DNA of 64,000 nt from Cepaea nemoralis (lineage: Eukaryota; Mollusca; Gastropoda; Stylommatophora; Helicidae). The translations under genes and the position numbers were made by a program. Below the pieces are notes generated by a model. That model worked only from the letters and a program-made list of their open reading frames with translations. It was not told the origin of the DNA and did no database searches. The stretch's first letter is position 1; every line of letters starts with the position of its first letter. Below, piece by piece: positions 1 to 64,000 of the stretch. The stretch spans positions 186,001 to 250,000 of the forward strand of contig JACEFZ010013234.1 of assembly GCA_014155875.1 (NCBI GenBank). The letters run 5' to 3'.

Positions 1-447
1 TTCCTATGGACTCTGTTATTCCCTGTGTCCAACGTTTACGTGACGTGGTCAGCCTCTTCCTCTGCTTGCATCTGGTCTGTACATCATTGCTTGTTGTATG
101 CTGTTGAATGGTAACCTACCTACGTGCATGGCCAAACCATTTGACTTACTGCTTTCTAATAAAATCTAGTGCTGCTAAACCCCTACTTTAGTCCAGATTT
201 CTTCATTTCTGATCTTATCTCTTTTTGATACATTGAGTATTCTTCTCAGGAATCTCATTTCTGTTGTGATTTTTCTTTTCTCTTTTTCTGTCATTGTCCA
301 GGTTTGGCATTGGTAGCATAGAGTTGGTAGGAAGATTATGTTGTAAAGTGCTTTCTTAGTAGTTATTGATACATGTTTGTTCTTTAGTATTGGTGCCATT
401 TGTGTGTTGTGCCTGGTCAAATTCCTCATGAAACTGTCGCAGCCCAA
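1..447 (-). pseudogene. LINE reverse transcriptase C-terminal fragment
   Basis: Read on the minus strand, 447 to 175 is an open frame with the region downstream of the RT palm seen in APE-type non-LTR retrotransposons: a block ending CYQCQTWTM (the degenerate 'YGCEAWT' box), then MRFLRRIL. Further downstream (about 150 to 1), in another frame, comes a VKWFGHARR segment, the typical 'WFGHV+R' motif of the same proteins. The copy is cut at the window edge and frameshifted, so it is a dead fragment. It resembles the minus-strand fragment at 39300-39850. The clade (RTE-like) is inferred. Confidence 0.6.
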
Positions 448-454
448 GCAACAT

Positions 455-740
455 TACTCAAAGAATTAAAGAGAGCTAATTGTCCACCGTCGGTCTCTCT
501 GTCCGAGGGGTTACAACACTTTCTCCGTAATCCGTTTATCATGCAGAGTTTCATAGCGGGCGAGAAATGGGAGCGGTTCGACCCCCGCTGGTGACTTGCG
601 GGATAACTGAGCCGGCCGCTCAGAAAGCAATGGCAAACTACTGAGTGTAATCTTGCCAAGAAATCAACAGACAGCTGAAAGATGCTGCTGTTGACAGCGA
701 TGTCCTGTAAAGGATAAGCGAATTTAAAAAAAAAAAAAAA
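455..740 (+). mobile_element. Candidate tRNA-derived SINE with A tail
   Basis: A pol III B-box-like motif GGTTCGACCCC lies at 575-585. About 140 bp later the sequence ends in a run of A (725-739). A segment near 630-655 (TGGCAAACTACT ... CTTGCCAAGAAA) resembles a tail motif found in several SINE families. No convincing A box is visible, so the head may be diverged. Confidence 0.45.
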
Positions 741-1036
741 TTGCCCACCTCATCTGCTATAAGTGCTAAACATGGACATTAACAGCAAAAGTGGGGAAAA
801 TAAACAAATTATAACATGTGGAATGCCTAACAAAAGCAGACAGGTTAGTAAGCAGTGGTATTAGAAGACAAGTTGGCATAATGCAGTTGTGAGACTTGAA
901 AAGGAAACTCCGTATGTAATGTGGCTGTTCCATGGCAACCTCTAGATATGGCTCCACAGACAGCAGTGTCCTGGCAATGATGGTCCAAGCACAGGATGGG
1001 TGACTTGTGGAACACCAGAGTAGTTTGTAAACAATG
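741..1036. other. Unassigned spacer
   Basis: No coding frame, repeat or motif that I can name. Frames crossing it on the minus strand are continuations of the stop-poor array to the right. Confidence 0.4.
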
Positions 1037-1352
1037 AAGATGTGAATACAGAGACCAGAGAAAGAACACAAGATGTGAATACAAAGACCTGAGAAGGACA
1101 AAGAACACAAGATATGAATATAGAGACCACAGAACAAACACAAGATGTGAATACAGAGACCAGAGAAAGAACAAGATGTGAATATAGAGACCAGAGAAAG
1201 AACACAAGATGTGAATACAGAGGCCAGAGAAAGACCGCAAGATGTGAATACAGAGACCTGAGAAAGACCAAGAACACAAGATGTGAATATAGAGACCAGA
1301 GAAGGACCAAGAACACAAGATGTGAATACAGAGACCAGAGAGAGCACAATAT
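1037..1352. repeat. 33-bp minisatellite, block 1
   Basis: About nine to ten imperfect units built on AGATGTGAATACAGAGACC followed by AGAGAAAGAACACA. The core AAGATGTGAATA is shared with the 37-bp array at 3522-6255, so both probably belong to one older array. Confidence 0.85.
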
Positions 1353-1369
1353 ATAGGCTAGTGGAAGAA

Positions 1370-1736
1370 CAAGTGTGGGTGGAGAATGTGTATGTGGGTG
1401 AGGGATGTGTGGGTTAATGAGTGTGTGGGAGATGTGTGTGGGTTGGGGGATGTGTGGGTGGGTGGAGAATGTATGTGTGGGTGGTGAGTGTGTGTGTAGG
1501 TGGGGAGATGTGTCTGTGTTGGTGAGGGATGTGTGTATGGGTGGGGTGTTGTGTGGGAGGGGAGAAGTGTGTGGGTAGGTGGGGTAGATGTGAATGGGTG
1601 TGGAATGTGCGGGTGGGTAAAGGATTATGTGAGGGTGGAGGATGTGTGTTTGGCTGGGTGGACTGGGGTGCATGAGTGTTAGTGGGTAGATGGGAGATGT
1701 ATGTGTTGATGGGTGGGTTGGGGATGTGTGGGTGTG
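1370..1736. repeat. GT-rich degenerate minisatellite, left part
   Basis: Irregular repeats of GGGTGGGGGATGTGTG-type units. Similar sequence resumes at 2756, on the other side of an L2-type LINE, which suggests the LINE interrupted the array. Confidence 0.75.
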
Positions 1737-2755
1737 AACGAACGAACGAACAAACAAACTTTATTTTCAAAGGGTTAAGAATTGGGCACGCAGGCCCGTC
1801 TAACATTCTGCCCTTCTATCACTCTCTTTCATACATTATTTCATTCACACATCATTCAAGGCTAACAAAGAACAGTAACAATATAAAAGATATGCATTAT
1901 AAAGGCATGGGCAAAATGCAAACATCAAAACTACACGACACAGTAATATTAGATAATGGTCTGACACTTGTTATTAGCCATGTGGAATATACTGGCCTAC
2001 AAAAAGGTGATTGGCTGTTATACTAGGGTTTTGTTATTATTATTATTATCTCAATTATTAAGGGGGAAGATAATCCGTATTGAGATAGTGTTCGAATAAT
2101 TTGCGATTATATGAATAGGGATTGGTGATGTCTTTGATTTCTTGTGGAAGATTGTTCCACAGCTGAGATGCAGAGTACGTTAAGCTTGTTTTGTATAAGT
2201 CAATCCTAGGCTTCGGAATGTGTAGTATATTTAAACGTTTACTGTGTCTAGCATTATATTTAAACAAAGGCCAAAGGTAATTTGGGGCATTCCGATGCAG
2301 GATTTTGTGAATTAGTTTAGCTTTATTGAAAAGCAGGCGTTTGCGGAATGGTAGTAACTGAAGGGGTTTATACAGGCTAGGATTGTCAGATAAATGTTTG
2401 CTATAAATTAGACTCATGGCCCGTTTCTGGAGTGAGTAAAGTCGCTTGGTGTTTGAATTAGAACAACCGTCCCAGATTGTAGAGCAGTAGTCAAAGTATG
2501 TCTGTATATGAGAAGTATAGAATAGTTTCCTTGTGTCCTCATCAAGGAAGTTTTTAATCTTGGCGAGTTGATAGACTTTTTTCGCTGTTTGTTTAATGAG
2601 CGCTTGAACATGGGAATTAAAGGTTAGGTTTCTATCAATGATTAGGCCTAATGTTTTGTGCTCAGTTACACTTTCTACTGGCATGTTATCGATGTGAAGT
2701 TGAAGTGATGTGTGTGGGCTTAGAGTTTGAAGTCTTTGTCTGGTTGTGATTTTGT
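1737..2755 (-). mobile_element. L2/CR1-type LINE, 5'-truncated copy
   Basis: On the minus strand this has the end of an RT ORF (2745 to 2058), a 3' UTR, and the terminus TTTGAAAATAAAGTTTG followed by a (TTCG)n tail at 1737-1760. The same 3' end occurs at 3430-3521, 48731-48790 and 60690-61110. Short microsatellite tails instead of poly-A are typical of the CR1/L2 group. Confidence 0.8.
2058..2745 (-). pseudogene. L2-type LINE RT C-terminal domain
   Basis: About 208 codons are open from the ATG at 2684, and the frame extends upstream to about 2745. Recognisable blocks are KTLGLIIDRNLTF (end of the RT palm/thumb), RLYSLQKRAMSLIY, and near the end LWNNLPQEI and HYLNTDYLPP. These are characteristic C-terminal blocks of CR1/L2-type reverse transcriptases. 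The YADD catalytic core and endonuclease are absent because the copy is 5' truncated. The last block recurs at 60690-60790 (+). It acted in target-primed reverse transcription and is non-autonomous now. Confidence 0.8.
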
Positions 2756-3340
2756 GAGTGGTTGAGAGATGAGTATGTGAGAGGGCGGATATATGTTGGA
2801 GATGAGTGTATGGGTGGATGATGTGTGTGGGTGGTGGGGGTGTGGGTGGGAGGTATGTGTTTGTGGGTGGGGAGATGTGTGTATGGGTGGAGTGGGTGGG
2901 GGATGTGTTTTTAAGAGATGAGTGATTGGAGGGTGGGTGGATGGAGGATGTGTGGGTGAGTATGTGTAGGGTGGAGGGTGAGTGTGTGTAGGTTGGTGGT
3001 GGGGATGTGTGTGGATGGGTGGGGGGGGGGGAGATTGTGTGGGTGGATGCTAGTTTTGTGTGTGGGTAGGTGTGTGATGTGTGGGTTGGCGGGGATATGT
3101 GTGTGTAGGCGGGAATGTGTGGTTGGGGGATGTGTGTTTGGCTGGGGGGTTGGGGGTCTGTGCGTGTGTGTGGTGGAGGATATGTGGGTGGGTGAGTGTT
3201 GATAGGTTATGGGATGAGTGGAAGATGTGGGTGGGGAGATGTGTGTAGGTGGGGGATGTGTGGGTGGGTGGTCAGGTGCATGTATGTGTGCCTGGGGGTG
3301 GTTGGGTGGGGATGGGTGGATGGTCAGGGTATGTGTCTCA
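2756..3340. repeat. GT-rich degenerate minisatellite, right part
   Basis: Same GT-rich unit family as 1370-1736, with an 11-G run at 3021-3031. Open frames of 60-75 codons here are compositional. Confidence 0.75.
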
Positions 3341-3429
3341 TAACGTGGTAATATACATTATTTATGTTTACAACTTTCATTTGACAATTTTTTTTTAACC
3401 CTATGTGAATGCATTATGCATTATTGATG

Positions 3430-3521
3430 AACGAAAGATGAGTGATTGGAAGGGCCGAATGTAAGACGGGCCTGCGTGCCCAATTTGTTACCCTTTGAAA
3501 ATAAAGTCTGTTCGTTCGTTC
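3430..3521 (+). mobile_element. L2-type LINE 3' terminus
   Basis: Plus-strand copy of the conserved LINE end GGCCTGCGTGCCCAAT ... CCTTTGAAAATAAAG with tail GTTCGTTCGTTCG. It is in inverted orientation to the copy at 1737. Confidence 0.75.
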
Positions 3522-3939
3522 GAACACAAGATGTGAATGTAGACTAGTGAAAGAACAAGATCACAACACGTGAAAGTAGACTAATGGAAGAACAAGAACA
3601 TAAGATGTGAGTACAGACTAATGTAAGAACAAGAACACAGGATGTGAATATAGACTAGTGGAAGAATACAAGATGTGAATATAAACTAATGGAAGAACAA
3701 GAACACAATATGTGAATATAGACTAATGGAAGAACAAGAACACAAGATGTGAATATAGACTAATGGAAGAACAAGAACACATGATGTTAATACAGACTAG
3801 TGGAAGAACAAGAACACAAGATGTTAATATAGACTAGTGGGAGAACAAGAACACAAGATGTTAATACAGACTAGTGGAAGAACACAAGATGTGAATATAA
3901 ACTAGTGGAAGAACACAAGATGTGAATATAGACTAGTGG

Positions 3940-4708
3940 CACTTTCTCCTGTATTATCACACTCGACAGACGATGCAGAGAGCAGAACTCTGCCACTGTC
4001 AATGCAGAGGTTAACGCGCTCATCTATGAACACTCAGATAGCCCCGAAGTTCTCATCTATACTAATGGATCTGTTATAAAGCAGCAGAGAAGTGCGTGGG
4101 CATTTACAGCCCGTTCAGCGGGCCGAACCGTTCAAGAATCCAGTGGTGCCCACTCTATGACCACGAGCAGCATGACGATGGAGGTGATGGCAGTTACACA
4201 GGCTTTCATATGGCTGGAATCACAGCTTTATACCAACGTGTGTGTACTAAGTGATTCAATGAGCATGATTCAGGAGGTCGAAGCTGGATCTGTGCGTAGA
4301 CAGTGGACTGAGTCGCTACGGAAGTCTATTGTCCGTAAAGTCACCTTCATCTTCGTGCGGGAGTCGAGGGAAATGAACGAGCTGATAAATTGGCTGACAC
4401 TGCACCCCCTGTAGATGGCCAGCCCATGGATCGTGCCGATGTTATTAACGTCCTCAAAGATATGGCGAGAACAGAGGACTTTGACGTCAGTGAATCTATA
4501 TCGCTGTCCAGGATGAAAGACTTGGGAGTAAGAATCGGCACGGCCAGACGCGAGGGGTACATTGGGAAAACGAGGTGCCTCGTCAACCAACACAGAACTG
4601 GCACTATTAGCCACCGGACGCTGATGCATATGCTGGGGGGGGGGGGGGAGGATCTGAGCACCTATGGACCTGTCCGGAGTGCAGTGAAGATACCCCAAGT
4701 GATAACTG
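3940..4708 (+). pseudogene. LINE RNase H domain fragment inside the 37-bp array
   Basis: The plus-strand frame encodes an RNase H I domain of the kind at the C-terminus of I-superfamily LINEs: LIYTNGSVI (normally YTDGS, so the first catalytic Asp is Asn), then TMEVMAVTQAF (catalytic Glu), then CVLSDSMSM (Asp). After FIFV the PGHAGVQ block is deleted and the frame shifts. GNERADKLADTAP is still legible in the next frame, and a 14-G run (4635-4648) breaks it again. The insertion is flanked by a 12-bp duplication ATAGACTAGTGG (3928-3939 and 4709-4720), which fits target-primed insertion. It is dead by the D-to-N change and the frameshifts. Confidence 0.85.
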
Positions 4709-5258
4709 ATAGACTAGTGGAAGAACAAGAACACAAGATGTTAATACAGGCTAATGTAAGAACAAGAACACATGATGTGAATTTAGACTAATGGAAGAAC
4801 AAGAACACAATATGTGAATATAGACTAATGGGAGAACAAGAACACAAGATGTTAATATAAACTAGTGGAAGAACAATAACACAAGATGTGAATATAGACT
4901 AGTGGAAGAACAAGATCTGAATGTAGATTGTGGAAGAACAAGAACACAAGAAGTGAATATAAAATAGTTGGAGAACAAGAACAGAAGATCTGAATATAGA
5001 CTAGTGGAAGAACAAGATGTGAATATATACTAGTGGAAGAACAAGAACACAAGATGTGAATATAGACTAGTGGAAGAACAAGAACACAAGATGTGAATAT
5101 TGACTAGTGGAAGAGCAAAATCTGAATATAGACTAGTGGAGGGACAAGAACACAATATGTGAATATAAACTAGTAGAAGAACAAGAGCACAAGATCAGAA
5201 TACAGACTAGTGGAAGAACAAGAACACAAGATGTGAATATAGATTAGTGGAAGAACAA

Positions 5259-6020
5259 TGACATAAGCCTGGGTCACTGACATTGAGGTGAGTGACCGGG
5301 CAGGAGGAAGAATGGAGATGAGAGTGGGAGACAGTAAGGTGAGGGACCTGGCTACGAGGAAAACAGCAGTACTGAGAAATAATGGGAAGGGTGAGTGTGG
5401 CCCCAGGGGGATGGGTCGAAAGAGAGTGTGTGTTGTGTGAAGTCAAGAGACTGAAAAGGCAGTGAGAGAGGAGACCGACTGCGGGGCAGGTCGTTTCAGA
5501 GAGAGCTCCGTGTTGTGTTGTTCTGCTAGTTGTGAAGACAGGCCTGAACCCAGAGTGGGTTCTGTATTGAGTGTAGGCCAAACCCCAGAGTGGGTTCTAT
5601 AGTTGAGCAGTGGCTCCAACCCAATGTGTGGGTTGTATTGTGTGAGATCCAGCCGAGGATTGTAGCTGGATTACCTGTCTTGTGGATTGAGATTAGAAGC
5701 AGGCCGTGAGAAGGAATTGATGTGTGCTGGTTAAATTGTGAGGAGGATATTTATATTCTATGGATTACATTATGTTTTCTGGATGTATAAACATGTTCCG
5801 TTTGTCCGTCTTATTTCTGTAATAAAGGATTATGTGCGCCAACGGAATCTTGTTTAATGCCTGGTGAATATGCACTGCGGGGGTGAGTTACATTGCAAGA
5901 CAGATATCTCCATTGACACACCATGAGTATCGTTACCTAGACAACGACCATCACACAATAATATCATGAGCATATCATCGTAAGAACTTCGTGATATTAT
6001 CGTCAAGTAAACGTGTGACA
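5259..6020 (+). mobile_element. Solo LTR inserted in the 37-bp array
   Basis: A 762-bp segment begins TGACATAAG, ends GTGTGACA, and is flanked by the 5-bp direct repeat AACAA (5254-5258, 6021-6025). A polyadenylation signal AATAAA at 5821-5826 fits the R/U5 part of a plus-oriented LTR. The minisatellite continues in phase across it. No internal coding region is present, so it is what remains after LTR-LTR recombination. It does not resemble the LTRs at 14508 and 21951. A 5-bp duplication fits Ty3/gypsy or copia; family unknown. Confidence 0.8.
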
Positions 6021-6255
6021 AACAAAAACACAAGATCTTAATAGAGATTAGTGGAAGAACAAGAACACAAGATCTGAATATAGACTAGTGGAAGAACAAG
6101 AATACAAGATCTGAATATAGACTTGTTCAAGAACGGAAGAACAAGAACACAAAATGTGAATATAGACTAGTGAAAGAACAAGAACATAAGATCTGAATAT
6201 AGACTTGTGGAAGAACAAGAGCACAAGATATGAATGTAGACGTGGAAGAACAAGA

Positions 6256-6857
6256 TAAAAATACTCATAGAGTTAAGAGTGATTCTCATCAGAAGGCAGG
6301 TACTCCACCTTGCCTAAGGGTATCCTGTAGACCAGCGAAGGGAAGGGAACTTCTTCTCCTTTGATAGGGAATGCCGCTACACCGCCACCTCAGCTTCGGT
6401 GCATACTGACTTCTATAGAGCTCATACTGAGTGTACGGCTTCAGGCAGAGGAGCGCAATTAGGAGGGTAACAGCCTGATCCTGGTGCGAGGAAATGCAAC
6501 CTAAAGACTAAATGAAATGTCATGGCAGGACAGACCAGGCCCCTGGCCTTGGTCGGCAACTGGTCTAGGATGGAATCTCCGACAGTCGAACAGTTAGAAC
6601 ATTGCTTTGCTGATCGGCACCCTCTGCAGCTTGTCTTGTTCCAGATGTATTGGTATGACCTTTCCTCTGCAGTAAACTAGGCAGGCCGAGAGAGGGATCA
6701 TGTTGCATGGGCAACACATAGTCTCTAAATTCAGCCCAGGCTTTGTGTTATAGCGATGGCATAACTCCATTTTACAAATTATCGTCTGTCAAGACAGTAG
6801 ACAGCAAGGTGCCAGTCAGTCAGTCAGTTAGGTAATTAGTTGCTAAAATGTCTGGTA
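6256..6857. other. Unassigned region between array and POLR2J
   Basis: No ORF with recognisable content and no tandem structure. It could be an old dispersed repeat, but I see no second copy in the window. Confidence 0.4.
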
Positions 6858-7050
6858 GTTCTTCTTCTTCTTCTTCTTCTTCTTCTTCTTCGTTCATCCG
6901 GAGTTGTTTTTTCTTTTTTTGTGTGTGTTCCGGACGTGATTGCGTTGTGCCTGTTTACAGCAGAGCTGCGTTTTGCGCCGTTGGACCGACACATCCGACT
7001 TCTGCGGGCATTTGTTGACCGGGTTAACCTTCCCGGGGTCTGGTAGTTCT
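6858..7050 (-). repeat. Dispersed repeat R1 with (GAA)n end
   Basis: (TTC)n at 6858-6891 is joined to about 155 bp that recurs at 41825-41975 (+), 44769-44925 (-) and, in part, 45410-45475. Shared blocks include GTTCATCCGGAGT, TGATTGCG and CATCCGACTT. Read on the minus strand the element ends in (GAA)n, like a short retroposon tail. It lies about 260 bp upstream of the POLR2J start codon. Confidence 0.7.
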
Positions 7051-7119
7051 AGGGTTATGATGGCTGCTACATCGGTGGATTGAGTAAGCATAGGAATACT
7101 CAATTTGCGGGAATGTCGA

Positions 7120-7165
7120 TCGTGATAACATAACATAACATACATAGCATAACATAACAACATAA
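7120..7165. repeat. (ATAAC)n-type simple repeat
   Basis: ATAACATAAC-type repeats preceded by AATGTCGATCGTG. The same junction recurs at 47930-47990, so this is probably the tail of a dispersed element. Confidence 0.6.
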
Positions 7166-7310
7166 TTTGGTTCTCCAGGGGATGCAATTCCTGTAAAACA
7201 CATTTGTGTTGCTTCCTTGTTCTGTCCCGTAACAACAAGGGAAGTCACTATAAAGTTGCTGGCGGAGTTACCTCGTCTTCCAACAGAAAGGATACATAAA
7301 CCAGGCAACC

Positions 7311-7363
7311 ATGAACGCCCCGTCAACTTTCGAGTCATTCCTTCTCTTCGAGGGAGAAAAGAA
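7311..7363 (+). CDS. POLR2J: POLR2J exon 1 (coding part)
   Basis: ATG at 7311 starts 17 codons plus two bases, followed by donor GTAAGT at 7364. The N-terminal peptide matches RPB11 closely. Lys18 is split across intron 1 (phase 2). Confidence 0.96.
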
Positions 7364-10300
7364 GTAAGTTTTATTCTTACGTGAGAGGTAAATTTTGTTC
7401 CTATACATATTGTGATTATGTTTATGAAGACTAGACACAGACAAGCAAACTCTTTACGATGCAATAAATTCAATAATTATACGCAGTATTAGCCCTCTAT
7501 TTACCACCCATTATCGATAGGCTAATGGTTGTGAGTCGTGTCGCCGTTTTCACTGACAGACTAACCCAAACACTGGTTTCTTTCAACCGGAATCTATCTG
7601 GTTATTCAAGGCTTTTTATCACGTCGAAGATGGAAAGCAGAGAATGAAGAGAGCTTCCAGAACCTTCTAAAAGAAGTCAATACTGTCAGAATACCAAGTG
7701 TGACAAGCAGTACTCAAAATCGGTGTGTCAAACATGGACGCTAAACTTCATCTAATGAGCGCAAAATCATAACAACAGAGATAAGAAGCGTTAGATTAAC
7801 TGTGACAGACAATTAGAAACGATAAAATTAGAAGAAGACTCGATCTGAAAAAGTCATACTATTCTGCATTCATTAAGGGAGGTGTTATTCAAAGTGCACT
7901 GAATAATACTGAGCATTATTCACAGTGTAACCAATTGACGGTATCAGTGCAATAACAAAAATGGGCACTCTTCCAAATAATGATCCTAAATTATTTATTG
8001 TAAAAAGTATCCCTTACAGGGTCTAATTAGGTCATTATGCTATAGTCTGTCCAGAAATGAATGCCATCATTCACGATCAATTATTTTGAAAAACTGTCTG
8101 TTGCATCGTTATGAAATTTTTCCTGCCGTCTTATATTTACCCCCACCCAAGGAATATGTCTTTCATGTCCAAAAGCAACTTAAATCATGGAAAGCGGCGA
8201 CATTTCTTTGATGTTTTGGTGAAAAACTAGTGATTTCTAGTTAGCAAACTTGTTTTACAGTAATGAATGCCCCGCCAATTCAGATGATGACACAAGGCAC
8301 ATCCTGATTCATATGGGAGTAGGTGCAATGTCTACTCTGCTGAGACAGAACATGAGTACCTGTTTTGCACAACGAATATAGCTGTGAATGTCTCTGTAGT
8401 GGGCTTCCTTCTTAACGGTCAAGATGTTGGTCATCTTTTCATTGAAGTTTATAGAATGATTTGTATGTTTGTGTGTTTTCCCCTTATTTGACAACATGTT
8501 TCTTCTCACGTTTCTTGTTATGCCACAATATGTCAGTTCCCTCCACAATATTACTCTTCTGTTGGTATTCAATGCGTCTAGAGCTTTTATTTTTAAATTT
8601 CAGTTGTTTTTCACCTTTGAGGGCTTACAGAATTGAAAATTCATCACTGTAGAATACTAACTGTTGCTATTGACAAGTTGTATTGTTTGTGCCGATGCTG
8701 TCATGTTAATGGCCTGCAATTCTTCTTCTGAATAGTTGGAGTAAAAATATCCCAGTAGGTGTGCATATGGATTAATGTCTGCGATCTGCCCAGACCTAGG
8801 TTGATGACTGCTCTTGGTTGCATAAAATTCAATCCATGCTTTCTCCAATAGTCATCCTTCTCTTTCAACACATGGTCCTCACATTTTTTTCCACTAATCT
8901 TTTATCAATATTTAATAGCGCTGGACTGGGTTAGTATCTTGACGTACAGACAATTTGAATATAGTATTGTCAGCTGCCACCTGTCCTTTAATTTTAGCTC
9001 ACTTTTAGCTTTAGTTCTATAGGGATAAAATAAGAATGGTACGGCGGAAGTCTCAAGCACCCATGACGATGCTCTTCTATCAACTTGTCGATTTGATATT
9101 TCTTGCGTTTTGGCATCTGTTTTACAAGGGACAACAATTCTAGCTAGAAATACATTTCTGGAAATGGTATGTTTTCCATTCGGAGCCATATCTTTATTGC
9201 TCCCTTTGTGCTCGATGCTGTAGGTAGTAGTCTTCTTGGGCAACACCATTGATATTATGCATTGTCCATAATTGGACACGGCGGTCTATCTAGGGATGGA
9301 AGCACTGTATTCTCGAGCCAATCTCTAAATACTTTACCATTAATATTATTATTATACTCCCTATTGTCTGTATGCTTTGATACGAACAAGAGCTCAGCGT
9401 TCTGTAGTAAGCCATTATGAGTACTGCCAGCATGGACTATGACCAATCGCTGTCCTATACTACTGGGCACATATCGCTTTATCTGTCCATCCACTGATTG
9501 CCATTCCTTATCACTTGTGTGGTGCGCATTGATCCACGTTTCATCCAAATACACTATGCTATAATTTTCTTTGCGCAAATCCCTTATTTCACGTAGGTAT
9601 CTGCTTCTTATGGCTCTTAAATGCGGTTGCTCGCAAAGGATATTTCTACCTCCCTTGTGCTTTCTAAAAGTTATTATAATTTTCCACAAAGTTGTTTTGG
9701 ATAGCTCTATGTTATTGTTCTTTCTCAACCAAACCCTAAGTTTTCTTACAGTCACTGTTTCTTTGGCATCCAGCATTTTTATAATCCAAAATCCAAAATT
9801 TTTATAATTTTAGGAGTCTTCGCGGCGAAGTGGTCAAGCCTTTTGACTTGGGCTCCAAAAGTTGTGGATTCAATTCTGGGCCACGTCCTTCGGTTCACGG
9901 GTTAAATATTTTGGAGACTCCTGTGGGTCTTTGCTAGAGCTGCGAAGTTTGTGCTTTGTGCGAAGCTTTCCGCGCTGCGGAAAGAGACCGAGCCATATGG
10001 GATAGAATCTGGTGCAATGAAGTCGACCCTGTCGACTTTTAAGCGACTTTTTCAAAGCATTTTATAATAGCTCGCCGTATGACATCCTTGTCAAAGCTGT
10101 CTATAATCACCTTTCTACCTACCATTTGGTTATTGGGTGGTGGTTTAATTCTAGATTCTTGCACCCATCGACGACATGACTGTTTTCTCAAACCCAATGT
10201 ATGCTCTTTTTTCGGAATTTGTAATAGTATAAAACAAGTTTCCTGCGATCAGTTTCTTGACAAAATTATGTGTACAACTTCATAGCGATGCTTTGAAGTG

Positions 10301-13300
10301 TACACAATTTCACATTTAATCCCATTGAACAATATTCAAACATTTCAATGTTAGCGATAAGTGGTAAGATTTAAAAAAAAAAATAATAATCAGGTGTCAT
10401 GAAAGAATCCATATTGACGACACCTCTGAACACTCCCAGTTTAAACAGTGCGGGGTTCTTGCCATAAGGCCAATCCCGTGAACCACAGAGAATATTCAAC
10501 ATTGAACGCTGATTGTCTGGCTGACGGTGTAATACATTTAAAATTATGGAACTTAATCTCTGACCCGTAAATTATATACCGCATATAAACAAACATTGAA
10601 ATCTGCTGTACAATCTCCAGAACAACAAATTTTTTGTTGGGTGGACATGATGATAATGTTATATGCTAAATCTCATAATTTTCCCTCAGTTGGTTACTGA
10701 GATATGGATTTTTATATGGAGGCAAACAAATGTGAATGCACTATAGTTGCGATATTGTGATTCAGGGGCGATATTTTATTTGGCAAATAAAATTCACGGT
10801 AAACAAAGACATCTGTTGGATCCATCGATTCTGACACTCGATCACTCCATCGCTGCCAGCATCCACAGATCCATAGAGTCGCGGGTTCGACCTGTGCCAC
10901 GACACAAACTGAAAACGGAAGTGATATACCACGCCAACCTACAATGATCCACAGTTTCCCCAAAAATGGCTATGTAAAGACCACTCATGCTTTCGAGTCA
11001 TTATTCATTCAAATATCATGTGAGAATAACAACGTCATCTTAGCTTCAGCAGAAAAGGATACCTTAATATTCCGGTCTCCCGCGTGACAGGTGGAGATAC
11101 TTACGACTATACTACTGAGGACACAATCATGCTTCCACAAAAATTAATAACATATTCAAACACATGTCCACGTGACATAAACATATGTCATGTGACCAAG
11201 CCAGCCGCAACTGCGAATAACACTAAGTGTTATTCATAGTGCACTTCGAATAATCACTTCGTTAAAGAAATGTAAATAATTTAAATGGTTTGATCACCTC
11301 ACAAGACTGCCCTGGTATAATATAATCATCTACCACAAAGAGCCATGTTGAAGAAATAAAATGGATACAGAGCAAGGGGAAGACCACATAAAAGACGGAG
11401 TGATGGTATCAGGAACAATCATAGAGAAATAAAGACCAAACTACAAACAAAGTGAATTAGAAAGATCATACAAAAGATCCTGATATCTCCCCCAACACTT
11501 CACTCATGTAAATGGAGTAAGAGAAGACGTTGAAGATAGATACTAAATATAACCCTTCTGTCTTTCCTTCTCTTCTTCACTGCTGCAGTGGTTGGTTAAG
11601 TTGAGTCAAGAACCCACATCACAGCACTCAGGACATTCCCATACATGTTCTGTCTGTATCTGCAACAGCCAGCGAAGTCTCAGCACTGATGGTACCAATA
11701 GCAGTCTGATTGTGTCCATGTGACTTTTCCTCAGAGTTTTGAGTGTTGGCCAGATCCTCTGGTCACTTCCTGCAGCACCATTCTCTCCAAGCTGTGATGA
11801 TCTATCTGTTCATCTCCACTATACACATGATTCTTAAGGGCCCAGACCAAATCTGTTTTATGATTCAGTATCTGGATTTATAAGGAGCGTTCATTTGGAA
11901 TCCATTCGTCCAGCACCGCGTGTAATAGCATACGTTGAACATGATCATGTCATAGTCATGTGATAAGAGTCATGTGATAAGTACTGACCGATGAATAAAA
12001 GAGCAAGTGCTTATCGTCCCATGATGCATAGGTTCAGTTTCTGACCGTTGAGAAAATGGTCAGGTTGATCCAAAATTTGTCCAAAGAAACTCAAAGAGCG
12101 GTGATTCAGTTTCTTTCATTTGAAGGATGTTGACCAGTGGACATTCATCGAAGAATGCAGGCAGCGTATGGTAACAAATGTGTGTCGAAGACAACAGTGA
12201 CAAATTGGGCACGAATGTTTAGGAAAGGACGTCAGTTCATGACAGATCTTTGTCGGCCGGGTCAAGCACATATTGTTGCAACAGAAAAAACCATCGCCAA
12301 AATTGATGCAGCAGTACAGATGAACTGTTGTCGAAGCATACGTTCGCTAGTGAAAGAATTTGATGTGTCAATTGGGACAATTCAAAAGGTCGTTCGTAAG
12401 AAACTGCAATATCGGAAGGTGTGTTCACAGTGGGTACCACAGATGTTGACCAACCACCAAAAAGAAGAATGCATAGGATGGTGTTTGAACCACTTGCTGT
12501 GTTACAGAGTGGAGGGTGATGCATTTCTCTTCCGCATAGTGGCAGGTGATGAATCATGGTGTCACTACTTTGAGCTGAGCAGCAAAAGAGAGAGCATGCT
12601 ATGGAAGCATGCTGGATCACCAAAAGCTTAAAAATTCAAGTTACAGGTTTCCGCTGGTAAGGTTATGCTGAGCCCATTTTTTGACCATAAAGGGCTATTG
12701 TTGGTTCACTTTAAAGAGTCTGGTGTCAACATCAACTCTACCCACTACCTGCAAACACTACTCAAGCTGCAAAAAGCCATCAAGAATAAACAACCCGGCA
12801 TGCTTTCTCGCGGTGTGATTTTGTTGCATGATAATGCTCGTCCGCATGTCGCAAAGGTTGTGCAGGAAGCATTAGCAAGGAAGAAGTTGGAAATTCTGCA
12901 ACATCCAGCCTGTAGTCCTGATTTGTCACCATGTGATTTTCATTTGTTTGGACCTCTAAAAAAAAGCTCTCAAGGGGCAACAATTTCACACAGATGCAGA
13001 CGTAATGAACACGGTAAACACTTGGATCAGTGAGCAACCACAATCCTTTTTTGCATTCGCTGCCTACCTAAACAATGGGATGCTTGCCTGAATGCCTACG
13101 GCGACTTCTTCTGACCAACCCATGGTGCATAATTCATTCAGAATGAATGCTTTGTTTAATTCTACCACACCTGTTAATGTTTCTTTCATGCTTTTGTAAT
13201 AAAGCCAATGGAACAGGTTTTAAATGAACACCCCTAATACATTCCTCTGTACATCATAGATTTGATTACCATATAGCCTGTGTCAGTGGTTGACTAATGG

Positions 13301-16300
13301 TTCAGTATCTGGATTTGTGTTGCACTATACATCATAGATTTGTATTGCTGTGTACATCATAGATTTGTGTTGCTGTGTACATCATAGATTTGTGTTGCTC
13401 TATACATCATAGATTTGTGTTGCTCTATACATCATAGATTTGTGTTGCTCTATACATCATAGATTTGTGTTGCTCTATACATCATAGATTTGTGTTGCTC
13501 TATACATCATAGATTTGTGTTGCTCTATACATCATAGATTTGTGTTGCTCTATACATCATAGATTTGTGTTGCTCTGTACATCATAAGATTTGTGTTGCT
13601 CTATACATCATAGATTTGTGTTGCTCTGTACATCATAGATTTGTGTTGCTCTATACATCATAGATTTGTGTTGCTCTATAAATCATAGATTTGTAGTTGC
13701 TGCTAGTACATCATAGATTTGTGTTGCTGCTAGTACATCATAGATTTGTGTTGCTCTATACATCATAGATTTGTGTTGCTGTGTACATCATAGATTTGTG
13801 TTGCTCTGTACATCATAGATTTGTGTTGCTGTATACATCATAGATTTGTGTTGCTCTATACATCATAGATTTGTGTTGCTGTGTACATCATAGATTTGTG
13901 TTGCTCTATACATCATAGATTTGTGTTGCTGTGTACATCATAGATTTGTGTTGCTCTATACATCATAGATTTGTGTTGCTCTATACATCATAGATTTGTG
14001 TTTCTGTGTACATCATAGATTTGTGTTGCTGTGTACATCATAGATTTGTGTTGCTGTGTACATCATAGATTTGTGTTGCTCTATACATCATAGATTTGTG
14101 TTGCTCTATACATCATAGATTTGTGTTGCTCTATACATTATAGATTTCTGTTGCTCTATACATCATAGATTTGTGTTGCTCTATACATCATAGATTTGTG
14201 TTGCTCTATACATCATAGATTTCTGTTGCTCTATAAATCATAGATTTGTGTTGCTCTATACATCATAGATTTGTGTGCTCTATAATACATCATAGATTTG
14301 TGGTTGCTCTATACATCATAGATTTGTTGTTGCTCGATACCATCATAGATTTGTGTTGCTCTATACATCATAGATTGGTGTTGCTCTATACATCATAGAT
14401 TTGTGTTGCTCTATACATCATAGATTTGTGTTGCTGTGTACATCATAGATTTGTGTTGCTCTATACATCATAGATTTCTGTTGCTCTATACATCATAGAT
14501 TTGTGTTTGTCAGGGTCTTAAACTTGGCTCGCTCACCTAACAGTGTGAAACAGTACAAATACAACGTGATTTAACATAAGACTCAACGACACACCGTTCG
14601 ATGGATTTATTCACATTAAATACGGAACGATGTTCACAACAAGATATATACTGGATGTTTCAATATACACTTACACAATACAGCTCACAACGTCTCACTC
14701 TCAAGATGTCCAGACATTCGACTTTCAGCACAGATACCACACAACGCCTTTCTCTCTTCACACGTCTGTCCGAGTCGAAGTCCCCCAAGCCATCTGCCGC
14801 TAACTCGCAACTCGCCTCTCACCTCAGGTGACGTCACGAGGCATGCGTGCGTTTAGCGTCGTCCTGGCTTGACCACTGGCCGCTTGTCAGCCAGCAGTCT
14901 TGCAGGCCGGTAATCACTATCCGCTGGCGGCGTAACGAAGTTACGGCTTCCCTTCTGGGAGCTAAGTCGCCTGGCGGGCATACGCTGTCACTGCATCTCG
15001 TTCCTCCTTCCGGACTCTGACACGCTCCCCGGCCCCCCCGGCAACTTCATGAAAGATGTCATCTTCATGTCTCATATATACATAATGGGTTAATATTTAA
15101 ACCATTGTCAGAGTCTAACCCTTTTGTTGTTATTTACACATGCAAATAAATACACATATGCATAGAAATATATAAGAAATGTACATTGCAATCAACGACA
15201 TGTGGTGTTTCAACCTTTAACACTTGTCAGGTTTTCATCCTCTTGATGGCTGACTACCTCAATTGCATTTGCGACCCGTCAGATCAGTATACCAGCTTCA
15301 CGCATCTACCTCGCAGCAATTTGAAAAAAATAATAATATGGTTCTTGAAACAAAAACCATCTAGCCAGACTGAATATACGACTTTTATAAGTCGTATAAA
15401 ACGCTCAAGCCCTGCCCTTATTTGGTCAGTATCTCTCGTGTTGGTCTGCAACGTTGGGCACCCTTTGCCATGCTCATTAGATGTCTACCTGTAGTGTTGA
15501 CATCTGGCAACATCTTGTCTATTTATACGCAACACATTAATGGATACATTTTCAAATTATGGCCCTTTGTGTAGGGATGTAATAACACACAAATGAAAGG
15601 GAAATAATTTTAACATTCATGAAATACAATAATTTACAATAATTCTATTATTTCTTAGCGTCATTGCTTGACGTTTCTTCATATTAACGAGAAAAAGTCG
15701 GTAATATGAATACATAAATCAAGATATGATTCTAAGATTACACTACATAAATAATAACACACAATTCGTGTATTACATTTTATGATTTCATAAACATTTT
15801 AGAATCGTCTAAGTGTATGAACTTTATTTGTAGTCTGCTACTTTTACTCTAAATTTCCTAACTAATCCGGAAGTACACACGAACATTAACTCAGCTGATG
15901 TAGAAGCTTACAGAATCACACTTGTTCCGGTTTGATGTAGTTACGGAAGTACCTTTCTTACAGTTCATGTTTTAGATGTGTTCACAAAACCATTCTGGAT
16001 TACGATCGACTGTTCATTTGTTTCAGCTACGAACATTATGGATTTCGGTTAACTGCAATGGAGTAGCTGTCACTGTTCAGTTTACGCGTTCGCACACGTC
16101 ATAAAATATCCCTGGAATTATCCACTGCAGAATGTCCACTGGTACATTGGGTGTTCGCTTAAGGTAAGTTTTTGAGCGAATGTGACACTGTTGTTGGTGG
16201 TAATATATACAATTAATAAGTTCGCTTTCTTCTACCACACACTACACATTATACAGGCCAATCACTACATGAATTGTAAAATAAGAATACTATTTATAAT

Positions 16301-19300
16301 GGGGGTAACCCCTATCCACATCACCTTATAGACACTGCACACTTTTGGTGAATGAAAACAATTATTCACTTCAATAATGGCTGTGTCGCCTGAGTGTATT
16401 TGTGACACACTAGCACTCAACATTTGGCTTACTACTGGGTCGGTCGGACAACGGGACAAAAGATCGGCAATCGAATTGGGTTTCGTCCTGGAATATTGTC
16501 GAACTTCAAAGCTATAATCCTGAAGTTTCAAAGACCAGCGTCTACCATATGATTTGAGGGTATTCCTGAATTTATAAAGCGCAAATCGGGCTGCTGTCAG
16601 ACCCATCCACGATGAAGTGCCGTCCTAGAAAATCTGGATAATTGGTTATCACACCACTAAAGCTAGGGCTCCAATTGAGGAATGGACCCAAGCCCGTTCT
16701 CTGCTGGCTTTTAGTTTTCTGGATACGAAGTACACTGGGGTGTAGTATATTATTTTACTCTTGTCACAACTGCCTCCAATCGCCACGGAGCTAGCATCTG
16801 TACGCAATCTGAAAGGTAACGAAGTTGGTCATTTCAGGATAAGATGTTGACACTATTATGAGAAAAACACGCAAGTACTTTATCAAATGCAATTTTTAGG
16901 CTTCATTGTGTACAATTTTCTCCGTTTTTTCTTTTGTTAGTAAATTAGTAAACACTTCGTCAGTTCGGAAAACTAGGGAATGAAACTGCCGGTAGTAATT
17001 TATCAATTCCCAAAGACTTCTGACTTGTTTTTCCTTAGTAGTCGGACGTGATAGTTTGTAAAGAATTTTGGACACAATTTTATCGTCTGTCATGACAAAG
17101 CCCGTTGGATATTTTGTACCCCAGAAAGTTATTTCCTGGTAGGCTTATGTCTACTTTCGCAGGCTTTACAGTCAGTCCGTGCTGTCTAATACGTTCAAAT
17201 GTCTGTCCTAACGTCTTAATGTGCTCTTTCATCGTCTCTGTGTGAACACAGATGTCGTCGATATAGCAGATTATATTAGGAATGTCTACAAGAAGAAGTC
17301 GTGTCATACGAACGAAGGTGGCGGGGGCATTAACAAGCCCAAATGGAAGTTTGCACCATTTCGTACAGTCCCCACGGTGTGGCAAATGCTGTCTAATGTC
17401 TGCTCTTGTTCGTCTACTTCTATCTGATAATATCCTTTAGTCATATCTAACGTCGAAAAGAACCTAGCGTCTGTCAGTTCTGTCAGAAGATCGTCAGTGT
17501 TTGCCATTGGCTCCAAATCAAGAACAGTAATTTTATTTAGCTTCCTATGTCGATGCACAGTCTTATTGTATTGTCCTTTTCCGTATTATCACATTGGCGA
17601 TGAGAAGTCTGACTGGGATCGTCTGATGATGTTGTTTTTCTCTAAGTTGATTATTTCTTGGTGCAAATGTTCTTTGTAGTGTAATGGGATGGTGTATGGT
17701 CTGCATCTTATGGGTGTGTTTGATGTGAGTGTGATGTGATGCTGTACTAATTCTGTTTGTCCTGGGTTGTTGGAAAAGATGGTGTTGTACTGCTGTATAA
17801 GCTGTTTGCAACTGTTTTGTCTCTGCTTGAGATAACTTTGGATTGATTTTGATATCCTTCAAGCAGCTCGTCGTGTCTAATAATGCAGGCGTTGGAATCT
17901 CGTCACTGGCATCGTCGTCTTCGTGATCTATTATCACTGTACACGCTGTTGTATCGTCTTGTTCGTTGTCTCTGTTGTGGTATGGTCTTAGCTATTTATG
18001 TGATATATTTTATGTTTGTCTTTTATGAGGATTTCGTAGTCTACAGGTGAAATCTGTCTCGTCACTTTGAAGGGTCCCTGCCAAGAATCAGTCAATAAGT
18101 GTCTGTCACTAGGTAGTAGAAGAAGAACGTCCTGTCCAGGTGTCACCGTTATTGTCCTGTTACCTTTGTCAGCATACTGTCTATAAGTAGCACCCGATAG
18201 GTTTTAGTGCATTCTTCGCAATAATACATGATTTGATGATTCTTTCACGCAGTGATGTAACAGATACGTATGATGATATGGGTTTAAAGTACTGGAGTAG
18301 AGTCAGTTACATTTGGTGATAAATGGTCAATGGGCCGCGTGGTTTGGCACCATAGATAAGTTCAAAAGGAGAGAACCGGTACTAAGCATGTGGTACCTCG
18401 CGATAAGCAAAAGAATAGCTGGTAGATATAAATCCCAGTTATTGGGGTGCTCTTGCGTTCACTTTTGCCAGCATGTGCTTTAGATCCCCGTTAAATTTTT
18501 TCAATTACTCCGCTACTGTGAGGATGGTACGGGAATTGAAACATTGTTTCACTCCCAACATTTTGGTGAAAGCCTGAGTAGATGCGGCAATAAACTGAGT
18601 GCCCTCTATCAGATTGGATAGTATCTGGAAAACCCATCCTAGAAAAAATATGGAAGAAGACTTCCATTATGTCATTGGCAGTTATGTTCTTTAGCGGAAT
18701 AGCTTCCGGCCAGCGACTACATTGATCAATGACAGTTTAGAATAAATTTATTCCCTCTAGTAGTTGTATGATTGAGAGGGCCCACTATGTCAACCGATAG
18801 TTTTTCAAAAGGTCGACTGGCTAAGTCAGGTGACTTGTAACTTTGCCTGTGGGTGTTTACCTTTTTTTACCAGTTTCTGGCAGGTGTCACAACTTCTGCA
18901 ATATGCTTTAATGTCATTGCAAAATTTGGGCCAATGAAACTGTGTCAATAATCTGGATCTGGTCTTAACGTATGCCATGTGCCCTGCAAGAGGTATATCG
19001 TGGGCAAGATGTAAGGCTTACTTGCGATAACTTGTTGGCAAAACAGTTTTGCTCTGTGGTGTTGTCACTTTGGTGTAATACCTGGTGAGTATATTATTTT
19101 TCATAGCAAAATGCCATTTTGCATTCTTGGTTACCTTTGGCTTTTGGCCGATCAGATTAAAGTATTTTGACAATGAAGGATCAGCTTTTTGTGCTGTTAC
19201 AAATGTTTCCTTCATAGTGTTTGTAGGTAGTGTTACTGTGCTGAGTGATTGTATAGCCTCAGTTTGCTTACTTTCATCTTGCACTCTAGCAGTAGCTCTA

Positions 19301-22300
19301 GTTACTGTGTTCACACATTCGATGATATCAGATGATGATGGAACAATGTTATCAATGATGTCATGAGAACTTAGTGCTCCATTAGCTACCATACAATCAA
19401 TAGGTGGTGTGACATTTTCAATGATGACATTTGATGTTGATGGTATGTTATCATCCATACATGGAGATGTTATGTCATGAGGTTTATCATTCACCTCAGG
19501 TAAATTTCCAATAATTACATCACACACTGGGTTTGTTAATACAGCGCACTTTACTTTCCCAGTGAGGAAAGGTGTTTCAATGTATGCCCATGCTAATGGG
19601 TATTTCTCAATATTGCCTGAGAATGTTCTGCATGTTACGTGCCTGCCTGTATAGTCTGTAGGCGTTATGAATGTTCTTTTCAGACCAATGAGTGAACTGC
19701 CTGTATCACGAAGGACTGTAGCAGGCATATCCGTGATGGATGTTTATTCTGCCTTTTGAATCTACTACCAAATTAGCTTCTTCATTGGCAATAGGGATGG
19801 CATGACCGCATGTTAAAATACCATCTTCAAAAAAGTGTTACAAACAGAGCATTTGTTTGCGCTGAATATGTCAAAAGCCTGTGCTGAGTTCACAGGATGT
19901 TCTCTGGCTCTTCTTCTTCAGACGCCGAACTATCAACAAGGCGGCATTTGCTTTGTTGGTCATATACCTGCCCTTACACTCTTTCCGATGGTGTCCGTAC
20001 GCCTTACAGAGGAAACATTTACGCAAACTTTTGAAGGTTTTACGCTCCTTATCTGTCTGTTTACCATGTTTAGTAGGTAAGTATGATAACCAGGGTTTTT
20101 ATCACACATTTCAGACTGATGATGAGAATATTTACAATAATTGCAATGGTATAACTTCTCAGAAGTAGGTCTATGAGGTTTCTGCCTACTATAGGGTTTG
20201 TCATAGTTAGCCGCTGCTACAAAGTTAATATCAGTAGCTTCAGTGGCAAAGCAATGTTTGTTGGCTGTGTAGTACGCCGAACCACGTCTTTCAATCTCAT
20301 CCACACTAGTGCATTCGTTCTCTAACAAAAATTTAGAAAATGCTGAAGGAATCGATGATACAATTTTGTCTCTAATGATTAGATCTTCTAATCTCTGATA
20401 GTTCTTGTCAATTTTAGCTGCTGAAGTCCATTTGGTGAATATATCTCGGACTAAGCAGAGGTAATCAGAGAACGTTTGAGTCGGTTTTGGGCTCAACTTA
20501 CTGAATTGTTCTCTGTAACCTGCCTCATCTAACATAAATGTGCCATAATCTTAGATTTCAGATAATGGTAATCTTTTCTGAGGTCTTTGGGGATGGTTTC
20601 AATTACTTTAAGAGGTTCCCCTGACAAACTCCTCATGTACACAATATTCCATTCAGACAGTGGAACTTGATAATGTTCCATTAAAGTTTCAAAATTTTGG
20701 GTAAAAGCTGCAATGCAGTCACCCGAGGTATAGTTACGTACAATACCTTGATATTTCTTGTACTGGTTTTCTTTCTCCAGTCTTTCAGATTTCTTAGACT
20801 CTTTGTTAATGGCAGTCTCAGTGTCAAGTTGTTTCATCTTCAACTGTAACTCCAGTTCTTCTCTCTTACTCTGAGCTGTTATTTCTGCCTTCTTTAGCTC
20901 ACTATCTATCTCAGCTTGCTTTGTCTTTGCAGCCATTTCTGCCTGCTTTAATGCTCTTTCAGCCGCTCTTTCATCGCGTTCATTAGCTTTCTCCTGTACT
21001 AGTAGGTATTCAGAGTACTTCTGCTCACTCCACTGTGTTAATTCATCACCATGTAACTGTAATTTTATCCCCATATCAATGAAATCAAATAATGAAGACA
21101 TGATGGACAATGTCAATGAAATACCAGCCACACAAAATATGTTATAAGTGGTTAGTAAAGAACAATTTACAATTGATTTCTATTGACGATGCTGTGCCTA
21201 AAATTGCATAGTTAAAGTATGTGAAAAGCAAAAATATACTCAAGTGCCCTGGATGCGTGAAGAATGGTTGGAAATCGGGCTAGGAACTGTAGGGTCGTTA
21301 CTTCAAAACCACGAATGACCTCTACGGCAGGGTTTCGGATGGTACGGAAAAACCTGCTTTATTTTTGGAGAGAATAAGTTAATGTCTATTTGTTGGTGTG
21401 TGCCTGCTTGTCACTAAGTATTGATTAGGTTTGTATGGCGTTGAGTGTAGTTGTAGGTCGTAAATTTGTCTGTCAACAATTTTTTTTTTCAAAACAAGTT
21501 ACTTTCTTTCCAAACACTTTTCGCGTTCCACAACTCAATGCACAAAGACAATCTACACTTATGTTAACACTTTACAACATTGATGATACATCACTTACAT
21601 CAAGATAACATTCAGTAAGGACATAGACATCAAGTTTACAAGATGGCGACAAGGTCAAAATGGCGACAAGATCACAATGTCGACAAGGTCAAAACGGTGA
21701 CAAGTTTCACAAACCACAAATGTTTGACACGGATTACAAAATCAAACAATATGTATGCATTGTACGTTTACAAATAGTCTTACACATGTTTCAACAATGT
21801 AGTTAATAATGAAAATGAGCCTTCCACGATCACATTTACATGTACTATAAAGTTTGACAAAAATTTCACGTTTACAAACTCTAGTTTTAAATCGTTAATC
21901 ACTAAAACACGTTCATATCAATGCCGGACGAAAGCCCCCACGTCCACACATGTCAGGGTCTTAAACTTGGCTCGCTCACCTAACAGTGTGAAACAGTACA
22001 AATACAACGTGATTTAACGTAAGACTCAACGACACACCCAGTTCGATGGATTTATTCACATTAAATACGGAACGATGTTCACAACAAGATATATACTGGA
22101 TGTTTCAATATACACTTACACAATACAGCTCACAACGTCTCACTCTCAAGATGTCCAGACATTCGACTTTCAGCACAGATACCACACAACGCCTTTCTCT
22201 CTTCACACGTCTGTCCGAGTCGAAGTCCCCCAAGCCGTCTGCCGCTAACTCGCAACTCGCCTCTCACCTCAGGTGACGTCACGAGGCATGCGTGCGTTTA

Positions 22301-25300
22301 GCGTCGTCCTGGCTTGACCACTGGTCGCTTGTCAGCCAGCAGTCTTGCAGGCCGGTAATCACTATCCGCCTGGCGGCGTAACGAAGTTACGGCGTCCCTT
22401 CTGGGAGCTAAGTCGCCTGGCGGGCGTAACGATGTCACTGCATCTCTGTCTCCTTTCCGGACTCTGACAGTGTTGCTCTATACATCATAGATTTGTGTTG
22501 CTCTATACATCATAGATTTGTGTTGCTCTATACATCATAGATTTGTGTTGCTGTGTACATCATAGATTTGTGTTGCTGTGTACATCATAGATTTGTGTTG
22601 CTCTATACATCATAGATTTCTGTTGCTCTATACATCATAGATTTGTGTTGCTCTATACATCATAGATTTGTGTTGCTCTATACATCATAGATTTGTGTTG
22701 CTCTGTACATCATAGATTTGTGTTGCTCTATACATCATAGATTTGTGTTGCTCTATACATCATAGATTTCTGTTGCTCTATACATCATAGATTTGTGTTG
22801 CTGTGTACATCATAGATTTGTGTTGCTGTGTACATCATAGATTTGTGTTGCTCTATACATCATAGATTTGTGTTGCTCTATACATCATAGATTTGTGTTG
22901 CTCTATACATCATAGATTTGTGTTGTTCTATACATCATAGATTTGTGTTGCTCTGTACATCATAGATTTGTGTTGCTCTATACATCATAGATTTGTGTTG
23001 CTGTGTAATCATAGATTTGTGTTGCTCTATACATCATAGACTTGTGTTGCTCTATACATCATAGATTTGTGTTGCTCTATACATCATAGATTTGTGTTGT
23101 TCTATACATCATAGATTTGTGTTGCTCTGTACATAATAGATTTGTGTTGCTCTATACATCATAGATTTGTGTTGTTCTATACATCATAGATTTGTGTTGC
23201 TCTGTACATAATAGATTTGTGTTGCTCTATACATCATAGATTTGTGTTGTTCTATACATCATAGATTTGTGTTGCTCTGTACATCATAGATTTGTGTTGC
23301 TCTATACATCATAGATTTGTGTTGCTGTGTAATCATAGATTTGTGTTGCTCTATACATCATAGACTTGTGTTGCTCTATACATCATAGATTTGTGTTGCT
23401 CTATACATCATAGATTTGTGTTGCTCTATACATCATAGATTTGTGTTGCTCTATACATCATAGATTTGTGTTGCTCTATACATCATAGATTTGATGACCA
23501 TATAGCTTGTGTCAGTGGTTGAATGTTCCCATAACTTTATGTTTCAGGATCACGATCGAGAAGGATTCCAAAGTTCCCAACGCAGCCATTTTTACAGTCA
23601 ACAAGGAGGACCACACTTTGGGAAACCTGATTACCACGTGAGTTTGAGTTGTTTAGATACTGGATTAAGTATCCAGTTCTCTTCACTACTGCACATTTTA
23701 ACTGTTGTATAGTTCTTTTTTAATCTGCAATGTCCAGTGTATGGTTTCGTTGACTTCAACACGCCTTGTGTGAAACTGTCTTGAAGGAGTTGACAGATGC
23801 TATTTACCATATTGCCTGTTGGAGGTACAGAGTGCGTTCACGTGGCTTGATGGCTTCTTAGAGAACAAGTATATCTTGGATGTTCTGGACAGGTATGAGG
23901 GGCAATGAACAGGCTGGTAGACTGGCTGCTGCCGCTCCTCCAGGAAGATATCTTGAAAGTAGCTAACTCACAGGGAGAACTGATCACTTGCATAAGAAGA
24001 AGGCATCCACATTTACTGGGCATGTTATGAGAAGAGGAAAGTTGGTGTGTATTGTCACAGCAATAAAATTGGAGGGTGGAGAGGCATGGGAAGACCAAGA
24101 GAGAAGATCCTTGGCATTTTGACATTATGGCATGTAGGAATATCAGTATCAGAAATGATTGGCAGTACACAAAACAGAAGGCTGCGGACAGACATAATCA
24201 CCAACGCCATGCGGCATGGACTATAAGAAGATTGGCAGTACACGAGACAGAAGGCTGCGGACAGACATTATCACCAACGCCACACGGCATGACTATAAGA
24301 AGATTGGCAGTACACGAGACAGAAGGCTGCGGACAGACATGATCACCAATGCCACACGGCATGAACTATAAGAAGATTGGCAGTACATGAGACAGAAGGC
24401 TGTGGACAGACATGATCACCAATGCCACACGGCATGGACTATAAGAAGATTGGCAGTACACGAGACAGAAGGCTGCGGACAGACATGATCACCAACGCCA
24501 CACGGCATGGACTATAAGAAGATTGGCAGTACACGAGACAGAAGGCTGCGGACAGACATGATCACCAACACCACACGGCATGGACTATAAGAAGATTGGC
24601 AGTACACGAGACAGAAGGCTGCGGACAGACATGATCACCAACGCCACACGGCATGGAACTATAAGAAGATTGGCAGTACATGAGACAGAAGGCTGCGGAC
24701 AGACATGATCACCAACGCCACACGGCATGGACTATAAGAAGAAGTGATTATATATTGGTAGTAGAAAACACGTAGAAATGGAGGTCAAGGACATTGAACT
24801 AACAAGGACATAGGACTAACTAACAAGGACACAGGACTTATATGTTGTTGAAGACAGCATAACATTGTGATTGATTGGAGCACTGATTGTGTAAGTCTTA
24901 GATCCCATGTTTTCACACAAGTTTGATTGGAGCACTGATTGTGTCAGTTTTAAAATCCCATGTTTTCACACACATTCTTGGTTGCCAATCTTGGGGTCAC
25001 AGCTAGATCAAACTAAACATAATGAGCCAGGCCCTTATTTCTCAGCCCTTTTCTTTTTCTCAGGAGCCAGAATATATTTTTGCAGATTCAGACTGTGACA
25101 ACAATTGAAAACTGGTGCCAGGTCAGGATGTCTTGGTGCCATGGTGACCAGGCTCCTGGATGCCTGCCTCCCCAGCCTGGGGATATCCCAGCCGTGTGAA
25201 ATATCTAACCTAACAGCATGAAATACCTCATCATCATCATCATCATCATCAAGTGCCTTGCCAGCTGGCGTGGGCGACCATGCTTCTCCACAAATTGCGA

Positions 25301-28300
25301 TCTCCGATGGCAGGGGTCAGTTCATATGTTGAATCCCTTCCATAGCAGGGCACGTGGCTGTAAAGTATTTTTTCTCACTGTCTTTGTCTCCTCTCTTTCC
25401 ACAAATCTATCCCGGTTGTGATAGGTTCCAGTTTTTGTCTTCTCATGTGGCCCCAAAACGATGATTGCTGCTTTCTGATGTTTGTGATAAATTGTCTTTG
25501 TGACTTAAGTTAGTTACATATTCTTTACAGGATGTAGCAGTCAACCCCAGCATTTTTTGGCTGTTTGTGATTTCTTGGCAGTTGCTTTCTGAATGACCGG
25601 CACTCATACCATTGTATGAAAATATTAGCTCAAGGCGGTCTGCTTCCAGAACATGGTATGCAGGGTTACGAATTTTGCTTGTAAGCATTTTGCCACAGAG
25701 CCGGTTTGTGACTTAGCCTTCCTCAAAATGTCCAGGTTTGTGACTTAGCCTTCCTCAAAATGTCCAGGTTTGTGACTTAGCCTCCCTCATAATGTCTAGG
25801 TTTGTGACTTAGCCTCCCTCAAAATGTCCAGGTTTGTGACTTAGCTTCCCTCATACTTCCAGGTTTGTGACTTCGCCTCCTTCAAAATGTCCAGATTTTC
25901 TCATTTTTGGCATTCAATAAATTGTGAAATATCTAACCTAACATCATGAAATATCTAACCCAACATCATGAAACATATAATCTAACATCATGACATATCT
26001 AAGCCAACAATATGAATGATCTTACCCAGTCATTTCCCATCTCTTGCTTTGTACCCCACACTTCAACATTTCTCTATGGGTGTGTCCTGTCTTCTCTCTG
26101 GCAGGCAGTTGCTCAAGGACCCCCAGGTACTGTTTGCTGGCTACAAGGTGCCCCACCCCCTGGAGCACAAGTTTGTTCTGCGGATTCAGACCACACCTGA
26201 CTACACGCCACAAGAAGCCGTGACCAACGCCATCACCGACCTCATCTCTGAAATATCTCTTCTGGAGGAGAGGTTCCGGGTAGGTAGCTTTCTCCGGTTC
26301 TCTGTGTCTGTATGTGTGTGTCTGTCTATGTATCTCTCTCTAACTCTGTGTGTGTGTGTCTATGTATCTCTCTCTAGTTTTGTGTGTGTCTGTCTATGTA
26401 TCTCTCTCTAGCTCTGTGTGTCTGTCTATGTATCTCTCTCTAGTTTTGTGTGTGTCTGTCTATGTATCTCTCTCTAGTTTTGTGTGTGTGTGTGTCTATG
26501 TATCTCTCTCTAGCTCTGTGTGTCTGTCTATGTATCTCTCTCTAGCTCTGTGTGTCTGTCTATGTATCTCTCTCTAGTTTGTGTGTGTCTGTCTATGTAT
26601 CTCTCTCTAGTTTTGTGTGTGTGTGTGTCTATGTATCTCTCTCTAGCTCTGTGTGTCTGTCTATGTATCTCTCTCTAGCTCTGTGTGTCTGTCTATGTAT
26701 CTCTCTCTAGCTCTGTGTGTCTGTCTATGTATCTCTCTCTAATTTTGTGTGTGTGTGTCTATGTATCTCTCTCTAGCTCTGTGTGTCTGTCTATGTATCT
26801 CTCTCTAGCTCTGTGTGTCTGTCTATGTATCTCTCTCTAGCTCTGTGTGTCTGTCTATGTATCTCTCTCTAGCTCTGTGTGTCTGTCTATGTATCTCTCT
26901 CTAGCTCTGTGTGTCTGTCTATGTATCTCTCTCTAGCTCTGTGTGTCTGTCTATGTATCTCTCTCTAGCTCTGTGTGTCTGTCTATGTATCTCTCTCTAG
27001 CTCTGTGTGTCTGTCTATGTATCTCTCTCTAGCTCTGTGTGTGTCTGTCTATGTATCTCTCTCTAGCTCTGTGTGTCTGTCTATGTATCTCTCTCTAGCT
27101 CTGTGTGTGTCTGTCTATGTATCTCTCTCTAGCTCTGTGTGTCTGTCTATGTATCTCTCTCTAGCTCTGTGTGTCTGTCTATGTATCTCTCTCTAGCTCT
27201 GTGTGTCTGTCTATGTATCTCTCTCTAGCTCTGTGTGTCTGTCTATGTATCTCTCTCTAGCTCTGTGTGTGTCTGTCTATGTATCTCTCTCTAGTTTTGT
27301 GTGTGTCTGTCTATGTATCTCTCTCTAGCTCTGTGTGTCTGTCTATGTATCTCTCTCTAGTTTTGTGTGTGTGTGTGTCTATGTATCTCTCTCTAGCTCT
27401 GTGTGTCTGTCTATGTATCTTCTCTCTAGTTTTGTGTGTGTCTGTCTATGTATCTCTCTCTAGTTTTGTGTGTGTCTGTCTATGTATCTCTCTCTAGCTC
27501 TGTGTGTGTGTCTATGTATCTCTCTCTAGTTTTGTGTGTGTCTGTCTATGTATCTCTCTCTAGTTTTGTGTGTGTCTGTCTATGTATCTCTCTCTAGCTC
27601 TGTGTGTCTGTCTATGTATCTCTCTCTAGTTTTGTGTGTGTCTGTCTATGTATCTCTCTCTAGTTTGTGTGTGTGTCTGTCTATGTATCTCTCTCTAGCT
27701 CTGTGTGTCTGTCTATGTATCTCTCTCTAGCTCTGTGTGTCTGTCTATGTATCTCTCTCTAGTTTTGTGTGTGTCTGTCTATGTATCTCTCTCTAGTTTT
27801 GTGTGTGTCTGTCTATGTATCTCTCTCTAGCTCTGTGTGTCTGTCTATGTATCTCTCTCTAGCTCTGTGTGTCTGTCTATGTATCTCTCTCTAGCTCTGT
27901 GTGTGTCTGTCTATGTATCTCTCTCTAGCTCTGTGTGTCTGTCTATGTATCTCTCTCTAGCTCTGTGTGTGTCTGTCTATGTATCTCTCTCTAGCTCTGT
28001 GTGTCTGTCTATGTATCTCTCTCTAGTTTTGTGTGTGTCTGTCTATGTATCTCTCTCTAGTTTGTGTGTGTGTGTGTCTATGTATCTCTCTCTAGCTCTG
28101 TGTGTGTCTGTCTATGTATCTCTCTCTAGCTCTGTGTGTCTGTCTATGTATCTCTCTCTAGCTCTGTGTGTCTGTCTATGTATCTCTCTCTAGCTCTGTG
28201 TGTCTGTCTATGTATCTCTCTCTAGCTCTGTGTGTCTGTCTATGTATCTCTCTCTAGTTTTGTGTGTGTCTGTCTATGTATCTCTCTCTAGTTTTGTGTG

Positions 28301-29639
28301 TGTCTGTCTATGTATCTCTCTCTAGCTCTGTGTGTCTGTCTATGTATCTCTCTCTAGTTTGTGTGTGTCTGTCTATGTATCTCTCTCTAGTTTTGTGTGT
28401 GTCTGTCTATGTATCTCTCTCTAGCTCTGTGTGTGTCTGTCTATGTATCTCTCTCTAGCTCTGTGTGTCTGTCTATGTATCTCTCTCTAGTTTTGTGTGT
28501 GTCTGTCTATGTATCTCTCTCTAGTTTTGTGTGTGTCTGTCTATGTATCTCTCTCTAGTTTTGTGTGTGTCTGTCTATGTATCTCTCTCTAGCTCTGTGT
28601 GTCTGTCTATGTATCTCTCTCTAGCTCTGTGTGTGTCTGTCTATGTATCTCTCTCTAGCTCTGTGTGTGTCTGTCTATGTATCTCTCTCTAGCTCTGTGT
28701 GTGTCTGTCTATGTATCTCTCTCTAGCTCTGTGTGTGTCTGTCTATGTATCTCTCTCTAGCTCTGTGTGTGTCTGTCTATGTATCTCTCTCTAGCTCTGT
28801 GTGTCTGTCTATGTATCTCTCTCTAGCTCTGTGTGTCTGTCTATGTATCTCTCTCTAGCTCTGTGTGTGTCTGTCTATGTATCTCTCTCTAGCTCTGTGT
28901 GTGTCTGTCTATGTATCTCTCTCTAGCTCTGTGTGTGTCTGTCTATGTATCTCTCTCTAGCTCTGTGTGTGTCTGTCTATGTATCTCTCTCTAGTTTGTG
29001 TGTGTGTGTCTATGTATCTCTCTCTAGCTCTGTGTGTCTGTCTATGTATCTCTCTCTAGCTCTGTGTGTGTCTGTCTATGTATCTCTCTCTAATTTTGTG
29101 TGTGTGTGTCTATGTATCTCTCTCTAGCTCTGTGTGTCTGTCTATGTATCTCTCTCTAGCTCTGTGTGTCTGTCTATGTATCTCTCTCTAGCTCTGTGTG
29201 TGTCTGTCTATGTATCTCTCTCTAGCTCTGTGTGTGTCTGTATGTGTGTATCTCTCTCTCTAGTTCTTCTGTGTGTTGTCTATGTATCTCTTAGTTTTGT
29301 GTATGTGTGTCTCTGTCTGTGTGTGTCTCTCTGTCTGTCTATGTGTGTGTGTATGTGTCTTTCTACTTCTGTGTGTGTCTCTGTCTGTGTGTGTGTGTGT
29401 GTCTGTCTCTCTCTAGTTCTGTGTGTGTGTTCGCGTGCAAGCCCCCCTTCCCCCATGTGTCTCTGTCAGTCTATCTGTCTGTTTATCTGCTGCCTTTCTA
29501 TCTGTGCCTACCTGCCTGTCTTGTTTGTCTGAGCCTGCCTATCTGTCTGTCTGTCTGCATATACACAACTAACCTACATTATCACAATATCTCTCCGTAG
29601 GATGCAGTTCGAGACAGACAGGAAGGCTCGCCAATATGA
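7311..29639 (+). CDS. POLR2J: RNA polymerase II subunit RPB11 (four exons)
   Basis: Encodes the RPB11 subunit, which heterodimerises with RPB3 to form the alpha-like assembly platform of nuclear RNA polymerase II. Exons 7311-7363, 23548-23637, 26105-26279 and 29601-29639 join to 118 codons (human RPB11 has 117). Exon 1 gives [18 protein letters not shown]. Exon 2 carries [11 protein letters not shown], the alpha/RPB11 dimerisation signature. Exon 3 carries [14 protein letters not shown] and [20 protein letters not shown], then the C-terminal helix. Exon 4 ends RDRQEGSPI and stop. All introns are GT-AG with phases 2, 2 and 0, and the reading frame is intact. The start codon has A at -3. This is the only convincing host gene in the window. 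Its three introns are packed with transposons and minisatellites. Confidence 0.97.
7364..7875 (+). other. POLR2J intron 1, proximal part
   Basis: Intron sequence before the first transposon. No coding content, array or repeat that I can identify. Confidence 0.5.
8657..10285 (-). pseudogene. DDE_3 transposase, possible DD82E type
   Basis: Order on the minus strand: an N-terminal helix-turn-helix-like region (10285 to 10069, with [18 protein letters not shown] and [13 protein letters not shown]); a SINE insertion; then [20 protein letters not shown]. The catalytic core has [10 protein letters not shown] (first Asp), PIMDNA (second Asp) and, about 82 codons later in the same frame, [15 protein letters not shown] (Glu, normally NPIE). 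Two stop codons and frameshifts follow the second Asp, so it is inactive. A D-to-E spacing near 82 matches the reported DD82E ('Visitor') group of Tc1/mariner elements; that family call is inference from spacing only. The C-terminus near 8660-8850 is acidic (NYSEEELQ). Confidence 0.7.
9786..10055 (+). mobile_element. tRNA-derived SINE inserted in the transposase
   Basis: tRNA-like head: A box around GGCGAAGTGGTCAAG (9828-9842) and B box around GTGGATTCAATTCTGG (about 9866-9881). The insertion splits the transposase frame and is flanked by AGCATTTTTATAAT (9772-9785) and AGCATTTTATAAT (10056-10068), a 13/14-bp target-site duplication differing by one T. The 3' part (about 9935-10000, TTTGTGCTTTG ... 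AGAGACCGAGCCAT) recurs at 49310-49378. Confidence 0.85.
11265..11560 (+). pseudogene. LINE RT C-terminal fragment
   Basis: In shifting plus-strand frames it reads as the WFGHV+R ... GRP..RW.D.I region of an APE-type LINE (for example [10 protein letters not shown], then a Gly-Arg-Pro-like stretch). Frameshifted and short. Confidence 0.5.
11575..11870 (-). mobile_element. RNase H LINE family B, 3' end
   Basis: Minus-strand 3' end with tail GACTCAACTTAACC. It shares the segment GGGAATGTCC ... AGTGCTGTGATGTGGGTTC with the copies at 31680, 41235, 58167 and 60225. Only the last part of the ORF is left. Confidence 0.65.
11883..13235 (+). mobile_element. Mariner-like transposon
   Basis: About 1.35 kb with short inverted ends: left AGGAGCGTTCATTT and right (minus strand) AGGGGTGTTCATTT. 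A TA precedes the left end; the right flank reads AATA, so the TA duplication is eroded or the end is off by one base. The transposase pseudogene is in the same orientation. Confidence 0.8.
12056..13114 (+). pseudogene. Mariner transposase (DD34D), inactivated
   Basis: ATG at 12056 is followed by an N-terminal HTH region that continues past an in-frame TGA (12131-12133) into [20 protein letters not shown]. The catalytic core has [11 protein letters not shown] (Asp 1), [12 protein letters not shown] (Asp 2) and [17 protein letters not shown] (Asp 3), with 34 residues between the last two: the DD34D hallmark. Further damage is a TAA at about 12629 and a frameshift in the A run near 12960. In the restored frame the C-terminus ends CLNAYGDFF at 13114. 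Full length for the family (about 350 residues) but with at least three disablements. Confidence 0.9.
13245..14507. repeat. 25-bp minisatellite, left part
   Basis: About 48 units of TTGCTCTATACATCATAGAT+TTGTG, with CTATACA/CTGTACA/GTGTACA variants. It continues in phase at 22470 after the LTR retrotransposon. Confidence 0.95.
14508..15022 (-). repeat. 3' LTR (element orientation)
   Basis: 515 bp, TGTCAG to CTGACA. It differs from the other LTR by a dozen or so substitutions and small indels (for example GCCATCTGC/GCCGTCTGC). Confidence 0.93.
15023..15050 (-). other. Polypurine tract
   Basis: Immediately upstream of the 3' LTR on the minus strand is a purine-rich GGGGGGGCCGGGGAGCG stretch, the expected position of the plus-strand primer. 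Confidence 0.55.
15051..16264 (-). other. Non-coding tail of the LTR element
   Basis: About 1.2 kb, AT-rich, between the RNase H stop and the 3' LTR. No integrase or envelope-like frame is seen on the minus strand, which supports the integrase being upstream. A plus-strand 102-codon frame at 15186 has no recognisable content. Confidence 0.6.
16265..16830 (-). pseudogene. RNase H domain of the LTR element
   Basis: Starts near 16800 with [15 protein letters not shown] (first catalytic Asp in the typical gypsy DAS motif), then [14 protein letters not shown] (the 'SRkL...E' block). After a frame break comes [20 protein letters not shown] and [10 protein letters not shown], the conserved ADaLSR end of gypsy RNase H. 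Frameshifts separate the two halves. Confidence 0.85.
16896..17937 (-). pseudogene. Ty3/gypsy reverse transcriptase of the LTR element
   Basis: N-terminal region 17937-17563 ([14 protein letters not shown]; then H/P-rich motifs with frame slips). Palm motifs lie at 17558-17304: [16 protein letters not shown] and [14 protein letters not shown]. At 17385-17080: [17 protein letters not shown], then [16 protein letters not shown] carrying the YIDD catalytic pair, and NNFLGYKIS. The connection region is at 17093-16896 ([12 protein letters not shown]). These are diagnostic Ty3/gypsy RT motifs in order, spread over three frames. It copies element RNA to cDNA in virus-like particles. Confidence 0.92.
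18000..19060 (-). pseudogene. Integrase of the LTR element, located upstream of RT
   Basis: Minus-strand order: zinc-binding region ([14 protein letters not shown] ... [13 protein letters not shown] type), then the catalytic core with [10 protein letters not shown] (Asp 1), [19 protein letters not shown] (Asp 2), and about 35 residues later HSSGVIEK (Glu): a D,D35E core. Then [23 protein letters not shown], and a C-terminal [17 protein letters not shown] module near 18070. At least three 1-base frameshifts separate these blocks. Position is the key point: it lies between protease and RT, not after RNase H. Confidence 0.9.
19018..19728 (-). pseudogene. Retropepsin and linker of the LTR element
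   Basis: The frame begins [17 protein letters not shown], the aspartic protease DTGSS active-site motif, followed by a flap-like segment and [10 protein letters not shown] (the 'hydrophobic-hydrophobic-G' motif). After a low-complexity stretch, the end ([16 protein letters not shown]) leads into the integrase zinc region. The protease would mature the Gag-Pol polyprotein. Confidence 0.85.
19850..21131 (-). pseudogene. Gag of the LTR element
   Basis: ATG at 21131. The N-terminal third is a charged Lys/Glu/Ala coiled coil ([15 protein letters not shown]...), then a gag capsid-like block ([16 protein letters not shown] ... LKSKIM). A frame break near 20530 continues into [13 protein letters not shown] and [14 protein letters not shown]. 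Two CCHC zinc knuckles follow: [14 protein letters not shown], then, in another frame near 20010, [14 protein letters not shown]. Both fit C-x2-C-x4-H-x4-C. Start chosen as the first ATG of the open frame; about 400 residues overall. Confidence 0.85.
21132..21950 (-). other. Leader and primer-binding region of the LTR element
   Basis: Untranslated leader between the 5' LTR and gag. Just inside the 5' LTR the minus strand reads TGTGTGGACGTGGGGGC; a TGG there could start a tRNA primer site, but I cannot assign the tRNA. Confidence 0.4.
21951..22469 (-). repeat. 5' LTR (element orientation)
   Basis: 519 bp, TGTCAG to CTGACA, near-identical to 14508-15022, followed by the duplicated target GTGTT. 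Confidence 0.93.
22470..23492. repeat. 25-bp minisatellite, right part
   Basis: About 41 further units of the array seen at 13245-14507. It includes a local higher-order duplication (GTTCTATACA / CTGTACATAATAG variants alternating around 22920-23290). It ends 55 bp before POLR2J exon 2. Confidence 0.95.
23548..23637 (+). CDS. POLR2J: POLR2J exon 2
   Basis: Acceptor TTTCAG at 23542-23547, donor GTGAGT at 23638. Encodes [15 protein letters not shown] and [13 protein letters not shown], containing the conserved dimerisation motif. Phase 2 to phase 2. Confidence 0.96.
23638..23869 (+). other. POLR2J intron 2, proximal part
   Basis: No feature recognised before the LINE remnants. Confidence 0.4.
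23870..24165 (+). pseudogene. LINE remnants: RNase H tail and RT C-terminus
   Basis: At 23900-23950 the plus strand reads [18 protein letters not shown], the last RNase H motif (GNEqADrLA). From about 24000 a different LINE piece reads [13 protein letters not shown] and then a charged segment, the GHVMRR block of APE-type LINE C-termini. Both are short and frameshifted. Confidence 0.6.
24150..24745. repeat. 73-bp minisatellite derived from a LINE C-terminus
   Basis: About eight copies of a 73-bp unit containing AAGATTGGCAGTACACGAG, ACAGAAGGCTGCGGACAGAC and ATGATCACCAACGCCACACG. The first unit is the continuation of the LINE fragment at 24000-24165, so the array grew from the LINE's last coding segment (ending near HGL-stop). 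Confidence 0.85.
24868..24975. repeat. Tandem duplication, about 54 bp x 2
   Basis: TTGATTGGAGCACTGATTGTGT ... CCCATGTTTTCACACA occurs twice in a row with few changes. Confidence 0.75.
25215..25430 (-). mobile_element. LINE 3' end with (GAT)n tail
   Basis: Minus strand ends in ACTTGATGATGATG after GGCAAGGC, preceded by a coding remnant [13 protein letters not shown], the 'DR..WR..V..A' C-terminus of GAT-tailed LINEs (compare 36675-36850, 38087-38450, 50541-51415). Confidence 0.65.
25695..25900. repeat. 32-bp minisatellite
   Basis: Six imperfect copies of AGGTTTGTGACTTAGCCT + CCCTCAAAATGTCC. Confidence 0.85.
25918..26010. repeat. 22-bp tandem repeat
   Basis: Four degenerate copies of GAAATATCTAACCTAACATC; a stray copy lies at about 25198-25225. 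Confidence 0.75.
26105..26279 (+). CDS. POLR2J: POLR2J exon 3
   Basis: Acceptor GGCAG at 26100-26104, donor GTAGGT at 26280. 58 codons after completing the split Thr: [20 protein letters not shown] ... SLLEERFR. This is the core of RPB11. Confidence 0.97.
26290..29270. repeat. 32-34-bp minisatellite filling intron 3
   Basis: About 90 units of CTCTGTGTGTCTGTCTATGT+ATCTCTCTCTAG. Variation is mostly in the number of GT steps and a CTCTG/TTTTG switch. Every unit ends with a polypyrimidine-AG that resembles a 3' splice site. It decays into looser CT/GT sequence up to 29570. Confidence 0.95.
29601..29639 (+). CDS. POLR2J: POLR2J exon 4 (coding part)
   Basis: Acceptor CTCTCCGTAG ends at 29600. Twelve codons, [12 protein letters not shown], then TGA (29637-29639). 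The RDRQEG end matches the RPB11 C-terminus. Confidence 0.94.
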   Translation, partial: DAVRDRQEGSPI

Positions 29640-29924
29640 TCAAGACCAGTCACATTATCATCATCATCATTTCATTTTTCATTGTGTACATATCACCATA
29701 CAAGCCTCACAGAGTCATTGCCAGTTGTCACATGACAGTTAATGATCATGTTCGCTACTCCCTTTATCCTGTCGTCGTCATCATCACGGACCGGCACTTG
29801 TCAGAGTGTAGTGTTTGAATACCAGTGGGCACAGTGTTCTCAGGGAGGTGAGGTGTTTTGTTCCACTACCCCATCTGTCATTATATTGTTATAAGCAACA
29901 AAGACTTAACCTAGGAAAACATGG

Positions 29925-30170
29925 AGTGAGAAGTCAAGTCTTTTACAGATGGGTGAAAGATCTCGGGGTCGGCCTCTACTACAGTACAAAGATTTGTGTA
30001 AGTGGGACGTGAATGCTACAGGCGTTGATGTTGCACCTTGGGAGCAAGTCGCCGCTGATCGCATTGCATGGTGGGAAAAGATCAGGAATGGAGTAAAGAT
30101 AAAGGAGAAAATGATTGCAGGCAGGTTACACACTGAGACGTCAGATGGTGCGTGGTGGTGGAAATGACCA
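29925..30170 (+). pseudogene. LINE C-terminal fragment
   Basis: The plus-strand frame from 29949 reads GRPLLQYKDLCKWDVNATG then WEQVAADRIAWWEKI, matching the RGRP-x-LRYKD...W..LA.DR..W C-terminal block of APE-type LINEs. Confidence 0.7.
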
Positions 30171-30360
30171 TGAACATTTACAATATGAATTGGTCAGATC
30201 AGTCATAATTGAAATGGGTTGTATGAGTTATTATGCCATTGTTTGAAGCACAGTGTCTGTCAAGATGGCCAGGTACCAGTGAGTGACTTAACCTAGGGAA
30301 AAGTCAAGTCAGAAGTCAACATCATCATAAACAAACACACATGTACTGTTGGTGCACATA

Positions 30361-30420
30361 GAAGTGGAAGAAGGAAGTAGAGACTAGAGGACGCATCAGA
30401 CAATATAAACATTGAAAGTT
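30361..30420 (+). repeat. One arm of a foldback element
   Basis: 60 bp matching the left arm of the inverted repeat at 61834-61983 (ACTAGAGGACGCATCAGACA region). Confidence 0.7.
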
Positions 30421-30614
30421 ATAGTTGCCAACCTGAATTAGAACCTGTCACCTTCAAATGACAACAGCGCCTCGGTGCTGGAACAAGTGTAATGACACAT
30501 GACCAACTAGACATCTAAACAAAAATTAAAAGGTGTCTTCATTAGCTAGGTCTGTCATCTACATGAACTCACAACTAGTGTGTGCAGTCCTGTCGTTGGT
30601 ATGGAAAAAAAACC

Positions 30615-30695
30615 TTTCATGACAACACATATCAGATAAAACATACTTTCATGACAACACATATAAGATAAAACATACTTTCGTGGCAACACATA
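30615..30695 (-). repeat. ATATGTGTTGTCATGAAAG repeat, minus orientation
   Basis: Two to three units of the same repeat found on the plus strand at 30945-31205, here inverted, so the pair could form a long stem around 30700-30940. Confidence 0.65.
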
Positions 30696-30944
30696 TAACA
30701 TTATTCTGAGGGTGCAGACTATGATTTACGATGACCAGAGTGTCCCTTCGGGATCCAGGGGCCATCATTGTTGTTTCCACATCCAGCATGTCAGGGCCAG
30801 AATTTAGAAAGTGTTCGTAGAGTTGCAAGCAGTTTGTGGGCAAATATCATAATTATTTTATGGTAAATAAACTGTGACCAGATTTCTTATGAGTATTCTT
30901 TTTCTTTGTGTGTGTGTGTGAGGGAGAGAGAGAGAGAGAATAAA

Positions 30945-31205
30945 TGTCCTGCCATGAAAATATGCGATTTATTTTATATGTCCTGTCATGAAAGTGTGAT
31001 TTATGTTACTTGTTGTTGTCATGAAGGTGTGTGATTTATTTTTATATGTATTGTCATGAAAGTATGTGATTTATTGTATATGTGTTGTCATGAAAGTATA
31101 TGATTTTTTAAAATATGTGTTGTCATAAAAGGTTGTGATTTATTTTAATTGTCTTGTCATGAAAGGTTGTGATTTGTTTTATATGTGTTGTCATGAAAGA
31201 TTGTG
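30945..31205 (+). repeat. About 36-bp tandem repeat
   Basis: Seven imperfect units of TTGTCATGAAAG + TGTGATTTATTTTATATGTG. Confidence 0.8.
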
Positions 31206-31339
31206 AATTACATCTGTTGCAGACAGCAGTCTGCTGGTAGGCAGACTTATGTTGCTCCTTTGGGCAGCTATCTAGATTATGACCAGGCTGATTCAGACGA
31301 AAACAAATGAATAAATTATGGAGTGGGACTGATAGAACT

Positions 31340-31575
31340 ACAAAACTTTGATTTTTAAGAGCATGCATCTTTCCCATTGCAACATACGCCTGTGAGACCT
31401 GGACACTTACTAAACAAGCTGAACAGCACATAACTGAATGCCTTTAAATATAAATATTATAGACGAGTTCTAAGAATATCTTGGATAAAGAAAATATAAC
31501 AAATGCAACCATTCTTCAAGAGCTGAATTTTAAAGAGGGTTGGCTATTAAAGACGATAAAACAAAGAAAATTGAA
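31340..31575 (+). pseudogene. LINE RT C-terminal fragment
   Basis: Plus strand reads ATYACETWTLTKQ (the 'YG.EtWtL' box), then, after a frame break, ILQELNFKEGWLLKTIKQRK, a typical stretch of APE-type LINE C-termini. Confidence 0.7.
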
Positions 31576-31679
31576 ATTACATCATCATGCATCACGATTC
31601 GACGCGTTATCGAGAGCCGGCCGCGTGTTTGTTAGAAAATGGCACGCTGCAAGAAAAATTCCACTAGGCACCCGACGTT

Positions 31680-32215
31680 GATTGATTCAGGAACCGACAT
31701 CACGGTATTCGGGGCATTCCCATAAGCGCTCCGTCCCCATCCTCAGCAGCCAGAGAAGAGTACCAACACCAATAGTACCAGTAGCAATCAGATTATATGT
31801 CCGTCTCGCCTGAGCTTCGGCCAGATCCCCTCGTCACTCCTCGCTGTCTCATTCTTGCCAGACCATGGTGATCCATTTGCTCCTCCGAGGTGTACACGTG
31901 CTCCCACAAGGCCGCAATCACGTCTGCCTTGTCATGCATCAATACTCCACCAAGTTTTGCACAGCCAGCCAATTTGTCCGCCGATTCATACCCCAGCACA
32001 CCGGCATGCCCCGGAGAAAAGATCCAGGCGATGCTTGCCACTCTTCTGAAGCGAAGCAATCCATTCTGCCTGTCCTCACCTTCCTCAGCGTGCTTTCTGA
32101 GTCAGTTACAATCACGATGTGTGTGTGCATTGTATTCTCCATCCAGCGGAAAGCTGCACTGACCGCCTCCACCTCCATTCTTAGCTAGATGTTGTGGTAT
32201 CATATGTCAGGCTCT
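31680..32215 (-). pseudogene. RNase H LINE family B fragment
   Basis: Minus strand: MEVEAVSAAFRWMEN (catalytic Glu), VIVTDSEST (Asp), then in another frame PGHAGVLGYESADKLAG (the Asn/Glu of GNE is lost). The 3' terminus carries the shared family segment CGGAACC...GAT and a decayed tail. Frameshifted between the Asp and His motifs. Confidence 0.75.
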
Positions 32216-32269
32216 CCTACACCAAATGCCGACCATTAGCTTTTGCTAAGAACCTCCAGGCACTTCAAA

Positions 32270-33922
32270 ATGAGCAGCGTTGTAGCCGCCAAAACTATCA
32301 AAATGATGCAAGAAGACATGTCTGCTAGCTGCAGCACAACGCCAGAACCTGAAGAAACATTGAATGAAGCTACCACTTCTACACAAGATGAAGCCGCACC
32401 CATAGCTCAACAGACGTCAGAGACTACAACTTTAACTGAACACCAGCAGCAGCCGTGAAGTTTTCAACAGCACAAAGACGAAGCAGCCCAGTTAACTAAA
32501 GATCTCAACATCAGAGGAAAATACAACAGGAATTCACCGGCAAATTACTGTTAAAACAGACAAGCGTGGGAGAAGCCAAACTGTCGGCGCTACCAATAGA
32601 CAAGATAATCAAGCTGCTGGAAAACGATCTGGGAAGAAATAGCATCAACCAGCTACGCAAGACACCTGATGGAGTAGTGGTCTCCATTAAAAAAAAACAA
32701 CCCCAAAAAGCCACAGCACTTATGCAGAAAATCGCACAAGGAGAGTAAGGCCGATATCAAGCTTCACCACGGCATCTTATTGGAAGCCACCCGACACCGC
32801 ATGATGAAACGATGGGTCATTAAACGAGTCAAGACCCATCTCACCAACGACCAGATCAGGGAGATGCTGACAAGGGAGAACAAGAAACTCAAGGTCACCA
32901 GTGCCGAAAGGATCATCGGAAAGAACAACATCCCCTCCACAGTCGTCATAGTAACATCGGAGGACCGAGTGATCCCTCAATACATCAGATGAGACAAGAG
33001 AGACCAAGTTCCAGAGCACTACATACCGATTGTGCTGCAGTGCTCTAAGTGCCTGAAGTTTTGGCACACCCGTGCCACCTGCAAGAGTGAGGTTGAGGTT
33101 TGCAGTTACTGCTCTGGACCTCATCTATACAGTCAGTGCCAGCATGCAAAGATCGACAAGGACTTCAGGAGGCCTAACACTAACAGAAAGTGCGCCAACT
33201 GCCTCGGCAACCACGGCGCCAGGTACCTCGGCTGCCCCTGCCACCAAGACAGCAAGGAAGCCATGAAGATCGCCATCAAGACTAACCTGCCCTATAAAGA
33301 AGCTAGGAGGCAGGTCGAGGCCACCAATCGACTCACCAAATATGACAAAGCACAACTGGAAGGCCAACTGAAGGACCTGAAAACGCAGTTCAAAAACATG
33401 GAGGAAGAAAAAGACAAAACGCATGAAACACAGTTAACGGCCGTTCACCGCATCCTGGACGAACTGAAGCAAGTCCAGCAGAAGATAGAGCAGGATGTCG
33501 CTCGAATGGCTGCAATCAAGACGGAGACAGAAGAAACTCTATCAAAAATCCAAGACGAAAGAGAAAAGACAGAAGAAACTCTCAAGCAGATAGAAGAAGA
33601 AAGAGCACAAATGGAATCATTGGATGAACTGAAGCAAGTAAAGCAGAAGATTGAGCAGGTTATAAAGACCGAGAATGAAGAACAGCTATCAAAAATACAA
33701 AAAGAAAGGACGTGAGATACTCTACAAGAGATAGTAACACACATCAGTACCCAGGCAGCCTTACTCGAACCAGAAGATGCAAGAGCACAGAGAGAAGAAG
33801 AAGCAACAGAGGAAGGACGATATCGCTCACCACCAAGATCCGACTGGCGAACACCGAGAAGAGTCGAAGGAAACTCACGACGGGGTAATAGGAGGAACAC
33901 CAGGAGAGACGACAACTGGTAA
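32270..33922 (+). pseudogene. LINE ORF1 (gag-like, three zinc knuckles)
   Basis: A nucleic-acid-binding ORF1 of a Jockey/I-superfamily LINE. The N-terminal part is Ser/Thr/Glu-rich, a middle region follows (LPIDKIIKLLENDLGRN; KRVKTHLTNDQIREML), then three CCHC knuckles near 33040-33240: CSKCLKFWHTRATC, CSYCSGPHLYSQC, CANCLGNHGARYLGC. The rest is a long Lys/Glu/Gln coiled coil and an Arg-rich tail (RSPPRSDWRTPRR) ending at TAA 33920-33922. Broken by stops near 32458, 32746 and 32991 and TGA at 33714-33716. It packages element RNA in intact relatives. Confidence 0.8.
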
Positions 33923-34159
33923 AGCTCCCTGAAGGAAACAGCACCATAAGACAGGGTGGGACCACAATTACTCCGGGCCTCAACAAGTGCGCGACTCTGT
34001 CCAGACATGAAAAACCTCATCAAGAAAGTAAAGAACGCAATCAACCCATCAGAAGCCGGGAGGCTGACAACAAGCAGCTCCAAGTACGAAAGACAAACTA
34101 CAAGCTACACAATAAACACCCCTACATAGCCAAGTCGAAGGCTGAATGGGGGTAGTCGT

Positions 34160-34405
34160 ACCAAAAATTGGATTGGATTGGAAAATTGAAATATTTTGGT
34201 CACTTGAAACGTCATGAAAGTTTGGAGAGGCATATGCCCGGGAAGAGAGGAAGAGCATGGCCAAAGAGAATATGGGTGCAGGTTGTGGCGGACGATCTCC
34301 AGATGGGTGTATCGGACGCGAGACATCTTGCTTGTGGCAGAAAAGTTTTTCGGAAAGTTGTTATGGTAGCGAGGTTCTGCAAAGAACGTGCTACTGAATG
34401 AATGA
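34160..34405 (+). pseudogene. LINE C-terminal fragment ending at a poly-G run
   Basis: Plus-strand frame: KLKYFGHLKRHESLERHMPG, then WVQVVADDLQMGVSDARHLA and stop after KERATE. The same protein end lies on the minus strand at 43975-44260. Directly followed by 30 consecutive G (34413-34442). Confidence 0.75.
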
Positions 34406-34410
34406 TTCAC

Positions 34411-34443
<33 letters not shown>

Positions 34444-34444
34444 G

Positions 34445-34560
34445 GAGGTTAAGCCAGGCTGGTGTCTTCAGCAAGGGAACTGTTCATTGGCTGCTGAAGT
34501 AGGAGCATGGTGGGAATGTCCCGAGTGTGGTGATTTTGATTCTTGAATTCACATTACTTC
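34445..34560 (+). mobile_element. RNase H LINE family B 3' end (weak)
   Basis: GGCTGCTGAAGTAGGAGCATGGTGGGAATGTCC-like sequence (split here for length) and GATTCTTGAATTC at the end resemble the family B terminus seen at 59220-59330. Confidence 0.45.
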
Positions 34561-34705
34561 TAGCTGTGTTCTGTATTTCGGTAACAGATAACTAGTGAAG
34601 AACACCACAAACATAAATCTGAGTACAACTGATAGGAAATTAATTAATTCAGTGCCAAACAGGCAGTAGGTTTGGACCATTCACGGTGTACAACCACATG
34701 AACAA

Positions 34706-36186
34706 TTATAATGTACAGACTAGCACGGGCGGACACATACACCAGCCAGACAGTTCTGCCAGAAACAACAGACTAGCACGGGCGGACACATACACCAGCC
34801 AGACAGTTCTGCCAGAAACAACAGACTAGCACGGGCGGACACATACACCAGCCAGACAGTTCTGCCAGAAACAACAGACTAGCATGGGCGGACACATACA
34901 CCAGCCAGACAGTTCTGCCAGAAACAACAGACTAGCACGGGCGGACACATACACCAGCCAGACAGTTCTGCCAGAAACAACAGACTAGCACGGGCGGACA
35001 CAAACACCAGCCAGACAGTCCTGCCAGAAACAACAGACTAGCACGGGCGGACACATACACCAGCCACAGTCCTGCCAGAAACACAGACTAGCACGGGCGG
35101 ACACATACACCAGCCAGACAGTTCTGCCAGAAACAACAGACTAGCACGGCGGACACATACACCAGCCAGACAGTTCTGCCAGAAACAACAGACTAGCACG
35201 GGCGGACACATACACCAGCCAGACAGTCCTGCCAGAAACAACAGACTAGCACGGGCGGACACATACACCAGCCAGTCCTGCCAGAAACAACAGACTAGCA
35301 CGGGCGGACACATACACCAGCCAGACAGTTCTGCCAGAAACAACAGACTAGCACGGGCGGACACATACACCAGCCAGACAGTTCTGCCAGAAACAACAGA
35401 CTAGCACGGGCGGACACATACACCAGCCAGACAGTTCTGCCAGAAACAACAGACTAGCACGGGCGGACACATACACCAGCCAGACAGTTCTGCCAGAAAC
35501 AACAGACTAGCACGGGCGGACACAAACACCAGCCAGACAGTCCTGCCAGAAACAACAGACTAGCACGGGCGGACACATACACCAGCCACAGTCCTGCCAG
35601 AAACAACAGACTAGCACGGGCGGACACATACACCAGCCAGACAGTTCTGCCAGAAACAACAGACTAGCACGGGCGGACACATACACCAGCCAGACAGTTC
35701 TGCCAGAAACAACAGACTAGCACGGGCGGACACATACACCAGCCAGACAGTCCTGCCAGAAACAACAGACTAGCACGGGCGGACACAGACACCAGCCAGT
35801 CCTGCCAGACAACAACAGACTAGCACGGGCGGACACATACACCAGCCAGACAGTTCTGCCAGAAACAACAGACTAGCACGGGCGGACACATACACCAGCC
35901 AGACAGTTCTGTCAGAAACAACAGACTAGCACGGGCGGACACATACACCAGCCAGACAGTTCTGCCAGAAACAACAGACTAGCACGGGCGGACACATACA
36001 CCAGCCAGACAGTTCTGCCAGAAACAACAGACTAGCACGGGCGGACACATACACCAGCCAGACAGTTCTGCCAGAAACAACAGACTAGCACGGGCGGACA
36101 CATACACCAGCCAGACAGTTCTGCCAGAAACAACAGACTAGCACGGGCGGACACATACACCAGCCAGACAGTTCTGCCAGAAACAA
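34706..36186. repeat. 53-bp minisatellite
   Basis: About 28 copies of a unit made of ACAACAGACTAGCACGGGCG, GACACATACACCAGCCAGAC and AGTTCTGCCAGAA, very homogeneous with a few short deletions. Open frames across it (Trp/Cys-rich) are artefacts. Confidence 0.95.
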
Positions 36187-36850
36187 ATAAAGACCTTAAA
36201 CTAACTAGAGACATTGGACGTCGACAGGCAAGATTGTTTGGGGGAGATGGAGTGACAAGCAAGGGGGTTGGTTGCATGTCACAGGATTCTGACCCATATG
36301 GCTGTGGTTTCTTTCCGCAAAATGGCCCGTGGGATTCTCGCACAGATCACGAGATTAGCTTTCCCTATTACCAGCGTCCCTCGCTATCAGGCGAACCCAC
36401 TCCGACTTCAGAGGTACTTGTTATTTAAGTTCCAAAGTTAAATACGATAGGTTAACACATTAGTCCAACTGTCCAGTGTAATAGTTGAACCCATTACCTC
36501 GGAATCAGCACACCGGGTGTTTAAGAATGCGTTTTCTTATCTATACGACTACTCTGACCTACCTGAACCACAACCTCCATAATGTAGTGCCGGCTGAATC
36601 ACTTCGCAAAGGAGACCCCCCCCCCCCCCCCCCCGACCCTTTTCTGCGAGTAGAAATATACACGAACACTTTGTGACAACCGGCAAATTTAATGGGACAT
36701 GTGCAAGGGGAAGCAAACAGATAAATATCTGGATGGAGTAGCTACATAACTGAATCGGAAAAACACTACGCAAATCCGAAACTGGTGATCGTATGAGATG
36801 TCTAACCACGGTCATCAGTGCTTGTCAGCCTGGCACATGATGGTGAATAT
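36187..36850 (+). mobile_element. GAT-tailed LINE C-terminus split by a 0.4-kb insertion
   Basis: 36187-36250 reads LTRDIGRRQARLFGG and 36675-36850 reads the GK...KYLDG...DR-type end, the two halves of the C-terminus seen whole at 38087-38450. The 36250-36674 insert shares about 120 bp (36355-36475) with 42805-42910 and ends in 19 C (36616-36634). Confidence 0.6.
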
Positions 36851-36892
36851 GGTATGATAATCAGATACGGTGGTTACTCTTGTGAATCGAGT

Positions 36893-38075
36893 TACTGGGG
36901 CAGAGCAACAAGAATAGCACAGAGCAGCACAGAATACCACAGTGCAACATAACACCACACAATAACAGAACACCACACAGCAACAGAACTCCACAGAGCA
37001 ACAGAACACCACACAGCAACAGAACACCACACAGCAACAGAACACCACACAGCAATAGAACACCACACAGCAACAGAACGCCACAGAGCAATAGAACACC
37101 ACAGGGCAATAGAACACCACACAGCAACAGAACACCACACAGCAACAGAACACCACAGAGCAACAGAACACCACACAGCAACAGAACACCACACAGCAAC
37201 AGAACACCACACAGCAACAGAACTCCACAGAGCAATAGAACACCACAGGGCAATAGAACACCACACAGCAACAGAACACCACACAGCAATAGAACACCAC
37301 ACAGCAACAGAACACCACACAGCAATAGAACACCACACAGCAACAGAACTCCACAGAGCAATAGAACACCACAGGGCAATAGAACATCACACAGCAACAG
37401 AACACCACACAGCAACAGAACACCACAGAGCAACAGAACACCACACAGCAATAGAACTCCACACAGCAACAGAACACCACACAGCAACAGAACACTACAC
37501 AGCAACAGAACACCACACAGCAACAGAACACCACAGAGCAACAGAACTCCACACAGCAATAGAACTCCACACAGCAACAGAACACCACACAGCAATAGAA
37601 CACCACAGGGCAACATAACACCACAGGGCAACATAACACCACAGGGCAACAGAACACCACACAGCAATAGAACACCACAGGGCAATAGAACACCACAGGG
37701 CAATAGAACAACACACAGCAATAGAACACACACACAGCAACAGAACACCACACAGCAATAGAACACCACACAGCAATAGAATACCACAGGGCAACAGAAC
37801 TCCACACAGCAATAGAACACCACACAGCAATAGAACAACACAGAGCAACAGAAAACCACACAGCAACAGAACACCACACAGCAATAGAACACCACAGGGC
37901 AACAGAACACCACACAGCAATAGAACACCACAGGGCAACAGAACACCATACAGCAATAGAACAACACACAGCAAGAGAACACCACAGGGCAACAGAACAC
38001 CACAGGGCAACAGAACACCACAGGGCAACACGGGGCAATATAACACCACAGAGCAACAGAACACCACAGAACAGT
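36893..38075. repeat. 18-bp minisatellite
   Basis: About 65 copies of ACAGAACACCACACAGCA with AGAGCA/GGGCAA variants. The minus strand contains no stop triplets in the unit, so 420-434-codon Cys/Val/Leu frames appear in all three frames; they are not genes. Confidence 0.95.
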
Positions 38076-38086
38076 ACAGGTGGAAA

Positions 38087-38450
38087 TGTGGTTTCTGGGG
38101 AGACTGTAAAGAATGACATGGACGGATAGAAGAACGAACAAGTCCTACAAGAATCAAATGAAAACTATAAACTGATTAGAGACATTAGACGTAGAAAGTC
38201 AAGTCTCTGTGTGACACGTTATGAGAAGTATTATAATAAAATAGACAGCTTGTTGACAACTGGCAAGACTGAGGGGGAAAGAACGAGAGGACGACAGAGA
38301 AGTAAATATCTGGATGGCTTGACCGCATGGCATGGTCGAGACAAGAACATGGAGATGATCCACGTCTCCGGTGATCGTGTAAGATGGTGAAAGATGACCA
38401 CGCTTATATAGTCATGGCACATGATGATGATGATGATGATGATGATTTGT
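38087..38450 (+). pseudogene. GAT-tailed LINE C-terminal fragment
   Basis: Plus strand shows EMWFLG..., RDIRRRKSSLCVTRYEKY, GERTRGRQRSKYLDGLTAWH and DRVRW in broken frames, then TGGCACATGATGATG tail (38417-38450). Same family as 50541-51415 (-). Confidence 0.75.
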
Positions 38451-38454
38451 GTAA

Positions 38455-39160
38455 CGATCATTGCTCCCAAGCCTGACAGTTCACAGGGTAAAGATCCCCA
38501 AGAGAGGAACACGAGAGCCCATGTATTTACAACCGACAGCGAAGTTCCCCGGAAAATGTTTGACTTAAGCTGCGACACCAGGTTTTCTGTCACCCGCGTT
38601 TTCTTCGTGCAAACTTTGACCTACATTTTATTGAGTTATGGACTAGAGACAGCCAATGGCCGTGGGAGTTTGCGGTCGTCAATACACTCCCGGGGTAGTC
38701 ACAGATCCGGGAGCCGTTTGTGGTATGGTCGTTCTAGTTGGTCGGTGTGGATTACTTTATCAGGATGTTGGAGTTTGTCTGTTTACATGTGGGCTTGGCT
38801 TGGCTACATGTGCGCCTTCTTGGGTAGTCATTCATGGTCGAGAGGTAAGTTGCTAGTTAGGTAGGTCACTTGGAATCTAATTAGTCTCAGTTAAACCTGA
38901 CTTAAGTCACATAATCTGTTCTGTCTGTTGATTTGGGTTGACTTGTTTTTTTTTACCTGCGGGTTTCTGTTGCGTAATTGGGTGACAGGAGGTTGGCGGA
39001 ATCGTTTGGTTGTAGGCTTGTCGTGCTAGTTTTAAACTTTTTCTTGGTTTGTTTCTTCCATTCTTCTCCATCTTTATCTGCTGCCTCTGTTCATTTTCCT
39101 CCTGTTTGTCCTCCTCCGCCCCTTCTCTTTTTCTCATCCTCGCCGAGTCGTCTTTAATCT
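38455..39160. other. Unassigned region
   Basis: Contains a 66-codon frame from 38656 (Cys/Val/Gly-rich) running into a good donor-like GTAAGT near 38844. No homology that I recognise. Confidence 0.3.
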
Positions 39161-39167
39161 TCCCTCC

Positions 39168-39170
39168 TCT

Positions 39171-39206
<36 letters not shown>
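39168..39206. repeat. (TTTC)n microsatellite
   Basis: About ten TTTC/CTTT steps. Confidence 0.9.
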
Positions 39207-39299
39207 ATTACTGTTTTTGCCATGAAGCGTCGCAGAGAGGAGGCAAATATAACTGTCTGTGTTTCGCTTGTCTTGTTGCTTGTACCAACGTCACATTTG

Positions 39300-39850
39300 A
39301 TTTCCTCATTGTCTCATTGACTCCATCTAGCCAACCCTTCCTGGGTCGTCCTCTCGCCTTATATCCCGGTGTTCTCACGTAGAACGCTCAAGCCCCTGGT
39401 TGATCTTGTTCCATTCTAGCTAAATGTCCGAACTATTTAATTCTTTGCTGTTCTGTAAAATCAATAATAGGTGTTATCTCTACACTCGTTCTTAGTTTCT
39501 CATTTGTCTCTCTATCTCTTCTTAGTTCTTGTCTATGCGTTTCTTGTACATCTTATTTCACATGATGTGATTTTACGCCTGTGTGTTTCAAGGAATATCC
39601 AAGTTTGACACTGATAACAGCGTTGGGACGAATAAAGCGTCTTCATCTTTTTATGCTTGCATATTGCTATTTGGATACTTTAGGATAGGTGCTATTTGAT
39701 AGTTGATGTTGTTTGCTTTCTGTATTCTTGTTTCTATTTCTCTATCTAGTCTTCCATCCTCTGTGAACATACCGCCAATATACCTGTACTCTCTGGCTTC
39801 TTCTAACTGGCTATTACCATAAGAAAAATGAAGAAGCGACACCCACACGG
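39300..39850 (-). pseudogene. LINE RT fragment
   Basis: Minus strand: YRYIGGMFTEDGRLDREIET (the 'YLG..it.DG....I..RI' block), NINYQIAPILK, then a C-terminal remnant to about 39300. Related to the fragment at 1-447. Confidence 0.7.
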
Positions 39851-40110
39851 TTATCTATACAACTATCAGTAATGTTTCTGTATGGTATTGTCCTACACCC
39901 ACAGGATTATCTATACAACTATCAGTAATGATTCTGGAGAATATTATACAGTACTGGATAAAATCCAACGACATCATGAGTTACCCACCGGGTGACGCCA
40001 CCGTAGACACCCATTGTTACCCCATTAAGTGACGTCGCTATAGACACCCATGGTCACCCCATTGACACCACTGTAGATACCTATTGTCCACCCCCACCGG
40101 GTGACGCCAC
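39850..40110. repeat. Two small tandem repeats
   Basis: 39845-39945: about 54 bp x 2 (GGTTATCTATACAACTATCAG core). 39975-40105: about 41 bp x 3 (ACCGGGTGACGCCACCG core). Confidence 0.7.
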
Positions 40111-40529
40111 CGCAGACAGGTATCGTTGTCGAATTCTGTTTGAAACAGCAGCGCAGCAGGTCTGTCTGACATGCAGAATCTGACACACATCGACACGCGG
40201 GACAGTCGTATATGGGAGTCCCGCTGATCACATTTCAGCTACTTCCGTTTGTTGCTGCAGATTCAGGATGCGACCTGTGCTGGGTCAGGGAATTATGAAC
40301 GGTAGTGAAGTCCTTACTCGAAATACTTGTTAAGTTTGTCTTCTTCAAATGGAACGGAACTGGAAATCTATTTTCAGACTCACATGGGTTAGACCTTATT
40401 GTAAGGATACTATAGTAAATTCCACTTGTAGGCTGTTGTTGTTTTTAATGTTGTTGTTGATGATGTGTTGGAGCCATAACGATGCAAGCTGTTCACTGTG
40501 GTGCCACTGAAAAATTCGAGGACTGGTGG

Positions 40530-40850
40530 TGATTTTATTGTTGGACTAGTGGTGACTTGATTATTGGACTAGCGCTGACTCGATTGTTGGGCTAGTGGTG
40601 AATTGATTGTTGGACTCGTGGGGATTTCATTGTTGGACTCGTGGGGATTTCATTGTTGAACTAGTGGTGGCTTGATTGTTGGACTGGTGGGGACTTGATT
40701 GTTGAACTACTGGCTGACTTGATTGTTGGACTACTGGCGACTTGATTGTTGTACTAGTGGTGACTTGATTGTTGGACTAGTGGTGACGTGATTGTTGGAC
40801 TAGTGGTGTCTTAATTGTTGAAATGGTGGTGATTCGATTGTCAACCGTGC
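40530..40850. repeat. 23-bp minisatellite
   Basis: About 13 copies of GACTTGATTGTTGGACTAG+TGGT, degenerate. Confidence 0.9.
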
Positions 40851-41234
40851 AATCAATCAACATTCTAGTAAGCTGTCCAGCCTGTGAGTGCTAGACGTGT
40901 GTGCTGATGTCTACCATCATCGTGGGGAATTGCCATATTGTGGACATGTTCATTGTTATCGTTAATACAAAGTAGGAACTATAAACACAAGTTATAAGTA
41001 ATGGAGTTGAAGGTCGTCTAGCCACTGACTATACGTGACGAGAACACCCAGCTTAGACCTCACCCATGCAAGGACCGGGATGAGGGGGGGGGGGGGGTGC
41101 GACAGAAGCGAATTCAACAACCCATCATCACGAATCATTATCATCGAGTATCATCTCTTGGTCTGGTCAACAGGTTTCATGACAATTCCATTCCATTGTT
41201 GTTTGTCTAGTGCCGCTCTCTTTAATTCTACGAG

Positions 41235-41610
41235 TTAAGTCAAGAACTACCATCACAGCACTCGAGTCATTCTCATTCTCAACAACCGGCGAAAAGTCCT
41301 AATATTGATGGTGCCAATTGCAATTTAATTATGCGTCCGTCTGACCTTTACTTAGAGTACTGAGAGTTGGCCAGATCGTCTGGCCACTCCTTGCCGAACC
41401 GTTCTATCCAGACCATGCTGGTCTATCTGTTCATCCACACTGTACACGTGATCCCAAAGAGCCCCGACCATGTCTGTCGTATCATGCACCAATATATCTC
41501 ACCCAACGATGCAGACCCAGCCAGTCTGTTCGCCTGTTAGTTTCCCACCACACCAGCATGTCCTTGGGGACAGATCCAACAGATGCCCCCTATCTTTGAT
41601 TACATGTGTC
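41235..41610 (-). pseudogene. RNase H LINE family B 3' fragment
   Basis: Minus strand includes QGHAGVVGN and QANRLAGSASLGE (RNase H His/Asp motif), and ends in the family tail near ACTTAACTCG at 41235. Confidence 0.7.
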
Positions 41611-41824
41611 TCTCCATCGATAGATCTTAGACATATGCAGGTCTAATTTATAAATGTTGTCCTTGGTCGATCCCTTCCTCTTTTCCCCAGTTTCGTGCCC
41701 TTCGGTACTCTTCTTGGTGTGTCTTCATGTGTTATGACGTCACGCCTAGCTGCGAGGGTCCTCACTGTCAGTTGGGACACGTTAATCTAATAACAACATA
41801 CGGACACTTAATCAGACTGCAATA

Positions 41825-41975
41825 GGGCCCCGGGAAACCGGTCAACAAATGCCCGCAGAAGTCGGATGTGTCGGCCTAACGGCGCAAGAACGCAGCTCTG
41901 CTGTAAACAGGCACAACGCAATCACGTCCGGAAAAAAAAACACTCTGGATGAACGCAGAAGAAGAAGAAGACTGC
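41825..41975 (+). repeat. Dispersed repeat R1 with (GAA)n tail
   Basis: Same element as 6858-7050, opposite strand, ending GAAGAAGAAGAAG at 41960-41971. Confidence 0.7.
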
Positions 41976-41984
41976 AATAGGATT

Positions 41985-42120
41985 AGGTACCACGAGTAAT
42001 GGCACTCTTTGCTGGCTGTTAAAGCTGAGGACGGAGCACTTATGGGAATGTCTTGCGTGCTGTAACATCTGTTCTCTGTGATGTCATTGGGGAGGCTCGG
42101 AGAAATCATGAGTTGAGAAA
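41985..42120 (+). mobile_element. RNase H LINE family B 3' end
   Basis: GCACTCTTTGCTGGCTGTT ... GGACGGAGCACTTATGGGAA matches the C-terminal/3' part at 59235-59300 and 60245-60300. Confidence 0.6.
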
Positions 42121-42725
42121 AATAGATCACATGAGGGGATACTAATCAACTCACCCGAGCTGTTTGTTGCAACACAAATTCACAGGCGTGTAGAAAACGT
42201 CACGATGCATTCTTTTTCAAATAGGTCCCATAACCACGAAAGTAACAACCTTTAATCAATTGATAAAGAAAACAAACGATACACCGCCAGGGAACTAATG
42301 AAGTAATTAATCACACAAATGGGAGTTTGCGGACAATTGACTTCCTGGGCGGAGCCACGGAGTCCAGACAAATCTCTTCTTACAGATTGTCGTGACGTTA
42401 ATTACCAGGAGTTATCCACCTGGACTTTTTGGGCCTGAGTTCTCTCCCATAAACGTAAACTTGCCATAGATTACAAACAGCACCAAAAAAAAAAAAAAGC
42501 TTGGAGATGACAGCTACGTCCTGTATATGATATGCTAAACTAAGGCATAAATAGAAATATGAGTAACTACAAGCTGAGAAGAGTGGTTTCGATTCTACCA
42601 TTACCCATACCATGTTCAACCTCACAAGAGAAGTTATATTAGGGTCCATCCCTGGCTCTGATTAATAGTCGTGTGACTGAGTCAGCCACCAATGGGATAT
42701 ACATTTGATTTTTTTTATTTTGGTG

Positions 42726-42910
42726 CTCGCTAGCTTTGAACTCAAGCGTAGTCCATACACTCTACTTCCAGTAGTGCTGGAATGCACTTTTTCCGCGTGA
42801 ATTAGCTTTATTAACTGTGTCCCTCGCCATCAGGTGAACCCGCTCCAAGTTGAGGACGATAGGTCAACATTTTAGTCCAGCTGTCCGGCTGCAAGGTGAT
42901 TGTCCAAAGC
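42726..42910. repeat. Dispersed repeat shared with 36355-36475 and 46199-46245
   Basis: The first part (minus strand GTGTATGGACTACGCTTGAG) recurs at 46203-46240. The second part (GTCCCTCGCCATCAGGTGAA) recurs at 36379. Likely SINE pieces. Confidence 0.55.
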
Positions 42911-42974
42911 GGGTAATAGCTGATCATTAGAAGAGTGGAACTAACCTCTCAATAACAACCAGTTATATCAAAGT

Positions 42975-43260
42975 GTATAGATTATGGGTAATACATTGTA
43001 CCCTCTAACCCTGCAACCGCCTCTCTCCTATGCCCCCCCTCTCTCTCTTCCTACTGTCCCCTCTCTCCTACTGTCCCCCTGTCTCCTACTGTCCCCCCTC
43101 TCCCATTGTCCCCCCCCCCCTCTCCCATTGTCCACTTCCGCACGTGTATATAATATGTATGTAATATGTCAGACATCATTCCTACATCCGTCTTGTACTG
43201 TTAAATCGTGTTATGTAACCCCCCCCCCCCCCCCCCCCCCATACAGAAGAGCTTACGTGT
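42975..43260. repeat. Pyrimidine-rich tract with poly-C runs
   Basis: CCTCTCTC/TACTGTCCCC repeats, an 11-C run at 43110-43120 and a 22-C run at 43219-43240. Confidence 0.8.
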
Positions 43261-43974
43261 ACACACATCGACTCTCGTGGCATTTCTTGCGGATTTGCTA
43301 CCTACACCACCATTGGTCCCCCCTACCTTTCCCCGTGTCTCGGTTACCTGAATCTCACATGGCAGCTTCGGTGTCTCCATGGCCTACACCCGACAACTCA
43401 AATGCAGCTACGTAATTTCCGGTATGATTCACCGCCATCAGCCCGACATAGAACCGACAGTCGCCGAGATGGTAGACGAACGACAATACTTCATGGCCTT
43501 TTGTGATGGAGAAACTATTACCCCTTTAATTACCGTCTGGGATATGAACAGAGGAAATCCCAAGATTAGCTGGTAGTTTCACATCAATGCTGTAATGATT
43601 GCCCTGTGTGTTGTCTGTAGATCTTCACAGAAATACCCACCAATTCCCATTACTTTTTGTTGCCCCCCCCCCCCCCCCAGATAGTTGTTTCATTACGTTA
43701 TTTGTTCTCAGTTATGGTTGTCTTTCATTCTGTCTCTGGTAGTTCTCTCTGTTGTAATCCACAATAACCCATTAAAATAAATATCTTGGAGGCTTAGCCA
43801 CGTAGTATAATCTCTTGCTGTCTTAATCTGTCTTGCTGTCTCAATTTCTTCTACTGTCTCAATGTCTCATACTGTCTCAATCCCTTCTACTGTCTCCATC
43901 TGTCTCGCTGTCTCCATTTTTCTCTAACTCTCTTCCGGATAGTTGTTACATGAAACCACATACATTCATTCATT

Positions 43975-44260
43975 CAGTAGCATGTCCTTTGCATACCCCC
44001 CCCCCCCCCCCCCCACCTCCCATAACAACCTTCCGGAAAACTCGGCCATAGGGAAGATGTCCCACGTCCGACACACCCATCCGGAGATCATCTGCCACAT
44101 CCAGCACCCATCTTCTCTTTGGCCTTCCTCTTCTTCTCTTCCCGGGCATATACACCTCCATGATTGTTCTCTCCAATTTTTCATGATGTTTCAAGTGAGA
44201 ACCCACACTGTCAAACTCTGTCATTTGCTGCCAATATAGTACCTTGCGGTGTATGGCCGG
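43975..44260 (-). pseudogene. LINE C-terminal fragment
   Basis: Minus strand: SHLKHHEKLERTIMEVYMPG, RRRGRPKRRWVLDVADDLRM, GVSDVGHLPYGRVFRKVV, ending KGHATE. A 19-C run (43996-44014) sits in the last codons, here read as Gly. Paralogue of 34160-34405. Confidence 0.8.
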
Positions 44261-44274
44261 GGGGGGGGGGGGGT

Positions 44275-44450
44275 CTTGAGCCTGAGGAAATAAGGCCGCC
44301 TGGCTAGTGCAGTCGCCGCGAACTGTGCAGGTTAGAATTGTCTTTTTGCACCCGACAGAAAACAAAAAACTCTACACCTTACCGAGGATTCGAACCCGGG
44401 CCTCCCGAAGGAAAATCCAGCATACTAGCCACTGTGCCAGCAGCCCTAAC
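44275..44450 (-). mobile_element. tRNA-derived SINE
   Basis: Minus strand has A box TGGCACAGTGGCTAGTATG (about 44418-44436) and B box GGGTTCGAATCCTCGG (44384-44399), spaced as in tRNA. The 3' body extends towards 44275. Confidence 0.8.
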
Positions 44451-44599
44451 CCACTAAAATATCTGGGTGGCTTAGCCACATGACACAATCGAGACAAGAG
44501 TCCTTTAGAGAGCAGATCTGACCGCTACATCAAGCATGGCTACGGACATCACCGCCGCCTCCAAAGCACTCGCATGGGTAGCAGGACAAAAAGCCACAC

Positions 44600-44768
44600 A
44601 CAATCAGGTGCCGTCTCCACGATGAAGATTGGATGCAATGGATCTCCAACACTGTCTCTCGCCCTGACTGTACATTCTATCAGAACCCCGCCCGTCCATC
44701 TCCTGATGTTATCTTCCCACTTGTATCGTTGTCTACCTCTTGCTCGCTTGCCTTCAAACCTTACCCTC
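44600..44768 (-). pseudogene. LINE C-terminal fragment
   Basis: Minus-strand counterpart of 61312-61578: the ...KVEGKRARGRQRYKWED-type block and ARDRQ..WRSI end can be followed through frame slips. Confidence 0.55.
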
Positions 44769-45960
44769 CAGTATGGGTTTCTTCTTCTTTGCGTTCATCC
44801 GGAGTGTTTTTTCAGATGTGATTGCGGTGTGTCTCGTTAGGCACCCTTGGGTCGAGACCCTTAGGCCACCACATCCGACTTTTAGCGTGCAATTTTGACC
44901 AGGTTAGCATTCCTGGGAGGCTCTCACTTTTGTGGTACCTTCCCCATCCCAGCTAGTCAAGTTGGAACAGTCGAAGACTTCACGGTCGTCCCTCAAAGGA
45001 AGGCAGGGACAGTCCATGGCATTTTCCGCCATCCTGGAGCCGACACATAGCGCCCTGGTGCTGGGCTCACCGAGGGAATCGTCACGTCCTGCTCATGGCT
45101 GCTTTAATTCCTCACTTCAATATATTGGGCATCTCGTTCGCCCCGGGCCGTTCCCGCACAAACCTGACAGGTCTGCAGACGGTATCCACTCAGCGAATTT
45201 TCGATTCGGACATGTGCTTGTCGTTGTGCCCGTCAGAGCTGTTCCAGGCACGACGGACATTCGGAAAACTACCTAGTCAGAGCTGTTCCGAACCAGAGCG
45301 GCATTCGGAAACTAGGTAGATAGAGCTGTTCCTAGCACGAGAGACATTCGGACGAGACATTTCACTCGGACGTAAATGCGTAGTGCCAATTTTTATTTTG
45401 CCACCCGTAGGACGGCACTTCCGACTTCGGCGGGCATTTTTAATGAGGTTAGCCTTCCTCGGGTTTCGAGGCACGTTAGACTTATTGTTGTGATGTCGCC
45501 CACATCTTAGCTGGTCAAGATAGAACGGTCAAAGACATCACGGTCAACCCTCAAGGGAAGGCAGGGGCAGACCATGGGCATTCCTTCGCTATCCAAGTAA
45601 GCTTCCATAATTGCAGAACCGGCACATATTGCTCTGAGACTGGGCTCACCCGAGGAGTTGCTACGTCCTGCTCATGGCTGCTTTAGTTCCTCACTTCCAT
45701 GTGTTGGGCATCTCGCTTGCCACTGGTCGCTCAAGCACACACCAGGAACGGTCAGTCTGCGGGCGACATCCACTAGGTAAGCTTTTGCTTTTGACTTCGG
45801 ACTACGCAATGGATTCGCTAGCCGTGCGTTCCATTTCGTCCTATTGAGACGTTTTTCCACCTTTGTCTACACTCTATGAGGTAGATACAGTTTTCGTAAC
45901 CATTTCATTCGACTAGGGCACTTCTTCTACCTTTTAGTACTCGCTCACGAGGTAGGCTAC
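44769..45960. repeat. R1 copy and a 0.56-kb direct tandem duplication
   Basis: 44850-45235 is repeated at 45410-45800 (period about 563 bp): shared blocks include CATGGCTGCTTTA, GGGCATCTCG and ACGTCCTGCTCATGGC. A smaller 3-fold repeat (TCAGAGCTGTTCC, about 45 bp) sits at 45234-45345. Confidence 0.7.
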
Positions 45961-46254
45961 ATGTGCTGCCGTCTCAGCACCTTACCTCCGTGCAGCAGTG
46001 AGCGAGAAACGGCCAAGCCCTCTCATCCGGAGATTCCTCATATCCTCCATCTGAGAGCCTTCGGACAAGTATCAGAACTGGGCAGTGTAGCGTGCTCAAT
46101 ATCTCACCTCCATTTTTCGATAGGTGGGTATCGGCCCGGCTCTCACATCCGAGAGTTTATGGCTTAGAGGCGTTCAGCCTCAACCCTCGACAGAGAGCCA
46201 GCACGTGTATGGACTACGCTTGAGTTAAAAGCCAGTGAAAACAACAACAAAAGC

Positions 46255-46500
46255 CAGGCCTCAAATCACTTAGCTGGATGTACGCACCCGGACACGTCGG
46301 CGTAAAGGGCACGGCTGGCAAACAGTGCACCAATATACGCAGGAAGAAGCACGGGCAGGGCCGAGATCTCCAGTGCAGTACGGACCCAGCTGGCAGATAG
46401 CGACTCGTCTCTACCGCTAGTTACAGTACACGAATTGGGAGTGAAACCTCTACAAGCACATCGTTACCGACTTAAAAGCCGAAAAAGGAGACATTACAAT
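46255..46500 (+). pseudogene. RNase H tail fragment of another LINE
   Basis: Plus strand reads LKSLSWMYAPGHVGVKG, the final RNase H motif, followed by frameshifted sequence up to the inverted LINE A tail at 46505. Confidence 0.6.
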
Positions 46501-46504
46501 CAAC

Positions 46505-47870
46505 TAGTTAGTTAGTTAGTCGACAGATCATCCTCGTTGCACATCGAACCATTCAGTCCATAAGTGCTCGGATCCCCTCCTCAGCAAATCCCGCAGCGTG
46601 TAGCGGCTAACGACGCCAGTTCTGTGTTGGTTTATCAATCTTCTTTGGCTTCCTGCGTAGTGTTCTTGTTTGGCACGTGTATGGAGTAAGTCCATAAGTG
46701 CTCGGATCCCCTCCTCAGCAAATCCCGCAGCGTGTAGCGGCTAACGACGCCAGTTCTGTGTTGGTTTATCAATCTTCTTTGGCTTCCTGCGTAGTGTTCT
46801 TGTTTGGCCACCCCTCTTTTAATTTGCTGCTCCCGCAGTCTGGCCATTGTTGTAGATTCACAGTCATCACTTGGTTCTCGCAAAAGTCTCACTTCTCGTA
46901 GAGCATTCAGAATGTCAGCCTGGTCCATGGCGCGTCCGCCCTCCACAGTAGCCTCACCTGCGAGCTTGTCAGCCCGCTCATTTCCTTGTACTCCCGCATG
47001 ACCTGGCACGAAGATGAAACTAATCTTTGCCAGCCGAGACCGCTTCAGAGGCAGCAACCATTCTCTTCGGATCGACCCCTCCTCTATCCTCTTGATTATG
47101 TTCATTGAGTCGCTAAGGAAACAAGCCCTAGTGAAAGTCTGTGTCTCGAGCCATGTTATTGCTTTACTTACTGCCATGACTTCCATGGTCAGGCTACTTG
47201 TGGTTTCAGTGAAAGCACCAGAGTCCTCCTTCACAATTCTCCCTCCGGCCCGAGCTGTAAAGGCCCATGAGCTTCTCACATGTCGGACGACCGACCCATC
47301 TGCGTAGATGACCGCGTCACCGTCTAGCGAATTCTCGAAAATCAACGCTTGTACTTCAGCCTCAACAGCAGCCGGATTTTCTTGTCTGCATTTTCTATCT
47401 AGTTGGATGCAAACTGAAAAGGATGTGCAGAAGTCTGTTGGCACTTGCACCCACTCCTTGCCAGGTTCTAAGTCCTCAGGTGAACACACCTGTTGAAGAA
47501 TGTCTTCGGCTTGACCCATCCACGACCGTCCTCTTTTTAACCTGCTGCCCTTCACCTTCCTAATTTCACTATGCAGTGGATGTTGTGTGTTTGCGTTAAT
47601 TCTGAGGTAGGCGCGTGCCCTGCAAACTTGCATTCTCTCTTCAATGGTTGGAAAATCAAGAAGGTAGCGCATCGCCCTGCATGCTGTATCTTTTGTACAT
47701 CCAAGAATAATGTGCATAGCTTCATTCTGTATCCTTTCCATCCTTTCTATCTGCTTATGGCTGAGAGTCAGGGATTGCCATTGCATACTCCAAAACAGAC
47801 ATGACCAGCCCCTCGTACAGAAGACAATCAACTCTTCAGTGGCAACAGTGAGTAGAGATACCTTCAGATG
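46505..47870 (-). mobile_element. RNase H LINE family A, 5'-truncated
   Basis: Minus-oriented copy ending GTCGACTAACTAACTAAC (46505-46522), a (CTAA)n tail. Carries a 134-bp tandem duplication of its own 3' region (46555-46688 and 46689-46815). Almost identical to 55368-56121 over the shared part. Confidence 0.85.
46635..47850 (-). pseudogene. LINE family A ORF2 C-terminus with RNase H
   Basis: Open for about 400 codons. First the post-RT region (LSHKQIERMERIQNEAMHII and RGRSWMGQAEDIL), then RNase H: AVIYADGSVV (Asp 1), TMEVMAVSKAI (Glu), ACFLSDSMN (Asp 2), FVPGHAGVQGNERADKLAGE (His and last Asp). All catalytic positions are present. The C-terminal LINQHRTGVVSRYTL region follows. The RT palm and endonuclease are missing (5' truncation), and the extreme C-terminus is altered by the 134-bp duplication. 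In intact elements it removes RNA from the RNA-DNA hybrid. RNase H at this place is typical of I-superfamily LINEs. Confidence 0.88.
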
Positions 47871-47919
47871 ACTGCTGCATGGGAGGGTAGGAGGACGGAG
47901 CAAGCATGGGGATACCCGA

Positions 47920-48010
47920 TGTGCAGGAATGTCGATAGTGATAACATAACCTAACATAACATAGCATAACCTATCCTAACCTAACCTTACCCCCCCCCCC
48001 CCCCCCCCAC
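47920..48010. repeat. (ATAAC)n tract and 19-C run
   Basis: ATAACATAACCTAAC repeats preceded by AATGTCGATAGTG, as at 7110-7165, then C at 47990-48008. Confidence 0.7.
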
Positions 48011-48088
48011 CCCCTCCTTTCCAATTCTCCGAACGACTCACACAATTCCAGTACATTAACATTACCCATTCCGCCTGCCAGGCCAGGA

Positions 48089-48307
48089 ATGAAAGAAAAC
48101 AGAACATTCTGGCAACGCTTAAACAAATACTCTACCGTTTCAGCTCAGATGACCAACCCTCTAGCCATACGCCCATCTCGTGTACACGAAAAACTCCGGA
48201 ATTTGCCGACGGAAAGTGCCAAAACCGTTTTGGAAGCTACTACTACTACAGTCAATCGAAACACACGCACTCAAATCTACGAAATAATTAAGGCGGGACG
48301 GTTATAA
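48089..48307 (+). CDS. Short ORF, unknown (low confidence)
   Basis: 72 codons, MKENRTFWQRLNKYSTV... to ...IYEIIKAGRL and TAA. Composition is protein-like (mixed, Thr/Asn/Arg-rich) and it is not in an array, but I recognise no family. It could be part of a transposon ORF1. Confidence 0.2.
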   Translation: MKENRTFWQRLNKYSTVSAQMTNPLAIRPSRVHEKLRNLPTESAKTVLEATTTTVNRNTRTQIYEIIKAGRL

Positions 48308-48561
48308 ATAGCGCTGCCCCAAATGAATAGCCTGACTCAGATATAAATGGCGAAGGGTGCTCGGATTTTTTTGAGCACTGTTGGGTTGGTTGCGTGGATG
48401 TGGTGAGCGTTTGGAAAGCAGGTCGAGGGAATCTCTTCTGTACACTGAGTTGAGCACGTAACGATCCTATTTGGTTGTTGGTAAGGGACATAACGGGCGG
48501 CGAGGTTAGGGCACTGGTCTAATAACATCATGCGAAGAAAAAGACAGGAAGAGAGAGCGGA

Positions 48562-48565
<4 letters not shown>

Positions 48566-48633
<68 letters not shown>
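48566..48633. repeat. (GA)n microsatellite
   Basis: Long pure GA run; a second lies at 48838-48917. Confidence 0.95.
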
Positions 48634-48637
<4 letters not shown>

Positions 48638-48730
48638 ATGAAGAGTGAAAGTGAAAGAAAGAGAGGATGATAAAAAAAGTGGGGGAGAGAGAAAGAGAGA
48701 GAGAAGGGGAGGGGATAGGGGGTGGGGAGA

Positions 48731-48790
48731 GAACGAACGAACAAACATTTTTCAAAGGGTTAAGAAATGGGCACGCAGACCCCTCTGGCA
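48731..48790 (-). mobile_element. L2-type LINE 3' terminus
   Basis: GAACGAACGAACAAACATTT and TTCAAAGGGTTAAGAAATGG, then GGCACGCAGACCC: the minus-strand version of the family end, between the two GA runs. Confidence 0.75.
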
Positions 48791-48835
48791 CCCCCCCCCC
48801 CCTTTTCTTAGAGAGTGGGGGGAGAAGGAGAAGGA

Positions 48836-48837
<2 letters not shown>

Positions 48838-48917
<80 letters not shown>
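48838..48917. repeat. (GA)n microsatellite
   Basis: About 40 GA steps. Confidence 0.95.
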
Positions 48918-48919
<2 letters not shown>

Positions 48920-48999
48920 AAATCATATTGAAGTCTGTAGCCTTTAGCAAGTACATAATGCTTTGGATTTTACAATGTTTCTTTTGAACTACTAGCGAA

Positions 49000-49022
49000 A
49001 CTTCCGGTCACCAACATGGCGG
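49000..49022 (+). promoter_or_regulatory. ETS and YY1-like motif pair
   Basis: ACTTCCGG (49000-49007) and CAACATGGCGG (49012-49022) match the ETS and YY1 consensus motifs that often mark housekeeping transcription starts. The ATG within is followed by a stop after five codons, so it is not a coding start. Confidence 0.35.
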
Positions 49023-49289
49023 TTACGCATTGAGCCGTTGGGGCCTGTGACGTGTTTATGCTTGTGTCTACGGTTTGCAATCGCATTTTCCTCATGTTAG
49101 ACTAGTAGTACATGGTTCCGTCACCCTGCTACTGAGTGAGTGCGTGGGCGACACCGTGAGCTGTGAAATTCGCGTGGAATGCTTTTACATCTGTTCTATA
49201 CAGTGACCTGCATGTTCGGAACAATGGCTACCGGCGGTTGCTGAATGAACTGTTTTGCCCTTTCGGTTCACGAGTGCATTTTTTTGGGA

Positions 49290-49640
49290 GACACCTGGGA
49301 GTCGGCACTGAAGCTGCGGAGTTCGTGCTTTGTTCGACACTTTCGGCGGGCCGCCCTGCGGTTAAGAGACCGAGCCATGCGAGAAAAACGGGTCAATGAG
49401 GTCTTTCTGGTGACTGCCGAGTCCATGGACGATGAACTGTGGTATTCGTGGATGCATTTTGTGTTGGCATTCTGACGGCGGCATTATGCACAGTGTACCT
49501 GTGCGGGCTTGTTGGATTGCCGAGACTCCTGTCTATTCCACTTTTCACATTGGACAGTGGGGAGCATTTTGTGTGATATTCACTGGCACAGGAATGGAGT
49601 ATAATGGGAACGACCCGTTGCCGTGAAGTTTGAACCTCGA
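49290..49640 (+). repeat. Dispersed repeat R2
   Basis: 49310-49378 matches the 3' part of the SINE at 9935-10000. 49460-49640 matches 59560-59745 (TCTATTCCACTTTTCAC, GTGATATTCAC, CGTGAAGTT blocks). Confidence 0.65.
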
Positions 49641-49739
49641 CTAACCAACCAACCAACCAACCAACCACCCATCCACCCACCCACCACCCAACCTACCTAC
49701 CTACCTAACTCACTCACTTACTCACTCACCCACTCACCC

Positions 49740-49779
<40 letters not shown>

Positions 49780-49855
49780 CAACTAACTACCTACCTACCT
49801 ACCTACCTAACTAACTAACTAACTAACTAACTAGCTAACTAACTAAACTAGTGAA
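49641..49855. repeat. Compound tetranucleotide repeats
   Basis: (AACC)n, (ACCC)n, (ACCT)n, (ACTC)n and (AACT)n blocks in succession. Confidence 0.95.
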
Positions 49856-49879
49856 GAAACTATTGAATATAGTGACCAG

Positions 49880-50540
49880 CAGAATATTGTTTTGTAGAAG
49901 GCGTTCGATAGAGTAGACAGATACATATTATGGACCATCCTTGAAGACTATGAGATACAAGGACAATTGCTAGAAAACATCATAGCCATGTACCATTCGC
50001 GCCGAAGTACAGTAAGAACACAAGAAGGTATATTAGATATGTGCACATTCAATACAGAAGTGAGACAGGGATGTGTGCTCTCTCCTCTGTTATTTAATAT
50101 CTACATGGACAGAATATCCAAAGAAGCAAGCCTTGACAGAACAGATTCAGAAAATTTAGAACTCTTTACTCCAGATGAAGCAACTTATCCCCAGGAAATA
50201 AATGAACTTCTTTTTTGCAAACTATCAGTGCCTGTTTTACAGCGATGAGGGCAGACTACAAAATTATATTAATAATCTGAGTTCAACATACATCAGATAC
50301 AATATGAGCATATTAATAATCTGAGTTCAACATACATCAGATACAATATGAGCATAAACACAGCCAAAACCAAAGTAATGCAAGTTAGTAGCTCGCCTGG
50401 TCCACTAAGTATACAGATAAATAGCACAACTCTGAAATAAGTTAAAGAATTCAAATATCTTGGAAGTATGATCACAGAAGATGGCGGATTGGACAGAGAA
50501 ATCGAAATCAGATGTCAAAAAGCTAGTGCACTTACATATT
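49880..50540 (+). pseudogene. LINE RT palm fragment
   Basis: Plus strand: KAFDRVDRYILWTIL, ENIIAMYHSRRSTVRT, TFNTEVRQGCVLSPLLFNIY (classic RT motif 'RQGCvLSPlLFniY'), then after a break EFKYLGSMITEDGGLDREIE. The YADD-containing part is lost. A 44-bp tandem duplication lies at about 50266-50354. Confidence 0.85.
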
Positions 50541-51415
50541 AACTATCCATCCATCCATCATGTGCCATGCCGGTAAGCGTGGGCGGTCATGTTCTGCCAT
50601 CTCACTCGATCAACAGAGTCGTGGATCAGTTCCGTGTTTCTGTCTCGACCATGCCACAAGGCCAAGCCATCCAGATACTTGTTTCTAGGTCTTCCCCTTG
50701 GTCTGTTCCCCTCGACCTTACCAGTTGTCACCAAGTTCTCCAAATCATTTCTTCTCATAACATGCCCAAAAAATTGTGACTGTCTACGTCTAATGTTTCT
50801 GATCAGTTTACGATCTTCATTTGTTTCTTGAAGGACTTCTTCATTGGTCTTTCTGGCTGTCCATGGTATTCTTTGCATTTTCCTCAGAAACCACATTTCT
50901 ACAGCCATCAGATGTTTTTCAGCCTGGCTGCTCATTGTCCAAGCTTCACATCCATATAAAAGTACAGGTTCTATGTAGCATCTCAACACTCTTTTTCTCG
51001 TTTCAATTGACATCTTTTTATTGGTCAGTATGTTTTTCATCTTGCTAAAGGCTACTTTTGCCATGGCGATTCTTGTTCTAATCTCTTCAAGGCATCTCCC
51101 ATCAGATGTTATTACTGTTCCGAGATAATTGTACCTATTCACTTGTTGAAGAATATTCCCATTTACTTGTATATTACACTGTGGTATTTCGTTCTTCCTA
51201 GTGACGACCATAATCTGTGTCTTTTTACAATTTAATTCTAACCCTTGTTGTTCACTGTGTGTAACAACCGCATCTACTAAATTTTGCAGGTCCTGTTCAT
51301 TGTCTGCAATCAAGACTGTATCATCTGCATATCTAATGTTATTGATGCATCGTCCCCCAATGTTGATTCCTTCCATATTTTCAATATTTCTGAAAATATT
51401 TTCACTGTATTAACT
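50541..51415 (-). pseudogene. GAT-tailed LINE, RT active site to C-terminus
   Basis: Open for 272 codons from ATG 51376: INNIRYADDTVLIA (catalytic YADD), LNCKKTQIMVV, NYLGTVITSDGRCLEEI, LLYGCEAWTM, then IRRRQSQFFGHVMRRNDLEN, RPRGRPRNKYLDGLALWHGR and DRVRWQNM. The 3' end on the minus strand is ATGATGGATGGATGG. Lacks endonuclease and the first half of RT, so 5' truncated; otherwise the best preserved RT in the window. Confidence 0.9.
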
Positions 51416-51639
51416 ATCACCCTTACTGAAACATCAAAATACAAGCTTGTATACCCATGTCCCCAAAATGACAAATAATAAACAGCATATAAACCAACCC
51501 TATGCTACAAATCTCAAACTTGGACTTTATCCAAATCACACTTTCTAAAAATCAACACCTGCGAGATGAGATGCCCGAGGAGAGCTGCCAACTTAACCAC
51601 CCGAGACCACCCGAGACCGAGTAAGAAATGCTATTATCA

Positions 51640-51945
51640 GACGGACTGTTGGATCAATACCGTGTTCCACATTTATTGAAAGACAGTAAGATCAAGTGGT
51701 TTGGCCATGTCGTTAGAATGCAACACCACCAACTACCATCACTGGCCCTACATTAAAGATCATCTGCGACGAGATCAAGAGGGACGTCCAAGAAGAAAAT
51801 GGTTTCACGGCATCAACGACATTGCACAATCACACGGAATGACACTATCCAGTGCCGCCCATAGGGCTCTGGAGTGCAAATTATTCCTCCCCACGGCGCT
51901 TGACGGCAGAAGTGGAAGATTATGATGATGATGAATGTTTCTTTC
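51640..51945 (+). pseudogene. LINE C-terminal fragment with (ATG)n tail
   Basis: DSKIKWFGHVVRM, then after a frame break QEGRPRRKWFHGINDIAQSH and an A/R-rich end; followed by GATTATGATGATGATGA (51918-51935). Confidence 0.75.
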
Positions 51946-52090
51946 CATGGCTTGTACATTTTGTGTGATCTAGTCTGTGGGTTTTACAATGTTTCCATGG
52001 CTTGTACATTTTGTATGATCTAGTTCTAGTCTGTGGGTTTTACAAAGTTTCCATGGCTTGTACATTGTGTATGATGTAGTCTGTGGGTTG
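51945..52090. repeat. About 55-bp tandem repeat x 3
   Basis: GTTTCCATGGCTTGTACATT ... TCTGTGGGTTTTACA repeated three times. Confidence 0.85.
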
Positions 52091-52129
52091 TACAGCGAGA
52101 TAACAGTGCCTTTACGTATTGAAGGTAGG

Positions 52130-55100
52130 GTCTGTCCCACTGGTGTATAGAAGAGAAGACATACCAGGTAAATTCCACGTTATATGGAAGAGATGGTCTG
52201 TCCCACAACTTGTTGAATAAAATAGATGGACTGTCCCACAACTTGTTGAATAAAATAGATGGTCTGTCCCACCACTTGTTGTATAAAATAGATTGTCTGT
52301 CCCACAACTTGTTGTATAAAATAGATGGTCTGTCCCACAACTTGTTGGAGTAGAGATAGCATGTCCCACAACTTGTTGTATAAAATAGATGGTCTGTCCC
52401 ACAACTTGTTGTATAAAATAGATGGTCTGTCCCACAACTTGGTGTATAAAATAGATGGTCTGTCCCACAACTTGTTGTATAAAATAGATGGTCTGTCCAA
52501 CAGCGTGTTGTATAAAATAGATGGTCTGTCCCACAACTTGTTGTTTAAAATAGATGGTCTGTCCCAAAATTTGTTGTATAAAATAGATGGTCTGTCCAAC
52601 AACTTGTTGGAGTAGAGATGGCATGTCCCACAACGAGTTGTATAAAATAGATGGTCTGTCCCACAACTTGGTGTATAAAATAGATGGCCTGTACAACAAC
52701 TTGTTGTATAAAATAGATACTCTGTCCCACAACTTGTTGTATAAAATAGATGGTCTGTCCCACAACTTGGTGTATAAAATAGATGGTCTGTCCCACAACG
52801 TGTTGTATAAAATAGATGGTCTGTCCCACAACTTGGTGTATAAAATAGATGGTCTGTCCCACAACTTGGTGTATAAAATAGATGGTCTGTCTCACAACGT
52901 GTTGTATAAAATAGGTGGTCTGTCCCACAACGTGTAGTATAAAATAGATGGTCTGTCTCACAACGTGTTGTATAAAATAGATGGTGTGTCCCACAACTTG
53001 TTGTATAAAATAGATTGTCTGTCCCACAACTCGGTGTATAAAATAGATGGTCTGTCTCACAACGTGTATAAAATAGTTGGTATGTCCCACAACGTATTGT
53101 ATGAAATAGATTGTCTGTCCCACAACTTGTTGTATAAAATAGATGGTCTGTCCAACAACTCGGTGTATAAAATAGATGGTCTGTCTCACAACGTGTTGTA
53201 TAAAATAGATGGTCTGTCCCACAACGTGTTGTATAAAATAGATGGTCTGTCTCACAACGTGTTGTATAAAATAGATGGTCGGTCCCACAACTTTTTGTAT
53301 AAAATAGATGGTCTGTCCCACAACTTGTTGTTTAAAATAGATGGTCTGTCCCACAACTTGTTGGAGTAGAGATGGCATGTCCAACAACTTGGTGTATAAA
53401 ATAGATGGTCTGTCCCACAACGTGTTGTATAAAATAGATGGTCTGTCCCACAACTTGTATAAAATAGATTGTCTGTCCCACAACTCCGTGTATAAAATAG
53501 ATGGTCTGTCTCACAACGTGTTGTATAAAATAGATGGTCTGTCCCACAACTTGGTGTATAAAATAGATGGTCTGTCCCACAACTTGTTGTATAAAATATA
53601 TGGTCTGTCCAACAGCGTGTTGTATAAAATAGATGGTCTGTCCCACAACTTGTTGGAGTAGAGATGGCATGTCCAACAACTTGGTGTATAGAATAGACGG
53701 TCTGTCCCACAACTTGTTGTATAAAATAGATGGTCTATCCGTCAACGTGTTGTATAAAATAGATGATCTGTCCAACAACTTGGTGTATAAAATAGATGGT
53801 GTGTCCCACAACTTGTTGGAGTAGAGATGGCATGTCCCACAACTTGGTGTATAAAATAGATGACATGTCCCACATCGTGGTGTATAAAATAGATGGCATG
53901 TCCCACAACTTGGTGTATAAAATAGATGGCATGTCCCACAACTTGGTGTACAAAATAGACGGTCTGTCCCACAACTTGTTGGAGTAGAGATGGCATGTCC
54001 CACAACTTGGTGTATAAAATAGATTGTCTGTCACACAACGTGTTGTATAAAATAGATTGTCTGTCCCACAACGGGGTTGTGTAAAATAGATGGTCTGTCC
54101 CACAACTTGGTGTATAAAATAGATGGTCTGTCCAACAACTTGTTGGAGTAGAGATGGCATGTCCCACATTTCGTTGTATAAAATAGATGGCATGTCCCAC
54201 AACGTGGTGTATAAAATAGATGGCATGTCCCACAACTCGGTGTATAAAATAGAAGGCATGTCCCACAACGTGGTGTATAAAATAGATGGCATGTCCCACA
54301 ACTCAGTGTATAAAATAGATGGCATGTCCCACAACGTGGTGTATAAAATAGATGGTCTGTCCCACAACTTGTTGGAGTAGAGATGGCATGTCCCACAACT
54401 TCTTGTATAAAATAGATGGTCTGTCCCACAACGTGTTGTATAAAATAGATGGTCTGTCCCACAACGTGTTGTATAAAATAGATGCTCTGTCCCACAAAGT
54501 GTTGTATAAAATAGATGGTCTGTCCAACAACTTGGTGTATAAAATAGATGGTCTGTCCCACAACTTGTTGGAATAGAGATGGTATGTCCCACAACTTGGT
54601 GTATAAAATAGATGGTCTGTCCAACAACTTGGTGTATAAAATAGATGGTCTGTCCCACAACTTGGTGTATAAAATAGATGGCATGTCCCACAACTTGGTG
54701 TATAAAATAGATGGTCTGTCCCACAACGTGTTGTATAAAACAGATGGTGTGTCCCACAACGTGTTGTATATAATAGATGGTCTGTCCCACAACGTGTTGT
54801 TTAAAATAGATGGTCTGTCCCACAACGTGTTGTATAAAATAGATGGTCTGTCCAAAAACTCGGTGTATAAAATAGATGGCATGTCCCACAACTTGGTGTA
54901 TAAAATAGTTGGTCAGTCCAACAACGTGTTGTATTAAATAGATGGCGTGTCCCACAACATTTTGTATAAAATAGATGGCATGTCCCACAACTTGGTGTAT
55001 AAAATAGATGGTCTGTCCCACAACGTGTTGTATAAAATAGATGGTCTGTCCAACAACTTGGTGTATAAAATAGATGGTCTGTCCACAACTTGTTGTATAA

Positions 55101-58100
55101 AATAGATGGTCTGTCCAACTTGGTGTATAAAATAGATGGTCTGTCCCACAACGTGTTGTATAAAATAGATGGTCTGTCCCACAACTTGTTGTATAAAATC
55201 GATGGTTTGTCCCACAACGTGTTGTATAAAATAGATGGTCTGTCCCACAACTTGTTGTATAAAATAGATGGTCTGTCCCACAACGTAGTGTATAAAATAG
55301 ATGGTCTGTCCCACAACTTGTTGTATGAAATAGATGGTCTGTCCAACAACTTGGTGTATAAAATAGATGGTTAGTTAGTTAGTTAGTTAGTCGACAGATC
55401 ATCCTCATTGCACATTGAACCATTCAGTCCATAAGTGCTCAGATCCCCTCCTCAGCAAATCCCGCAACGTGTAGCGGCTAACGACGCCAGTTCTGTGTTG
55501 GTTTATCAATCTTCTTTGGCTTCCTGCGTAGTGTTCTTGTTTGGCCACCCCTCTTTTAATTTGCTGCTCTCGCAGTCTGGCCATGGTTGTAGATTCACAG
55601 TCATCACTTGGTTCTCGCAAAAGTCTTACTTCTCGTAGAGCATTCAGAATGTCGGCCTGGTCCATGGCGCGTCCGCCCTCCACAGTAGCCTCACCTGCGA
55701 GCTTGTCAGCCCGCTCATTTCCTTGTACTCCCGCATGCCCTGGCACGAAGATGAAACTAATCTTTACCAGTCGAGACCGCTCCAGAGGCAGCAACCATTC
55801 TCTTCGGATCGACCCCTCCTCTATCCTCTTGATCATGTTCATTGAGTCGCTAAGGAAACAAGCCCTAGTGAAAGTCTGTGTCTCGAGCCATGTTATTGCT
55901 TTACTTACTGCCATGACTTCCATGGTCAGGCTACTTGTGGTTTCAGTGAAAGCACCAGAGTCCTCCTTCACAATTCTCCCTCCGGCCCGAGCTGTAAAGG
56001 CCCATGAGCTTCTCACATGTCGGACGACCGACCCATCTGTGTAGATGACCGCGTCACCGTCTATCGAATTCTCGAAAATCAACGCTTGTACTTCAGCCTC
56101 AACAGCAGCCGGATTTTTCTTGTCTGTCCCACAACGTGTTGTATAAAATAGATGGTCTGTCCCACAACTTGTTGTATAAAATAGATGGTTTGTCCCACAA
56201 CGTGTTGTATAAAATAGATGGTCTGTCCAACAACTTGTTGTATAAAATAGATACTCTGTCCCACAACTTGTTGTATAAAATAGATGGTCTGTCCCACAAC
56301 TTGGTGTATAAAATAGATGGTCTGTCCCACAACGTGTTGGAGTAGAGATGGCATGTCCCACAACTTGGTGTATAAAATAGATGGTCTGTCCAACAACTTG
56401 GTTTATAAAATAGATGGTCTGTCCCACAACTTGGTGTATAAAATAGATGGCATGTCCCACAACTTGGTGTATAAAATAGATGGTCTGTCCAACAACGTGA
56501 TTGTATAAAATAGATGGTGTGTCCCACAACGTGTTGTATATAATAGATGGTCTGTCCCACAACGTGTTGTATAATATAGATGGTCTGTCCCACAACGTGT
56601 TGTATAAAATAGATGGTCTGTCCAACAACTTGGTGTATAAAATAGATGGTCTGTCCCACAACGTGTTGTATAAAATAGATGGTCTGTCCAACAACTCGGT
56701 GTATAAAATAGATGGTCTGTCCAACAACGTGTTGTATTAAATCGATGGCATGTTCCACAACTTTTTGTATAAAATAGATGGCATGTCCCACAACTTGGTG
56801 TATAAAATAGATGGTCTGTCCAACAACGTGTTGTATAAAATAGATGGTCTGTCCAACAACTTGTTGTATAAAATAGATGGTCTGTCCCACAACGTGTTGT
56901 ATAAAATAGATGGTATGTCCCACAACTTGATGTATAAAATAGATGGTTTGTCCAACAACTTGGTGTATAAAATAGATGGTCTGTCCAACAACTTGGTGTA
57001 TAAAATAGATGGTCTGTCCCACAACTTGTTGTATAAAATAGATGATCTGTCCAACAACTTGGTGTATAAAATAGATGGTCTGTCCCACAACGTGTTGTAT
57101 AAAATAGATGGTCTGTCCCACAACTTGTTGTATAAAATAGATGGTTTGTCCCACAACGTGTTGTATAAAATAGATGGTCTGTACAACAACTTGTTGTATA
57201 AAATAGATACTCTGTCCCATAACTTGTTGTATAAAATAGATGGTCTGTCCCACACCTTTTTGTATAAAATAGATGGTCTGTCCCACAACGTGGTGTATAA
57301 AATAGATGGTCTGTCCCACAACTTGTTGTATAAAATAGATGGCCTGTCCCACACCTTGTTGTATAAAATAGATGGAATGTCCCACAACGTGGTGTATAAA
57401 ATAGATGGTCTGTCCCACAACTTGTTGTATAAAATAGATGGTCTGTCCCACAACGTGGTGTATAAAATATAGATGGAATGTCCCACAACGTGGTGTATAA
57501 AATAGACGGTCTGTCCCACAACTTGTTGTATAAAATAGATGGTCTGTCCAACAACGTGTTGTGTAAAATAGATGGTCTGTCCCACAACTTGGTGTATAAA
57601 TTAGATGGTCTGTCCAACAACTTGGTGTATAAATTAGATGGTCTGTTCAACAACTTGGTGTATAAATTAGATGGTCTATCCAACAACGTGTTGTATAAAA
57701 TAAATGGTTTGTCCCACAACTTGTTGGAGTAGAGATGGCATGTCCCACAACTTGGTGTATAAAATAGATGGCATGTCCCACAACGTGGTGTATAAAATAG
57801 ATGGTCTGTACAACAAGCTTGTTGTATAAAATAGATACTCTGTCCCACAACTTGTTGTGTAAAATAGATGGTCTGTCCCACACCTTTTTGTATAAAATAG
57901 ATGGTCTGTCCCACAACGTGGTGTATAAAATAGATGGCATGTCCCACAACGTGGTGTATAAAATAGATGGTTTGTCCCACAACTTGTTGGAGTAGAAATG
58001 GCATGTCCCACAACTTGGTGTATAAAATAGATGGTCTGTCCAACAACGTGTTGTATAAAATAGATGGTCTGTCCCACAACTTGTTGTATAAATTAGATTG

Positions 58101-58166
58101 TCTGTCCCACAACTTGTTGTATAAAATAGATGGTCTGTCCCACAACTTGTTGTATAGAAGAGATGG
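52130..58166. repeat. 33-bp minisatellite with 31-bp variant units
   Basis: About 160 units of ACAACTTGTTGTATAAAATA+GATGGTCTGTCCC. About a dozen 31-bp variants (ACAACTTGTTGGAGTAGAGA+TGGCATGTCCC) are scattered at spacings near multiples of the unit. The minus strand of the unit has no stop triplet in any frame, giving frames up to 580 codons. Interrupted at 55368-56121 by LINE A. Confidence 0.95.
55368..56121 (-). pseudogene. LINE family A RNase H fragment inside the 33-bp array
   Basis: Contains AVIYTDGSVV, TMEVMAVSKAI, CFLSDSMNM and FVPGHAGVQGNERADKLAGE, all RNase H catalytic positions, ending GSEHLWTEWFNVQ and stop, then about 20 bp and (CTAA)n. 5' truncated exactly where the copy at 47395 continues (KNPAAVEAEVQALIFE). 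The array reads AGATGG on the left and TCTGTCCC on the right, i.e. it is joined with no visible duplication. Confidence 0.9.
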
Positions 58167-59330
58167 CAGTTAATAATTTCTGTCATTGAGTATGGTTTGG
58201 GGCTGCTGACAGTATCAAAAAGCCAGCTTGAAAGGTTGGAGCATATACAGAATGCTGCCATGCGGTTAATACTGGGGTGCACAAAGGACACACCAATTAT
58301 CTGCATGTGGCATATCCAGGCGCTACCTACAATGACGGATAGACATAGGGTCCTTCAGGCCAAATGGTACCTGAGAGTTGCCGCAGACAGGGATCACCCG
58401 CTGCATGCGGCAATGGATATGGTAAAGGGTCATAGACTAAGACGAGGCAGGTCCTGGATGGCACAGGCAGAACTTTCTATAAGTCAGGTGTGTGATCTAG
58501 AGACCATCAGTCGTGAAAGAGAGTGGGTTGAAGTTCCGGATGACATGACGGACTGCCACAATGTAATAATGACACTGGGTCGTGAGAGCAGAGAATGGGC
58601 AGCGGGCCGCACTGAGTTTGAAGTGCAACAGCTGATCCAGAGTAACACACATCAAGGTGACATAGTCATCTACACCGATGGGTCAGTGGTGAGAAACAGA
58701 CGTAGTGGCTGGGGCTTTATTGCAAAGGCTAATGGGCGAGTCTTGAAAAAGGAGAGCCTGGCATATGAGACTACGAACTCCAGCATGCGAATGGAGGTGG
58801 AGGCAGTAACAGCGGCATTCCGGTGGCTAGAGGAGACTACTGCAACACACGCTGTGTTCATTACGGATTCAAAGAATATGCTTAGCAAGGTGGAGAAAGG
58901 AATGTTTCGTGTGGAATGGCTCTCGTCGCTTCAGAGGTCACAGATCGTGATAATTGTATGGATATTTTGCCCTGGCCATGCGGGTGTACGGGGGAATGAA
59001 CACGCTGATAGGCTAGCAGGGAACACACCTCTTGGTGGTATCTTGCCTATGGACAAGGGGGAGGTGGTCGTGCGCTTGTGGGACCAGGTGGAGAAGGCGG
59101 AGGAACAGAGTGAGAACCCATTTGTGGAAAGAATGAGATTGCGGGGGATCGGCAGGGGTTCTGGAAGAATCTCAAAACTGAGAGGGAAGACCAGGAGAAC
59201 GTTGAATCAGATAGCGGTAGGAACGATTAGTAGTATGACTCTTTGCTGGTTGTTGTACAAGGGGACTGAGCACGTATGGGAATATCCTGAGTGCAGTGAT
59301 GTCGGTTCTTAACTCAACTCAACTCAACAC
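58167..59330 (+). mobile_element. RNase H LINE family B, 5'-truncated
   Basis: Plus-oriented, 1164 bp, ending (AACTC)n at 59309-59329. Flanked by AGAGATGG (58159-58166, 59331-59338), a candidate 8-bp target duplication, although the flank is itself array sequence. Confidence 0.85.
58197..59312 (+). CDS. LINE family B ORF2 C-terminus with RNase H (intact frame)
   Basis: 371 open codons; the ATG is internal and the true protein extended upstream (SIEYGLGLL precedes). Post-RT region LERLEHIQNAAMRLILGC and RRGRSWMAQAE, then RNase H at about residues 155-285: VIYTDGSVV, MRMEVEAVTAAFRW, FITDSKNML, FCPGHAGVRGNEHADRLAG. All catalytic residues are present. TAA stop at 59310-59312 is already part of the (AACTC)n tail, so there is essentially no 3' UTR. 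No RT or endonuclease, so not autonomous. Confidence 0.9.
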   Translation: MGLLTVSKSQLERLEHIQNAAMRLILGCTKDTPIICMWHIQALPTMTDRHRVLQAKWYLRVAADRDHPLHAAMDMVKGHRLRRGRSWMAQAELSISQVCDLETISREREWVEVPDDMTDCHNVIMTLGRESREWAAGRTEFEVQQLIQSNTHQGDIVIYTDGSVVRNRRSGWGFIAKANGRVLKKESLAYETTNSSMRMEVEAVTAAFRWLEETTATHAVFITDSKNMLSKVEKGMFRVEWLSSLQRSQIVIIVWIFCPGHAGVRGNEHADRLAGNTPLGGILPMDKGEVVVRLWDQVEKAEEQSENPFVERMRLRGIGRGSGRISKLRGKTRRTLNQIAVGTISSMTLCWLLYKGTEHVWEYPECSDVGS

Positions 59331-59520
59331 AGAGATGGTATGACCCATAACTTGTTGTATAGAAGAGATGGTCTGACTCACGATTTGTTGTACATAAGTG
59401 ATGGAATGTCCCACTGTATAAAGATGGGCATGTCCCACTTGTATACAATAGATGGCGTGTCCCGACAACGTGTTATATAGAAGAGATGGTATGTCCCACT
59501 TGTATACAAGATATTGTGTG
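59331..59520. repeat. Degenerate end of the 33-bp array
   Basis: Diverged units (TTGTTGTATAGAAGAGATGG, ATGGAATGTCCCACT) continue after LINE B, so the LINE lies within the array's edge. Confidence 0.8.
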
Positions 59521-59559
59521 TCTCACACCTTGTAAATACACTGTAATTTTAGTGGCGGA

Positions 59560-59745
59560 CTGTTGTATGGCATTCTGGCAGCAGCCTTATTCATGTATGC
59601 CTGTGCGTGCTGTTAGTTTATCGGGACTGCTGTCTGTTCCACTTTTCACGTGGGACAGCGAGGAGCGTTTTTATGTGATACTCACGGGAACGGAGCATTA
59701 TGGGATGATCCTTCGTCGTGAAGTTGGAACCAAGACTGTTTGTTT
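59560..59745 (+). repeat. Dispersed repeat R2
   Basis: Second copy of 49460-49640 (TCTGTTCCACTTTTCACG, GTGATACTCACGGGAACGG, CGTGAAGTTGGAACC). Confidence 0.7.
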
Positions 59746-59750
59746 GTCCA

Positions 59751-60182
59751 TCAAGAATGATGATGACCATTCATTTCATCCAGTGGGGTTGAAAGTATGG
59801 AGCCGTGAGTTCTAATATGGCTGATAAGGCCTATTTTGGCTCGAAATGTTCTTTGACAATGTGGACAGAGAATGCTTGACTTTTCTGGAGGGGGATTTCC
59901 TGCAGTGGTCTTTCTGTTTTGTCTTTTCTTCACAGCTCTTGCAGTCCTGGTTGCTTCACAAGTGACTGCACCCTTGCGTAATGATGCACGCCACGAATTT
60001 CGGTCTCTGGCTGCAGTCTCCCAGGTGTTATGATGAATTCCAAAAGCATTCAGTGAGATTTTCAGTGTCTTTAAAGCGTTTCCTCTGGCCGCCTTGAGAG
60101 CGTTTACCACAATGCAACTCGCCGTAAAAAATTCGTTTAGGGAGCCTGTGATCTGGCATAAATCAAGACTACCGACTGACAC
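59751..60182 (-). pseudogene. LINE ORF2 C-terminus with C2H2 finger
   Basis: 144 open codons on the minus strand: WETAARDRNSWRASLRKGA, a basic stretch (ARAVKKRQNRK), then CPHCQRTFRAKIGLISHIRT+H, a C2H2 finger of the 'IGLISH.RTH' kind found at the C-terminus of certain APE-type LINE proteins. The rest of the protein is missing. Confidence 0.8.
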
Positions 60183-60224
60183 AGTTCTCCGGCGTAAAGG
60201 TCAGAAGTCACATAATTAGAATGC

Positions 60225-60335
60225 AGCTGGTGCCATTATTATTGCGACTCTTCGCTGGCTGTTGAATATGAGGACAGAGCACGACTGGGAGTGTCTCGAA
60301 AGCTGTGATGTCGGTTCTTGACTCAACTTAATACA
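60225..60335 (+). mobile_element. RNase H LINE family B 3' end
   Basis: CGACTCTTCGCTGGCTGTTG ... GTGATGTCGGTTCTTGACTC, the same terminus as 59235-59330. Confidence 0.7.
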
Positions 60336-60469
60336 ACCACCTCCTCCTCATCTTTATCTCTATTCACATACTTTATATGTTTACTTTCTCTGACTTCGTT
60401 CTCAGTTATTCCCGCTCCCATAATCCCCAAGTGGCTGCCCTAAACTCATATCCTCACATCAGCAACGCC

Positions 60470-60617
60470 CTGGCGTGTGCTTCTACGTCCAGAACCTTCT
60501 TCCTCTGCTCTATATTCCTGGTTGGGCCATAGACTACGTTAGCAACGCCCTGGCGCGTGCTTCTACGTCCAGAACCTTCTTCTTCTGCTCTATATCCCTG
60601 GTTGGGCCATAGACTAT
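60470..60617. repeat. Tandem duplication, about 72 bp x 2
   Basis: AACGCCCTGGCGTGTGCTTC ... GGTTGGGCCATAGACTA occurs twice in succession. Confidence 0.85.
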
Positions 60618-60684
60618 CAAGGAAACCAGGCCAAGCCGCCCTGTTCTATCTTTTGTTGTCTGGTGAAGCTGCCTCCATTTCATC

Positions 60685-61112
60685 CTCAACTGGGGAACAA
60701 TCTTCCACAACAGATCAGAGACACCACTAATCACTATACATACAGTCGCAACCTGTTTGAACAATATCTCAGTACAGACTACTTGCCCCCCCCCCCCCCC
60801 CCACACACACACAATAATTATAATATCTCAAACGACAACTAGTATAATAAACATTCCCAATGTATGGTAGGTCTCACCTACCGTAGGTATTTATAATGGC
60901 CATGTTAAACATTGCTTTAGTGAGTCATGTATTATTGATTATGTTCCATGCGTTTTAATGAGTATTGTTATGTTGTTTAAGATGAGCGTCACCAGTGATG
61001 TATGGATGATATAACGTAAGAGAGGACAGAGATAAGAAGTGCAGAATGTCAGACAGGCCTGCGTGCCCAATTCTTAACCCTTTGAAAATAAAGTTAGTTT
61101 GTTCGTACGTTC
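60685..61112 (+). pseudogene. L2-type LINE 3' end
   Basis: NNLPQQIRDTTNHYTYSRNL then QYLSTDYLPP and a 17-C run (60786-60802), about 250 bp of 3' UTR, then GGCCTGCGTGCCCAATTCTT ... TTTGAAAATAAAG and (TTCG)-like tail. Homologous to 1737-2150 (-). Confidence 0.85.
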
Positions 61113-61304
61113 TCATATTATCTATCTGTCTGTAACTCTCCTCTCCGCGTGTTGTTCTCCGTCTGATCTCCTCTATAAGGACCCCTCTCTCCTCTTGGCT
61201 GGAGCAGTCATTCTTTTTTCTTTCTGTGACTCAGTCATGGCTGGTTGGATTTTGTGCCCGAATTGTTCTACGCGGTGGGGCTACTTATCCTTCTCTGGCC
61301 ACCT

Positions 61305-61585
61305 CTTCAATTCAATCATGCACAGTCTCCAAATGAAGGTTGTCTGCAATGGATCTCCAACACTGTCTGTCTCTCGCCCTGACTGTACATTCTGTCAGAC
61401 TGCTGTTCGTCCATCTTTTGTTGATATCTTCCCACTTGTATCGTTGTCTGCCTCTTGCTCGCTTGCCTTCAACCTTACCGTTGAGTATAGTTTGTATAAG
61501 AGTGTTATGTCTTTTAACTTGGTCGAAATATTTTACTTGCCTCTGTGTTTTTATTTCTTTCGTCAACTCTCTTTTCATTCCTATT
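61305..61585 (-). pseudogene. LINE C-terminal fragment
   Basis: 88 open codons: QVKYFDQVKRHNTLIQTILN, GKVEGKRARGRQRYKWEDI, VRARDRQCWRSIAD. Typical 'GKveGkR.RGR' and 'DR..WRsi' blocks. Confidence 0.75.
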
Positions 61586-61833
61586 TTCTTAGAACCTCTT
61601 TATTTGATTTTTTTCTTCTTATTAGAACCTCTGTATTTGATTGTGTTTTGTTTCCATGAGATACGACATATTCTTCTGTTTATCCACATATCCAGGGCCT
61701 CCATTCGACTTTATAATTGCTTGTTAATTGTCCAGACTTCCGCGTCTTTTATTCAAGCATATCAATTGACGAACCCCGTGAGGCTACTACAACAGTTCAT
61801 GAATAAACACACATGTACTGTTTGACGACTAAT

Positions 61834-61983
61834 AGAAGTAGAAGAAAGAAGTAGGGACTAGAGGACACACTAGACAACATAAACATTGAAAGCTGTATTT
61901 CAAATCCCGCACGGTGACTTTAGCTTTCATTTTTTTTATATTGTCTAGTGCGTCCTCTATTCTCTACTTCTTTACCCTACTTC
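61834..61983. repeat. Foldback element (inverted repeat)
   Basis: Two arms of about 60 bp (61834-61894 and 61922-61983), roughly 80% complementary, with a 27-nt loop. One arm recurs at 30361-30420. MITE-like. Confidence 0.75.
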
Positions 61984-62289
61984 TGTGACTGCCAAACAAT
62001 ACGTATGTTCCAAACAATGTATTCTCTTGGTGAATTTAGTCACAGAAGCCACACACAATATGTTGCACGATTTATTGCCGGGCATATTTCGCTGCGTCTC
62101 GTCAGTTGCATACTGCAGATGTCTGTTTATTTATGAACTCTCTTATCCAGTAGTTGTCCTACGACATGCCTGACAGGATGTGGCGTTACTTTTCTGTCCT
62201 CCCTCGCGGGCCCCGGTTACACAGACGCAGTCCTCATTACTGACCTTTGACGTCATGCTTGGTAGGTTGCAGTATCACTATTCTTTGCT

Positions 62290-62505
62290 TCTCTTGAGGT
62301 CCTATAAGACACAAGCGACTCTCAGACACACACCTCCTATATTACTGTAAGACACAAGAGACTCCCAGACAAGCCCCTCCTACATTGCTGTAAGATACCC
62401 AGACGCATACCTCCTACATTACTGTAAGATACAAGCGACTCCAAGACACATACCTCCTACATTACTGTAAGACACAATCGACTCACAGAACATACCTCCT
62501 ACATT
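62290..62505. repeat. About 45-bp degenerate tandem repeat
   Basis: Four to five copies of GACACAAG.GACTC.CAGACA + CACCTCCTACATTACTGTAA. Confidence 0.7.
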
Positions 62506-62597
62506 ATTGTTGTCATTTTATTTTCCATATTCCCTTTCTTCTCGTCCAGTTCTCGTTCCTTAATGTAGTCACTGTAGTGTCTTCCCATTGTTTATAT

Positions 62598-62745
62598 GTT
62601 GTGTTTTGTGTATTTGATTGCTGATTGTTGTGTTTTGTGTATTTGATTGCTGATTGTTGTGTTTTGTGTATTTGATTGCTGATTGTTGTGTTTTGTGTAT
62701 TTGATTGCTGATTGTTGTGTTTTATGTATTTGATTGCTGATGAAG
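62598..62745. repeat. 29-bp tandem repeat x 5
   Basis: GTGTTTTGTGTATTTGATTG+CTGATTGTT, nearly identical copies. Confidence 0.93.
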
Positions 62746-63411
62746 GCTAGTCACCGCAACGTCCTATGTTTTCCATAATTGTGTTCTGTAAAGCTGCATT
62801 AGTTTGTGTTATTTTATTGTTTTATTGTTCTATTTTCCCCCTCTCTCTGCTGTCTCCTGCGACCTCACCTCCGACCCCTTCTCTCTCTCCATCCGTCAGC
62901 TCGCGCGCCCACCCGCAAACCCAAACCCCGTCTGTCGGTCTGTCTGTCTTAGCGCCCGTCCATCTCCGTCTACCTGCCTACTGATCTGTCTGTCTGTTCG
63001 AGTCACCTATGTCCTCTTCCCCCCCCCCCCCCCCCCCACACACACACATATATCTCTATGGTGGACCCAACAATGGGAAGCCACTCCAACCCATTTCCCG
63101 ACATCCGCCAATGTTTGGGATACACTTAAGAATCCGCGGTTGCTAAATGGACGTGTTCCTAAACGGGGCGCCCAATATTTCTACAAGTGTACCCGCAAAC
63201 CACTCACATAACTTGGGAAGTGAAACACACAACTCATCTCGAAAGCAGATCCAGAAAAGAAACGCTACAAGGACCCCAAATATACCAAGTCAGACAGATG
63301 GGCGTAGCCTGAACACTGTTTCTACAAATCGGATCTCACATAACCACGTTTGCTGACATCTTGTGTCGTATTTCACGGAAACAAATACAGTCAAATACAG
63401 AGGTTCTAGAC
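62746..63411. other. Unassigned region
   Basis: Pyrimidine-rich stretch with a 19-C run (63019-63037) followed by (CA)n. Open frames of 60-135 codons lack any recognisable domain. Confidence 0.4.
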
Positions 63412-64000
63412 CAGAGTTCCCAAACCACGGCCCGCGGGCCACTTGTGGCACGCCAGCTGTAAGAAAATGGCACACGAGGCCTCGTTGTTTAATATAATAT
63501 ATTTTAATAATTTTTTTTTAAAATGCAGTCGTAGCGCCCCTATCCGCGTGCGATAATTGACTCTGCTCGTGGTTGTTATGCTTATATATTATCGAATGCG
63601 CCCTTTCAATTCACAACGAAACATTATGAAGTTCCCATATCCCAGCCTTGTCGACCAGTCAGAATGCGCAAGGTGCCATTTTGTCGTATGTTACAACTGT
63701 TTAGCAGAGTCGGTAGTATTGTGTTTAAATTAGATTTTTTCAAAGAAATATTTACCGTTAAAGCCTATAAACATGAGTGTGGAAAATCTAAAATCAAATA
63801 ATGGTAAAAAGCGAAAATGTGAAGATGTTGCTTGTCGTAATTCAACGAAGATTTGACGGAGAAATATATGTTTATGCCTAGCCGTAGTGGTAAACCAGTT
63901 TGCTTAATCTGTGGATTTTGTGTTTCTGTTACCAAAAAAATTTAATCTGGAACGACACTTCACGACCACACATTCAGACATAAATGCTCAATATCCGATC
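63412..64000 (+). mobile_element. hAT-like DNA transposon, 5' end (runs off window)
   Basis: Starts CAGAGTTCCCAAACCACGG followed by CCCGCGGGCCAC, a terminus typical of animal hAT elements ('CAG.GGTTCCCAA...GCGGGCC'). About 360 bp later a BED-finger transposase begins. Confidence 0.7.
63773..64000 (+). pseudogene. hAT transposase N-terminus (BED zinc finger), partial
   Basis: ATG at 63773 starts MSVENLKSNNGKKRKCEDV. After a frameshift near 63845 comes KYMFMPSRSGKPVCLIC and, after a slip in the A run near 63937, FNLERHFTTTHSDI. Cys-x2-Cys ... His-x5-His with 'NLeRHf...H' is the BED finger found at the N-terminus of hAT transposases. Two frame breaks within 75 codons suggest a dead copy or sequencing errors in homopolymers. 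The catalytic part lies outside the window. Confidence 0.75.

What the first reader, a model, noticed from the sequence alone, without database searches (positions are those of the whole stretch)
14508..22469. Gmr1-type Ty3/gypsy element: integrase lies before reverse transcriptase
Seen: on the minus strand the order is gag (two CCHC knuckles), DTGSS protease, HHCC plus D,D35E integrase, YIDD reverse transcriptase, RNase H ending ADLLSR, and no second integrase before the 3' LTR. Known: this copia-like order with gypsy-type enzymes defines the Gmr1 group, first described from fish and other deuterostomes. A copy in a probable lophotrochozoan would extend its range.
Basis: partly seen in the sequence, partly recalled or inferred. 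Interest (0 to 1): 0.85.

Follow-up and report, generated by a model that had tools for sequence, protein, structure and literature searches.

The report
Jumping gene with integrase before polymerase
A broken retrovirus-like jumping gene, probably in a mollusc genome, carries its integrase ahead of its DNA-copying enzyme, an uncommon arrangement that marks a known group called Gmr1.

Summary
Window 14508-22469 (minus strand) is one LTR retrotransposon: LTRs of 515/519 bp, 98.8% identical over aligned bases, and a 5-bp target duplication in phase within a 25-bp satellite, so it inserted as one unit. Pfam matches run integrase zinc domain, integrase core, integrase C-terminus, reverse transcriptase, RNase H; protease is read by motif only. 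No second integrase was found after RNase H (15 of 15 pieces). Enzymes are Ty3/gypsy-type. Two ordinary gypsy contigs do not show this order. Gmr1-type is the best label by structure; phylogeny could not be tested and the SCAN-like gag test was inconclusive. The range claim is partly outdated: Gmr1 relatives are published from crustaceans (2013) and an annelid (2021). A 2018 mollusc survey lists no Gmr1 clade, so a mollusc copy would be a modest extension, but the host is only inferred (the two relatives with an organism name are gastropod). The host genome search did not complete, so other copies are untested. New member of a known kind.

The parts
14508..15022 (-). 3' LTR (515 bp)
   Evidence: matches 21951-22469, 507 identical / 6 mismatches / 8 gap columns
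21951..22469 (-). 5' LTR (519 bp)
14503..14507 (.). target-site duplication, left copy
   Evidence: flanks; array phase: left flank ends at unit position 9, right flank begins at unit position 5 (counted from 0), so 5 bp overlap
22470..22474 (.). target-site duplication, right copy
13312..14507 (.). 25-bp tandem array, left part of the target
   Evidence: 47.4 copies
22470..23493 (.). 25-bp tandem array, right part of the target
   Evidence: 41.0 copies
21921..21940 (-). candidate primer binding site: complement of a tRNA-Pro 3' end with a 2-nt insertion and one mismatch, 10 nt after the 5' LTR
   Evidence: 0 of 5000 mononucleotide shuffles of the 60 nt reach the score; the tRNA letters were recalled and chosen after seeing the likeness
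19871..21179 (-). gag region in three frame pieces: coiled-coil-like N-terminal part, capsid-like part, two CX2CX4HX4C knuckles
   Evidence: zf-CCHC E 0.012 for the second knuckle; the rest by eye
19018..19743 (-). one 241-aa open piece with protease motif DTGSS and, downstream, the stretch that precedes the integrase zinc domain
   Evidence: read by eye; no Pfam protease match; no PDB match
18826..19017 (-). integrase H2C2 zinc domain
   Evidence: Pfam PF17921 E 6e-16; Ty3-G Gag-Pol 7q5b E 0.0072 is its only PDB match
18491..18866 (-). integrase catalytic core: first D in 18866-18729, second D and E 35 residues apart in 18736-18491
   Evidence: Pfam rve E 9.2e-6, below cutoff; PDB integrases from E 0.0018, Ty3-G 7q5b E 0.01; motifs
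17988..18203 (-). integrase C-terminal domain with GPF motif
   Evidence: Pfam PF22938 E 3.2e-6; motif by eye; no related PDB match
17563..17991 (-). 142-aa open piece that runs from the integrase tail into the start of the reverse transcriptase region
   Evidence: assignment by eye, no related PDB match and no homologue among 2 candidates
17080..17585 (-). reverse transcriptase core with YIDD
   Evidence: Pfam RVT_1 E 0.0018 (below cutoff) and 8.8e-17; Ty3-G Gag-Pol 7q5b E 5e-12
16265..16828 (-). RNase H, ending in ADLLSR
   Evidence: Pfam RT_RNaseH E 1.5e-5 for 16828-16652; the rest by eye
15023..15039 (-). candidate polypurine tract (14 of 17 purines) next to the 3' LTR
   Evidence: sequence; by eye

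Best explanation
It is a Gmr1-type Ty3/gypsy LTR retrotransposon, probably in a mollusc, that retrotransposed as one unit into a 25-bp satellite and is now broken. Shown here: two LTRs, a 5-bp target duplication, gypsy-type integrase domains before reverse transcriptase and RNase H, nothing recognisable after RNase H. Inferred: its RNA was packaged by its Gag, primed by tRNA-Pro, copied by its reverse transcriptase and inserted by an integrase released from the middle of the polyprotein, as in other LTR elements; the changed order changes where the protease cuts, not the cycle.
For: LTR pair and identity; target duplication in array phase; domain matches in order; families PF17921, RVT_1 and RT_RNaseH, with no RVT_2 or copia integrase family among the Pfam matches of the pieces scanned; RT piece matches Ty3-G Gag-Pol in the PDB at E 5e-12; single open pieces across the protease-integrase and integrase-RT joints; two ordinary gypsy contigs do not show the order in the same Pfam test.
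Against: No phylogenetic placement: only 4 RT relatives came back, none with a clade label, and there was no known Gmr1 element at hand as a positive control. The SCAN domain, which a frog study found in over half of its Gmr elements and in no other type (PMC4131045, passages), was not matched in gag at E up to 10; the gag model was unusable (mean pLDDT 32). The one search with the integrase-RT joint found none of 2 candidates, and four viral-contig scans with RT or zinc-domain queries confirmed no relative. At 7.96 kb it is longer than the four Gmr elements of Tetraodontiformes (6.06-6.47 kb).
Confidence: 0.8

Rival explanations
1. An ordinary gypsy element was rearranged, or two elements recombined, so the order is a one-off accident of this copy (before or at insertion).
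For: Only one copy was seen: blastn found no second copy of the internal region in the window, and the genome search gave no answer.
Against: LTRs 98.8% identical, 5-bp duplication in satellite phase, and single open pieces bridging both joints; no integrase left after RNase H in 15 of 15 pieces. A recombinant formed before insertion could still show the first two of these.
Confidence: 0.08
2. A gypsy lineage outside Gmr1 (for example one of the MolGy clades of molluscs) that gained the integrase-first order independently.
For: A mollusc survey whose gypsy tree holds 989 mollusc sequences (RT/RNase H) lists 21 clades and no Gmr1; the text seen does not report domain order per clade. SCAN was not matched in gag.
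Against: Parsimony: in the papers seen Gmr1 is the one gypsy clade named as having this order. No tree was made that separates this element from Gmr1 or joins it to Gmr1.
Confidence: 0.12

Closest known systems
Gmr1 clade of Ty3/gypsy (Gmr1 of Atlantic cod; Goodwin and Poulter 2002, seen only as a citation)
   Same: Gypsy-type enzymes in the order protease, integrase, reverse transcriptase, RNase H (order as stated in PMC2582038, passage); LTR length within or close to the 337-518 bp of four Tetraodontiform Gmr elements
   Different: Longer (7.96 kb against 6.06-6.47 kb), broken reading frames, no SCAN match in gag, host not a deuterostome if the host inference is right; clade position untested
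Gmr1-like elements of crustaceans (GyRex4, Gychoro2, GyMaja1, GyLiva4; PMC3587641)
   Same: Protostome host; RT related to the Gmr1 clade by their tree
   Different: In the shrimp the RT stretch (GyRex4) and the integrase stretch (GyRex5) do not overlap, so the order was not read directly in the passages seen
LGF3 of the annelid Lamellibrachia luymesi (PMC8220671)
   Same: Lophotrochozoan host, placed in Gmr1 by RT, RNase H and integrase trees
   Different: Annelid; its sequences were not at hand for comparison
Ordinary Ty3/gypsy elements (contigs L001 and L002)
   Same: Enzyme families
   Different: L002: integrase after RNase H; L001: protease followed by RT with no integrase between, its end is cut off

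Membership tests
Gmr1 clade (Ty3/gypsy) | Integrase lies before reverse transcriptase in pol | tested here: met
   Pfam matches in order
Gmr1 clade (Ty3/gypsy) | Enzymes of Ty3/gypsy type (RVT_1, H2C2 integrase), not copia type | tested here: met
   PDB matches of the RT piece: 8 sequences, among them Ty3-G Gag-Pol 7q5b at E 5e-12
Gmr1 clade (Ty3/gypsy) | RT and integrase group with Gmr1 elements in trees | not testable with these tools
   no labelled Gmr1 sequence could be fetched; 4 RT relatives only
Gmr1 clade (Ty3/gypsy) | SCAN-like capsid in gag (reported in over half of frog Gmr elements, PMC4131045; not strictly defining) | tested here: inconclusive
   no SCAN match at E up to 10, no PDB match, model pLDDT 32
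LTR retrotransposon | Paired LTRs with TG..CA ends and a short target duplication | tested here: met
Ty1/copia | Copia-type reverse transcriptase (RVT_2) | tested here: not met
   RVT_1 matched and RVT_2 did not in the pieces scanned
Ordinary Ty3/gypsy order | Integrase after RNase H | tested here: not met
   no match in 15 of 15 pieces between RNase H and the 3' LTR

The most novel reading that the evidence does not exclude
Molluscs carry an integrase-first gypsy lineage that the large mollusc survey missed or hid among clades named from RT/RNase H trees alone; either Gmr1 is an ancient bilaterian clade or the order arose more than once.
Probability: 0.3. Interest if true: 0.5.

Novelty: new member of a known kind. 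Interest (0 to 1): 0.35.

Why it matters
Integrase-first gypsy elements show that pol domain order can change without loss of mobility, and Gmr1-like gag is the reported source of the vertebrate SCAN domain (PMC3424704, PMC4592553, passages). A copy in a mollusc would help decide whether the clade is an old bilaterian one and would offer an outgroup for the SCAN capsid. The satellite target gives an unusually clean sign that such an element inserts as one unit.

Tried and rejected
Relatives: the RT piece found 4 proteins of 7 candidates at E up to 1e-5, P0001 to P0004, 40-47% identical to the window piece in alignment; the integrase-RT joint found none of 2 candidates; four viral-contig scans confirmed none. 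One scan of prokaryote genomes confirmed 2 of 25 matched stretches, gypsy-bearing contigs L001 and L002 in bins labelled as bacterial, used only as order controls. Gag fold: single-sequence model, mean pLDDT 32, so no fold search was run. PDB searches of the RT N-terminal piece, integrase C-terminus, RNase H piece, joint piece, gag piece and protease piece gave nothing related. Window tRNAs: none by ARAGORN; Rfam at gathering cutoffs: none. A tree was considered and dropped because only four unlabelled RT fragments were at hand.

The idea that frame breaks mean great age was not adopted: the LTRs differ by 6 substitutions and 6 gap events (my count), so gaps are as frequent as substitutions, and assembly errors or fast decay after insertion could account for the breaks.

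Full report
What is there. The window holds one LTR retrotransposon on the minus strand at 14508-22469. The two LTRs are 515 and 519 bp, with 507 identical, 6 mismatched and 8 gapped columns, 98.8% identity over aligned bases (repeats also). It sits inside a tandem array of a 25-bp unit, 13312-14507 on the left and 22470-23493 on the right. In a script the left flank ends at position 9 of the unit and the right flank begins at position 5, counted from 0 (49 of 50 and 50 of 50 bases match in those phases), so five bases are duplicated. This is what one integration event leaves; a join of unrelated pieces would give an arbitrary phase, with about 1 chance in 25 of this overlap.

Signals next to the LTRs. 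Ten bases after the 5' LTR lies a stretch complementary to the 3' end of tRNA-Pro, with a 2-nt insertion and one mismatch; 0 of 5000 mononucleotide shuffles of the 60 nt reached its score. The tRNA letters were recalled, and only this tRNA was tried, after I had noticed the likeness, so the figure overstates the strength. A purine-rich tract abuts the 3' LTR.

Domain order. Reading down the minus strand, Pfam gives: zf-CCHC in 20098-19871 (E 0.012, weak), Integrase_H2C2 in 19017-18826 (6e-16), rve in 18736-18491 (9.2e-6, under the curated cutoff), Integrase_p58_C in 18203-17988 (3.2e-6), RVT_1 in 17585-17304 (0.0018, under the cutoff) and 17436-17080 (8.8e-17), RT_RNaseH in 16828-16652 (1.5e-5). 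Protease is seen only as DTGSS (no Pfam match). The other knuckle, the first catalytic D, the GPF motif and ADLLSR are read by eye. The D-to-E spacing of 35 is my count. Between RNase H and the 3' LTR, 15 of 15 minus-frame pieces of at least 25 aa matched no family. So no second integrase was found, but very short fragments would escape.

Joints. Piece 19743-19018 (241 aa) is open from the protease motif to the stretch before the integrase zinc domain, and piece 17991-17563 (142 aa) is open from the integrase tail into the region before the RT core. The RT end of the second piece is assigned by eye: PDB searches of it and of its neighbour found nothing related and the protein search of the joint found none of 2 candidates.

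Type of enzymes. RT matches RVT_1, not RVT_2. In the PDB its 8 matches begin with 4ol8, named Reverse transcriptase/ribonuclease H, E 2.7e-12 (that this is Ty3 is recalled), then Ty3-G Gag-Pol 7q5b, E 5e-12, and retrovirus-type chains from 9.6e-12, so this ranking does not separate them well. The integrase zinc domain's only match is Ty3-G Gag-Pol, E 0.0072. The integrase core has 12 matches up to E 0.1, the best an entry named Integrase at 0.0018, PFV integrase at 0.0067 and Ty3-G at 0.01. As a control, two gypsy-bearing contigs from bins labelled as bacterial gave in the same Pfam scan: L001 gag, knuckle, protease, RT, RNase H, with the frame cut off at the contig end; L002 RT, RNase H, H2C2, rve. 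Neither has integrase before RT. No known Gmr1 element was at hand as a positive control.

State of the copy. By my reading, the recognisable coding sequence is spread over 16 open pieces in all three minus frames, with stops in frame between some, so this copy cannot make a whole Pol as written (one frame change between gag and pol could be natural). Gag, protease-integrase and RT-RNase H are all affected. LTR divergence is low, and gap events between the LTRs (6 by my count) are as many as substitutions (6), so the breaks may be recent or be assembly errors.

Host. Not known. The one RT relative of 4 that carries an organism name is Plakobranchus ocellatus, and the one of 61 relatives of a LINE-type protein at 46635-47975 that does is Bradybaena similaris; both are heterobranch gastropods. 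The closest relative of the LINE-type protein, 98% identical over 81% of its length, carries no name. This favours a mollusc, weakly.

Known or new. Papers, read as passages by term unless said: the order is the mark of the Gmr1 clade (PMC6238403, PMC2582038, PMC2774666, PMC8220671). Gmr1-like elements are reported from crustaceans as the first in protostomes (PMC3587641), from the annelid Lamellibrachia luymesi as LGF3 (PMC8220671), from frogs with about 200 copies in Silurana (PMC4131045) and from Tetraodontiformes (PMC11117352). An annelid survey says that Gmr1 is present in several phyla but did not find it in its own analysis (PMC8556966). The mollusc survey (section 6 read whole) lists 21 gypsy clades in a tree with 989 mollusc sequences, and no Gmr1. 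Searches for Gmr1 with retrotransposon and integrase, alone, with mollusc, with CsRn1, Cigr or TEsorter, and for Gmr1-like or Gmr1 clade showed in their listings no paper on a mollusc Gmr1 element that I recognised; 40 of 53 papers were listed and 20 of 21; a wording without Gmr1 found nothing. The library holds openly licensed papers only.

Membership. Domain order and enzyme type are met. Phylogeny was not testable. SCAN in gag, a known but not universal mark, was inconclusive. I therefore call it Gmr1-type by structure and leave clade membership open.

Noticed in passing
13312-14507 and 22470-23493: A 25-bp satellite (about 88 copies in the two parts, 93 and 95% matches by TRF) that was the insertion target.
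   Followed up: partly
52191-58166: A 33-bp minisatellite of about 6 kb, interrupted between 55371 and 56122 by a fragment of the same LINE-type RNase H protein as at 46635-47975.
   Followed up: no
12134-13033, plus strand: Transposase fragments (Pfam Transposase_1 E 1.1e-10, DDE_3 E 1.3e-7 in 12632-13033), mariner-like by recall, just left of the satellite.
   Followed up: partly
46635-47975, minus strand: LINE-type RNase H protein with an unnamed relative 98% identical over 81% of its length (P0005), and a 134-bp tandem duplication with 100% matches at 46555-46808.
   Followed up: partly
L001 and L002: Gypsy elements on contigs binned as Carnobacterium and Actinomycetota genomes, most likely eukaryote contamination of those bins (inference).
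   Followed up: partly
21643-21712: A short imperfect direct repeat of about 36 bp in the stretch between the 5' LTR and gag.
   Followed up: no
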